Under the pieces are notes generated by a model. It did no database searches. It saw only the letters and a list, made by a program, of their open reading frames with translations, and had not been told where the DNA came from. Shown piece after piece: positions 1 through 64,000 of a DNA stretch of 64,000 nt (positions are counted from its first letter, which is position 1; each line of letters begins with the position of its first letter). The stretch spans positions 75,774,688-75,838,687 of the forward strand of contig NC_056000.1 of the NCBI RefSeq assembly GCF_018446385.1, read 5' to 3'. The DNA is from Zingiber officinale (taxonomy: Eukaryota > Streptophyta > Magnoliopsida > Zingiberales > Zingiberaceae). A program made the translations under genes and the position numbers.

Positions 1-82
1 TACCCGAGCAAGAGGGTGTGAAGTTACACCATGAGTGGGGCACAAGAAATCAGTTTTATTTCGTTAACAAGGTCAATATTTT

Positions 83-562
83 TTAAGGGTTTACATTGCT
101 ACCAGATCTAGAGGCTTGATTCTTCCTAGCCAAATGAGCTTGAGCTCTAGTTAGATCTTCCTTAATAAGATCGATGGCGCGCTTTAGTTGCCCAATGGTC
201 TCGTCTTTGATCTGTCCTTCCTCTTTCAGGAGAGCCACCTCATCCTCATGTTTCATCTTCAAATAAATAATATAGTGAACCTGACTCTGGAAGTTCGATT
301 GAGCTTTAAGCTTGAGAGCAATTTCGGCTCGGGTTCTGGATTTGGCGGCCAGCCAGAGGCTTTCCATTTCGTGAGTAAGGGATGCTTGAAGATCTTTGCT
401 TGCAGTCATCTCCAGCAAGGCTTCATCTTTTTTAGCTAGTAACTCCGTCAGATGGGCAATTTGCTGAAGTGAGTCTTCTTCTTTTTGAGCCAATAACTCC
501 ATCATATGGGCAATTTGCTGAAGCAAAGAAGCAGGTTCGCTAGGTTCTGTTGTGGGTTCCAT
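83..562 (-). CDS. Antisense coiled-coil ORF of the Ty3/gypsy element
   Basis: This is an uninterrupted 159-codon ORF, antisense to the retrotransposon and about 340 bp upstream of its 3' LTR. The protein is rich in Glu, Lys, Leu and Gln. It starts with an acidic Thr/Pro/Ser stretch and then has two near-identical segments (the QQIAHxxELLAxK motif at residues about 15-27 and 33-45), followed by a long predicted coiled coil. I see no signal peptide, membrane segment or zinc finger. A TATA box lies 67 bases upstream of the ATG on the same strand. Extra antisense ORFs at this place are known in Tat/Retand elements, but their function is not established. The intact frame in an otherwise repeat-rich setting argues that it is or was coding. 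Confidence 0.55.
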   Translation of the reverse strand: MEPTTEPSEPASLLQQIAHMMELLAQKEEDSLQQIAHLTELLAKKDEALLEMTASKDLQASLTHEMESLWLAAKSRTRAEIALKLKAQSNFQSQVHYIIYLKMKHEDEVALLKEEGQIKDETIGQLKRAIDLIKEDLTRAQAHLARKNQASRSGSNVNP

Positions 563-628
563 GGAGACGAGATACTTTATTAATAAGAGGATAGCTTGAG
601 GTCGAGAGGAGAAGGGTATGCTCAGACC

Positions 629-635
629 TTTTATA
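629..635 (-). promoter_or_regulatory. TATA box for the antisense ORF
   Basis: On the minus strand the sequence reads CCCTATAAAAGG, a near-consensus plant TATA box, 67 bases upstream of the ATG at 562. A second, weaker TATAAAT lies at about 699-704 on the same strand. The inference is an antisense promoter inside the retrotransposon. Confidence 0.5.
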
Positions 636-893
636 GGGAAGAAGAAGGTGAAGAGATTTACTCGGAACTTGAGTCGACGCTTGTAAAACAGTGTAGTATT
701 TATAGGAGAAGAGTAGGCTCATAAATTGAAGAGTCAATATACACACAAAACAATTCCGTTTATCTCCTAGGAAGGTGAGAAGTTCTGAAAAAGATAGACG
801 AAAAACAGGTCGACAAAGGACGCGAGAACCAAGTCAGGTAACAAAGGGAATTGGGTCTAGTCAGTCGGACTAAAGCCTCCTTCGACTAGACTT

Positions 894-904
894 GAGGGGG
901 AGGC
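894..904 (+). other. Polypurine tract of the Ty3/gypsy element
   Basis: A GAGGGGGAGG run lies directly before the LTR start. It marks plus-strand priming and sets the element on the plus strand. Confidence 0.7.
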
Positions 905-946
905 TTGTGATACGGTGTGATTGTGGGGTCAGTAGGATGACGTGGT

Positions 947-1066
947 TAGGAGTCAAGACCATAGGATGGTCAGGAGTCAAGCTTACATGGAAGTCAGGAG
1001 TCAAGCTTACGTGGAGGTCAGAAGTCAAGCTTACGTGGAGGTCAGAAGTCAAGCTTGCGTCGCTGT
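947..1066 (+). repeat. 24 bp tandem repeat in the LTR, about 5 copies
   Basis: The unit reads roughly CAGGAGTCAAGCTTACGTGG plus four bases. Five units follow each other at 24 bp steps (about 947, 971, 995, 1019 and 1043), with the outer two diverged. Confidence 0.8.
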
Positions 1067-1309
1067 GGTCAGAGTCCCAGCTGATGGGGTAGTCAGAGGA
1101 TAGGATTCCAAGTTGGACAAGATCCAGCCTCGATATCAATCAAGAACGGGGCTCACAGGCCGGTATAGCTGAAAATAGGATCCACAAGCCAAGTACAGCT
1201 AAGGAGAGGGCCCACAGGCCAGGTAAAGGCACGGAAGGAAAGGCCTCAGGCGAAGCACAGAAGACCAGGATACAGACCTGGCTTACAGGTCTGGAAGTAT
1301 AAATCAGGG

Positions 1310-2215
1310 ATAACAGCAGATAGATGTAGGTCGGGATACAGACCTGTCATACAGGTCGGGATGTACAAGCCATGGATAACAGTAGACAGATGTAGGACGG
1401 ATATAGACCTGACGTACAGGTCGGGACGTACAAGCCATGGATAATAGTAGACGGATGCAGATCAGGATACAGACCTGGCGTATAGGTCGAGACGTACAAG
1501 CCATGGATAACAATAGATGGAGTCAAGTCGGGATACAGACCTGGCGTACAGGTCGGGACGTACAAGCCATGGATAACAGTAGACGGAGGCATGTCAGGAT
1601 ACAGACCTGGCGTACAGGTCGGGACGTACAAGCCATGAATAACAGTAGACAGATGTAGGTCGGGTACAGACCTGGAGTACAGATTGGGACGTACAAACCA
1701 TGGATAACAGTAGACAGATGCAGGTCGGATACAGACCTGACGTACAGGTTGGGACGTACAAGCCATGGATAACAGTAGACAGATGCAGAACGGATATAGA
1801 CTTGGCGTAGAGGTCGGGATGTACAAGCCATGGATAACAATAGACGGATGCAGGTCAGGATACAGACCTGGCGTATAGGTCGGGACGTGCGAGCCATGGA
1901 TAATAGTAGACGGAGGCAGGTCGGGATACAGACCTGCCGTACAGGTCAGGACGTACAAGCCATGGATAACAGTAAACGGATGCAGGTCGGGATACAGACT
2001 TGGCGTACAGGTTGGGACGTACAGGCCGTGGATAACAGTAGGCGGATGCAGGTCAGGATATTGACCTGGCGTATAGGTCGGGACGTACAAGTCATGGATA
2101 ACAGTAGACGGATGCAGGTCGGGATACAGACCTAGCGTACAGGTCGGGGCGTACGGACCATGGATAATAGCAGACAGAAATAGGTCGGAATACAGACCTC
2201 GGAGTACAGACCTAG
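1310..2215 (+). repeat. 65-66 bp minisatellite in the LTR U3, about 13-14 copies
   Basis: The landmark CATGGATAA recurs at 1371, 1436, 1502, 1568, 1634, 1699, 1764, 1829, 1895, 1961, 2027, 2093 and 2159, that is every 65 or 66 bases. Each unit contains two related halves (GATACAGACCTGGCGT and ACAGGTCGGGACGTA) that are partly inverted copies of each other. Because 66 is a multiple of three, long open frames appear on both strands; I regard these as repeat artefacts. Confidence 0.93.
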
Positions 2216-2429
2216 CGTCTATGCATTACAGGACAAACAAGCCAGGGAATCGTAACTGTCTGTCAGAGAATAATCAGTGTGTCAGGGAATATGCTAACAG
2301 TCGGGGCTCATTACCCCTTCGGGTCTGCCGCTGGCCTATGAGGAGACGCCACATGTCATTCACCGCCCGACAAAACCTAACAACCGACATTCCCTGACAC
2401 CTGCTAGGCACCAGAAACATCCGCTGCAG

Positions 2430-2437
2430 TATAAAAA
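2430..2437 (+). promoter_or_regulatory. LTR TATA box
   Basis: The sequence TATAAAAA lies about 215 bp after the minisatellite. It is followed by a short inverted repeat, AAGGGA...TCCCTT. The position fits the U3/R border of the LTR. Confidence 0.6.
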
Positions 2438-2775
2438 GGGATGTTTTGTCCCTTATGCAGGTACGCTCACTCGTCATTGTTACTTGTCTTTACTTTTCGT
2501 CCTTTCTCTGTGCTTCTGGGGAAAAATTACCTGACTTGAGCGTCGGAGGGCCTGACCCGAGGACTTTTTCCCTGATTTCTGGTCTCTAATGACTCGTGGG
2601 CTCGTCTGAGTGTGCACAGAACCGTAGCGTCGTCATCCTGGTCATCATCCTTCGTCATCCACCCGTGCAAACTCTTCTTGAAGGTGCCAGGTAGATCGGA
2701 CTCCGCGTCGACTTTCTGTCAACCTCCAGTACATCAAGGCCCGGCTTCATCCTACTCAGCTTCCGGACGAGATCA

Positions 2776-3356
2776 CCAATCATAACTAAATTATAATATC
2801 TAGTATATAGGTAAAGGATTACACCTATCACAACGAAAAGGGTGCATCTAATATGACTTTATACTACCAAAACATATAATACTTTAAGAATTGAAGGAAA
2901 AAATGATAGCATTTGAGCTCACACATGAGTTATGTTCTTCTTCATTTTGACTCTAACTCAAATATTTTCTATCTTTATTTCAGAGTTGTCCACACAAAGC
3001 ATACAAAAGTACGAAGGCTTTAATTTGCAGTATCACCATCATCACAATGAAAAAGCTTGCAGAACAGAAATGGCAGCGAACCACATGCTTCTCTCATCAC
3101 AAAACTGAAGTGGGGTACTACGGTTAAAGCTCCCGGCCGCTCCACGCACCTTGTCTCCTTCCTCCTGTACCTTCTTCATCCCTCAACTCAACTCTTTCTT
3201 ACAAGAAGGAAAAATCTCGACTTGGGCAACTAGAAGATGTATGAAGCGCCTTGAATTCATGACTTGCAATACAGAGTTCGAGTTTAGATAAGAGGTTACG
3301 TTGAATTCAAGTGCTATTATATAATTATGCAGTGTGCTTGTTGGAGACTGATCTTG
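2776..3356. other. Intergenic DNA and the 3' UTR of the HD-Zip gene
   Basis: I see no gene here. The part nearest 3356 should hold the 3' untranslated region of the minus-strand HD-Zip gene. I could not fix the polyadenylation site. Confidence 0.5.
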
Positions 3357-4268
3357 TCAGTGGAAGCTCTGCTGGTCCGGGCCGTCCGGCCATGGCCAGA
3401 AGGTGGAAGCGTGGTCCTCCAGGCTGCACAGCAAGTTGCTGAAGCTTCCTTCGGCGGCGATGCAGTGCTCGATCTTGGGGCAGTGCATTTCCATCTCCGC
3501 TGGCCTGACTGAGGCAAAGAGAGCGAGGCCACGGTGAGGGTGGAAGGAGGAGCTCTCCATGGCCATTGAAGTTCTCTCGGAGCTGTTCTCACTTCGGTTA
3601 CTGCACGAGGCTTCGGTTTCCTTATTGAGGTTGATCGGCTCTGATGTACTGTCTCTGCCTTTGAGAGCCAAGATCTGCACAATTTTGGCATCCACTCGAA
3701 TCAATGAAGTCGTTGAGAAAGGATGAATTGACATTAATGAAGGACCAATTAACCTCAGCTTGGAGTTTCTCGTTGTGTGCTCGGAGAGCTTCGTTCTCCG
3801 ATTTGATCGCCTCGAGTTGCCCGCGGAGGCCATCGTAATCCTTCTCCAGTTGCTTGGTCTTCCACCTGGCTCGCCTGTTTTGGAACCAGATGGCCACCTG
3901 CCTCGGCTGCAGCCCGAGAACCATGGCCAGCTGCATCTTCTTCTCAGGATCCAGCTTGTTCCCCTGCTCGAAGCTCTTCTCCAGCGTCCTCACCTGCTCC
4001 TTGCTCAGTGATCTCCTCTTCGTCTCCCAGGCTGGCATGCCGTCGTCCGACAACTCGTCCATGCCGTTGTCCATCCCTGAGAAAGACATGGCTCTCTTCC
4101 TCGTCGTCACTGCACCACTCGAATCAAAGAGTTCAATTGCAGCTGGCTGGGCGGATCAAGTACAGTGAGCTCACCTCTGAGATCTTGGAGGAGTGCTCGG
4201 TGCGCTTCTTCACGTGGCTGATGCATTTGTGGCGCAGAGAAGAAGGAAGGGGATGATGATGAGGCCAT
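3357..4268 (-). CDS. HD-Zip class I transcription factor, ATHB13/ATHB23 type
   Basis: Three exons are proposed: 4268-4175, 4109-3754 and 3674-3357 (stop TGA), giving 255 residues. Introns are 65 and 79 bp with GT-AG borders. The first exon is short ([10 protein letters not shown]...) and joins in frame to exon 2; the family motif LQDL before this junction and KRAMSFSG after it support the model. The homeodomain spans residues about 60-118, with recognition helix [13 protein letters not shown]. The leucine zipper follows in heptads L119, L126, I133, L140, L147 and L154. The C-terminal part has the clade motif [20 protein letters not shown] and ends in a WPWP aromatic motif. Such proteins bind CAATNATTG-type sites as dimers in the nucleus. 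The N-terminal region is shorter than I recall for relatives. Four-codon-scale upstream ORFs lie in the likely leader, one ending about 7 bases before the ATG. Confidence 0.9.
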
Positions 4269-5212
4269 ATCGCTAGCTGCAGGACATCAATCAATTCTCA
4301 GCGGCACGGTGGGAAGGTGGTGAAAGGGAAGAAAAGGAGTGAGTGGAGGATCGATGGCGATTGAGGTTGGAGGTGGTCTCTGATTCACAGAAACTGGTGG
4401 ATCAGATATGGAAATTCATGATGCCATAGTAAATCTACGTGTAAATGTAAAAGTAGGACGGTAAATTAATAGTTTAATTTAATTATTTTATTAAATAAAT
4501 TTAAATAATATAATTCTTGTCCTGACTTAATTGTATTTTACAGTGCTATGTAATAAGAAAACTGTAAATCTATAGTATTGGCAAGGTGGTTACCAACTGC
4601 ACTGCAACTGTGCTTCTCTTTCCTTCTCTAGGAAGAAATTTGCATTGTGATTCTTCGCTAGACGATGACAAAATGAGTTTTTAAGTTGGGGAAGGTGGCC
4701 CCTTTCTTTTAAAGAAAAGGGCAGGGATGTGCCCAATGAGCTACTGGGACAGCAACCTAACCCACGTATAATTATTGTGAACCTTTGTTTATGTCTATAG
4801 TCCTTTGCATCGAACGGAACAGAAGTCGCTCTCTGTTATTGATATTGGTGTAATATGCCTCACGCATGTTACTTTTCATCTTCTTAGGGTGCATGAGAAT
4901 ATACTGATGCATTATTTCTAGAAAATGGAAGTAATTGCAAATCATCAAATAGTGGGGCATTAATTTTAATTACCATTTCTTGCAGCTGGTAGCAAACAGG
5001 GAACGGAGGTGATCATGTATATTTTTACTTGCCAAGGCATGAACAATGCCGATTCCCATCAAACATAACCCATCGACCCTAAACTAGATAAGATTAAGAC
5101 CTGGCACCGAACACATTAAGTTAGAGATTACACAGCCATTACTCATGCAGTAGTTGGTCGTCAAGTATACATACAGTCCACCGATTGGCTAACCCGTGTG
5201 AGACGAAGTTTC
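4269..5212. other. Intergenic: HD-Zip promoter and GIF 3' UTR
   Basis: There is no coding signal. The stretch 4269-4440 is pyrimidine-rich on the minus strand and fits a 5' leader. An AT-rich block at 4470-4515 could hold the TATA box of the HD-Zip gene, but no single site stands out. A small inverted repeat lies at 4697-4722. The stretch up to 5212 should include the 3' UTR of the GIF-type gene. Confidence 0.4.
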
Positions 5213-8200
5213 TCATGGTGTTTTGGTATCCTCTGGTCTTTTAGCATGTGATTGATCAGCATCCCCACTGACAGGCTCACTTCCTGAGTTCCTGTGGCTC
5301 TCAGCTATGGCAGGTACCATGGCGATGCCGGCTTCTAGCTTACTCCCACGTCCATCTGAGTTGGTTGGTGGGAATCCAGACAAGCTTGGAGTTGCGAGGG
5401 GATTAGCAGTGCCACCATGAGATGGTTCAGTATGCGAGCCATGTAAGCCGTTGACAGCACCGGGCCTAATGCTCATATGGCCTGGGAACACCATTCCTGG
5501 GGGTTGGGAATGCAGCTGCCCTTGCATTTGTTGAGGATTATATGGAAGAGGACCTCGAGGGAAGATGGGTGATTGTTGCATGAAAGGGCCTCCCTGTGGT
5601 ATCGTACCATGTGGCATGATCTGCTAAGCAACCATAAAAGAATAAAAATATTAAGGCATTAGTTTAAGAGTAAAAATAATAAATTTGAAGATGGAACTTA
5701 ACTGACCTGAGGACGAACTGCAGGTGCATTAGGTTGAGCGTCAGCAATTGCAGCTAGATAAAGTAGGTTTTTCTGAAGCTGTGCTTGGTACCTGATGCAT
5801 AGGTTCAACAATGATACCTATGTTTATCATCATCAATTAAAATAGAATAGATACATTTTTAGTCCATTGTAACAAATAAAAACCGAGTTGTGTATTCATC
5901 ATCACCATAAAAGGTGCTCTCTGACTATTTTGGGAGGCATGAACAAGTGGCACAGGCGGTAAAATGTAACAGAGGCATCTCCCTTTGCATCAATAAACTA
6001 ATACGAAAGCTATCTACTAGTTCAAACTTAATAAATCCTTAAAGGTTATGACATCAACAATATAAATTTCATCTTTCCATGAAGGTAAGCTTGGAGCAAA
6101 CAAAACCTGGCAGGAATGGGAACCAATTGAAACCCAAAAAAATCCATCAGAACAGCAAAGCATCATTAGGAAAAGATTCAAGCAGTTCCCATCGGCAGGA
6201 ATGGGAACCAATTGAAACCCAAAAAATCCATCAGAACAGCAAAACATCATTAAGGAAAAGATTCAAGCAGTTCCCATCATTTAAAGTGTCATGTTTCCTA
6301 CAAAGGGAGAAAATAGCTACAAAAAGAAAGGGTAAGGAAAAAAAAAATTAGCAAAAGGTTAGTGAAATATTTTGTCCAAATTTTTTCTTTGAGGAAAGAA
6401 AGAGAGGAAAACTTAAATTTCAAAACTATATTTGTTAAAAACATGAAAAGAAACATTAATAGAAATGGATTTGAAAAGAAAAGGAAATAATTAGTATTCT
6501 CCAGTTTTTCTATCAAAGGAAATAGAGGAAAAAATACTCGGAAAATTTTTCTATCAGCTTATTTATTTTCTAGTTTCCTTCCTTTGTTAGTGCAGTAGAA
6601 GTGCATACATGCAGTCACAGACTAATCCACACATTCTGTCACTAGTCTAGCACAAAACTTTTTCTTGCCAGGACAGGTGATGTTCTAATAATTACTAACA
6701 TATATGTACCTTGAAATACAATGACTGACAAAGGAGAACTCAGAATACAAATACAGAAATAAAAAAATATCAAGTAAATTAATCAACTCACTGAGCACAT
6801 TCAGCCAATTTTCCGAGGTTCTGATTTTCCAATATTGCCAAAATGAGCTGCTTATTCTCATCCAAGTACTGCATTGAAAAATTAATCAATAATGAAGCAG
6901 AGTAAACTACCTCGGCTTTGAGTGGATCAACAATCCAAGGTTAATTTAGAACTAAAAGATCCTAAATGATTCTAAAATAAAAATGTTGAATAACACACAC
7001 ACAGACATCTCCCGTCAAAGAATCATATTTCCATGAAATCACATCTCGGAAGACACACCTTTGGTCAAAGAATCATATTTCCTAAGCATTGGCTTTACAG
7101 ATAGCTTCAAGACATAAGATAAGACCAAGGCAAACCTAGTTTCTATAGAATCCATGTCCCCTGGATAAGAACATCAGCATAAGAGAATAGCTTGTTGGGT
7201 CCTCCAAGATCTAGAAATTGAACTTCAAGAAATGAATTGAATGTCTAAAAATCAAAATTCTTAGAACCCAGTGCTTTCCAGCATTGACTATGACTGCTGG
7301 AGTTATAATGAAGAGTTAAAAAAGAATAATAAAGGATAACAACATTATTGTTCTTGCAGGATTTTACTGCATCTTTTGAGTTAAAATACGAATAATGACA
7401 ATGGATTAAATGTTAAAAAGTTCTAGCAATAGAATTGAACTTTCAAAGTGAAAAACTAGTCTAACCAACAATTACACCTCATATATATCACAGCAATGTA
7501 GTATGACAAAAAGAGAAACATTTTTTTTCAACCATACAATGCATGCATAAAGAAGATTTGTATCTTTGTCAGATCAAAATGAGATTGAGTGGGCTCTTAA
7601 CTATTAATCATTGACAATATTTTACAAAATAAAAAATAGAATAATTCTGCATCAATATTAGGATTGGAAATTAGGTATATCAAAAAGTAATTTTATGGAC
7701 TAAATGTGACGAATGGTCCATTTTACGTGGTGGAAATAGAAAAAAAAAGTGCAGCAACATATACTGTAACATGTACAATAGAAAAACATGACTAAGGGAA
7801 AAAATGGATCCATGTAATCATAAGATAGCATTATCATCTGGTTGACGTTGACATTCAAGCTCAAGATTGAAATATTTTTTCTGAGAAATTGAGACTTAAT
7901 ATAACCATTTAACTCTTAGTAGACCTACATCATCTACCACTAGATTAACATAGTTGATTCCTAAAACTTAAGAATGATGGGTTTTTAATATTAAAGAGAA
8001 AGCATAGCTTAGTGAAACCTGTTCTACTTCTCTGCTTTTCCTTAAATTAAAGACACAATGTCAGAGGTAAAGGACAAAGTAATCGAGATGTGAAATATGG
8101 CCTTGGATCAAATATTTCTCCCTCCTAACCTCTAACCCATACTTTATCAATGAGCATCTTTGCTCACAGAGGGAGCAAATATGCAGAGGGATCATAGGCT

Positions 8201-9265
8201 AGATTATAGCAGTTGAAGTGGTAATGTTTTCCTGTTGATCAATAAGTGTAGTTCTAAGGTAGAAGGTAATCACAATTAAAAAGAAAATAGAAAAAAAATA
8301 AATTTTCTAATCATGATGATACATTAAAGGTGCAAAGATGAGGATATTAAGGTAGATGTGTGAACATATGAGGATTGACAAAATAAGAAATGAGAGCATT
8401 AAAAAGAAAGTATTGAGAGAAAACTCTAAGAGACACATTTAAAATGAATGACCAATAAATACTCGCAATGTGAAATTATGATAAACACGCATATCAAACG
8501 AAGAAGACCAAAAAAGACTTGGTCAACAATAATAAAATAAGATAAAATTTATTTAAATATAAATGATGGTTGAGTAGAGGATAGAGCCCAATGGCATAAA
8601 ATGATCCATATAGCCGACCCCATATAGTGGGATATGGCTTGATTGTTGTTGTTCTTGATGATACATTAGAGGTTAGAGATCAATTAATTGATTAGTCTCT
8701 TTACTGGTTTCCTTCCATATTCCAAGTACCAAATAATGGCCCTCGTTGAATAATGCTGATATTGCTTTCTGTTTCAATAACAAATTTCTCTTTTCCTAAT
8801 TTGTCCCTCTACTATTTTTATTTCATAGCCGGTCCCACCTAGTGGATAAGGTTTATTTCATCTTTTAAAGCCTTGGTTCTAGGAAATTATCTTTCTCAGG
8901 TCATTTACAGGGAGACTAACAGACCCATTGATGGCTGAGACCACATACAAGCCTAAAAGGGAGCTTTGCAATCGTTAAAGTATTTGATGTCTTGCAAATT
9001 TAAAAAGAAGGTAGTAAAATCCAAAATTTCCAGTTCCAGTGTTCATGAGAACCAATAATAATCACTGCAAAATTAATTCATCAACAAGATGACAATCACA
9101 AAGTTTCACTATCAGATGGAAACTTTGCGTCTAAACAAGAACTGCAGATAGGCATTGTGAACATAGTAATGGATAAGGAAAACTAACCTTTTGAATTTGT
9201 TCTGTTGTGATATTCGCAACAGGGGCTGCTGACATGGGGGCTAGTGAATGTGGAGATTGCTGCAT
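5213..9265 (-). CDS. GRF-interacting factor, GIF2/GIF3 (SS18/AN3) type coactivator
   Basis: Four coding exons fit: 9265-9188, 6868-6792, 5791-5707 and 5620-5213 (stop TGA), about 215 residues. All phases match and all borders are GT-AG. The SNH domain occupies residues about 18-75: NITTEQIQK, YLDENKQLILAILENQNLGK, LAECAQYQAQLQKNLLYLAA and IADAQ. The C-terminal half is Gln/Pro/Met/Gly-rich, as in the family. These proteins are nuclear coactivators that bind the QLQ domain of growth-regulating factors and link them to SWI/SNF remodelling. The wording NITTEQIQK and AILENQNLGKLAECAQ points to the GIF2/3 branch rather than GIF1. Intron 1 (9187-6869) contains a LINE tail and intron 2 (6791-5792) a tandem duplication. 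The last acceptor is a TAGCAG tandem site, so one Gln may be optional. Confidence 0.93.
6111..6280 (+). repeat. 85 bp tandem duplication in GIF intron 2
   Basis: Two near-identical units, 6111-6195 and 6196-6280, both start CAGGAATGGGAACCAATTGA. They differ at only a few bases, so the duplication is fairly recent. Confidence 0.9.
8330..8655 (+). mobile_element. 5'-truncated RTE-type LINE tail
   Basis: The end reads ATATAGCCGACCCCATATAG followed by TGGGATATGGCTTGATTG and a TTG repeat. This is the characteristic 3' end shared by plant RTE LINEs and Au-type SINEs. Upstream, the phrases GGTAGATGTGTG, GATTGACAAAATAAG and AAAAAGACTTGGTCAACAAT match the C-terminal RTE reverse transcriptase region, with stops. 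It sits in GIF intron 1, opposite to the gene. Confidence 0.7.
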
Positions 9266-9315
9266 GCTGCTTGCTTTGTGCTTCTTCTTGAACCAAACCT
9301 TATGCCTATATGCCA

Positions 9316-10537
9316 CTAAAAACAAAAATAATATAGATATGCGATGAGCAAACCCAAATTTATATAAAAAAAAATAGTCAAATTAGCACCATAGTGCCTC
9401 AAAAGATGTTAGTGTCCAAATGGATCCTCATTATATTAGCTTGGAATGTCTCTATGCCAACAACATAATTGTGTCAGCAGTGAGCAATGACAAAGCAACA
9501 CTAATCAATGTTCAGCCAGAACCACACAACATATAAGAGACATACACAAAGTGGAAAACATATAAAACATATTGAATATTAGAATACCTAAATTCATCAT
9601 TGAAAACAAAACTTGATGTCAAAATATAATTTTTTCACGCCTCAGTACAGATTACAGAAGTACATAGCACATGACAGAATAAAAGACGAATCTCAAAGTA
9701 TTTATTAATACTCTTCTTGAACAAATCATGAAGTCTATGCAGTGTCCTCTCAAGAACCCATAGGCAAGAGAGGAGAATAAACTAAGAAAAACTGAGTTGA
9801 AATCAGAAAATATGAATATCACTATGGCAGCTACAACCATCCATATAGGTATAATCGTGAAAACTATTGTATGAACTACTTGCATGTCATCAAACAATCA
9901 GTAGCACATTGCGGAGCCCTGAATTTTACACTGCACTCTCAACAACCTTGTGTCTGTGATATGTCCATACATGGAATGATTATGGATGAAGGAGGATAGC
10001 CAGAAGCATGAATTCTTGCATAGACAACTACAGGTTTTGGCCTATGTGAGTAGCTAATCCAAGCCCAGATTGATGAGTTTACAAATTAACCGGAAGTCTT
10101 TCCCTCACACTCAACACAAACCATCTCACCTTTAACTTCTGAACCCGAACTGATTACGAGGACATACATATATCCTCAACAGCAGAGACCATAAAACATA
10201 CACAATTTCCACATGCCACATCCAACCAGGCGCAGCTAACCAAACCTTACATCTATCACATCTGTCACGAGACGCTAGACACTGCACCCACACACAAACA
10301 AAAACACTTCAAATACACAGATGCTACTAGAACACACAGGTCCATTCAGTTTCTAACCAGAATCACTCAGTCGTCCAATAGATACGAACCCCACGACGAT
10401 CACCTAAATTGACCACATCGCCAAACATCACAAAGCCATCCGCTGCAATATAGGGTTAGGATGACCCTTTATAGTGTATGAACAACGATCAATATCGAGC
10501 TACCCGATACATGAGAAGCAGCTGGATAGAGTCCTAC
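9316..10537 (-). other. Probable leader intron of the GIF-type gene
   Basis: A good donor (GAG|GTAGGACT at 10538/10537) and a good acceptor (TTTTGTTTTTAG at 9317/9316) lie upstream of the ATG. They would place a 5' UTR exon at about 10539-10870. This is inference from splice signals only. Confidence 0.45.
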
Positions 10538-10879
10538 CTCGACGACTTGGGTCACAGAATCCTGCGGCGCAACAGTGTCCTCAGGCGGAGTAAGGAGCAG
10601 CTAAAGCAGGAGTAACGTATGAGAGCACGACCAGGAACGGCAGCAAAAAGGGCGACCGGCTTTCTATGATTGAGAAGACTGCTGCAAGAGGAAAGAAAGG
10701 CACAGAAGAGTCGATCGCTTGGGAAAACGAGGGAGGAGACGGAAAGAGAATAGACGAGTAAGGAGACTGGGCGGTCGTTGTAGCTGACCGACGGCGAGGA
10801 GGGCCGTCGGTGAGGACGCAGGAAAGAGGGAGGCGGCTGACAAAGGCTTGTGCAAGGTGTTAATGCACAAAATCAAACC

Positions 10880-13320
10880 CTAGATCCAAAATAGTAATAT
10901 CAATAAGTCAACCCGGTCTGGCCCGATGCAATTGGAAAACATTTTTGAATTCAAGTCCAACATAAATCCCAAATATCAACAAATCCCCATCCCCAATTGC
11001 ACTTTTAACCAGACCCATAGAAATACTCTATTTGATTAAGGAGCATCTCTAACAGGCTAAATCTACTTGCCAAAATCTTTGATGGCTTGTTAACTTGTGG
11101 ACAAGAACTTCAAGAATTGATGGGTGAGAATTCTCCTAAATCAACCCTGAAGACACCTCAATTTCTAATAAGTACTAATTGACAAATTGAGCTAAGCGAA
11201 TTAACCTTCTCATGACCCATCAACCAGACACTTGCCTCAGCCATGTGATGTAGCACAGCTGAGCAAACAAGGGTACGATTCTCATAAAAAAAAAATTGTC
11301 GATTCTCACTCAGAAAAAAAAGAAATTTTAAATTGTATTAACTCTAAAAACAAGGATCATGACCCTTTTTTATAGTTTGAGGACGTCTTTTCTAACAATT
11401 CAAATACTAATTGGCAAATTGAGCTAAGTGAATCAGCCTTCTCAAGATCCATCAACCAGACACACTTGTCTTAGCCCTGCAATCCATGGCGCCCAACCCA
11501 AGGACTCAAACAAGCCAAGGGCCTCGATTGAACTACCCCACCCCTTGGAGGGATCAAAAACAAAGTTGTCGGGCAAGTCGAAGAGAGCCTTTATGAAAGT
11601 TCCCACAAGCACATTGCTCCTCGCCCAAGAAGGCCAAATCGAAAAAACATTGAGATCATACTTGAGGCTCCAACTAGTCTCAAAATCTCAGAAAACTTAG
11701 ACAAGCAAATTCTTTCCTCCAAGAAAAAGGATCTTTTTAGCATATTGTGGGGGTCGTTCATCACACCTCCATTGTTCGCAATCTTCAAAAATCATCTTAA
11801 TTGGGTCCCTGCCCAAGTCCCACTGGAATATCAAGGACCATGAAGAACTTTGGATGAGCTCAAAATCATCTCAAGAATCTTTATCATCAAGCACTTCAAG
11901 AAGTAGATAAACTGATTGCAGCTTCTTACTGGTCTTTGCTCTGCAGTCAGTTTTGTGGTTACTGTAAACTGTATTTGCTTAAAGAAGAACAAGAAAAACT
12001 ATGAAATCTATTTAGATTTTGCTTCTTGCTTAATCAATGGTTTGCCTTAGCCATCAGAAAACTAGATGGTGATTTGTGCAAGGCCATTCAGAGTTGTGGG
12101 GCAGGCATACAATAATTCCCAAGCTGTGCAACAACTGACCACCACAAACTGAATCTGCCAATTTAATGCAGGGAAAGGGATTAGAAAGAATCAAGAAAAG
12201 AGCGAAAAAAAAAACAACTATATAGTTTAAATGGAACCAAAAATCAAATGAATATTTATAATCCATAATGTTCCCAAATTTGATAAGTAGCTGTCTAACA
12301 CTCATCTGTGATCAATGCGTGCATGTGCATGAGTCAATATCTAGATGCCTATATTACTTAAGCAGCATGCATGTGCATGAGTCAGTGTCTGGTTTTGAAA
12401 AAACAGTTTCAGAGCAATTAAAATCTTCCTCCGAACTCCCCTCTTATTTTATTTTTTAAACAATTTCAAGGGTAATAAAAGGAAATTGAAGTGGACTCAA
12501 GACGTTACTAGTTCTGTCGTGATTATGTAGAAGTCTACAAGTTTATTGCATGATCAATAATTAATTAAACAGCAGCAAGAATGACAAGTTTCAGTGAGAC
12601 AACCATGTATCTTTCTGCATCAACGAAATGTACCACTAGTGCCATCTATCCTAATCAATGAAATCTCCAATTTAGAAAATATAGACGTGTACACTAAAGT
12701 TATCATTATTCATTCGAACTCATTTAAATATACAGACCAATCTCTTTTTGAACACACCCATCTCTCTTCTCTGAGCCTAGCTCTGTAATTCTTCTAGGTA
12801 TGGGTGCATTTGATCACCTCTCAGATTTCTGCAATGCCACAGAGACCACTGCGAATCAGGAGAGGAAACCACTACAGGTAGAGATGCATGCTTGAACAGT
12901 GCACTTCAGTTTTCCTTGATATGCCTCCTGCTTTGCTAGCCTACGCCCGTCGACGGTAGACTGTTGATCACTTGACCTGAAGGTAAAGATAGACTGCGAC
13001 GGTTGTGATAGGAGAGTAAAGCATGTTGCTAAATTAGTAAGAGGTCCCTCTTCAGTGTCGATAATCCGGATGCATGCAATCTCATGTGAATGATTATATA
13101 TATACATTCAGAAAACTAGATAAGTTCATTGGAAACTAAGATTAAATACAAAATATAATTACAATAAAATAAAATAACATACAGAAGTCCAAATAGAGTT
13201 CGTGCAGAGCTCATTTTCAATATCGACAAGGCCAAACCAAGACCTGTTAGAAGATTAATCTCATAGATTCGGTTGAGTCATTATAGTTGAAATGTTACAG
13301 TGCTTCTAAAGATATTAAAG
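10880..13320. other. Intergenic DNA without recognisable genes
   Basis: Only short frames without family resemblance are seen. A diverged direct repeat of about 65 bp (TGAGCTAAGCGAATTAACC-like) occurs at about 11178 and 11408. A short direct repeat, GCATGTGCATGAGTCA, occurs twice, at about 12321 and 12368. Confidence 0.5.
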
Positions 13321-13329
13321 AAAAAGTTA

Positions 13330-13480
13330 ATCTTATCAGTGACAATCAAAAAATTGAAGAGTCAATTTTGTTGTTACAAATCAAAGAAGATGAAAAGGAT
13401 GATAATAACTTTTGGTGCTTAGATGAAGTATGGAGCTAACACATGAGATTTGACCATTTTAACTTTGGACCATTTGATAT
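13330..13480 (+). pseudogene. Possible relic of a copia protease/pre-integrase region
   Basis: A plus-strand reading contains DNNFWCLD followed by a stop and HMRFDHFNF. It resembles the copia stretch W-x-L-D-[ST]-G-[AC]-S-x-H-M that opens the protease, but the catalytic Asp-Thr/Ser-Gly is lost. The fragment is small and highly decayed, so the call is weak. Confidence 0.25.
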
Positions 13481-14210
13481 TAGTAAATCAAAATTTATGC
13501 TCAAGGAAAGTTGTATTCATAATCATTACACAACCAAGAAAATTTCCATGGAGACAAAAAGGCTTACTATTAAGTGATCGAGTTGTTTTCATATGCCATT
13601 CAGCAGACAGTTCATGGATCCCCAACCTTCACCATTGATTCATTCTGCCCTTCCATAACATGTATTTGGTAAAAGAAGTCCTACCAAATATGTTTTGAAG
13701 GAAAAGACGAGGCAGTTTTGGTACTGGCACATGGATCTCCCTCCAGTTGGGGACCTTTTTAACTCTCTGCTTCGTCACTTGTGTACCAACTTCCTGTTGC
13801 TCGATCTTGGCATTCATGTGGTTCACCAGCAACATGTCGACTCCTGATACTTCAACCAGCCACTGGCCAGGATGTTTGCAGCACTCATCACAAAGGTCTA
13901 GTTTCTACATGAGGCTTCCATCAGCTTTTATAACACTCCACTGTTCTTATTATTATAGAAACATAATTTACCATTACTTGAGAAGTCTCCTCTAAAGGGA
14001 TACATAGAAGAACTTGCCATTTCTTTGCATCACAGTAAATGTCAGAAGCAAAATGGCCATACTGTAATCCTCACGTTAAGTACATTTCTAGAAACACAAC
14101 TAATAACCAATTAGTTCCAACTTTCAGACTCATGTTACATATGTTACACAATGTTGGCTACAAACAACACAGGATGATGCCAACTTGTTAGTGTGCACGG
14201 TCTATCTGGG

Positions 14211-17200
14211 TCAAGAATAGAGCATCTTCAATCTCTTTGCAGCATGAACAAAGCCGATAATAACCTGCAACTCATCCAATTGCTTCATGGGCAATCAACA
14301 AGCAATTGGGTTCAGAGAGCATTGTCATACTGAATTCTCTTGCATTAAGTCTAAGGGTATAGAAGTGAAGTGATATGCAAAAGGTTACCTGTGACATAAA
14401 ATGCCTCTGGACTATATCAACTAGCTGCTCTTTAGAGGGTTTACGACATGCACCAACCTGATGCTGATACATGGACATAGATTTTTTTTTTTTAAAAGTT
14501 AGAAAATACTAAACCATCATCTAACTGAAAAGGTACCGAGAACAATCAACTCTGCATAGTTTTGAAACATACAAGATTAAAATGATGCCAATATCTCCAT
14601 AATGCCCTTGTCTCTAGTTTGCTCAGGTCAACTGTCTGCGCCAAGCACATAAACCATCTCTTCTTAAGATGTATCAGAGAGTGTAATATAACATGCATCT
14701 TGACTGTAAGGTTCAAATAACCTTACAACCCAAAGGACAAAATTCGTAATGCACATGACAAGCACACATTTCAGGAAGTATCTGTTAGTGAGTTTTACCA
14801 GTGTACCCCTAGAAGATGAAACAGATCCCTTGTGTGAATCACAAGAATGAGATCGACTGAAAGATTTGTTAGAAGATCCCTTGTGATGTCTAGCCCTCAT
14901 CTTGTGTGGCTTTGTTGTTTTCATATCACCTGATGCTGCAAAATGTTATCCTAGTAAAATTATGTTCCACCAACGTAAAAAAATTGAGAACCTTTTAGAT
15001 CTGATAAAATCTGCATAAGATGCTTGTGCAAAAAAATGTCCTGCTGCACAACATTTATGTTTTTTGAAAGAAAGTAGCATTGCTATTATGATGTACCAAC
15101 ATAAGCATCACTTTCAGAAGCTTGGATACTGCATTTTTAAGTGACCAAATAAACTACAAAAATCAACATTAGAGATGCCTATACGATAATCGCAGAGCAA
15201 TGATATGCTCAAGGAAAAAAACTCAAGGAAAAGCTCAAGGATAGACACATAAAGTCATGGCCCACCATTTCACTTTTTGTGGGCCCCATCACTTTATGTG
15301 TCTATCCTTGAGCTTTTCCTTGAGTTTTTTTCCTTGAGCATATCATTTTTCATAATCGCATGACTGAGTTTCTTTTCACAATTTATGGTGCATAAATGTT
15401 CATCCAGATTAGCTAAAGGGCATGTTAACTAATATGAGAAGCAGAAAATCCCTGTTCTCCAAAATCAGTCTAGCAAATAGAGTTCAGAAAATCTTACTCC
15501 TACAACAGATAGACTACCCCATCACTTTGCGACAGAAAAGTTCTCCTGTACAAAGCATAAAGAATCAAGTAACAGGGACAAGGGAAAAGGTTAGACATAC
15601 CCAACTGAAGAAAAAATAAACTTGCGAAAGGCAATGAGCTTTTTTTTGCTGTTTGCAAATGAAGTGGACTCACTTTCTTTTAAAGATAAATGGTTAAAAT
15701 GGAATTTGAACTTGATTCCAAAATGGTTTTCAGTAATAACTAATCCCTTTGCAAGCAGAGTGTGAGCTAGTGCTACCAGCTCCTTGAAGAGAAATTTGAG
15801 AAAAGAACTTATTACAACGATCTGATCATATACATTTGTCGATACTGGGCAAAGAGGTTTTAAGTCAGATAATTAACTTCAGACACCCAACAAAAATCTT
15901 ACCCATATCTGATCCATTCCATTCACATTCAGTCTCATCATCTTCCTCATGTCCAGTGGGAGCCTCAACAACGCTAAGGGCATTTCTTTGCAGTTTCACT
16001 TCAATGCCATTAGTAAGGACCTGTAATTTTCAAAGTTGGAATAGAAATCATATGCTAGCATCACTGAGGCTAACCCTATGTTAGCCAAAATAATGTAAAT
16101 GGAAACCTAACATGAGAACAATCATTAACAATTTACAATATATTCATGCATGAAATAAAAAAAGGAATCAGCATGGATTTAACACATAGCCTCAGTATTT
16201 CATCCAATGAAAATGAGATAAATGCATTGAATTAACAATCAGGCTTGAGAACAGTATTTTGGCCATGTTTGTAAAAGGAAGCAACAACCCAGAATAAGCT
16301 GAATATGTTATCTATCCACTACAGAAATATGAGTGTCATCCGAGCATTAAAAATTTCTCAAGTAATGACAATCGATCCTTGTACATCAACCGAACAAATC
16401 TGATAATCTTTTAGTCATGTCAGCATTTCCACATCTATGTTACACTATGCCTAAAATCACATCGTGCAAATTAAATAGGTTAGAAAGTAGAATCAGATTG
16501 TGGTATGTAGGAAAGGATTCTTTAAAGGTTGGTTCCTCTGAAAACTAAAACTTGGACAGCAATAGGAATAATATTCATATTCAACGCTAGAACGAGGCAG
16601 ATAACAATGTACAAAACAAACAAATTTAAACTCCATACTGAAGAATGATAAATTTAACAAGTGACATAAAAAATAAGCAACAAAACAATAAGTTCAAATT
16701 TGACATATAGGAATTCATTCAGTTCTTAATATAAGTACAATTGCCTAGGCTTTGAAATTAAATGCCATTTGAAGAAGAGAATATGAAAGAGTTTCTGGAC
16801 TCTAGATCCAGTGAAGGAAGAATCTGTAAATATTTACAACATTTTATGGACAAGCTTACTATGCTAAAAAAAACTGAGATACAATTAACTCTGCCTCCTA
16901 CTTAATCTGATTTATATAGCAAACATTATCAATCAGAAGTTCATGACATGTACAGTAGTATATTAGGAAGATCTTCGATCCAGGAAATAGATTATCTTGT
17001 GGTTGATAATTCCAGTGAAAAAAATTGTTGAAGGTAAATACCATTTTTCACTATATTAAGATAGTTCATGCACTGAATTACTTTACTTATCAGTAATATG
17101 TATCAAACATCACATAAATGCAACCACAAACGTCGGGGGAAAGAAGCAAAAAAGATCAAATGATCATGCTATATCAGCATCCATGCTATCAAACAACCTT

Positions 17201-17611
17201 TTTCCTGTCCATGGAAAACGACAGAAGAAACACACCCATCTGGATATTCGAACCTCCAAATTGAACCCCCATTGCGCGATTGTTTCCAAAGAAAAATGAA
17301 ACACCCAATAGTACCGGACTAAACCCTAAAATCGACGTCAATGGTTACAAGAATTCATTTTCAACAGCACAAATTTTGCAACAAGAAGCATAAAGTCCAA
17401 CGGTGATGGTACTCAAAGGAATGCAATTTACCAGCCAATGCCATCCGCCGAGGCCGACAGCCTTCTTCACGACGCCATGGAGGCCGACAAGCACCGACTT
17501 GGTGCGGTTGTTTCCGGTCACCACCACCTTGGTGTGCCTCGGCAGCAGCGCAAGATCCTCTTCACTGTTCTCCCCGAAGCTCTGCTGGCATCCGCCGCTC
17601 ATTCCCGGCAT
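14211..17611 (-). CDS. SAP30-like histone deacetylase complex subunit (AFR1/AFR2 type)
   Basis: Six exons fit: 17611-17432, 16020-15903, 14929-14799, 14635-14573, 14457-14389 and 14282-14211 (stop TGA), 210 residues, with all phases matching. The N-terminal domain is LLPRHTKVVVTGNNRTKSVL...GVVKKAVGLGGWHWL, continuing VLTNGIEVKLQRNALSV. An acidic patch and a Ser/His/Arg-rich linker (SFSRSHSCDSHKGSVSSSRG) follow. The C-terminal Sin3-binding SAP30 domain covers residues about 144-210 (VDLSKLETRALWRYWHHFNL, PSKEQLVDIVQRHFMSQ, QLDELQVIIGFV). Arabidopsis AFR1/AFR2 are SAP30 homologues that help a histone deacetylase complex repress FT. A similar nuclear co-repressor role is inferred here. The leader is CT-rich (17773-17798). 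Intron 2 holds a hairpin MITE. The VGACRK stretch at the exon 4/5 joint differs from the form I remember in relatives. Confidence 0.9.
15195..15351. mobile_element. 157 bp foldback MITE (Mutator-like) in intron 2 of the SAP30-like gene
   Basis: Two perfectly complementary 55 bp arms (15201-15255 and 15291-15345) enclose a loop of about 35 bp. The element is flanked by a perfect 9 bp direct repeat, ATAATCGCA, at 15186-15194 and 15352-15360. A 9 bp target duplication is typical of Mutator-like elements. The termini are GAGCAATGATATG and, on the other strand, GAAAAATGATATG. The full identity of the arms suggests a young insertion. Transcribed within the intron, it would form a long stable hairpin. 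Confidence 0.88.
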
Positions 17612-17811
17612 CCCCCCGCCCCTTCCCTCCGACCTAATTATCCACCCAAAAGCACTCCGACAAATCGCTCGAATCAGGACGCGGCACCAAATCGGAACAG
17701 TAGATCAAGCATTGCGGCGCGACAATCAATTCATGAAGCCAAAATTTAGAGGAAAAACGAGCATGATTTGTGAGTGAGTGAGTGAGAGAGAGAGGGGGAA
17801 GCGGAGTAACG

Positions 17812-18202
17812 ACTGCGTTTGCTTTGCTACTCCGTTGCTCGTCTTTTCTAACACAGCAATTTTGTGCGCGTCTCTTCCGGGTCGATGGATCCCGACACCC
17901 ATTTGACGACCAATAAATGACACGGCGGCAGCGTGTCGTTGCTAGTGCGGGAGGGGCCCGCCACGCCTCGGATTCGAGGATAACAGTTCCTTACGGAGAC
18001 CACCCGTCGTGCTATTAAATAATATCTCAAATGACCATATGGTCCTCAGTAATATTTATCATATTTTTTATTCTAAAAATACTATATAAGCAACAATTAT
18101 TATAATCAATATTATTATTATTATATTAAACTATTTTTTTTAACTTGGTTAAATTATTTTCATTTGATTAAAATCATTCTATTTTAATTTTAATTAATTC
18201 TC
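17812..18202. other. Upstream region of the SAP30-like gene; no gene seen
   Basis: The part next to the gene is GC-rich and presumably promoter. From 18010 the sequence becomes AT-rich and featureless. Confidence 0.4.
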
Positions 18203-18206
18203 TCTC

Positions 18207-18279
<73 letters not shown>
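18203..18279. repeat. Compound (CT)n(AT)n microsatellite
   Basis: A CT dinucleotide run is followed directly by a long AT run. Confidence 0.97.
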
Positions 18280-18280
<1 letters not shown>

Positions 18281-18283
<3 letters not shown>

Positions 18284-18640
18284 AGTCACATATGTATCTC
18301 CATTCTTATACATATGCGTACATTCTTTATCAAATGTACTTTAGTCAATAACTTACCTTTCATACAAATCAAGTGGGGATAAGCTTTGACCAATCTCTAA
18401 GTTTTCGTCATTCATCATAGATCATAGGTCGTTCCTAGATATATATATATAACAAAGTATCATATCTGTGAGAATCTAAGGTATAATATATAAGTACTCA
18501 CATATGTATCTTCATTATCATATATATCAATAAATCCTCTCGTCAAGTGTACTTTAGTCAATAACTTTCCTTTCCTACAAACCAAGTGGGAGTAAGCTTT
18601 AATCAGTCTCTAAGTCTTCGTCATTCATCATAGATCGCTC
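18281..18640. repeat. Two diverged direct copies of about 150 bp, offset 212 bp
   Basis: Copies at about 18281-18430 and 18493-18640 both run from AGTNNTCACATATGTATCT to TCGTCATTCATCATAGATC, with many substitutions. Function unknown. Confidence 0.8.
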
Positions 18641-18785
18641 ATCTATGTCATCAGCACCTAACAAGTGCACAGTCATACCCTTCATCCAAAGGTGATGTCA
18701 TGTAACATACCATGCTCCATGTTGTATGTCACATCATCATGTCACATGCCACCTAACATCTGCCCATGTGTGGCACGTATGTAGC

Positions 18786-19233
18786 TGTTAGAGTATATAC
18801 TAAAAGTCTAGCTTTTGTAAATATTTTATTTTGAAATAAAGAATCACATTGATCAAATGTCTATATTTATATGCTAAGTGTAGTTGTTCAATTAATTTAT
18901 ATTGTAGATAATATGGTGTGCGGTGTCACACACAGAAAATCATGTTATCAATTCCTTATAAATTATAAACAGTAGCTCACGACTAAGATGGAAAGGAATA
19001 AAAAATTGGAATAGTTATAGTATAATTTGATATTAGTTTGTCTTAACTATAAAATTACACTAGTATACTCTGAGTGTATTGAGCAGGACCATTTAAGGTA
19101 AGCTCTTTTTATACTGACTGAATAAAAGAACAAGACCTTTGTTATTATGGAAGTGTGTGCTCTTAATCCTGATATAATAACACACACATATATCTAGTAT
19201 TTATTTCTTTGACTTATCAATGGGTGAGATTTC
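18786..19233 (+). mobile_element. Truncated LTR fragment, same family as the solo LTR at 37196-39779
   Basis: It starts TGTTAGAGTATATACTAAAA and matches, on the opposite strand, the last about 490 bp of the 37196-39779 LTR (for example CAATTAATTTATATTGTAGA and CAATGGGTGAGATTT). The match stops abruptly near 19233. It is therefore a 5' fragment of the LTR on the plus strand. Confidence 0.8.
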
Positions 19234-19859
19234 AAGTCTCCCCTTCAAGTCTAGTCTAAGGAGGTTGCAAGCTCGACTGACTAGAAACTTCTGTATTTTT
19301 ATGTTTCTTGTTCCCCGATCAAATGCTCGGTTCTTGACTAGTCATCAGATTAGGGTTAGCATCATTCTCCCCTGTCCATACTCACACATCGAGAACAGGT
19401 TGCATCATTCACCATTAATGCTTAGTGTGATAGACACACATTTTATATATAAGCATGATTACCATCGCCCATCTCTAATAAATGCAGACCGTACTTTTCT
19501 GCCATATGGCATCTTCCTGTAAAAAGAATATCAGAAATGACAGGCTACTATGGAACTTCGATGCGACCTTTGATGGTTCAAATTCAATGGCTCCGATAAT
19601 CTCCTCTCTCTTTCTATTCCCGATCAAACGATGCTAGCAAAGCCTCATTAGGGGTTTTAAGGTTTTGAACATTTCTTTCAACTCTTATACATTTTTCATT
19701 CTTCTCCATGATTTCTTCTTCTTCCTCGACCCTTCTTGTTGTGACTTGTGCTTGCCTAGGGGTTTCGCTTTCTCTTCATTGTAAGTCTCTTTTCCCATCT
19801 CCTCTGCTCCCTTTTCATTCTCCATCTCCTCTGTACCCATTCTTGGTCTATGGTATACC

Positions 19860-22080
19860 TCTATTGTCTCGGATTTCAATAGAGGGGGCGGGGATCAGAT
19901 TTACCTCACCTTTGAGCTTCTTGCCGACCACCATATAATCATACTTTTGGGTCAAGATAGTCCTAACCTTCCCCTGGTTGGGTAAATTACTCTTTTCAAG
20001 GACCAAATTTTGGTCGGTCTCCGTTTTCCCTTACACCTCTTCTTCTCTAAAATTTCTCGCTATTTTCACATTCCTCTCTCATAGCTGCCCCCTAACTCCA
20101 TTAGGTTGTTGTATGAGGTTGTGATTCTATTCCACCTGTACCGTGTTCATCTATGCCCCTACATCTTCCACTATGTTTATTATCCTAAGAAATTCGAATC
20201 GGGCATCTTTCTCTTCCAAGCCCGAGTGTCTTATGTTTTTTTCAACAAGATGTCTTCTTCCATCAAAGGTTGGAAGTCCCACTATTTCTACATTCAATCG
20301 ATCCCTCCAATATTATTCCCAACCGACTGGCAGATAGAGACCTCCTGCGCCGGAGCTATTCAAGTATCGTGACGTGGTTGAGTATACCTTGGCTTTGAGG
20401 ACTCTGACTGGCTTAAAGTTCAACATACACAAGATGCTTCTCAAGGACGCCTTGTATATCTTTGGTCTCAGTTCCATCCGATCCAAGCTGGCCGACAATT
20501 TTGGTAAGAAATTCAACACTCTTTTGATGTTACATCTAACTAATTTTCTTTTACTATTTTATAGTTGAAACAATGTGGAAGGCGTGCTTGTCTAATTCCA
20601 CCCGATTGGACGACGCTGAAATGAATGAGCGTGCAGAAGCCGAGCTAGCCTTCTACAATGCTTTGTCGATTGGCTCACCCAAGGGGTTGATCGGCGAGGA
20701 GGGAACCAGCCGAGTTGTGAGCAGTGATGCAATGACTAACATAGAAGAGTTGCCACTTCCTCGACCTTCCATGGTTCCTGAGATAGTCCCTTTTGTGTCC
20801 AACACGTCCGATGTGCCTCCGCGCATTAGTTGCAAGAGACGTCGATCGGATGCACCCGCACCTCCAACTTCCCCCACTATGCCTTTCCCTCGTCCACCAT
20901 CCAAACGAGGGGAGAGTTCAGCACCATCACCTCCTATGCACGAGGCCGATCCTTCTGAGCCTGCTCCTTCCACTTAGACACCAACATACCCTTCTACACA
21001 AACCGACCCCATTGCTGCATCACCAATCTCTTCTCGACCTCCTCGAAAAGAGGGCCTCGCATCTAAGATTTCCTCCATGCCTAGAACCAAGTCATCTTTG
21101 TACGGGCCTCAGTCTCGGAAGGTCAGCACTACACTTAGGCTACCTTCTCATAAATGGATCTGCATCTGAACCCCTCGCCCCTCAGCACCTCATAAAGATG
21201 AAGGGTCCCCGGTCGATAGCGTGGCACAAGTGACCGAACAGACTCCTAAAGAGCTAGCTGACCGCTTCTCCCAAAATGTAACCGGGGTACAATTTTTAAA
21301 TTATTTTTCCTTTTCTCTTTTTCACTATCCCTAATCTTTCCTTTTCTTTAGTTCTGGGTGTAAGGGCTAACCTTATGTAAAAAGACGACGAAGATCAGTT
21401 GTGCCTACCGCACCCTGAAAGATTCTGTTGTGGAAATGGGGCCTTCCCAATCTCCTTTAGAGTGGCTCCATGAAGAATTGGCTTATCTGAAGGATCTAGA
21501 AGATCGAGACGACGGGCTGAATGAGTCCTCCTTGAGGAGAAGAAAGGGGACTCACCCAAGCAACCTCCATGGGAAAACATCAAAAGAAGATTCAAACTAT
21601 TGAGTCCCACCTAAAATCTGAGAATGCCTGCAAAGTAAGGGCTATAAAGGACCTAGATCGGAAGAATATTGAGGCCAAAGCCCTTTCTTTGTAGCTAAAA
21701 GAGATAAAGACCAACCATTCCTTCGAGCTAGTAGCCAAAACAACTAAGCTGACCATGAGAGATCTGCAACTCGAGGAGAAATAGAAGCCTCTGGGTGATA
21801 AAGATGTCTAGCTGGCCACTAAGGACGCACAACTCGGGGAGAAGCAGCATACCCTAGGTAATAAGGATGTCAAGATGGAAGCATTAAAAGCCGAATTGAC
21901 TAACTACAGGGCGGGAGAAGCTGAGCGGCTTGAGGCCTATAGAGTGGCCTATCTGCATTCTATAGAGTTCAACACTCTTCTCGGTCAATGAACTTCAAAA
22001 ATATTTGGCTACAGGGCGGAAGGTGACATAAAGTAGCTTCAGGCAGCCGACCATGGACCTCCCTAAGAACTTCATTAGCC
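19860..22080 (+). pseudogene. Decayed 'putative gypsy-type transposon' ORF (PF04195-like) with coiled-coil tail
   Basis: Plus-strand fragments appear in order but in several frames. First is a segment with HLYRVHLCPYIFHYVYY, FQARVSYVFF and SIKGWKSHYFYIQ, then a segment ending GLSSIRSKLADNF with an intron-like GT...TTTATAG. Next is MWKACLSNSTRLDDAEMNER with a Pro/Ser-rich stretch (20573-20977), and then an acidic/Lys-rich coiled-coil region with many stops to about 22000. The first part resembles the plant domain catalogued as putative gypsy-type transposon, an extra ORF of Tat-like elements. Frameshifts and stops show that it is dead. Named from memory of the family pattern. Confidence 0.5.
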
Positions 22081-22556
22081 GTCAAAAGATTCTAGAAGAT
22101 ATTTCAAATGATGTCTTCCCATATTTTGCTTAGATTTTATTTAGTGCTCTTAGAAAAACCTTTTTTCTCAGGCATACAACAACCAAGAATTGTAAAAACT
22201 TTAAGTTATCTTGATGTAAATATTTCTTGCTTCTGTTGGAACCTTGTATGCATTGTGTTTAGTTTCGTGTACAAGTTCATGCTAGCAGGGCTTAAGTAGA
22301 TGCTAAATGCTTAAGCGTACCTTGCTGATAACCCAAAGTTGGGAGTTGACTTAACCAACCAGACGACCTATGCCTCAAAATACATACGCGACCATCTGTT
22401 CAGTGTCTCTCAGCTGACTTCATCTTTGTTTCCTTATCAGTGGCTCCTTGGTGCTATGCTAACCAAGTGGACAATAAATAGATATCATGAGCATCTCATC
22501 CCTGATTGGCTTATCCGGCCAAACAACTGAGTATTGCTAAGCGTGCAGCTATATGG

Positions 22557-23513
22557 TGTTGGTCCCTTGTGGCCAGCTAAAGGGGGAAAAGGGGGGTGAA
22601 CAGTCTGAAATCCAAAAGCAAACACCTTTTTTGAAACTTACAACTCTATTAACATAAACACTTGCATAAAAGGAATTCGGAAACTAATTAAAAAGAGAAA
22701 ACAAGGCATAGAGATTTTACTTGGCTTGCAATCAGGGGATTGCTAATCTAAGACGTTGAAAGCTCACTAATATCTTTTTCAAGCGGAGAAGTCTCTTATA
22801 GCAATTAAAGCTCACAATTACAAAGATAAACTCAATTAGGATTGTTTACAAGTGTTCTGTTTAACTTCTGGAATTATGGTTGTATTTATAGCTCTGATCA
22901 AGGCACTTGGAAGGGTTCCAGGCTTCTGGGGTGGATAAAATTTTATCCACGAGGTAACAGATCACGACAGCATGCATTTCAATATTTTTTTTGGTCACCA
23001 AAATCATGCTTGTTGACTTTTCAGTTCGGGTTCTCGCTCTAGCTCTGCTTGCTTGGGGTGATTTCGGCCGTCCGAAATAGGGCTTACCCGAACCCATTTC
23101 CCGGCCTTCTCGAGCAACCTTCTACTCCGACTTCTCGTCCCTTGGAACCACCGCACGCTTTCTTTTCATCCACCAGCGTACTCTGCTCACTGGGTGATTT
23201 CGACCATCCGAAATAGGGCTCATCCGAATCCATTTTCTGGCCTTCTCGAGCAACCTTCCACTCTAGCTTCTCGTCCCTCGAAAATGTCGCACGCCTCCTT
23301 CTCGGTCACCAGCATACTCTTCCGCAGTAGCTCATCCCTCGGACGCACAGAGCTCGTCAACTCTCTCCCATGTCATCTTTCTCATTAGCTGTGTCTTTCG
23401 CTCGACCTTCTGTGCTCCTAAGTTCTTGTACATTCAGACACAGGGTATCAAAACATAACAGGACCTAACTCTAATTCTGTTGACCATATCAAAACTAACT
23501 CGGGGTACTAACA
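22557..23513 (-). repeat. 3' LTR of the gag-only copia element
   Basis: It aligns in direct orientation with 25442-26448 (shared landmarks TGAAATCCAAAAGCAAACA, CTTCTCGAGCAACCTT and GGTACTAACA). It is about 50 bp shorter than the other LTR. Confidence 0.88.
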
Positions 23514-24721
23514 ATCTCCCTTTTTTTTATGTGCATTAACCCGAGTTAAAGTTAGGATAAAAAAAACATAGAGGTAAAACAGAATTTTTTAATTTTCAAA
23601 ATTAACCTTTCCTAGACTTAGTTCTCAACCTCTAAGTCTCCCCCTTTGATCACATTAAAAATAGGGGTAAGCGTAAAATGACTTGGAAATAAATTGAAAC
23701 CAAATCTAAGGGATAAAAATAGTGACTAACATCCAAAAAAAAAAAAAAATCATCAAGTTTAGATTTTGAGAACCTAGGTATGTTTGTAATTTATAAACTA
23801 TTTTTGGAAAAAAATAATATTAGAATTATGCTAATTTTTAAAAAAAAAAATTAAGAAAGTTTTTACTAAAGTGAAGCAAAAATATCCAAGGCTGTAAAGA
23901 ATTTTAATGAAGTTATAAATTTTATATAAGCAAAAAAAAAATCATTTTTGTAAAATAGTTAAATTTTTGAAAAAAATTTTGTGAAAAATACTTTCCATGT
24001 CCAAACAATCTTGGTAATTTTTTTGAAAATATAATAGAGAAAATAAATTTTCAAGAATTGAAGTTTTGTAAAAAATTAAATATTAAAAATTTACATTTAG
24101 ATAAATAATTCATAAAAAATTTACTAACGGTCAATAAATTTCAGAAAAATTTTCTTAGATAGAGAAAATAATAGAGTTTCATGAAAAAATAAAGTTAGCA
24201 AAGATAACCCTACAAAATTAATTTTAAATTGAAAATTTTGAATTTAAAAAGAAAATCATAGAAAAATAATATAGTGGTGAAAAAATTTGAAAATTTTCTA
24301 TAGATGAGTATTGAATTCCTCTTTCTTTGAAAAATTAGAATCAAATTTATTTCAAAGAAAATTATAAGAAAAAATTATTTAGACAATTCTAAGCAAAAAA
24401 AATATATCAATTCAAATGTAAGACATGCATGAAAATTCAATCTAAGCATAATTTTAGAACCCAAAATAGGTTCTTTCCTACTTGATTAATTAAAAATTTT
24501 CCAGGGATATATTTTGGTGATAATTTTCTAACTTGGCCATGATGATATCATAAGTATCAGTTTAGTCCTTTATAGTTCCTAAAATTTGAAGTAGAAAAAT
24601 TTGAACATGCAAAAGTTATCAACTTTTGTATTTGTTCTTTTAAATTTTTATTTTCTATTTTTAGTTTGTCGAAATCTTCTAATCGACAAGATTTAACTAA
24701 GGTTCCTTTTAATTCATTATT

Positions 24722-25321
24722 TTATTTTAATAATTTTTTATTATCTATTTCTAGTTTACAAGGATTTTTTGATAACATTTTTATAAATTTAAACAATTTA
24801 GTAGGAGGTAGAGATCGTATCTGACATACCTTGTCGATCTTAGAATCTGATGCTCTCTCTGTAGAGCTGTTTTCTTCTAATGTTCCTCCCCCTTCAATGC
24901 TGCTTTCTTTCGAAGACTCTCCCCCTTCATTGATGCTCATCTGGGATGAGTTTTCTGTGTCTTCAAGTAGGTATTCAGTTATAAGAGCTATCCCAATAAT
25001 TTCTTTAGTCTCGGATTCTTCTGACGACAACTTGGTGTCCATCGAGGAGTTGGATTTGACTTCTTTTGGTTCTTCATAGAGCTTCAAAAACTTTTCCCAA
25101 AGTTCTTTTGCACTCTTGTATTTGCCAATTATATCAAGATCCTTAGTAGGTAGACCGCTCAGAAAGTGGAAATCTGCCTTACCATTCACCATAAAATTGT
25201 TGCATTGCTTCTCAATCCATCGATGTTCCTCAAGTTCTTTTCCTTCTTCACTTTTGGACATATCAAAACCATACTTAATTCTTAGTAAAATATTGAAATC
25301 GGTTTTAAAATATATCTCCAT
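24722..25321 (-). CDS. Truncated copia gag-like ORF (199 aa)
   Basis: The N-terminal part resembles the copia gag core: ISMEIYFK-type start, RWIEKQCNNFMVNGKADFHF, SAKELWEKFLKLYEEPKEVK. The rest is Ser/Glu-rich (SSEESETKE, NEGGESSKESS) and ends in a Lys-rich segment. There is no CCHC zinc knuckle. It lies just after the primer-binding site, the normal place for gag. Whether it still packages RNA cannot be told. Confidence 0.65.
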   Translation of the reverse strand: MEIYFKTDFNILLRIKYGFDMSKSEEGKELEEHRWIEKQCNNFMVNGKADFHFLSGLPTKDLDIIGKYKSAKELWEKFLKLYEEPKEVKSNSSMDTKLSSEESETKEIIGIALITEYLLEDTENSSQMSINEGGESSKESSIEGGGTLEENSSTERASDSKIDKVCQIRSLPPTKLFKFIKMLSKNPCKLEIDNKKLLK

Positions 25322-25441
25322 TCAATGTCTCCAAAACGCAAACTCCCCCTCAAATATTAGTGGGTAGATGCCAGCTCCGACCATTTCTTTTGCTTCGATT
25401 ACCGGTTAGTCCTTCTGAAGCGACCCCACTCTGGTACCAAT

Positions 25442-26448
25442 TGTTGGTCCCTTGCTGGCGACTAGAGGGGGGGGGGGGGGAATAGCCTGAAATCCAAAAG
25501 CAAACATCTTTCTTGAAACTTACAACTCTATTAACATAAACACTTGTATAAAAGGATTTAGGAAACTAATTAAAAAGAGAAAATAAGGCACAGAGATTTT
25601 ACTTGGTTTGTAATTAGGGGATTGCTAATTCAAGACGTTGAAAATTCACTAATATCTCTTTCAGGTCGAAAAGCCTCTTACAACAATCAAAGCTCACAAT
25701 TACAAAGCTAAACTCAATTAGGATCGTTTACAAGTATTCTATTTAGCTTCTAGGACCAAGACTATATTTATAGCCTTTATCAGGGTGGCTAAAAAAGTTT
25801 GAGGTGCCTGGGGGTGGATAAAATTTTATCCATGGTGCAATAGATCACGATAGTGCGTGTTTCGATAATTGTTCTACTCTGAGCGCCTGGAAGGATTTCA
25901 GGCACCCAGACGGTGAGGCGCCCAGGTGCCTAGACTAAAGTCAACCTACCTGTTGACTTTTTAATCCAGGTTCTCGCTTTGACTCCGCTTGCTTGGGTGA
26001 TTTTGGCCGTTCAGAATAGGACTCACCCGAACTCATTTTCCGACCTTCTCGAGCAACCTTATGCTCCAGTTTCTCATCTCTCGGAACCGCCATGCGCTTC
26101 CTTCTCATCCTCTAATGTACTTCGCTCGCTTGGGTGATTTCGTCCATCCGGAATAGGTTTACCCAAACCCATTTTCTGACCTTCTCGAGCAACCTTCCGC
26201 TCTGACTTCTCGTCCCTTAGAAATGCTGCACACCTCCTCGTCTGCCAGCGTACTCTTTCACAACACCTCGTCCCTCGAACGCACCAAGCCTATCGACTCT
26301 CTCCCGTGCCATCCTTCTCGCTAGCTACTTCTTCCGCTCGACCTCATGTACTCTTAAATTCTTGTACACTTAGACACAGGGTATCAAACACAACAGGACA
26401 TAACTTTAATTCGGTTGACCACATCAAAACTAACTCAAGGTACTAACA
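25442..26448 (-). repeat. 5' LTR of the gag-only copia element
   Basis: It starts and ends TGTTGG...CTAACA in plus-strand terms, with a poly-G run near 25470. It pairs with 22557-23513. Confidence 0.88.
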
Positions 26449-26503
26449 CATGGTGCCAATTGAGTGACTAAATATTACAAGGGTAAGCCCCATCTATGAC
26501 TTT

Positions 26504-26923
26504 GTGCTAAGGCACAAGAGTCTAGGACATAGGTGTGTGAGCATGCGTGCTTATAACTTAGTCGAACAGTCCAAGAGTTTGGAACTTAGGCGCTTGAGCA
26601 AGCATGCTTATAACTCAGCCAAACAATTCATTAGTCTAGAATTTAGGCATGTGAGCAAGCACACTTATAATTCGACCGAACAATCAGAGGTATGGAACTT
26701 AGGTGCGTGAGCAAGAACGCTTATAACTCGATCTAACGACATGAGAGACTAGAATTTAGACATGTGAGCAAGCATACTTATAACTCGGCTGAACATCATG
26801 AGAGTCTAGAACTTAGGCATGTGAGCAAGCACATTTATAGCTCGCTCGAATGACACGAGATTCTAAGACTTAGGCGTGTGAGCAAGCACACTTTTAACTT
26901 GATTGAATGACATGAGAATCTGG
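26504..26923 (+). repeat. 57 bp tandem repeat, about 7 copies
   Basis: The motif TGAGCA recurs at 26538, 26595, 26652, 26708, 26765, 26822 and 26879 (steps of 56-57). A typical unit contains GTGAGCAAGCACACTTATAA, then CTCG..CGAA and GAGAGTCTAGAACTTAGGC. As 57 is 19 codons, a repeat-like peptide frame appears, which I do not regard as a gene. Confidence 0.92.
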
Positions 26924-27484
26924 TGTAAGGATCTTGAGCGTAAAAATAAGACAAGCGCAACGGAATAAACAGTAAGATCCTTTCCAGAAGCTCCGTGCGA
27001 AGGAAACTGTATACTAGTTGTGATGAAAGTTATACCTTTGTTGAGTAAACACGAACTCCCTACAACAACTTTGTCCTCGGTGGATCTCAGCACGATCAAG
27101 TGGTCGCGCCTCTATGATATCTACATGAACACATTCTGTCTGTCTCACAAACTCACGATTTGGAGAAGAACCAACTTTGTGGTGCTTAGAAGGTTCGACC
27201 AAGAGAGAATTCAGCTAAGAGGAAAATGGAGAAGATCAAGAGTCACTCATAAAAAATGAGATTAAAAGACTTTTTATATTCTTTAGGGATACCAAGAGTC
27301 TCAAGGAATTTTGATCTTCTTCCAATAATAATACCAATTAATCTCCATTAATCTACATTATCCTTTTAATGGGTTAGATTTAGTATATTAGATTAACCAT
27401 GAACGAATATGTCATTAACTCAATAAGTCATTAACCTAATTAGCATAATCATCTCATAATTAGCTCTTAGGGTTAATACTAACA
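26924..27484 (-). mobile_element. Copia LTR, probably a 3' LTR, of a truncated minus-strand element
   Basis: The borders are TGTAAGG and ACTAACA in plus-strand terms. To its right lies ACCTCCCACTAGCACTAG, which on the minus strand is a GTGGGAGGT purine run directly before the LTR start. Internal DNA to about 27690 is short and non-coding, and the 5' LTR is missing. Confidence 0.6.
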
Positions 27485-28233
27485 ACCTCCCACTAGCACT
27501 AGTGCCAATCACTATAAAGATGTCATCACTTTAGATTAACCCATTATTCTTAAGGTCTTTAGTATTTTAGTCAAACTAAAATAGACTCATCTACACACCA
27601 ATATGTTTTTTGTGTGTGACCTAATAAGTTCTTGTAACATTGGCAATGGTGACCCAATAGGTTTTCATAACGTTGGCAATGGGGCACCTCTACCCCTTGC
27701 AAGTCCTTAGGGCTAAAACTGATCTCTATCTCCTGTGTCTGCTCTCGGCTACACTTGGCTGCATGAATATCCAGTCGGCAGGCATGTCACTTTATGGCCC
27801 AGTTAGAATATCTGTCAGTTGGGTCGCTCGCTATCATGCCTATATCTCCCCGAGCGGCATTGCCATAATTTTCTTTTTCTCTGGTCGATTGGCACGGCTT
27901 CTCGGCAGGTGCCTGAGCCAAGGATCGGTTGTTTCATTATTGGGGTCACTGTTGGTTTCAATCGCCATTCCCAGAGCCTCTCCCCGGTGGTTCGCTTGGT
28001 CGTTGATAACATTGATTGTTGGGAGATGGCGAGCGCTAACGAAACCCTTAGTTGGTTTCTCGGCGCATCACTTGGTTATACTGGTAACAGTCTTTAGTAT
28101 TGCGGGATCTTGACTGATAGTAAGTACAAAATTACAGGGTCCATCGGCGAATCTCAAGAAACCACGTCTGCTTGGCTTCCACATGTTGGACTATACTCAA
28201 CCTTTGCTTGTGAGGATGTGGTGGATGACCTAG
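27485..28233. other. Retrotransposon-derived DNA without recognisable domains
   Basis: A plus-strand frame of 146 codons (27673-28113) is hydrophobic but resembles nothing I know. The right part probably belongs to the disordered C-terminal gag region of the gypsy element. Confidence 0.4.
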
Positions 28234-28506
28234 TCAGAGTCCTTTGTGTGGAAGAGGAGGTAGAGGGGCTCGACGCTCTGAGGTAGGGGCAAGAGCAAGC
28301 ACAACCACCTTCTTCTTCTGAGCAAGCTGTGCCTCCTCCACATTGATATACTTGGTTTCCCTTCCTAGTAGATGGTCGAAGTTTCTAGGTGGCTTCTTGA
28401 TCAGGGACCTAAAGAAATCCCCATCTATGAGCCCTTGGGAGAAAGCGCTCATTAGAATCTCTGAAGTAATGGAGGGGGTGTTCATGACCATTTGGTTAAA
28501 CCGCTT
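28234..28506 (-). pseudogene. C-terminal piece of the split Ty3/gypsy gag
   Basis: The minus strand reads KRFNQMVMNTPSITSEILMS, then FFRSLIKKPPRNFDHLLGR and YINVEEAQ, the classical end of the Ty3/gypsy retrotransposon gag domain. Its N-terminal partner lies 11.4 kb away (39926-40349). The break coincides exactly with the target duplication GATGT of the inserted copia element. Confidence 0.88.
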
Positions 28507-28511
28507 GATGT
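28507..28511. other. Target site duplication GATGT, left copy
   Basis: Identical GATGT lies at 39926-39930, on the other side of the copia element. Confidence 0.9.
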
Positions 28512-29906
28512 TGATAGATCGTTTGAAGCGATAGAGGGGGGGCTCCTTTTAAAAACTATTTCTTTTCTTTTATATAAAAGTCATGCAACGGAAATAATAA
28601 ATGAGACAAGGTTATTTACTTCGTTCGGAGTCTAGCTCGACTCCTACTCGAAGGCTCACGGTCCTTGACCGCACCGGTGAGCAAGACACTATAATCATTC
28701 TTTCCAAAATTCTCGGAAAGAAGTGAATCGTACAATGGAGCAAGATAGTAACACACTACTATCTTGCTTTAAAAGAAATTACAATGCAAGCTTTAATTAA
28801 AATATACCGACAATGAAATTGTAGATGGAGCTTAGGTCGGCACTTTAGGATGCAGTAGCTTGCTGAGCTGATGAAGACGAGTTGTTCACAGAGCAGGAAT
28901 TTTTTATCAGAAAAGTTGTATTCACGCTTCTGGCTTCGACCATGTTTTATAAGAATTTTGGACGTTCGGTCGACCGATCCCTCTGTTCGGTCGACCGAAC
29001 CTGCTCCCTTCCATTCTGGCTGAAGTCCGAAACTGACTCAATCTTTTGCATTTACTGATCTTTAATGGTTGGTCGACCGAACTGTCAATTTCCCTATTCG
29101 TCGAAATCTGCAGAAATCTTCATTAATGGTGCAAGTAATTTTGATTGGATCGGTCGATCGATCCCTAAGTTCGGTCGACCGATCAGCCCTTCTTTCCTTT
29201 TTCTGCTAATCGGTGCTGATGAACTGGCTAGACTGAGTCATCATGGTTCGGTCGACCAATCTTACGGTTCGGTCGACCGATCAAGCTTTGATTTGACTTG
29301 GACTCAGTTTGATCTGAACTGATCTCTGGTCTGAGTTAAGCTGGTTCGGTCGACCAATCCTCCTGTTCGATCGACCGATCAGGCCGAATATGCAAAACAG
29401 AGTTTAAACAATATTCCTGCAAAACAAGTGTTAGCACAGTAATATAATGCATGAGTAATATAGACAGTAGAACTGTCTTGATCTCAACTTGGAAATCTTC
29501 CCGGTTTCTTCAGTTGGATCAGCGACCTAAGGTTGTTCCCTTCGGGAACCCGACCTCACTGTCGCTCCTCCAGTTTGTTTACCTCAACCCACCTGCCAAA
29601 CTCTGATCCTCCAGATCTAGTTTGGACTTTTCACTTAGCCTTGATTGGCTCCCCAGGACTTTCCTTCAATATTCAACCCTCCAGACCTCTCGATCATACC
29701 ACCAAGCATTGGGTCCCCTTGACCTGCTTGGATTTGCACCTGGGTTCCACAATCTGCTAAGACTTTTCTGCCTAGCCTCCAGCTAGGACTTTCCCGATTG
29801 AGTAAACATCCTGCACACTCAGTCAACTTGTTAGATCATAAGACTTAACTTGAACCTTTGACAACATCAAAACTCAGGTTTGATTCTGGTGCAGCTTGTA
29901 CCAATA
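28512..29906 (-). repeat. 3' LTR of the large copia element
   Basis: Plus-strand start TGATAGATCGTTTGAAGCG, end GTACCAATA (mutated from CAACA as seen in the other LTR). It contains nine GGTCGACC-type palindromes at 28960-29385, followed on the minus strand by a TATA-like CTTATAAAAC at about 28943-28952. Confidence 0.9.
28955..29390. repeat. Array of nine TCGGTCGACCGA palindromes in the 3' LTR
   Basis: The 12-base perfect palindrome TCGGTCGACCGA, or a form with one or two changes, recurs nine times, often in pairs about 21 bp apart. The array ends just upstream of the LTR TATA box in transcription direction. Confidence 0.9.
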
Positions 29907-30282
29907 ATCTCCCCCTTTTTGATGTTTGGCAATCAAGGTTCAAAGTTAAGTTTAAAAATATGCAACAAGTAAATAAACAAGCATAAAAATATGCAATAAG
30001 TAAATAAACAAGCAATTTAACTTTTAAGTTTTCCCTTTGAGTTAATTAACTCCCCCTGAATTCACTATCTCTCCCCCTTTGACACACATCAAAAATAGGG
30101 GCAGAACCAAAAACCAAGTAAATTTTGAAAAGACTTATCAAAGAATTTACTAATATTTAGAAAAAAAACATTAAAAATATACTAAATCAAGAATTTCAAA
30201 AACTGCATGTTGAAAAGAATAAATTTTGAAAGATATTTTGAAAATTAAAATATTTAAAGTTTTGAAAAGAATAAAAGTTTAA

Positions 30283-30545
30283 AACAACATTATGAAAAAT
30301 ATACTTCGAATTTTGAAAAACATTTTGAAAAAAGAAAAATATTTTGAAAAGAATGAATTTTTTAAACAACATTATGAAAAATATACTTTGAAATTTGAAA
30401 ATCAAAAAGAAAATATTTTGAAAAGAACAATTTTTTTTAAACAACATTATGAAAAATATACTTTGAAATTTGAAAATCAAAAAGAAAATATTTTGAAAAG
30501 AACGAATTTTTTAAACAACATTATGAAAAATATACTTTGAAATTT
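30283..30545. repeat. 75-83 bp AT-rich tandem repeat, about 4 copies
   Basis: ACAACATTATGAAAAATATAC recurs (first 20 bases shared) at 30283, 30366, 30441 and 30516. It lies between ORF2 and the polypurine tract of the copia element. No coding role is seen. Confidence 0.85.
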
Positions 30546-31257
30546 GAAAATCATTTTGAAAAGATTTTTTTTTAATATTTTGAAAATAACTTGATCAAAA
30601 ATATTTTGAAAATAACTTGATCAAAATAGTATAAGGTTAAAAATCTTGTTTTGAAGCTCCCCCAAAATTGACAAATTCCTAAAGTCCAAGCATGGATATA
30701 GAAAAACTAAGAAAAATTTGTCCTTATGATGAAATGTCCAACCCTTGTCCAAGGCTAGCTATCACAAGATAGTAGCAATTTGACTCAGGTTGGTCAATTT
30801 GAGTATTTAGTACTAACCAGGTTTTTACCGGCTAGTTCAAATTGATCAATATATGTTTTTAAAGTCCAGATTTATAGCGATGCACTGACATAAGCATCTG
30901 AAATCTAGGGCTAGGTCCTAAGCATCTCACCCATTCTAAGTTTACAAACAAGGGACCCTACTGTGCTTGTGAGATGCTGGCTCCTAGAACTATAGGATCA
31001 TGCAATTCTACGGTAAGACCTAGGCTATTCCATAAAATGAAAAATAGTTTCAAAGAATTTTGAAAAAAAAATTTAAATGGGAATTTTTACAAAAATAAAT
31101 TTGAAAAATAAACTATGTAGTAATTTTCAAAATCAAAGAACCTATTCTACAAAATTTATCAAAAGCTACTAAAGACTGAAAAACACTGAAGATTAAGCAT
31201 AGTCATAATTCAAGTTAAGTAATAAATACAATAAGTCACAAAAGATAAATCCTTAAA

Positions 31258-32557
31258 TCACTCATCCTCGTCCTCATCATCTCTCAGATAATCAAAAATC
31301 CTCTGCTACTCCTTCTGTAAAGCATCAGTACGCTCTATCATCTCTTGACGAAGATCAGCAACTTGTCCCTGAAGAGAGCTGTATTGATCATCCATTTTTG
31401 TTTCCAAGGAGTCAAAGTGACTGAAAATATCATCTCGCGGACGGGTAAAGAAGTCACTAGTTAGAGGAGGAGGAGGAGCATATGAACTGCTTTGAGGAAA
31501 ATCGAAGAAGGGTGTCATGGCAAATCCAGGATCAATGACCACAGGAGGAGGCGCAGTAACGGGAACCAGATCATCCTCATCAATAGGATCGTCGACAGCC
31601 GGTGGGATGTAGTGTGGATGTGTTCGTTTGTACACAAGCCCTTCGGTGCTTGTCTTAATCCCAGCCAAGGATAATTGCCTAACCCCGACAAGATCAAAGT
31701 CAGACAACTCAATCAACTCGCCTCGATGAACCCCTACTCCGAGATTGGCAATATAAGCAGTGAGAACATGACACTAAATCATATGAACCTTAAATGAAGT
31801 GTTGTACCCTGAATAGTAAATGATAGATCTGAATACCCAGTAGCCTAGGTCAAAGTCTAGTCTATGTCTAAGGGCGTACATCAGAAAAAGATGAACTGGT
31901 CGTAAAATGCCCTGATCTCCAGATGATAAAGGATAAATGCAAGACACAATCATCTTATAAAAAGCGTTGTCTCTTGGACTAAGGGGTACAGTTGACATCT
32001 TTTTAGGACGAGGTCCCTCAAAGAAGTCAGCATACATGAGGTCTAGAGTCAGATGAGAGAAAGGAGCAGGTAACGGATATGGAAGGGACACACTAAAAAA
32101 GAGACGGTTGACCGAAGGTCGGATTTGTAGAAATCGAAGGAACATGTCAAGATCAAATAACATATCTCTAGTGGCAACCCTAGTCCTATAGTGATGGGGG
32201 TCAAGCTCGCACAAGTTGTGGTAAAATTCCAAGCAGAGAATAGGATTGTATGCATGTCTACAAAAGATGATGCTATCAAGTTGATAGTGTTGATTGATCT
32301 CTATGACCTCAGGACAAAAGGTTTGATAGAATTGAAGATCCAAACAACGAGTACCTATAACCTTAAATTTTTTATTAGGAAAAGATAGACGCAATTCTTC
32401 GGTAGAGAACCTAGGATCTTGGCTAGGATTAAGAGAGCTAGCCTCTCTTTGTGCAATAGCTCTACTTTTCTCACTATATATAAAAAAAATAAAATGCAAT
32501 AAGTAACTTGCGCAAAAATATTAAAAGGAATAGAATAAAAGGAAGTTACCGAGGCAT
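31258..32557 (-). pseudogene. Second ORF of the copia element, plant-transposon-protein (PF20167-like), spliced, with two in-frame stops
   Basis: The proposed start is ATG at 32557-32555 in an 8-base coding exon (M-P-R, last codon split). A 76 bp GT-AG intron (32549-32474) follows, then one long frame from 32473 to a TGA at 31258. Two TAG codons (31776-31774 and 31308-31306) interrupt it, the second followed in frame by an acidic tail (RDDEDEDE). The first part, with QFYQTFCPEV, CRHAYNPILCLEFYHNL and RTRVATRDM, resembles the 'putative plant transposon protein' domain. The C-terminal part has a Pro-rich linker and a coiled coil (DSLETKMDDQYSSLQGQVAD). Function unknown. The splice model is inferred from borders and phase. 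Confidence 0.55.
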
Positions 32558-32654
32558 TTTCGAATGGGAAGAGGCTGGAATCGGCGAATAGAAAAAGAGA
32601 TAGAAGAGTAGAGAAATGGATTTGGATGAGTTGTGAGGGTTGCTCGCTTCTGCT

Positions 32655-32660
32655 TATATA
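32655..32660 (-). promoter_or_regulatory. Internal TATA box upstream of ORF2
   Basis: The minus strand reads TTCTATATAAGCAGAAG, about 100 bases upstream of the proposed ORF2 ATG. It begins 7 bases after the nearest GATCGGTCGACCGATC palindrome. The intervening leader is pyrimidine-rich. The inference is an internal promoter. Confidence 0.5.
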
Positions 32661-32664
32661 GAAG

Positions 32665-32945
32665 ATGATCGGTCGACCGATCAAGGGTTCGGTCGACCAA
32701 TCCCTTAAATCTCTCATCCTTTTGACCGGTGAGCAGACGTTCGGTCGACCGATAAAAAAGTTCGGTCGACCGATACTTTAATTTTGGCACAGATAGAGGG
32801 AAGGTGAAGGGTAGTTGAACGGATGAGATTTTATGTTTTCGGTCGACCGATAACCAGGTCCGGTCGACCGAATAATTAAATCAGTCTTTATGTGGCATAA
32901 ACAGGGTTCGGTCGACCGAACCAATTATTCGGTCGACGGAACTTT
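32665..32945. repeat. Internal array of eight TCGGTCGACCGA palindromes
   Basis: Eight copies of the same 12-base palindrome as in the LTRs, some with one change, lie upstream of the ORF2 TATA box. They include GATCGGTCGACCGATC (32667-32682) and GTTCGGTCGACCGAAC (about 32906-32921). Confidence 0.9.
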
Positions 32946-33690
32946 TAAATAATTTTTTTATTAAATAATTTTAATTAAGTTTTGAATTAATTTTTTTAAT
33001 TAAATTTTAAAATAAGTTTAATTAAGTTTTAAAATAATTTTTTAAAAGGTTTAAAATAAGTTAAAAATAATTTTTTAATTAAGTTTAAATTAATTTTTAA
33101 TTAAGTTTAAATTAATTTTTTAAAAAAATTTTTAAAATAATTTTTAATAAAACAATTTTTAATAAGTTAAAATAATTTTTAATAAGTTTAAATTAATTTT
33201 TAATTAAGTTTAAAATAAGTTTTTAAAATAATTTTTAATTAAGTTTAAATTAAGTTTGAATTAAGTTTAAATTAATTTTTAATTAAGTTTAAATTAATTT
33301 TTAATTAAGTTTAAATTAATTTTTAATTAATTTAAAATAAGTTTTAATAAGTTTAAAATAATTTTTAATTAAGTTTAAATTAAGTTTAAAATAAGTTTTA
33401 ATAAGTTTAAAATAATTTTTAATTAAGTTTAAATTAAGTTTTAATTAAGTTTAAAATAAGTTTTAATTAAGTTTAAAATAAGTTTAAAATAGTTTTTTAA
33501 AATAAGTTTAAATAAGTTTAAAATAATTTTTAATTAAGTTTAAAATATTTTTTTTAAAAATAAATTTTAATTAAGTTTAAATTAATTTTTAATTAAGTTT
33601 AAAATAAGTTTTTAAAATAATTTAAATTAGTTTAGTTTGAATCAGATTTGAATTAGATTAGGTTTGAATTAATTTAGTTTGAATTAGAAT
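32946..33690. repeat. Low-complexity TTAATTAAGTTTAAAT block
   Basis: Almost pure A/T sequence built from variants of TTTTTAATTAAGTTTAAA (units of about 20 bp, many in tandem). It separates gag from the ORF2 promoter. No coding capacity. Confidence 0.9.
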
Positions 33691-34330
33691 TAATTTTATT
33701 GAAAGAGCTTATTGAACCCATGTTAGATTCAAACTTAGTTTTGGGTTAATCAAGCAGGCGTCCTAAGGATAAGTTTCAGTTCAGTGGCGAGGCATATGGC
33801 CTACTTGAATATCATTAGACCACTTGCTGAAGACTTTCCAAATTGTTCCTGCCCAAAAAACTTAATACTAAATTTTGGTCTAACTAGCCCATGTTTGACT
33901 GGGGTAGCTTCAGTCAGATCCACTAAGTCTAGTGCACCAGGTAGAATTCCATATTCAACCTAGACATGTCTTCGACAGAGTTTCCTTGACGTACTATCAT
34001 CCCAATCCATTCCGGTGCTATGTTATAGGGTTTGGTAAACCTTTTTCATCTAACCGTTCTAATAATCCTAATCCTAAGTATTGAGTTTGTTTAATTAAGT
34101 TGGTTGGATTGTTTTTCTAGTTGCTCCTCCTGAGTCATAGCTTAGATAAGGTCTATCTAAGTAATGGACTTGACTCTTAGGAACCAAGTAGAAATTTGGT
34201 TTAATTGGTTTGATTAACTGTTTTGTTTGAACCCATGCTTGGACTTGCCTTCTAGTATTTTGACTGATTAAGGATAAGTATGATTTGTTTGTTTTGGTTT
34301 GTAACTGAGTCCCGATTTGTTGTACACGGC

Positions 34331-35737
34331 TCATTGCGATCCAAGTACCATATTTAGACACTTGGATCCCATTTCGAACCTTTCCAACGTTTTCTTGAGT
34401 CGCTCGACTTGACCTTTCAAATCAGAATTTTCTTCCTCAAGTTTTTCAACTTGAGTTGAAGTTCCGACTTGAACTCGGTTAGTCGAGTCACTCAAGTTAA
34501 CTTGTTGCTTAAGGTGATCTATTTCCTTAAGTAACAAGTTATTTTGTTTTTTCGATTTTGCTAATTTTTTAAACAAACATTTAACTACTTTAAGTAAATT
34601 TGACTTTGAATAAATCATTACCATATTCGGATCTTCCGATCCGGGGCTTCTCTCGGAATCGAGGTCGATCTCGGACTCGTATTCTTCGTCGGACTCGGAC
34701 TCGGAATCTTTGTTTCTTGCCATAAATGCAAGGTGACTCGAGTGCTTTGTTTGCTCTGCGTCGGATTCGTCGGAAGAAGTTTCGTCCCATGTCGCTTGAA
34801 GAGCCTTCTTCCGTCTTGTCGATTTGGGTCTTTCTTCTTTCCGATTTGGGCATTCATTTTTAAAATGCCCATTCTTGTTGCATCCGTAACAAATCATTTC
34901 TGATTTATTTTGGATCTGGTTTGGTGGAGTCTTTTTGGAGCTTCTTCTAAACTTCTTCTTAGTCAACAGTCTTCGAACCATGTTGACTAATTCTTCTTCA
35001 TTGGTTGAGTCAGGGTCTGATTCGCTTTCTAACTCAATCTTTGTTTTTGATTTTTTCTCCTTGCTTGACCCTGCATACAAAACAACACCTTTCTCGCCAT
35101 GGCTCATGTTAGATTGCTCGTGTAGTTCTAATTCACAGAATAACTCATCTAACTTAAGAATTGAAAGATCCTTAGAAACTTTGTAAGCATCTACAATTGA
35201 TGCCCACAAAGTATTCCTTGGAAAGACGTTCATAGCATACCTTATTGTGTCACGATTTTCGAGATTGTGTACGATCAGGTGAAGACCGTTGAGGATGTCT
35301 TTCAGTCGAGCGTGTAGTTGCGAGGCGATCTCTCCAGGAAACATTTTTATATTTAACAAATTATTTAAAAGTAGATCTCGTTTGTTTACCTTCGAGTCGT
35401 TCGTTCCTTCGTGTAGTTTGACTATCGAGTCCCATAATTCTTTGGCGTTATCATAGGGACCAACTCTATTCAACTCCTCCATCGTGAGTCCGCACTGAAT
35501 GGTATTGATTGCTTTGTAGTTCAGTTGTGCCTTCTTGATCATCTGAGGTGTCCATTCTTCTGGTTCTAGGATTGTTCCGTCCTTCATTGGAGGAGTATAG
35601 CCTTTCAAGACTTTGAACCAGAGCTCAATGTCAGACTTTAAGTAGCACTCCATCCTATTCTTCCAGTAACTGAAATTCTCTCCTTTGAATAGTGGAGGTC
35701 GAACCGTACTATAGCCTTCTTGATATGAGTTCGACAT
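34331..35737 (-). CDS. Copia gag protein with zinc knuckle (468 aa), intact
   Basis: This is a single uninterrupted frame that begins 160 bp after the primer-binding site. The N-terminal part has the copia gag signature (PPLFKGENFSYWKNRMECYL, then AKELWDSIVKLHEGTNDSK, UBN2-like core with DLLLNNLLNIKMFPGE). A CCHC zinc knuckle, CYGCNKNGHFKNEC, lies at about residue 284-297 and would bind the genomic RNA. After it come a Lys/Arg-rich stretch, a Ser/Glu/Asp-rich acidic region and a C-terminal coiled coil (VEKLEEENSDLKGQVERLKK). Function is capsid assembly and RNA packaging in the cytoplasm. The frame ends without running into protease or polymerase, which fits a non-autonomous element. Confidence 0.88.
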   Translation of the reverse strand: MSNSYQEGYSTVRPPLFKGENFSYWKNRMECYLKSDIELWFKVLKGYTPPMKDGTILEPEEWTPQMIKKAQLNYKAINTIQCGLTMEELNRVGPYDNAKELWDSIVKLHEGTNDSKVNKRDLLLNNLLNIKMFPGEIASQLHARLKDILNGLHLIVHNLENRDTIRYAMNVFPRNTLWASIVDAYKVSKDLSILKLDELFCELELHEQSNMSHGEKGVVLYAGSSKEKKSKTKIELESESDPDSTNEEELVNMVRRLLTKKKFRRSSKKTPPNQIQNKSEMICYGCNKNGHFKNECPNRKEERPKSTRRKKALQATWDETSSDESDAEQTKHSSHLAFMARNKDSESESDEEYESEIDLDSERSPGSEDPNMVMIYSKSNLLKVVKCLFKKLAKSKKQNNLLLKEIDHLKQQVNLSDSTNRVQVGTSTQVEKLEEENSDLKGQVERLKKTLERFEMGSKCLNMVLGSQ

Positions 35738-35899
35738 CCTTACAAAAAAAAGTTAATGAACAAAAATATTTCCAAGACTTTCGTCTTGGGATTAGTAGTG
35801 TTTGAAGAAAAAAATATTCTAAAAGAAAATAAATTGAAGAAAAGAGAAAAAGTTTTTAAAAATGCTTTGAAAAACGGTTAAGAAATTTCAGAGCTAATC

Positions 35900-35912
35900 G
35901 GCTCTGATACCA
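35900..35912 (-). other. Primer-binding site for initiator tRNA-Met
   Basis: TGGTATCAGAGCC on the minus strand, two bases after the 5' LTR end. It is the standard copia primer site. Confidence 0.9.
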
Positions 35913-36369
35913 ATTGATAGATCGTTTGAAGCGATAGGGGGGGGTGAATATCGCTCCTTTTAAAAACTATTTCTTTTCTTTTATATAAAAGTCGTGCAGC
36001 GGAAATAATAAATGAGACAAGGTTATTTACTTCGTTCGGAGTCTAGCTCGACTCCTACTTGAAGGCTCGCGGTCCTTGACCGCACCAGTGAGCAAGGCAC
36101 TATAATCCTTCTTTCTGAAATTCTCGGAAAGAAGTGAATCGTACAATGAAGCAAGATAGTAACACACTACTATCTTGCTTTAAAAGAAATTACAATGCAA
36201 GCTTTAATTAAAATATACCGACAACGAAATTGTAGATGGAGCTTAGCTCAGCACTTTAGGATGCAGTAGCTTGCTGAGCTGATGAAGACGAGTTGTTCAT
36301 AGAGCAAGAATTTTTTATCAGAAAAATTGTATTCACGCTTCTGGCTTCGAGCATGTTTTATAAGAATTT

Positions 36370-36815
36370 TGGACGTTCGGTCGACCGATCCCTCTGTTCG
36401 GTCGACCGAACCTGCTCCCTTCCATTCTGGCTGAAGTCCGAAGCTGGCTCGATCTTTTGCATTTATTTAATGGTTCGGTCGACCAAACCCCTTTTTTGGT
36501 CGACCGAACCCCTTTTTCGATCGACCGAACCCCTTTTTCGATCGACCGAACAGCCAATTTCCCTGTTCGTCGAAAGCTGCAGAAATCTTCATTAATGGTG
36601 CAATTAATTTTGATTGGATCGGTCGACCGATCAACCCTTCTTTCCTTTTTCTACTGATCGGTGCTGATGAACTGGCTAGACTGAGTCATCATGGTTCGGT
36701 CGACTGATTAAGCTTTGATTTGACTTGGACTCAGTTTGATCTGAACTGATCTCTGGTCTGAGTTAAGCTGGTTCGGTTGACCAATCCTCCTGTTCGGTCG
36801 ACCGATCAGGCCGAA
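36370..36815. repeat. Array of ten TCGGTCGACCGA-type palindromes in the 5' LTR
   Basis: It holds additional 22 bp units (CCCCTTTTTCGATCGACCGA plus two bases) at about 36485-36552 that are absent from the 3' LTR. It lacks some others present there. Confidence 0.88.
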
Positions 36816-37195
36816 TCTGCAAAACAGAGTTTAAACAATATTCCTGCAAAGCAAGTGTTAGCACAGTAATATAATGCATGAGTAATATAGACAGTAGAAC
36901 TGTCTTGATCTCAACTTGGAAACCTTCTCGGTTTCTTTAGTTGGATCAGCGACCTAAGGTTGTTCCCTTCGGGAACCCGACCTCACTGTCGCTCCTCCAG
37001 TTTGTTTACCTCAACCCACCTGCCAAACTCTGATCCTCCAGATCTAGTTTGGACTTTTCACTTAGCCTTGATTGGCTCCTCAGGACTTTCCTTCGATCTT
37101 CAGCCCTCCAGACCTCTCAATCATACCACCAAGCATTGGGTCCCCTTGACCTGCTTGGATTTGCACCTGGGTTCCATAATCTGCTAAGACTTTTC

Positions 37196-39779
37196 TGTTG
37201 GTTGCTACTCGAAAAACCTAATGGTTCCACTGTACAAAAATTTTGTACAAAGATTTGAACCTTTTTCTAGCTACCATGTGTTCTTTTAAATTAAACTCGG
37301 ATCGCCTGCGGAACTTAACACGTTTGATCCAAAGTTTAATCTATTTGTTCTTTTAGGTTAAGACTTGGATCTCTTGCGGAACTTAACACGTTCGATCCAA
37401 ATCACCTAGGTTATTAATTTCATTAAATATTAATTTCCAAAATCGGCTTCCAGGACTGCATGGCGAGACACATGACCTTCTTGGATATGGGAACAACCAC
37501 CACCGCCTAGACAAAGCCTTTTAAGGAAAGCTAATATTTAATTTCCTTAAATAACTTTAGGTCAACCGAAAAGAACAATCAAATCACAAGGAAAATAAAA
37601 ATAAAAGAACACAACATCGAAAACAAATTCGAAATACTAGAATCGCATGCCTCTTGTATTTGGTATTTTTACATGAAGATAAAACTAGTATGATGCGGAA
37701 ATAAAATACTAGTATACCTTTTCTTTTGCAAACAAAAACCTCTAGGTCTTCTACTGTATTCCTCTTCTAATCCCGGACGTTGTGTGGACAACGATCTTCC
37801 GAGACGAGAAACCACCAAAGCACTTTCTTCTCCTTTCTTCAAGTTTCGACCAAGCACAAAGCTTCCAAAAGATGAAGATCTTTTTCCACCAACCAAGCTC
37901 CAAGGGATGCAAGCTTTCTCTCCTTCTTCTCCAAGCTAAATTCCGGCCACCACTTGATCTCCAAGGAGGATGAGAGGTTCGGCCACAAAGATGGAGAGAA
38001 GAGAAAGGGAAGAGGCCGGCCACACCAAGGAAGAAAAGAGGGAGAAAAAGAATAGAGTCGTTCACCATGAAGGCACCTCTACCCCCTCTTTTATAATCCT
38101 TGGTCTTGGCAAATAAAGAAATTTAAATAAAAATTTCCTTAATTCCTTTGCCATGAAAAAGAAAAATTATTTTAATTAAAACAATTTTCGTTTTTCAATT
38201 GCAATGGCCGGCCACCTCTTTCCCCAAAACAAGGAGAGTTTTAATTAAAACAAAAATTAAAACTTCCTAATTTGTTTCTAGAAATTTATAAAAATTTCTC
38301 CAATAATTTTTATCCCTTCATGATTGGTTAATAAAAAGGAAATTTTATAAATTAAAAATCTTTCTTTTAAAACATGTGGATAATTTCTAAAAGGAAAGTT
38401 ATCTCTAAAAATTAAAATATCCTTTCAATCTACAAATAAGGAAAGATATTAAATCTTTTCTTAATCTTTTGTAGAAACTAATAAAAGAGAATTTTTAATT
38501 TTTAAACTTTCTTTTAAATCAAGAACATGAATAAAAGGAAAGTTTTTACCAAAATTAAAATCAACCTTTTAATCTATAAATAAAGAAAGAAATTTAGCTC
38601 TTCTCTTAATCTTTTGTAGAATCTTATAAAAGGAAAGATTTAAATTTTTTAAACTCTCTTTTAAATCATGTTATCCACATAAGAAAAATTTTTAAAATTA
38701 AAATTCCTTTTTATTTTAATAGGGCCGGCCACCTAAGCTTGAGTTCAAGCTAGGGCCGGCCACATGAATTCACCCATGAACCAAACCATGGCCGACCCTA
38801 GCTTGGTCTCCAAGCTAGCTTGGCCAACCCCTATAGGATGGGTAAGAAGGTGGGTATAGTACTCTATAATTAAGAGGCTACGATAGGGACCGAGAGGAGG
38901 AATTGGTTTTGGTCTCCCGATAAAATTAAGCATCCCGTGTTCGCCCCGAACACACAACTTAATTTTATCAATAATAATTTATTCCACTAGAGAACTATTA
39001 TTGAACTACCGCACCAATCCCAAATTACATTTTGGGCTCCTTCTTATTATGAGTGTGTTAGTCTCCCTGTGTTTAATATAACAAATGTCCACTAATTAAG
39101 TAAGTTACTGACAACTCACTTAATTAATATCTAGCTCCAAGAGTAGTACCACTCAACTTCATCGTCATGTCGGACTAAGTCCACCTGCAGGATTTAACAT
39201 GACAATTCTTATGAGCTCCTCTTGAGAACATTCTCAACCTAGATTTCTAGGACACAGTTTCCTTCTATAATCAACAACACACACTATAAGAGATATCATT
39301 TCTCAACTTATCGGGCTTATTGATTTATCGAACTAAATCTCACCCATTGATAAATTAAATAAATAAATACCAAATATATGTGCTTGTTATTATATTAGGA
39401 TTAAGAGCACACACTTCCATAATAACTGAGGTCTTTGTTCCTTTATAAAGTCAGTATAAAAGAAACGACCTCTAATGGTCCTACTCAATACACTCTAAGT
39501 GTACTAGTGTAATTATATAGTTAAGATAAACTAATACCTAATTACACTACGACCTTCCAATGGTTTGTTCCTTTCCATCTTGGTCGTGAGCTATTGTTTA
39601 TAATTTATAAGGTGCTGATAACATGATCCTCTGTGTGTGACACCACACACCATGTTATCTACAATATAAATTAATTGAACAACTACATTTATCATAAATA
39701 TAGACATTTGACCAATGTGATTCTTATTTTTAGATAAATGTTTATACCAAAAGCTAGGCTTTTAGTATACATCCTAACA
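37196..39779 (-). mobile_element. Solo LTR (2584 bp) of a TGTTAGGATGTATAC-type element
   Basis: It is flanked by perfect TTTTC duplications (37191-37195 and 39780-39784) and its ends are TGTTGG...CCTAACA. On the minus strand it begins TGTTAGGATGTATACTAAAA and has a TATA box (GGATTATAAAAGAGG, about 38087-38100). The interrupted sequence is intact in the sister LTR at 29750. No internal coding region is present, so recombination between LTRs is the likely origin. It contains repeated GGCCGGCCAC motifs around 38210 and 38720-38760. Confidence 0.9.
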
Positions 39780-40349
39780 TTTTCTGCCTAGCCTCCAGCT
39801 AGGACTTTCCCGGTTGAGTAAACATCCTACACACTCAGTCCACTTGTTAGATCATAACAAGACTTAACTTGAACCTTTGACAACATCAAAACTCAGGTTT
39901 GATTCTGGTACAGCTTGCACCAACAGATGTATGCCCTCAGCGTCTCCTTAGGAACATGCTTGAGGAAAAATAAACTCAACATGATCTTGTGATACTGGCA
40001 GCTGCTAGCGAAGTGGTGGAGAAAAGCCTTGTGAAAATCCTTGAAGCAACAAATGGAATCGGCTAGCAACCGGTTAAACCATCTCTGTGTCAAGCCTGAG
40101 AGGGTAATCAGGAACACTCGACATTTAATGTCATCTGTGTATTGGTAGAGGATAGCTACTTTCTCGAACTTGAATAGATGGTCCTTCGGGTCGATAGCTC
40201 CTCCATACTCTCCAATCCTTAAGAGTCGGAAATGACTCGGCAATTTGTTCTCCAATATTTCTAGGAAAAATGACATACTTATCCATTTGGGGGAGCCACT
40301 GGGGATTGGAACCTTCCCCTTCTGCAAATCCCAATGGTCTATGCGACCA

Positions 40350-41267
40350 TGTGTTTTGGTGTTTAGGCAAAGAGTTTAAGTTAGGTTTAACCTTGTTATT
40401 TGATATGTGTATGTGAGTGTGCAAGTTTGCAGGATACACATATGACTCAACTTGATGGCTTCGGATCCGGTGAAGGATGGAGCATCCGAGGGACCGTGGA
40501 CAAGGCAGCAAGGACAAGGGCCGAGGGAAGCCACTTTGAGGCATACACAAAGGTTGACATTGGGTACGAGCTGCAGGCTTGGATGCATTCGAGGTACGAG
40601 AGCTAAAGGAAATAGGCTTGAAGGTAAGAGATCAAGGCTGCAAAAAAGAGTCAAGTGAGTCGTGAGGGTACGAGTGCATGAAAAATTGTACTCGAGGAAA
40701 AATCCTGGGGGTACTGTAGCAGTCAACCGTGGGGGGGGGGCTGTAGTAGTCAACGGGTACTGTAGTAGTCAATGACACTATAGCAGTCGACTGGTAGAGA
40801 GTCGTTGGGTTAACACTAGTCGACTGGTAATGGTAAAATAGCAGGGGTGTTTTCTTCCAAGCTCTATAAGAAGGAGCTTGGGATGGTCACCCAAGGTGAC
40901 GAAATTAGACTTGGTTAAAGCCTAATTAGTAGTCACAAGAGTTCTCAAGTGCTTGTGTAATCCAAGAGGTATTGGTGAGTTTGTGGTAAGGTTTCTCCAC
41001 CCACAAGGAGCTACTTGAGATAGCCGGAGTTTGTCGGGGGCTAATCCACCAACAGATTGAGGGATCGTCCACTTTACAGACAATCATGGAGTAGGAGCAA
41101 GTTATCTCCGAACCACATTACATTAACGTGTATTGGTTTGCATTCTTTCCTTTAGTATTTAGCTTTCGTATTTGTGTTTGTATTATTGTATTTCCACTTG
41201 CGCAACTAACAAATATGTAGGAAGCATTCGATTTGGGGGTGTCGTCTATCCAACCCCCCTGTTAGCC
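40350..41267 (+). mobile_element. Solo LTR (about 918 bp) inserted in the gypsy gag
   Basis: It is flanked by perfect GACCA repeats (40345-40349 and 41268-41272). It starts TGTGTTTTGG but ends TTAGCC rather than CA, so the right border may be mutated or one or two bases off. It carries repeats of ACTGTAGTAGTCAAC and AGTCGACTGG (40708-40830), a TATA in the loop of an inverted repeat (40857-40881), then a U5-like region. Confidence 0.7.
40857..40881 (+). promoter_or_regulatory. TATA box in the loop of an 8 bp inverted repeat
   Basis: CCAAGCTC (40857-40864), TATAAGAAG, GAGCTTGG (40874-40881): the arms are perfectly complementary. The position fits the LTR core promoter. Confidence 0.6.
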
Positions 41268-41670
41268 GACCACCGATCCCCTACAGGTATGCCTGCCGAG
41301 GATGATCCTCGGGGACTCTCCGAGTGGCCCATGTCCTCGAGGGGCATGTGGAGTAGCACTTGGTGGTATACGATCGAAGATGGTGGCATAGGAGAAAATC
41401 CACTCGGTTGTACAAGTACCTGATTGAATCCGGCTTGCGGAGGGACTGGGGGAAATTCCATCTGTCCTTCTGCCCTAGCCCTCCACTCAGTGTGAGGTCC
41501 CGTCACCAAGAATGTCGAGCTGTTTAGCAAGGGATGTCGAGCAACTTGATGTTGTTGTTGCACCAACTTTTGTCCTCGTGTTGCCACACGAGTAACTTCA
41601 GGTCCTCTTGTGACAAAGTAATAGTTATAAATCATCCAACTTCTTCCATCTTTGCATTTCAGATTCAGGA

Positions 41671-41692
41671 GAAGTTCCTATAAACGACACCA
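41671..41692 (-). other. Decayed Ty3/gypsy primer-binding site
   Basis: The minus strand reads TGGTGTCGTTTATAGGAACT, resembling the TGGCGCCGTCTGTGGGAA form known from Tat-type elements, with mostly C-to-T or G-to-A changes. It lies two to four bases from the LTR border. Confidence 0.6.
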
Positions 41693-41696
41693 AATT

Positions 41697-42525
41697 TGAT
41701 CCTGTCTGAAATCGAGAAAGATGATGCACTAGTTATACGGTGTCAGTGTTGACAGTGAGGAGACTTTAAGAAGCAGGGACCTGCCACCACTATTGGACCT
41801 GCATACCACAGAAGAGAACTAGAGGCAAAAAAATATCAGTCATTGGGTCAGGGAGGGATCCCGGTGCAGATACTCCGATACTCAAGTCAGGTAAACGGTG
41901 ATGGAGAAGATGAACAGTAATAATGAAGAAATGAGCTTTGATAGTGAAACTTGGTGTACTTGCGCCTGTAGGTAAAAACCACCCTATATAGTATTACTTT
42001 TCCTCTCTACGCGAATCTCGATGCATTACCAAAATATAACCGACCATTATGACATTTTGACACATTTTCTAGAATAGGCATCAATTCCTGCGTTGTAGGG
42101 TAGAAGCTTCTTGTGTACAATCTACATATGGAATATTCCTCTGATTCTCTGATAACAGTTAAGTAAGATGCTAAAAAAGAAATGTTGAGCTATTGGGGCA
42201 TTAATGCACTGTGATAATAGGCCGACTGAGTTCTCTCCAACTCCCGATCGAACCTTGCTCTCGGAGGGACTTGACTTGGCTAACAGTTGTAGACTACCTT
42301 AATAACTTGGCTCGATTTCTTTAAGGACTCGGCTCGATCACATTGAGGACTCAGCTCAGTCGAGATAACTCAGGATCTGATCAACCGAATGATCTGATCA
42401 ACTAAATCACCTAGTTGAACTATATGATCATATTAGTCCTGATTATTGACTCCTTCTTAACTTTCATAAGTTAACTTTATTGATCTCGAGTCTAATTTTA
42501 GGGACCAACCTTATTTACAGTATCA
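41697..42525 (-). repeat. 5' LTR of the Ty3/gypsy element (829 bp)
   Basis: On the minus strand it runs TGATACTG...AGGATCA, directly followed by the primer-binding site. A TATATAG box lies at about 41975-41982. The matching 3' LTR was not found in the window, so the left end of this element is lost or deleted. Confidence 0.65.
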
Positions 42526-43500
42526 GTCATTTGTGAAATTCAGTGTTTGGAGATTTGGAAACATGATAGGTGATGCAGATAGGTATCAAGGGTAGAGGAG
42601 TGATTAATGGAGAGGAGGGGTATTTTGGTTAATTTACTGTATCAACCCTTTTTAGGGCACTGTTCACAGCGTGAGAAAACTCTCTTCGTTTTCTCTCCAC
42701 CGCCACCAACAGAAAAAGTTTCTTGCTCCCTCTCCGACGTTGTCGCCGGAGCTGATGCTGGCCACCCCCACTTCTCCTCCTCTCCCTCTCCTCACTGTGC
42801 CGCTCCCTCTCTCTCGCCGCCACCCTCACAACGCCGGCGACAGCCACTCCTTCTTCCTCCTCGCGACAGCCACTTCTCTCCCTCTCCTTCTCGCGACGCC
42901 TCTACCGGACAGATTCGGCACCGGTTAAACACACGACCGGCCATAGCTTCGCCTTGTGGCGTCGTCATCCTCTCCACAGCCCCCACCGAGCACCTCTTGC
43001 CGTCGGTCGACATCTCCTCCCTTCTCCTCTCGCCACTGTCGCTTCTGCCAGCAACGCCGACGTCGCTTCCCTCTTCTTACACGCGACAACACTGTATGCT
43101 CTCTGTTCCGGTGTCCATAGCTGTCGCCGGCAGCCTCCACGCGCCACCAACCTTTCTCGACAACATCCACGCGCTGTAGTCGCACAGCCGGCACCTCCTG
43201 CGGCAACCGACAGCCACTGTTGGCTGACCCACTGTCTCGACGGACCTCCCAGCGTCATTATCGTTGTCGGCAGCCTCGCAGCCGGATTCGATCATCTAGG
43301 GTCCTGGTCTTTAGGTCCAACGTCGATCGCGCTCTCGATCCGAGCCCTCCGAGCTCTCGTGGTCATTATGTTCCGACTCGACGTGTGTGATATTTTTATA
43401 CTGTGGTTATTGGGCCGCTATTATATCCCGGCCTGCAAGCTGTGGTTATGTTTCAGACTATGGGTGTTGTGTCTAGCTTTTAGATTGCTGGTATTTCTCG
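42526..43500. other. GC-rich, pyrimidine-rich DNA without a recognisable gene
   Basis: The plus strand is strongly CT/CCG-rich (42640-43260) and shows long overlapping frames on both strands without domain resemblance. It could be the promoter or leader of an unrecognised repeat or gene. I see no splice-consistent protein. Confidence 0.4.
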
Positions 43501-43676
43501 GTCTGCGTGCCGGAATCATATCCTGGCCTGCGTGCCGATCTTATGTCCCGGTCTGTGTGCCGAAATCATATCCCGACCTGTGTGCCGATATTTTATCCCT
43601 GCCTGCATGCCGATGTCGTATCCCGATTTACATGCTGGTGCCTTATCCCGGTCTGCGTGCCGGTATTATATTCCCG
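43501..43676 (+). repeat. 25 bp tandem repeat, 7 copies
   Basis: Units such as GTCTGCGTGCCGGAATCATA plus TCCTG follow each other exactly every 25 bases from 43501. The shared core is CTGYGTGCCG...TATCCCG. The wording recalls the GGGATACAGACCTGG minisatellite at 1310-2215 read on the opposite strand. Confidence 0.9.
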
Positions 43677-44393
43677 ACCTGCAGCTCGTCGTCCGGGTCC
43701 GTACCTCGTTCAGCTTCTCGTCGTCAGATCCAGCTCTCCATCCTGATCGGGTGTCGTCTACTCTTCCGGCTCCCGACAACTCGCACTGCGTCCCATCCGA
43801 GGGCGCCCCCTGGGCTAGGGTACGTTCTCCATTCATATTCTATATGTATTTTCATTATTTTATGACTTAGTCTGTTACTTATATGTTCGTTGGATTCGCC
43901 TCGAGCCTCAGGGTATCATGGATCGGGGGGGCCCCGGTCACTGGCTGTAGGTAGCGTTGACCAGAGGACTTTTGAAGATTTGGTCAACACGGAAGTCATC
44001 TCAGCACACCCTCCTCCGAGATATCGTGACTCAGTTAATATTTTAGCTATCTCATTCGATGGTCTGTCTGACTCAATTTTCGGACGGGATCAATAGATAA
44101 TTAATGAATTTTTTTAGAGAGAGATTTTGTGATGCGGTTAGTGTTGGTTTTGATGATTGATATGATGTGTGTTCTGAATGGTCGTATCTTTGAATAAGGT
44201 GCGGACTCTTGACAAAATTAAGGATGCTTAGGTATAAAATTAAAAGAGCGGCTGGCCAACCTCGAGCCACAATCAGGTATTATTTTAAGACCACTTTTGG
44301 ATTTGACTCAGTTTTTAATTGAAATCTCTTGTTAAATGCGTCGAAGCTTATTGTTTGACCCGAATCTAGTCCCTGCCTGATTCAGTGAGTTCC
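43677..44393. other. No gene recognised; GH10 3' region at the right end
   Basis: The segment 43880-44090 looks like retrotransposon leader DNA. The last 200 bp should contain the 3' UTR of the xylanase gene. Confidence 0.35.
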
Positions 44394-46154
44394 TTAGATC
44401 CGAATCTTGAGTCTGATCTTGTGCGGAGCATCTGCGACTTTGAAACTCTGCACCGAAGAGGACTTTCCTGAAGATTGGCTGATGCTGATCTCGTAGTCTC
44501 CATGAAAGAGTCGAGTCCTGAAGGAACCATCAGCAGCCGTTTTGCCAACCACATCGCCGGACTTCCACTCGGCGATCAGCTTATCGACGACATCGCCGGC
44601 TGGAAGGTTTTTGAAGTTGTTGTCCGTCAAACACATTCTGTAGCACCCGTTGGGGTGCCATGCCGACCACATCACTATCCCTTTCACAGCAGGGTGCGAG
44701 TAGCCTTCCCTCAGCACGCCCTCCAAATCCCTCGCCCGCTCTGTGCCATTGTTGACGTCCACCTCGGTGAGCCAAATCGGCCTGTTGGCCCTCGCCAGAG
44801 TGTCCAAAGCAGCTCTCATGTAGGCTAAATCCGGCTTGCCGAAGTGGCTCTCGAGCCCAATTGCAAGACCTGGATGATTCGTGTAGGCTTCGATCCTCTG
44901 CAACTTTTCGAGGTACTTCGCCGGAGTCACGGTCAAGTCACCAGGGTACTCCAGGGTGTTGTACTCGTTCAGGAACAGCAGTGCGTTTGGATCGACCTCC
45001 CGGACCTTCTGGTAAAAAATCGACGAAGCGTCGGCACCCAACTTGTCCTCGAAGAAGGAGCCATGCATGTTCTCGTTGACGACGTCCCAGGCGATGACCT
45101 GGCCTTTGTACCTCGACACTACAGAATTGAGTCTTCTCTGCGCGGCGTCGCGGAGTTGCTGCGCGGAGAGGGATTTGACCCAGCCCATCTGCGTCTGGGG
45201 GTCGTCCCAGAGCACGTTGTGGCCTCGGACGGCGATGCCGTGCTGCTTGGTGAACGCGAGCATGGCGTCCGCGGCGGAGTAGTCCTCTTTGCCGGGGGAG
45301 GTCTCCGTGGCGTACCACTTCATCTCGTTCTCGAAGGTGGTCACGGTGAAGCGGGAGGAGAACCAGTTCTGGTACGCGGGATTGTTGAGGATGGTGCTCG
45401 CAATGGCGCAACCGAAGGGGAAACCCGGCCGCACCTGCTGGATGGAAACTGACGCGCCGGGAACGGCCTTGCCCTCGCCGTCGACCACTCGGACCACGAC
45501 GCTTTTCTTGCGGACCTTGTCGATGGCCTTCGCTTGGTGAGCTCTCCATTGGCGTTCAGTGAACGGCTGCAGAGAGACAGAGTCCACCCATATCTCCTCC
45601 CCACCTCTGTTCTCGCTCTGCAATCCGAAGCATGATCAGTTCGATGCATGATGCTCAGATGGATCCAAAAAAAAAAAAAAATGAAGAATCTGACCTCAAA
45701 GAAGATCTCAGCTGGTCCGGACGACTCGGGAGTCAGACCTCCCTTGAGCATCGTCCAACATCCCGACTTTGCTTCCGTCTCTCCCGCATGGATGAAGCCG
45801 CTAGATGTCTTGAAGACGACCCTAACAGCAGCGTTCCCTCGGTCGATCTGAACCCAGGCTGGGACATCAAGAAGGAAGGAGCTTAGTCCGAGAAACACAT
45901 GGGCATGCATATATCATCGCCATGAAAGTACCTGAGAAAGCATACAGCAAACCCTTTTGCAGGAACACCTTCTGCGATATGCTCTGTTGCGGCGAGGTTC
46001 TGCGTGTAGCGACCGAGAAACGGTTACCTGATTCAGATTTCCTCACTGCGACGCGGCTGCGGCCGAAGGGTTTCCAACGCTTCGTGCCATTGTTGAATTC
46101 TGGGTTGCGGATTATGCCGCCGCGATACTGTGGCTTTGGGGGATCTGCCAAGCA
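44394..46154 (-). CDS. Plant GH10 endo-1,4-beta-xylanase, 5' exon not found
   Basis: Three exons fit: 46154-45932, 45858-45695 and 45617-44394 (stop TAA), with GT-AG introns of 73 and 77 bp and matching phases. Exon 1 as given starts CLADPPKPQYRGGIIRNPEF, the first conserved segment of plant GH10 proteins. A carbohydrate-binding, CBM22-like region follows (FSVATRRTSPQQSISQKVFL, KSGCWTMLKGGLT, EIWVDSVSLQPF). The catalytic barrel is in exon 3: FTVTTFENEMKWY, GHNVLWDDP, WDVVNENMH with the acid/base Glu, and IWLTEVDVNNG with the nucleophile Glu. The C-terminus GCYRMCLTDNNFKNLPAGDV is typical. The enzyme cleaves xylan in the cell wall. A signal peptide exon should lie upstream, but I could not locate it before 47.8 kb. 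The catalytic frame is intact. Confidence 0.9.
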
Positions 46155-47867
46155 CTGAAGAAAATGGCAGAGAAAGAAATTGTGATGAACATGAATTGAA
46201 GATGATAAAGAAATTTCAACTACATGGACATACATGATCCCTATTCCAGAAGGAAGGACCCGATTACGAAGAGAAAAGATACACAATTTATCATCATGAA
46301 GAAGTTCATAGATGATCTTGGTACGAAAACAAACTTGGGACGTCTTCAGAAACCACTCATGAGCAACACCCCATGTTCGACACTCATGGATGACTGAGTG
46401 CGCGAGGCACCAAGATACCACTCGAGTGCTTAGATGAGCATTCAGTTTACCTGAGTGGTCCCCGACCACATAATCGCCCATGCACGTCACACAAGGGTTG
46501 TCGGTAAAAAAAAACCTATATACATATTGCAAAATAGCTTTGGAATATTAATTTCTATGCAATTGTTATAGAGTTAGTTAGACCAATCGATTCAAACATA
46601 TTGATCAAGGGACCAATTGAGTACGTTAAGATAATTGGAAATATTGCCACGTTGAATTTAGTCATAATCGAACAATTGATCAATCGTAAGAATGAGAAGT
46701 TAACTAGCCAAACAAACTAGATGAAACAAGTGAAGCATTCTTCTACAAGATTTTAATATTGTAGATTTTAGTCATTGCCTTATTTATTGCTTGCCTTCAA
46801 AATAGCATACAAGAAATTCATGCCTTATTTGTTACATTCCTAAAAACTATGACAAAAACAATTAATCAAATATTCTATTTCATTAATCAAAATAAGCAAA
46901 ACATGCTCTCTTCTATTTCTAATCTATTCCATTTCTCACAATAACCATAAACTAATGACATCATCCTAGCTATGTCCATTATCCTTCTCACAGGTAATTA
47001 TTTCTATTTTTGTTTTCCATTTTCATTCGATAAAAGAAACACGATGAGGGGTGCAAGCATGAGAGAAGTCAAGGATTTCACAAAGTATAAACGACAACAA
47101 AAGAAGGGGATAAAAAAGCTTCGGCTTGTATGTTTCCCACAACATCAAGAAACTCAACAGAAAAATCTCACTGAAATGAAGATGAACAATTCGGATGAGA
47201 AAAATAACAATTTTTTTTCATATCTGAAGTGAAAAAGAAGAAGACAAACCTCTATGCTTGCTGAATAATCATAAGGTTTGGAAGACACCAAATGCCCTAC
47301 AAACATTCACAAGGATCACAAATCTCATTCAAACTTCTCTTCAAATACAAACTTTCTTTAGATACCTCCAAACAGTAGTGCACTGCTCAGTAAGAAAACA
47401 AGTAGTTTGTCCATTGAAACCTTAATCCTCCACACCAACTCTTTGCATGAGTGTCAAGAAAAGTATGACATATTTTTCTATTTATTATTTTCAGAGAAGG
47501 TGAGTATGGATGGTAATAAAGATACCTTAATTGTTAATGAAATGGTTTTTTTAAGAAACATCTTGAAAACTGCTGATTCTATCTTAAGTTGCATGAATTG
47601 CAAAAGGGTAGAGAAGGCTGTTTATGTTAATGTGGGGGTAATTACTTGAATGTTACTAATGTATGAAGTTAATGCATCGATTACTATTGTAATTTGCTTG
47701 GCTAATTAGAAAATTAAAGGATGGAAGTTGCTGATAGGTATATAATATATTTGGAAGAAAGTATATCTAATTACATAGGAGGAAAAGCTAAGTAATTAAG
47801 GATATTTCGTATTTTCATTCCTTATTTTTGAATAAAATATCAAACTTTTACAACTTTCTTTTTTTTT
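46155..47867. other. Upstream of the GH10 gene; AT-rich, no recognised gene
   Basis: No signal-peptide exon with a phase-0 donor was identified. A good donor-like CTCAG|GTAAAC at about 46450 (minus strand) has the wrong phase. An 86-codon plus-strand frame (46972-47232) is Lys/Asn-rich and resembles nothing known. Confidence 0.4.
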
Positions 47868-48157
47868 CAAGAAAATGTCCAAACTAATATGTAGCAAATT
47901 TTTCAAGGGGTGGATTATATTTTGTTGTTTACTAAATTACACATCTCTCTTTTTCTAAATACCAAAAAAATACCCTTGAATAAATTTATTAAATAATATT
48001 TTCTTACTTTTTTTTTTAGTGAAGAGTAAAAGTAATTAATTGGACAAATACTTTAATAATAGGATTTAATAGGATGGCATCTACAAAATAAAAAAATATT
48101 TTCACATTAAAATAGAATAAAAATTACCATCAACGTGTCATTATTAAAAGATTCTTA

Positions 48158-48948
48158 GGGTGCGTTTGGTTCGGGGTTATTCTTGATAACCTTGATTATC
48201 CATCGAAGGTTATCAACAAAAACCTTGTTTGGTTTAGGTATTCGATGATTCCCGAGTAATGTTCCATGCCCGACACGTCAGCAAAAGGGTCATGCAGCTC
48301 GGAATCGAAAAACCTCAGAAAAACTAAGAGTTTTCTTGATTTCGGGGTTAACAAATTTTTTTTACTAAAAATACCCTCCAGTAAGAAAAAACATGGAAAA
48401 AAGAGGAAAAAATATTTAAAAATGTAAAAAAAAAAAATTTAAAAATTTTTAAAAATAAATAATTTTAAAAAATAAAAATTTTAATTTTTAAAAAATTAAA
48501 AAATTAAAAATTTAAAAAATTAAAAAAATTTAAAATTTTAAAAAATTTAAAAAATTTAAAAATAAAATAAATAAACTAAAATTAAAATTTTAAAAAAGTA
48601 AAAAAAAATATAAATATAAATAATATAAAAACATTAAAAAAAATAAAAAAACACACATAAAAAAGTAAAAAAATATACAAGAAAAAGAAAAGTGAAAAAA
48701 ACATAAAAAAATAAATAATAATAATAATAATAATAATATGTATAGTTGATTTTGTAATTGACGGTAATACGGTAAAATATTAAACTAAGGTATTCATTAA
48801 AATCTTCAAACAAATAAGTTTTTGTTGCATTACCTACATTGAACCAAACAACATTTGGTTATGTTTTATTCCCCATAATCTTGGTTATGTGATTACCTGG
48901 TAATCACATAACAAAGGTTATACATGATAACTTAAACCAAACGCACCC
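48158..48948. mobile_element. PIF/Harbinger-type MITE, 791 bp
   Basis: The terminal inverted repeats are GGGTGCGTTTGGTTC at the left and GAACCAAACGCACCC-like (AAACCAAACGCACCC) at the right. The TTA target duplications are at 48155-48157 and 48949-48951. The interior (48420-48740) is almost pure A/T with an AAT run. The empty site is preserved in copy B near 53746, where a single TTA joins the same flanks. Confidence 0.88.
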
Positions 48949-49153
48949 TTAGAATGATTTTTTTCACTTAGGTTGCCTGACTCGTCATGCACGATTGTAG
49001 TGTGCGATTGTGTGAGTCGTGACATTTGAAAGTGAGTCGGGGGTCTAGAATTGATCCGAACACCATAATTTCTCATTGTGTCACGGATGCCATTGTGTAT
49101 GGGGCGACGCATAATGTAACAACTCTCTCTCTCTCTATATATATATAGGAGAA

Positions 49154-49460
49154 CACTAAAAATGCTAGCAATTTAGAACGAATTTTGTGACAAATTTAAA
49201 AAGAAAATGTCACAAGAAAAATTTGCGATGAATTCTGCGATGAAAACATGTAAATTCATCATAGAATTTACGACGAATTATATTTTTGTTGCCAAATTCA
49301 TTGTAATTTTGTAATGAAAATTAAATTCATCACAAAATTACCAAACACAAATCTATGACAAAATTATATTTTCATCCCAAATTTGGCTACTAATCCAGTT
49401 TTCGTCGTTGCCACCATCATCACCAGAACGGGGAGGAATGTAAAGCTCAACTGAATATGT
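49154..49460. mobile_element. CACTA terminus of copy A
   Basis: GAGAACACTAAAAATGCTAG marks the terminus at 49154. It is followed by GATGAATT/GACGAATT-type subterminal repeats. The corresponding end in copy B is CACAAAAAATC at 53980. Confidence 0.6.
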
Positions 49461-50367
49461 TGTTGGACCCCTTGATTGTTTTGATGTAATCAACCAAGTT
49501 AGGTTCGGTCATGTTTGGTTTTAATCCCTGTGTCTAAATGTGTAGGAGCTTAGGAGCACAGGAAGTCGAGCGAAAGACACAGCTAACAAGAAAGAAGGCA
49601 CGCGAGAGAGTCGCCGGGCTCGGTGCGTCCGAGGGACAAGATGCTGCGGAAGAGTACACCGATGGACGAGAAGGACGTGTACGACGTTCAAGGGATGAGA
49701 AGCTGGAGCGAAAGCCTGCTCGAGGAAAAGGCCGAAATTTGGGTTCGGGTGAGTCCTGTTTCGGTGGTCGAAATCACCGAGGAGATCGCAACAGCAAAGG
49801 AGCGAAATGGAGCTGCAAATGCTGTTGGAGGCACCTTCAAAGGATGTTGAAGGCGCCTTCCATGGATGCAAGGCGCCTTCGATGAACAGTGCGAAGAAAC
49901 CTTCCAAGGCTATGGAAGGTGCTTTCGACTAGGCAATTTGGTCGTTGGCGGAAAGGATAAAGTTTTATCCTTTAGCTTCGCTGGAGGTGCCTTCCAGCCC
50001 TTTGGAAGGAGCTTTCAACCTTCGGATGAGATTTTCCAGGGGCTATAAAAAGACCCCTGGACCTAGGAAATTAGTAACAACTACTATAATCAATTTTCTA
50101 GTCTTTCCTGAGCTTTTCAAAGATTATAAGAGGCTTCTCCGCCTACACGAAGGAGATATTTCTAGTGGAGCTTTGCAACTGCTTTGGATTAACAACCACC
50201 TACGTTGTAACCCAGTCAAATCTGTTTACCTCTTTTATTTTTAAATAGTTGTTTATTTCAGTTTATTATAATTGTGATATTGCTACTGATCTTAGTTGGA
50301 AACAGAGAAAGGTTTTGTTTCTTTTTAACAGACACCGCACCCTCTCATCGGTCCCGCTGTGCCAACA
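49461..50367 (+). repeat. 5' LTR of the small copia element
   Basis: TGTTGGACCC...GCCAACA. It has a palindrome-rich segment (49826-50020, GGAAGGCGCCTTCC-like) and then a TATA (50044) enclosed by TCCAGGGG (50035-50042) and CCCCTGGA (50054-50061), perfect inverted arms. Confidence 0.93.
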
Positions 50368-50461
50368 AGTGGTATCAGAGCCCAACTGTCTCAGAAGAAC
50401 TAACCACCGACTGAAGCATCATGATCAAGATGATGATCGGTGCAAGCATTCACCCACCAAG

Positions 50462-50815
50462 ATGATGGTACGTGCTCTTTCACCCAAGTATTCTTTTCAG
50501 TTCATTAAAGCACTTTTGAAAGATTTAATAAAATTGGAAAAAGAGAACGATGATTTTAAAGAACAATTAAATAATTTAAAGTATGAAAATGATAACTTGA
50601 AAATACAAATCGACATTTTGAAAAAAGGTGCATGCTCAGAATTAAATAACTTAAAAAAAAAATCAAAACTTAGAATTAATGGCATGTTAATTTGGTATAT
50701 TAGACATCACCAAGGCCAAATTAAAAATTTTTTAAAAAATTATATTCCTACTAAATTTTTTATTAACCCAGTAGGAAGGAACCTATTTTGGGTTCCAAAG
50801 TCTTATTTAGATTAA
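50462..50815 (+). CDS. Truncated gag coiled-coil segment of the small copia element
   Basis: A short frame starts near 50462 and reads a coiled coil (KLEKENDDFKEQLNNLKYEN) followed by NPVGRNLFWVPKSYLD. It resembles the C-terminal end of the gag in the large copia element, which also has a coiled coil followed by a VPKS motif. The capsid core and zinc knuckle are absent. I would not expect an independent function. Confidence 0.5.
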   Translation: MMVRALSPKYSFQFIKALLKDLIKLEKENDDFKEQLNNLKYENDNLKIQIDILKKGACSELNNLKKKSKLRINGMLIWYIRHHQGQIKNFLKNYIPTKFFINPVGRNLFWVPKSYLD

Positions 50816-51365
50816 ACATTTTTTTATTTAAGGCTGCAAGAAAAATTAAATGTTTAAATTTTTTAAAAGTTTTTGTCTAGAAGTGGTTAATGATCCAATA
50901 ACCAAAAAGGCCTAGTGCCTCACCATAGCTTGGAAGTCGATTATTAAATTGAATATTTAATTGGCAAACTGATAGACTTGTGAAATTAATTAAGATAATG
51001 TTTTCAATGTTTGTCAATTATTGAAAAAATTCATAACTTAGAAATTGTTTTAAATTTATTTTACTTCCTAACACTTAATTTCAAAAAAATTTCTTATTTT
51101 TACTCTCTTTTAATGTGATCAATGGAGGAGGAATAAGTACAAGTTTAGGAGGAGTAGAGGGAGTTAAGGATTTTATCAAAATTCTGAATTTTTGCTAACT
51201 CTATTTTATAAATTTGAATTTTGATAAATCAGTTTATTTCATACTTAGTGTTGCAATTTCTTTATTGCAAACTTTATACTTAAGATGTTTTATTCTTTTA
51301 TTACTACTTGTTTGGTTTTTACCCTAACTTAATCTTGGGTTGATGCACATCAAAAAGAGGGAGAT

Positions 51366-52299
51366 TGTTGGACCCCATGGTTGTTTTGATATGATCAACC
51401 AAGTTAGGTTAGATCCTGTTTGGTTTTGATCCCTGTGTCTAAGTGTGCAGGAGCTTAGGAGCACAGGAAGTCGAGCGGAAGACGCATCTAATGAGAAAGA
51501 CGACACGGGAGAGAGCCGACGGGCTCGGTGCGTCCGAGGGACAAGATGCTGCGGAAGAGTACACCGGTGGATAAGAAGGACGTGCATGTCATTCAAGGGA
51601 TGAGAAGCTGGAGCGGAAGCCTGCTCAAGGAAAAGGCCGAAATTGGGTTCGGGTGATCCCTATTCCGGTGGTCGAAATCACCCAGGAGATCACAGCAGCA
51701 AAGGAGCGAAATGGAGCTGCAAGTGCTGCTGGAGGCACCTTTAAAGGATGCTGAAGGCGCTTCCACGCCTTCTGTGGAAGGCGCCTCCACGCCTTCTGTG
51801 GAAGGCGCCTTCGATGAACAGTGCGAAGACGCCTTCCAAGGCTATGGAAGGCGCCTTCGACCAGGCAATTTGACCATTAGTGGAAAGGATAAAGTTTTAT
51901 CCTTTAGCCTCGCTGGAGGCGCCTTCCAGCCCTATGGAAGGCGCCTTCAGCCTTCGGATGAGATTTTCTAGGGGCTATAAAAAGACCCCTGGACCTAGGA
52001 AATTAGTAACAATTGCTGTAACCAATTTCCTAGTCTTTCCTGAGTTTTTTAAAGATTGTAAGAGGCTTCTCCGCCTACACGAAGGAGATATTTCTAGTGG
52101 AGTTTTGCAACCGCTTTGGATTAACAACCACCTAGGTTGTGACCAAGTCAAATTTGTTTGCCTCTTTTATTTCTAAATAGTTGTTTATTTCAGTTTATTA
52201 TAATTGTGATATTGCTACTGATTTTAGTTGGAAACAGAGAAAGATTTTGTTTCTTTTTAATAGATGTTGCGCCCTCTCGCCGGCCCCGCTATGCCAACA
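51366..52299 (+). repeat. 3' LTR of the small copia element
   Basis: It is very similar to 49461-50367 but has two tandem copies of a 24-25 bp unit with CCACGCCTTCTGTGGAAGGC at 51768-51810 that the 5' LTR lacks. TATA at 51976. Confidence 0.93.
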
Positions 52300-53466
52300 G
52301 ATGTCACATTATGAAGTCTTGTTGTCAGTGTAATTCACTAATTTCTTGATCCCTTTGCAACATTTGTTTATCTCTTTGCAACATTTGTTGATCCCTTTAC
52401 GTCATTTCTGGATCCCTTTACAATATTATCCCTTTTAAATGAGTAGCCTCTTTAGTCAAGCTACTTATCTGGGTCCTTATTATTAGTTGGGTGGAAGATA
52501 TACTAACAACTCTATGGCTTCTGTTCAAGGAACTCATTCCCAATATCTTTCTCCTTTTGGCTCCCCCACTCGCCTCCCGCTATAAACTCATTTTATTGCC
52601 AACAGAGTGCTCAGATCCCTTAGTATCATCACTAGTTTATATATGATCATCTCTGTGCTAACTCTAGCTCATCATATTTATCATATATTGTCATTAGAAA
52701 AATAGAAACATATATAATCTTGATTAGATATAATAAAAACACATATAATATAAGAGATACCATGTAGAATCTAAGTTATAAATTAAAATCAAATAAAAAT
52801 TAGAAAACCCTTTATTACTTTAGCTCTAGTTCCACTCCAAGTTTTATCTTTTTTTTTTTTTTTTTTTTGTAGATGTACGATGAAAATATCTATGCATGCA
52901 GACTCCTTCCCTATTTCCTTGTTCTGGAAAAAAAATACTATTAGAAATAATGAAATAAATTAAAAAATTTGTAAGAAAATTAAAAAATTATTATATGTTC
53001 ATCTATATTAATAGAGCCTCCAACATATGTAGCAGAAGAGTCTCCAGAATTATAAGTTTGAATTGTTCTACTCGACTCCTTTGTTTGCTCTCGTCAGTTG
53101 CCCAGACATTGGAGATCATGGCCAGTGTTCATCAGTTATGAAGGATGATTTTTTTCCCTTAGTCATAGCATGATTCAGTTTATGTTGGATGTGATCGCTA
53201 TATTTTTTTAAAATATTCTTTTTATCTCCATCTCTTCACTCGGGTCCCAATTGAATGCCCGTTGAAATGGAAAAAAAAACAATCAATTATATATTCAGTG
53301 TAATTTTATATAAAAATTAAAGAGGATATACCTTAAACTCGTTCCACTAAAACTCTTTGATGGATACTAAAATATTTGTATATATTATTGAAGGGTCTCT
53401 TCAATAGTTATTCATAATTCAATTAATATCGTGAAGAATTCTTAAACTTTTAGAACTTTAATTAAA

Positions 53467-55830
53467 GAAAATGTTCAAACTAATCTAGCAAAATTTTCAA
53501 CGGGTGCATTATATTTTGTTGTTTACTAGATTACACATCTCTCATTTTTAAATACCCAAAAAATACCCTTCAGTACATTTATTAAATAATATTTTCATTC
53601 TTGTTTTTTAGTGAAGAGTAAAAGTAATTAATTGGGCAAATATTTTAATGATAGGATTTAATAGAATGACATCTACAAAATAAAAAATATTTTCACATTA
53701 AAATAGAATAAAAATGACCATCAACGTGTCATTATTAAAAGATTTTTAGAGTATTTTTTTTTTCACTTAAGCTGCCCGACTCGTCATGCACGATTGTAGT
53801 ATGCGACTAAGTACTAAGTGAGTCAGGACATCCAAAAATAAATTCGATATCCGGAAGTGAGTTGGAGAGTCCGAAATTGATCCGAGCACCCTACATTCTC
53901 ATTGAGTAGCGGATGCCATTAGGCACGGGGTGACATGTAGCATAACAACTCTCTACATAGAGAGAGAGAGAGAGGAGAACACAAAAAATCAATAATTTGG
54001 AGCGAATTATGTGATTAATTAAAAAATGCTTCACCAAATTTTGCCACGAAAATATGTAAATTTGTCACAAAATTTGCGACAAATTGTATTTCCATCGCCA
54101 AATTCATTGCAATTTTACAACAAAAATTAAATTCGTCACAAAATTACCAAACACAAATATACAACAAAACTCTATTTTCATCCCAAATTTGATGACTAAT
54201 CAGTTTTCATTGTAGATTTAGCGATGTTTGAATCCCCATTCCATCCTAGATTTGGCTACGAATATTATTTTCACTACCAAATCTGCGACAAATACACATT
54301 CATTGCCAATATGCAAATTTGCCAAATCTACAATGAATCTGGAATTTGTCATAGATTTGGCGATGAATCTATGGATTCGTCGTACATTTGCGATATACAG
54401 TAATTTTATGATATTTGGTGATGAAAATAATTCGTCGCCAAATTCATCCCAAAATGCTATAATTTTTTCCAAAACATAACCCTTTCTGCATTTTAGCATA
54501 TTAATACAATATCCATCAATAATCATTTACAAACTTGTTTATATAACACATCCTATTTAGCATATACATCCAACACATCCTATTTCATAACATACCCATC
54601 TTATTTATATTCTAAACCAAATCCATACATCCAAACAAGTCAATAGGTTACATGCGCATCCTATTTACATATCAAATCCATAAAAACAAGCCAATATAAG
54701 AAGTATCAACTACATATCAAATGCACTATATAAGTCAATACTTACACCACCAAATCTTCTTCTTCTATGACAAACACTTTCTTCTCCTTCAATTTTTCTT
54801 CTTTTTCTTTATCAAAACAAACAAACAAACAAACAAACAAATAAAAAGTATCATTTATAAGAAAAAAAGAAAATCCTATAAACTAATACAAAATTTAATA
54901 CTTCTTGCGTGGATTTTAATTTTTATTGGTCTCACCAACCTTGTTCGAAATAAATTAACAGTATTAGTCACAAATACAAAAATAAAAGTTCACAATCAAA
55001 TAATTAATATTCAAAAATATTAATTATGAGATAAATAACATTCATATATAAATAAAGTCATGAAGAATCATCACCACCATCGTCGTCATCATCGTTACCA
55101 CCATCATCATTGAAACGAGGAGGAATCTGACTTGGAGTGGAGCTCAACTGAAGATGTCACATTATGAAGTCTTGTTGTTAGCGCAATTCACTAACTTTTC
55201 TGGATCCCTTAGCAACATTTGTTGATCCCTTTGTGTTTCTTGATCCCTTTGTAATATTATCCCTTTTAAATTGGTAACATCTTCAGTCAAGCTATTTATT
55301 TGGACCCTTACTACTGGTGGGGTGGAAGATGTACCCACAACTCTATGGGTTATGTTCAAGGAACTCATTCCCAACATCCTTCCTCCTTTTCCCCCCCCCC
55401 CCCCCCCCCCCTCCGTCTCTGTTCAATAAACTCATTCACATTATGATTTATTTTATTCTGATGACTCCTTTGTTTGTCCTCATCAGTTGCCTAAACATTG
55501 AAGATCGTGGCCCAATGTTCATCGGTGATGAAGGATGATTTTTTCCCCCTAATCTTAGCATGATTCAGTACATGTCGGATGTGATCATCATATTTTTTTC
55601 TTAAATATTCTTTTTATCTCCATCTCTTCACTCAGTCCCAATTGAATGGTCATTGAAATGAAAAAAAATAATCAATTATATATTCACTATAATTTCATAT
55701 ATAAATTGAAGGCGATATACCTTAAACTCGTTCCACCAAAGCTTTTTGATGGATGCTAGAGTGTTTGTATATGTCATTGAAGCACATCCTCAATGGTTAT
55801 TCACGATTTGATTAATATCGTGAATAACCC
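53467..55830. repeat. Tandem segmental duplication, copy B
   Basis: The second unit of the duplication described at 47868-53460. Without MITE and copia insertions, it documents both empty sites. It continues to the right into the rest of the CACTA element. Confidence 0.88.
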
Positions 55831-56117
55831 CGAATTTGTAAATCTATCATTACCAATAATAAATATTAAATAATTAAGATAGATGAAAAAAATAAAATAT
55901 TTTATAGTACTTATGAAACTCCGAGTTAGACTATAAACTCTTGAGAGTCTATAAACTTAGCACCTGAGTTTATGGCTAAATAAGGGGGCGCATGGGTACT
56001 GGCGACGATGAATGAGAAGATGTTGGCGAAGGTGCATGAGAAGGTCTTGCCTGATTGAGGGAAGGGGGCGTATGTACAGTGGCAGGTGATGAATTTGACT
56101 GGTCCTGAGAACTCCAT
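55055..56117 (-). pseudogene. CACTA accessory (TNPA-like) gene remnant
   Basis: The minus strand has a coiled-coil piece (VRVQINSLTEDVTNLKGIIL and QRDQETQRDQQMLLRD, 55377-55162). After stops it has an acidic C-terminal end (PPRFNDDGGNDDDDDGGDDS) near 55060-55120. An upstream frame at 56117-55926 may belong to it. This layout, a coiled coil then an acidic tail, fits TNPA/Transposase_24-type proteins. The gene is broken by stops and frameshifts. A second, more damaged copy lies in duplication copy A (about 52300-53200). Confidence 0.45.
55388..55412. repeat. Poly-C tract
   Basis: About 20 or more consecutive C. Absent from copy A, which has CTCCCCCACTCGCCTCCCGC there. Confidence 0.95.
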
Positions 56118-56454
56118 CTTCGGCTACCCTGTCAAAAAATGTTCCGAAAATTCAAATATAGGATAAAGTAAATTGCAAATTTGATGCATAATGAAAAACA
56201 TTTAAAAAAACTTACCATATCTTCTAACAGATCAGAGAATGCACAATAAAATACCAATATGCCACCTGTAATGACCTATGGAAAAAATTGCAGTGCATTT
56301 AATGAGATAGTATATAAACAACTAATTAAGATATAAGTTTTATAAATTTATAGATTAAAACTAAATTTACTTATAAATAAAAACATTATCGCATATGAAA
56401 ATGGGTCATCATATTAAGATTATAAAACTTACCCATCATCAAACATCAAAGTCC

Positions 56455-59400
56455 TCATTGTTATTCTCATCCTCCTCCTCCTCCTCATCATCATCCTCAC
56501 CATCATCGTCGTCGTCGTCATCGTCATCGTCATCGTCGTCGTCGTCATCATCGTCATCGTCATCATCATCATCATCATTATTTATATAAATTTCACTTAC
56601 ATCCATGTTTATCACTACTCCGTTAGGATATTATAATATTGGAATAATATATTCCTCAGTTTGAAATGTGTTCATAACTTCCTTTTGTTGATATGCAATG
56701 TCTTTCCAATGTTCCTCAATTTTATCCACCAATTAATCTTGTCACATTTCAAACTAGGATATGAAAAATAAAATACTTGAATCGCTTATCGTGCCAACAC
56801 AAATGGCTCATATCTCTTATGATTTGTTTTAACCAAATTATAACATAGATGTACCTTCATTCCTCTGACAAGGTCAAACCAGAGACACATAACTCTCATT
56901 TTTGGCCCAGGGTATTCTATCTCTATAATATTATCTAGTGAACTATAAAAATCATTACTTGAACCTCCATCATTGGATGATTGAACATAAACCTCACTAT
57001 TCATTGTATTATTCTCCATTCCATATTCTTGAATATGAACATTATATCCATTTATGAAATATGTTGGCCAAGTGCATACCAATGCTTTTGGACCCCATGG
57101 CAGATGATTTAACAAATAATGTTCAAGTTGAGCTTGATTTTCATGAACCTAAAATCAATAAGCCAATTATGAAAAGTCTGCATATGTGTAAACCAAATTT
57201 AGATTATCTACTTACATATGATTTGAACCATGGCGCAAATTCTTTTTCACATAAGCAATCAAACTTTTGTGTTGACAATTCAGAAAATAAGTTTTGAAAA
57301 ATCCTACTATAAAAAAATAAATTATAACACAAACAAGCTACGACATTCTGAGACTAAAATGAATAAATAATAAATACTAACTCATAATATGAGGATAATT
57401 ATGAATAATTTAGTGAAATATATGTGTGGGTTGCCTATTATTTTTTACCAGTTAAGTATCTCTACTTACTAGTCTATTGGTTGTCCAAGGTAGTTAAAAA
57501 TTTAGAATAAATTTAAATTTGGATCAATAGGACCCTCATCATTTCTTCCCACTCTTCGCCTTTTGCTCTGAATGTGAGACTCAAAATAATATGATGCAAA
57601 AGTTACTATTTCCTTCATAATGTATATATTAACAATAAAGGCTTTAACTCGTGCCTTGTTTTTTACTTTTTGCTTCAAATGATATAGAAATCTGATGGAA
57701 ATAAAATAAATTACATTAAATTTTAATAGATAATAAAATTAATAAAATTTTAAAGTAGCAAATTATCGAAGTATAGAAGATAAAAATTTTACCGTTTAAA
57801 TGGATACATTCATCGAAAATGAATAAGTCCTCCAACTTTGGCCTCATATGGCAAGTGAACCAATAGATGTTCCATAGAATCAAAAAATGAGGGTGGAAAT
57901 ATCCTTTCCAAATTAAACAAAATAATTGAAATGTCTCTCTCTAATGTCTCCATGTGTGAATGCCTTAAAACTGTTGAGCAAATATCATGTAAGGAAATGC
58001 TTAACTTTCTAATGGTATCCCATACAAAATTTGATAAGAGTTCCTTAAAAAAAATAGGAGTGAGCATTTGCATAGATATATGGCAATCATGACTTTTCAA
58101 ACCAATCAATTTGTATTCCTTCATATCAACACATCTTCCAAGATTATAGACATAACCATTTGAAAATTCCAATGATTTCAACCATTCACAAACAACACGT
58201 CTCAGATCCTTATTTAATGTATAAACTGTCTTTACCTTTGGTCCCCTACTACTTTTATTGACATCAAGAGTGAGCCTTTTACAAAGGAGTCATATATTTT
58301 TTCTTGCATTCAGATTGTCTTTGATTTTTTCATTGATATTCATCACTGTATTTATCATATTATCAAAAACATTCTTCTCAATATTCATTATATCGAGATT
58401 ATAATGAATCAAATGACTAAACTAATAGGGTAAACCCCAAAATATACTTCATTTAGTCCATTTATGTGTACTTTCATATTCATATGTTGTACCATGTGAC
58501 TCTTCAATAATAGATGAAAAGTTAAATATTCTGAACCAAATATGTTCCCCTATTAATCTCAATGGTAGAGGTATTCTTTTAATTCTATTCTTAGTAAATT
58601 CATCTTTATTCTTTTTTGAAATTATGATTGGGTGGTAAAAATTATCGACTTCTTTCCATGTTTCAATCTAATTGACTTTGATCTCTCCATACATATTGGG
58701 CATCCTAAGATCCCAGCGGTTACTCCAACCTAATAGAATACCATAAGCAGGAAAGTAATTTATGGTCTAAAGAAGAACAACTTTCATTACAAACATCTTA
58801 TTAGTATGAAAATTGCATATAGGAAAACCTTCATCCCATAATTGTTTCAACTATATAATTAGTGGTTACATATAAACTATTAACTTCTTCAAATTTTACA
58901 AGCTAGGCACAACTAATGTTAAAAATATATAGGATGTTTTCATGCACATCGTAGGTGGAAGATTATACAGAGTTAAGATAACTAGCCAACAAAAATAATT
59001 TCTTCCTGATTTACCAAATGAAGCAAATTCATCAGCACAAATACCTAATCTAATGTTTCATGTCTCCTTTGCAAATTTCAGATATGTTTTATCAAAATTT
59101 TTCCAAGCTTCTGTATCTGATGGATGACACATTAGACCCTCTTCTGTTTGATAATTTGCATGTCAAGTCATGTGTTAAGTAGTTGTCTTTGATGCATAAC
59201 ACCTTTATAATCTAGGAGTTAAAGGCAAATAAAACAATTGACTGTATGATTTACGTCATTGTTCACTCTTTCTGGTGCTTGTGTACCTAGATTGATTACA
59301 GAATTTATAAACATCTACATCTGCATCATCTCCCTAATATAACATACAACCATCTCTGAAATATCAATTATTTCCACCAGAAAATCTAATTCTTTCATAA

Positions 59401-59575
59401 ATTTTTTCATACTATAAAAATCTTTGGGTAATATACGATTACGAGACAATACCTCTTCAATAATTTGAATAAAATTATTAAAATAATCTTGTGACATATT
59501 ATGCTCTGCCTTAACATTCAATAATGTTGCAGTGAGAGATAATTTACTATGCAGGGGGTTTAAGGTTTAAGTTAG
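56455..59575 (-). pseudogene. CACTA TNP2-type transposase, broken
   Basis: Segments occur in the expected order on the minus strand. The N-terminal part is at 59575-59315 (SKLSLTATLLNVKAEHNMSQ, FYSMKKFMKELDF). The catalytic-region phrase ADEFASFGKSGRNYF...VILTLYNLPPTMCMK is near 59060-58900. DUF4218 is at 58181-57810 (LKSHDCHISMQMLTPIFFKE, LERIFPPSFFDSMEHLLVHL). DUF4216 is at 57115-56786 (YFINGYNVHIQEYG, EIEYPGPKMRVMCLWFD, YNLVKTNHKRYEPFVLA). An Asp/Glu-rich C-terminus comes from the trinucleotide tract. Multiple stops and frameshifts make it non-functional. The family enzyme cuts and pastes CACTA ends in the nucleus. Confidence 0.85.
56461..56580 (-). repeat. GAY/GAK trinucleotide tract encoding an acidic tail
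   Basis: TCN/TCC-type triplets on the plus strand read as a run of Asp and Glu on the minus strand, at the C-terminal end of the transposase frame. Confidence 0.9.
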
Positions 59576-59753
59576 AAATCTAAGAAAATAAGAAGAACTT
59601 AACTTTAAAAATAATCAAGAGGACAAAATAAATAATCAAGAGGACAAAATTAACTGTCTTACTTTAAACTTCTCTTAAATCATTTTATATATTTTTTTAT
59701 TTGTATATTTTTTAACTTTAACTTAGATTGTCATTCATCAAAAAGAGAAAAAT

Positions 59754-61082
59754 TGTTGGTGCAGTTTGCACTAACAGTCTAACTCAGGTTTTGATGAATG
59801 ACAAGTGAGTTAAGTTAGGTATCTTTGTGATCTAAGTACTTTACCAAGTGTGTAGGAGTTGACAAGTCTGACGAACTTGACACTAGGCTGAAATCTAGTT
59901 AGGTCACGGGATTAGATAGCTGGTACAAAATCCAGATAGGTCAACGAGCCGACCTGATATCTGGCGGGAAGTCCGATTGGGTCTGCGGGACTATACTACT
60001 AGCAAAAGTTCAGTTGAGTCTATGGACCTGACAATTGACATGAAGACCTGGTGGGTCATGAGGCTAGTCAACCGGCTGCAAGTTAGTAAGTAAAGGTAAG
60101 TCACTGGAGGAGAGTGACTCGATAAGGATGTGTCCTTGTTGAGGGACAGTAGACATTGGTCTAGCTTAGGTCCATTTCGAATCCCTAAACTGAGATCCAG
60201 ACTAGATCCTGGTATAAGAGAGATAGGATTTAATTACTACTTAATATTGCTATGGTAATGCCTATCTTGCAAGTTATTATTTGGTTTATTGAACTAACAG
60301 CTTTACAGGACAAGAAGAGTACAAAAAGTCTCATGTGAATAGTACCCGAGGTGCCTTCCAGGAGATGGAAGGCACCTTTAAGTATTGGAAGGCTCCTTAG
60401 GATTGTTCATTGAAGGTGTCTTCAGTGCTTTGAAAGTGCCTTCCACAGGATAAAGTTCAGATTTCGTCAAAGATAAGGACTGGGCTATTCAGGATCAGAC
60501 TTGCCACATTGGAGGCACCTTTAAGGCCTTTGAAGGTGCCTTCCATGCTCAATAAAAGGAATGCTCGCCCAAGCCATGACATAAATCACTATGCGAACTT
60601 CTGCACTTCTGATTGGACTTCCGACTGCTCTGACTTCTCGCTGCTGCTTTAAAGAAGTCTGTCTGCCACCAAGCTGCACTTCCAAGTCATCCGATCACCT
60701 TCGGCAGATCGACAGCACACACGAGGGCACTCTAAAGTTTTAGTAAACTTAAATAGTGTTGCATTCTTTGTATTACATTTTTAAAAAGGGAAGCGTAGAA
60801 TGTTACACTGTCCCCTGTCTTTTGTACTTGATCCCCTCTTCTGGTGGTTCCAGAAGAAGTATTTAGTAGATTACCCATCGATAGGTTCGGCGGACCTAAG
60901 TCTTGGAGTAGGAGCCGTCGAAGGCTCCGAACTAAGTAAAAAAATCTTGTGTTCGTGCTTCTTTCATTTCTATCTACTTCTTTTCCGCTGCATACTTTGT
61001 TTTAAAAATGAAAAAGGTAAGTTTTTTAAAACTACGTGATTCACCCCCCCCCCCCCCCTCTCACGTGCGACTCTATCCAACA
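59754..61082 (+). mobile_element. Copia 3' LTR with a short internal remnant
   Basis: TGTTGGTGCAG...ATCCAACA, preceded by a purine run (AAAAAGAGAAAAAT). It carries diverged GGAAGGCRCCTTCC motifs (60350-60550), a TATA-like CAATAAAAGG (about 60552) and a poly-C run near 61044. About 180 bp to the left are internal copia DNA, and the rest of the element including the 5' LTR is missing. It interrupts the CACTA element upstream of its transposase. Confidence 0.7.
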
Positions 61083-61505
61083 ACAATAACAAATACAAAC
61101 AACCGCATATAGTTGCGGACAACAAGGGCAGCTATGGCCAGAGAAGGGCAGCCAAGGCAAGGTCGCGGCCAAGCAAGGCCAAAACCGGCAGCCACGACCG
61201 ACCATGGCCAACCAAAGTCAGCCATAGCTCGCCAAGGACAACCAGGGTTGGTCGCAGTTAGGAGCGGGAAGCCAAGGCCAACCAAGGTCGGTCGTGGGCT
61301 CAGTCGACCAGCCGCAACTGACTGCAAGTAGCCAGGGCCAGCTGCGGCCAACCAAGGCTAGCCATAAACGAACGCGGTTGGCTGCTCGTCAGAGAGGAGA
61401 GAATGGGGTAAGGGAGGGAGAGGGAGCTTACCTAGTGGAGAGGAATCGCTCCAAAGTCGCCATCCCCGAGGGGGGAAAAAGAGGAGGGAGAGGGATGGGG
61501 AACCT
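61083..61505 (-). other. GC-rich block, possible first exon and promoter of the CACTA transposase gene
   Basis: It is rich in GGCCAACCAAGG-type repeats on the plus strand. On the minus strand an ATG at 61463 gives MATLERFLSTR followed by a good donor (CTAG|GTAAGC), and the preceding leader is CT-rich. Its place upstream of the broken transposase suggests a first exon, but no continuing exon can be shown because the copia LTR lies between. Confidence 0.3.
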
Positions 61506-61997
61506 AGAGAGCTCAGAATGACATAAAACTAATTCTTATATATTCATATAAATCTTTTGATTATATAAATTCCCTTAAACATCAATTTTACCCAATATAT
61601 AGAGATTAGTTATTTTTTTAACGTAAGTTTGAATTTTCAAACACATTTGAGTTATAAAAAGCACTCATAATAATATATTTGGTTAAATTTATATTTTAGA
61701 GTACTATTTTTATAATCAATAGATTTATATGAATGCATAGAAAGTAATTTAATATCATTCCGAGCTCTCTAGGTCCATATGTTAATTTTAGACACATTTA
61801 TATTTTTTATTTTTTTAATTCGATGACGAATCCATGAATTCATCTCAAGTAGTATTTGTATAAATCTTCTAATTATATAAATACCCTCAAACATTAATTT
61901 AACCCAATATATTAATATTAATAAATTTTTTTAATAAAAATTAGATTTTTAAGACACATTCATATTATAAAAAACACTCATAATAATATATTTAGCG

Positions 61998-62076
<79 letters not shown>

Positions 62077-63130
62077 TATTTTTAATTATGTGATGAATCC
62101 ATGGATTTATTGTAGATTTGGTAATGAATTCTAGGAATAAAAAAAATATAAATGTGTTTGAAACTGGTTGAGGGACCCTATAAGTTCAGAATGATATGAA
62201 ATATGTTCATGTGTATTCGTATAAATCTACTGATTATATAAATGCCCTCAAATATCAATTTTTCCTAATATATTGAGATTAATAATTTTTTGAACATAAA
62301 TTAAATTTTTTGGATGCATTTGTATAATAAAAAACACTCATAATATAATATATTTAGTCAAATTTATGTTTGAGTGTATTTTTATAATCAAGAGATTTAT
62401 TCGAATACATAGAAACTAGTTTTATCATTCCGACTTCTCTAGGTTTATATGCAAGTTTCAGACATATTTATAACTTTTTATATTTTTTCCTAATTCTACG
62501 ATGAATCCATGGATTTATTGCATAATCTATGCAGAATCCTAGGATTCATCACCAATCTACAATAAATCCTAGGATTTGTCACCAATTCTGACACGAATCT
62601 ACTGATTCGTTGCAGAATTGAAAATGAAAATAACAAAAATATAAATGTGTCTAAAACTGGTTGAGAGATCTAGATAGCTCGAAATCATATAAAATCAGCT
62701 TCTATATATATTTGTATAAATCTACTGATTATATAAATACCCTCAAACATCAATTTGAACTAATATATTGAGATCAATGATTTTTTAAATGCAAATTAGA
62801 TTTTTTAAACACATTAGTGTTATAAAAATCACTCATAATAATATATTTGGTCAAATTTATGTTAGGGGATATTTTTAAAATCAAAAGATTTATTCAAACA
62901 CATATGTGATTTTGGACACATTTATATATATATATATATATTTCCCAATTTTGCGATGAATCTTTGGATTCGTCGTAGAATTGGCGATAAATCTATAGAT
63001 ACATCACAAAATTATAAATAAAAAATATATAAATATGTCCCAAACATGTTGAGTGACCTAGAAAACTCGGAATGATATGAAACCATTTCTTATGTATCCG
63101 TATAAATCTCCTGATTATATAAATATCCTC
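61505..63130. repeat. Diverged inverted-repeat blocks in the CACTA subterminal region
   Basis: The phrase CTAGAGAGCTCAGAATGAYA followed by TATAAATCTNYTGATTATAT recurs in direct orientation at about 61505, 62172, 62664 and 63052. It recurs in inverted orientation at about 61700-61776 and 62380-62456. Neighbouring direct and inverted copies would pair into long hairpins. Subterminal GATGAATCCATGGATT motifs lie between them. Confidence 0.75.
61996..62076. repeat. (GC)(CA)n(TA)n microsatellite
   Basis: A short GC-alternating start, then about 25 CA units and an AT run. The GC/CA part is purine-pyrimidine alternating and could adopt Z-DNA. Confidence 0.97.
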
Positions 63131-63362
63131 AAACATCAATTTGATCGAATTTATTAAGATGAGTGATTTTTTTTACATGAATTGGTGATAATGTATTTGA
63201 ATTTTTTATTTTTTAACAATCTACGACGAATCCATGGATTCATCGCAGAATTGCCTATATTAATTACATATATTTTCCAAGCTTTTGTGAAAATTATGAA
63301 TTCGTTGTAGAATTTGCAACGAATATCATTTTCGTTGCAAAATTTGCAACAAATATTTTATT

Positions 63363-64000
63363 TGTTAGAGAGCCCAATGTGGTTGCGTGTTAAAACACAT
63401 TTCGTAAACATGCACAGTGGAAGATAAAATAATAATTCCTAATTATTATAGCACGCGCGCCACATGCATACAAGAATACATCTCATGCAGACATGATCAT
63501 AAAATAAAATTTCCTAAAATAACTTTTACTCTAAGTATACCTGATAGATGATGTGGAGTGGAAAGGGCATCAACTAGAAAACGTAACGGAATTTGCCTCT
63601 ACTTGTATCCACGGCGAGTTGTTGTTGAGACGGCTTCACAATGCCATGAGTCATTCATCTCCAATCGGTACTAGCCAAGCGTGAAGATGAGGCAATCCGA
63701 GAGAACTCCCATGACACGATTTGATGGGCAGTGATGTGTACAATCCGTAAGTGCAAGGTTGTCGTCAAGATATAAAATATTGATCTCACTTGGATTATTG
63801 ATTAAGCACTAGTTAACTTCGCACAGTGAATTATCTAGACAATCAAAAAGGTGGTTTATGGTCACGTACACAAGAAGATAAAGAGAAAGGAAAAGAGAGA
63901 GAAGGAGATAATAAGCGTAGTTGAATGAAGGATGATATATTCTAGGATTTTGATTTTATTATGATGTTAGTTAATGCCCCTAGAATATGTTCATCTCCTT
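63363..64000. mobile_element. Start of another LTR element, cut by the window end
   Basis: TGTTAGAGAGCCCAATGTGG begins at 63363 directly after CACTA-type sequence. The text TGTACAATCCGTAAGTGCA near 63740 is a phrase seen in plant LTR elements. No coding region is visible before the window ends. Confidence 0.4.

What the first reader, a model, noticed from the sequence alone, without database searches (positions are those of the whole stretch)
32473..32945. Internal promoter in a copia element: the LTR palindrome array is repeated just upstream of a TATA box and a spliced second ORF
Eight TCGGTCGACCGA palindromes (32665-32945) are followed 7 bases later on the minus strand by CTATATAAGC. Then come a pyrimidine-rich leader, an ATG, an 8-base coding exon and a 76 bp GT-AG intron that opens a 400-codon frame. 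In both LTRs of the same element the same palindromes also end just before a TATA box. Copia elements normally express everything from the LTR. This looks like a second transcription unit that reuses LTR-type control elements to express ORF2 separately from gag. The sequence shows the motifs, spacing and splice borders; use as a promoter is inference.
Basis: partly seen in the sequence, partly recalled or inferred. Interest (0 to 1): 0.75.

Follow-up and report, generated by a model that had tools for sequence, protein, structure and literature searches.

The report
Retrotransposon gene with LTR-style own promoter
A plant jumping gene carries a second gene behind what looks like its own switch, built from the same short palindromes that sit in its main switch; related elements in the same genome use other palindromes, again matched between the two switches in the copies read, which hints at a private control code.

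Summary
In detail: palindrome array, TATA, 8-base coding exon, 76-bp intron and ORF2, in order, in a Sirevirus-type copia element with gag but no pol. In 30 family copies (window included) the array is present in 29, TATA in 28, donor GT in 28, acceptor AG in 30. Palindromes mutate like spacers after insertion but vary about five-fold less in the replicating lineage; ORF2 shows past purifying selection. One genomic copy lacks exactly this intron. Two other classes, with 33-40% identical ORF2 (PF20167), use different palindromes, matched between LTR and ORF2 promoter in the four copies where both were read. Exceptions: one class A LTR of 12 lacks the array, and one class C-like copy has its array region replaced. 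Palindromes before the LTR TATA and the env-like gene, and the internal-promoter idea, were published in 2010 (PMC2829016), without the promoter being identified. So this is a new variant of a known kind. New: TATA, exon and intron, selection and splicing evidence, within-genome co-variation. No RNA data; this copy's ORF2 has one in-frame stop.

The parts
28512..29906 (-). 3' LTR of the element (ends CGATCTATCA)
   Evidence: two 300-base blocks 96% and 97% identical to the 5' LTR; 91% and 94% with gaps
28944..28953 (-). TATA box of the 3' LTR (CTTATAAAAC), 12 bases after the last LTR palindrome
   Evidence: a TATAAA box near this place in 9 of the 10 family LTRs printed
28966..29378 (-). Palindrome array of the 3' LTR (9 sites at <=1 mismatch)
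29907..29924 (-). Polypurine tract AAAAAGGGGGAGAT next to the 3' LTR
   Evidence: like junctions in L067, L072, L075 and L084-L086 of classes B and C
31309..31773 (-). ORF2, part after the in-frame stop (155 codons; coiled-coil-like by eye at the end)
   Evidence: no Pfam match
31774..31776 (-). In-frame TAG that interrupts ORF2 in this copy
   Evidence: other copies open
31777..32473 (-). ORF2 exon 2, part before the stop; Transposase_32 (PF20167) similarity, E 4.6e-7, below the curated cut-off
   Evidence: related to class B and C ORF2 at 33% and 37% identity
32474..32549 (-). 76-bp GT-AG intron, phase 2
   Evidence: donor GT in 28 of 30 and acceptor AG in 30 of 30 copies; precisely absent in L088
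32550..32557 (-). Exon 1, coding ATGCCTCG
   Evidence: ATG kept in 26 of 30 copies
32652..32661 (-). Internal TATA box CTATATAAGC
   Evidence: TATA[AT]A in 28 of 30 copies; no shared variant in 12 sites
32669..32940 (-). Internal palindrome array, eight TCGGTCGACCGA sites in pairs 20-21 bp apart
   Evidence: conserved in the replicating lineage
34331..35740 (-). gag (Retrotran_gag_2 E 1.9e-8; weak zinc knuckle), no pol frame after it
35900..35913 (-). Primer binding site TTGGTATCAGAGCC
   Evidence: identity as a tRNA-Met-type site is recalled
35915..37198 (-). 5' LTR, cut at its far end by another insertion
36355..36364 (-). TATA box of the 5' LTR (CTTATAAAAC)
36377..36805 (-). Palindrome array of the 5' LTR

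Best explanation
The element is a pol-less, gag-bearing copia retrotransposon of Sirevirus type. Its ORF2 sits in the env-like position and is a separate transcription unit. RNA polymerase II would start about 25-35 bases after the internal TATA; the short transcript would be spliced at 32550/32473 and translated into an N-terminally basic, probably nuclear protein related to PF20167. The palindromes form a family-specific operator shared by the LTR promoter and the ORF2 promoter, so that one dimeric factor could switch both. Shown from sequence: the anatomy, its conservation, past selection on palindromes and ORF2, splice competence through one intron-less copy, and the LTR/internal match in three element classes. 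Inferred: promoter use, start site, nuclear location, and binding of a factor. Which factor it is (ORF2 itself or a host protein) is open.
For: Conservation in 30 copies: array 29, TATA 28, donor GT 28, acceptor AG 30. Palindromes: private mutations 0.385/site against 0.374 in spacers, but shared variants 0.052 against 0.240 (Fisher p=0.0015); TATA 4 private, 0 shared. ORF2: private 22 syn/78 nonsyn, as neutrality predicts; shared 25/11; p=9e-7. Spliced junction found once in the genome, reversed control 0, in a copy that keeps its array and a TATA-like box; 300 acceptor sites with the intron. A tiny first exon plus phase-2 intron was read in the window, three class B and three class C copies. 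Motif matrix largely block-diagonal and matched between LTR and internal arrays. With motifs masked, LTR and internal arrays show no similarity above chance (A: best E 1.2; B and C: none at E 0.01).
Against: No transcript evidence of any kind. L088 keeps sequence upstream of its internal promoter, so at least once an RNA that started further upstream was the one spliced; splicing is therefore not unique to an internal transcript. Class C shows no TATATAA-type box after its array, only TTTAAAA-like sequence in some copies. One of 12 class A LTR pieces, L068, is homologous to the other LTRs over most of its length but has lost the array. L078 has a class C-like ORF but no class C array; its upstream stretch is replaced by unrelated repeats. 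Off-diagonal motif hits at one mismatch reach 3 (B in A) and 2 (A in C). Only 12 TATA sites were available. In class B the shared unit extends beyond the 10-mer (AAACATG/CATGTTT flanks), so some LTR/internal exchange there is possible.
Confidence: 0.74

Rival explanations
1. ORF2 is expressed only by splicing or read-through of the LTR transcript, as proposed for other env-like genes; the array and TATA before it are not a promoter.
For: The intron-less copy L088 carries array and linker upstream, so a longer RNA was spliced and reverse-transcribed. Predicted splice sites for Bagy2 and Athila and stop-codon suppression for SIRE1 are cited in PMC2829016.
Against: The donor follows an 8-base exon carrying its own ATG right behind a TATA. 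If the LTR RNA were efficiently spliced, the intron would be lost at each round, yet 300 acceptor sites retain it against 1 loss, and all three classes share it. Palindromes here are constrained.
Confidence: 0.14
2. The palindromes matter as RNA or DNA hairpins (two neighbouring palindromes can pair) that affect small-RNA targeting or packaging, not as protein sites.
For: Palindrome-rich LTR regions of maize Sireviruses are small-RNA hotspots (PMC5311732 passages). Neighbouring sites 20-21 bp apart could form a 12-bp stem with an 8-9-base loop (inference).
Against: Hairpins between neighbours need only complementary arms, not that each site be its own palindrome. Sites without a close partner also occur (29069, 36696), and arrays stop just before the TATA both times. 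Not tested by folding here.
Confidence: 0.15
3. LTR and internal arrays match because recombination or template switching keeps copying one into the other; the motifs have no function.
For: In class B the LTR and internal arrays share a longer unit around the palindrome. One class A LTR has lost its array.
Against: Masked spacers show no homology above chance in A, B or C. Palindromes are about five-fold less variable than spacers among shared variants, while equally mutable after insertion.
Confidence: 0.07
4. The trans-acting reader of the motif is a host transcription factor; families differ because they recruit different host factors.
For: LTR motifs persist in four Sireviruses without the env-like gene (PMC2829016 Table 3). 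The same core CGGTCGACCG occurs in a Vitis Sirevirus. Those authors suggest different nuclear factors.
Against: ORF2 stayed under selection in a family without pol, and motif class tracks ORF2 class in the three classes seen. This is compatible with, not proof of, an element-encoded reader.
Confidence: 0.5

Closest known systems
Sirevirus repeated palindromic motifs (RM) in LTRs and before the env-like gene (Bousios et al. 2010, PMC2829016)
   Same: Palindromes with a CGG..CCG core (Vitis consensus CGGTCGACCG equals the core here), in the LTR before a TATA box and before the env-like gene; motif differs between elements but is shared within one; internal promoter proposed.
   Different: There the promoter was not identified, and no intron or selection test appears in the passages read. 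Here: TATA, 8-26-nt first exon, phase-2 intron, intron-less copy, private/shared mutation test, three classes in one genome, ORF2 related to PF20167, and a family without pol.
VANC anti-silencing system of VANDAL DNA transposons (Hosaka et al. 2017, PMC5735166, passages)
   Same: Works-like analogy only: an extra ORF in the element, short repeated motifs in its non-coding DNA, related elements with different motifs.
   Different: Copia retrotransposon, palindromic CpG-bearing motifs, PF20167 rather than DUF1985/DUF287; no binding or demethylation shown here.
Accessory gene23 of maize Grande (Gomez-Orte et al. 2013, as described in PMC7264820)
   Same: An extra gene of an LTR retrotransposon transcribed from its own promoter; nuclear protein.
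   Different: Its gene is antisense (and Grande is a gypsy element, recalled); here the gene is in sense and its promoter uses LTR-type motifs.
Athila additional ORF with Transposase_32 in sunflower (PMC11728184, passages)
   Same: Protein with PF20167 similarity encoded beside gag-pol; nuclear localisation predicted there.
   Different: Athila element; no matched palindromes reported in the passages read.

Membership tests
Sirevirus (Ty1/copia) | Palindromic repeated motifs in the LTR, before a TATA box | tested here: met
   10 of 12 family LTR pieces have 7 or more sites; of the other two, L075 aligns to only the first half of the LTR and L068 lacks the array
Sirevirus (Ty1/copia) | Motif copies upstream of the env-like/extra ORF | tested here: met
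Sirevirus (Ty1/copia) | Multiple near-identical PPTs next to the 3' LTR | tested here: met
   Two GGGGGAGA tracts read (about 29908 and 30070); no exhaustive count. Like PPT/LTR junctions in L067, L072, L075 and L084-L086. Sirevirus-specific letters of the PPT are recalled.
Sirevirus (Ty1/copia) | Reverse transcriptase falls in the Sirevirus clade | not testable with these tools
   No pol in the window element; of classes B and C only the pol C-terminus was fetched
Sirevirus (Ty1/copia) | copia-type gag with zinc knuckle | tested here: met
   PF14223 34.4 bits (cut-off 27); zf-CCHC only 18.2 bits, below its cut-off 20.8
Non-autonomous gag-only LTR element (TR-GAG type, name recalled) | gag present, pol absent across the family | tested here: met
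   paired by reading coordinates: 15 of 40 gag-end matches have a listed ORF2 within 6 kb; 14 of these are 1.5-2.3 kb apart; the fifteenth gap (5.8 kb) showed no pol in the two stretches read. The other 25 cannot be judged.
Envelope gene | Transmembrane domains | not tested
   No transmembrane prediction was run; N-terminus is basic
VANC anti-silencing factor | DUF1985 / DUF287 domain | tested here: not met
   PF20167 is the only Pfam family at E<=10 for the ORF2 pieces of A, B and C (none for A's last 155 codons)
VANC anti-silencing factor | Protein binds the repeated motif and removes methylation | not testable with these tools
   needs in vitro binding and methylation data
PF20167 Transposase_32 | Score above the curated cut-off of 45 bits | tested here: not met
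   Window ORF2 30.3 bits; class B 58.7 and C 58.6 bits pass. A is homologous to B and C: E 1e-28 and 2e-42

The most novel reading that the evidence does not exclude
ORF2 is a retrotransposon-encoded, sequence-specific DNA-binding regulator that reads the palindromes in its own promoter and in the LTR: a self-recognition circuit of LTR retrotransposons, analogous to VANC but unrelated by family. Motif and reader would have diverged together into at least three largely non-overlapping codes (TCGGTCGACCGA, CAGTCGACTG, GAATCGATC..GGATCGATTC) in one genome. A pol-less family would keep gag and ORF2 because it needs its own code but can borrow pol.
Probability: 0.32. Interest if true: 0.86.

Novelty: new variant of a known kind. 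Interest (0 to 1): 0.62.

Why it matters
How Sirevirus env-like genes are expressed, and what they do, is described as unproven or controversial in the passages read of PMC2829016 and PMC3414828. Here one genome offers a concrete candidate promoter with start region, a splice junction and three matched motif/protein pairs, so both questions become directly testable: where the RNA starts, and whether each ORF2 protein binds its own palindrome. If it does, plant retrotransposons would have private gene-control codes, relevant to how abundant copia families escape or tolerate silencing.

Tried and rejected
Internal array as a captured LTR fragment: rejected, because with palindromes masked no similarity above chance remains. 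Fold of the ORF2 piece alone: mean pLDDT 34.5, unusable; no fold search was run. Sequence search of solved structures with the three-row ORF2 profile: 0 hits at E<=1. Spliced junction in class B: 0 copies. The 5.8-kb gap in one class A copy as a pol-bearing relative: no pol frame in the two stretches read. More motif classes: eight further PF20167 loci were all class C, so three classes is what was seen, not a census. dN/dS from the copies (0.146) was set aside as biased, because those copies were picked by protein similarity; loci picked by non-coding DNA were used instead, of which 14 of 30 were dropped for lack of one ungapped match over 200 codons. L020 was dropped, and L020 and L022. L068 and L075, poor in motif sites, are in the matrix; L078 was left out of it and is told in the report. 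A first count of gag/ORF2 pairs (15 of 16, in my notes) was wrong; the recount is 14 of 15.

Full report
What is there. The window lies on contig 15 of an unnamed 3.09-Gb genome. Size and 22 chromosome-scale contigs fit the haplotype-resolved ginger assembly (PMC8342452, start of abstract seen in the search listing); that identification is inference. On the minus strand lies an LTR retrotransposon: 5' LTR 35915-37198 (cut by another insertion), primer site 35900-35913, gag 35740-34331, a non-coding linker, a 94% AT tract, the palindrome array 32940-32669, TATA 32661-32652, exon 1 32557-32550, intron 32549-32474, ORF2 from 32473, PPT about 29924-29907 and 3' LTR 29906-28512. No pol frame was seen. 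ORF2 in this copy is interrupted by one TAG; other copies have open frames.

More than chance. The window has 26 sites within one mismatch of TCGGTCGACCGA against 0.02 expected. The exact pair pattern occurs 9,956 times in the genome, with 0 for the reversed control. Sites come mostly in pairs 20-21 bp apart, in the LTRs and internally.

Conservation in other copies. A protein search scored 150 copies of 15,742 first-look candidates; the best 30, the window's own included, were read. Array (3 or more sites) 29 of 30, TATA[AT]A 28 of 30, ATG 26 of 30, donor GT 28 of 30, acceptor AG 30 of 30. In 28 aligned copies, variants private to one copy estimate mutation after insertion, and variants shared by three or more estimate what passed in the replicating lineage. 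Palindromes: 37 private, 5 shared in 96 sites. Spacers: 67 private, 43 shared in 179 sites (Fisher p=0.0015). TATA: 4 private, 0 shared in 12 sites. Of the palindrome changes, 19 of 37 private and 20 of 21 two-copy ones are C>T or G>A, as methylated CpG decay would give.

ORF2 was a selected gene. In 16 of 30 loci chosen by non-coding DNA (14 dropped), private variants are 22 synonymous and 78 nonsynonymous, matching the roughly 1:3.6 ratio of sites; shared variants are 25 and 11 (p=9e-7). Pairwise dN/dS is 0.21 and falls from 0.68 to 0.17 as dS rises. Yet the family seems to lack pol: of 40 scored copies of the gag/linker region, 15 pair with an ORF2 hit listed (paired by reading coordinates), and 14 of these are only 1.5-2.3 kb apart; the one 5.8-kb gap shows no pol in the two stretches read. 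The other 25 cannot be judged.

Splicing. The exact exon1-exon2 junction occurs once in the genome within three mismatches, with 0 in the reversed control. That copy, L088, retains its array, a CTATAAATA box and the upstream linker. The simplest account is that a spliced RNA, begun upstream of the internal promoter, was reverse-transcribed. With the intron, 300 acceptor sites are found. The rarity of loss suggests that the replicating RNA is mostly unspliced at this site (inference). Class B shows no intron-less copy; class C was not searched.

Three matched codes. A family search with PF20167 scored 150 of 7,315 candidates; 16 upstream stretches were fetched. Three (L076, L079, L083) carry CAGTCGACTG arrays, in two of three followed by TTTTATATAAGCC; twelve carry GAATCGATC..GGATCGATTC arrays, L082 and L093 weakly; one, L078, carries no such array. 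L078 matches class C only from its leader on, and unrelated repeats lie before it. LTR stretches fetched downstream of two class B and two class C copies carry the same palindrome as their own internal array: B 8 and 6 sites, C 20 and 14. Of 12 class A LTR pieces, 10 have 7-10 sites; L075 aligns to only about the first half of the LTR, and L068 is homologous to the others but has lost the array. Off the diagonal, at one mismatch for A and B: class A motif is 0 in class B and 0-2 per stretch in class C; class B motif is 0-3 in class A and 0 in C; class C motif (exact 7-mer, both strands counted) is 0-3 in class A apart from L068 with 6, and 0 in B. Masked for motifs, LTR and internal arrays share nothing above chance, though in class B the repeated unit is longer than the masked core. 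The ORF2 proteins are 33-40% identical and B and C pass the PF20167 cut-off. Where read (window, L076, L079, L083, L080, L081, L082), all have a tiny first coding exon (8, 11, 20-26 nt) and a phase-2 intron (76, 130-141, 185-200 bp); in L077 no GT donor is seen at that place. In L081 the splice junction assembles MRTQNPNPKKKRKV, which contains the classical SV40-type nuclear signal (identity recalled); the B and A N-termini are basic but weaker. A copia pol end lies upstream in 5 of the 8 longer stretches (L076, L079, L080, L082, L083).

Mechanism. Most likely the array plus TATA is the promoter of ORF2, and the array is the operator through which the LTR and ORF2 promoters answer to the same factor. 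Pairing at two helical turns (class A) and dyad symmetry suggest cooperative dimers (inference); class B spacings of 13 and 20 do not all fit whole turns. Whether the factor is ORF2 itself or a host protein is undecided. Three matched classes and retention of ORF2 without pol favour an element-encoded reader; LTR motifs in Sireviruses without the env-like gene and the shared Vitis core favour a host factor.

Known work. Bousios et al. 2010 (PMC2829016; [quoted passage not shown] Their Table 3 lists one consensus per element over LTR and linker, so matched motifs per element were implicit. The 2016 follow-up on maize palindromes is not held and was not read. VANC features come from passages of PMC5735166. 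My searches of the held library listed no paper recognisable from its entry as identifying the TATA, short exon and intron of such a gene or testing ORF2 as reader; of the listed papers only a few were opened, in passages, and papers outside that library were not searched.

Verdict. Real and informative, but of a known kind: a new variant, interest 0.62.

Noticed in passing
window 32945-33640: A 94% AT tract just upstream of the internal array has A periodicity at 11 and 22 bp (autocorrelation 0.46), as in curved DNA; L088 also has an AT-rich tract there.
   Followed up: partly
window 30248-30568: Four AT-rich direct repeats of 90 bases at 74-82-bp spacing between ORF2 and the 3' LTR.
   Followed up: no
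window 37199: The 5' LTR stops at a TGTTGG.. sequence that looks like the start of another LTR element nested in it.
   Followed up: no
L081 about 1175-1450 (class C): Splicing of a 26-nt first exon creates a PKKKRKV-type basic signal across the junction.
   Followed up: partly
L084 972-1201 and L076 836-990 (class B): CAGTCGACTG is often flanked by CATGTTT or AAACATG in both LTR and internal array, so the operator may be longer, or sequence exchange may have occurred.
   Followed up: partly
L085 950-1485 and class C internal stretches: No TATATAA-type box was seen just after class C arrays in LTR or internal copies; TTTAAAA may serve instead in some.
   Followed up: no
L068 (class A LTR, reverse strand): An LTR homologous to the family but without the palindrome array; the ORF2 copy beside it (L019) keeps its internal array while its TATA is altered.
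   Followed up: partly
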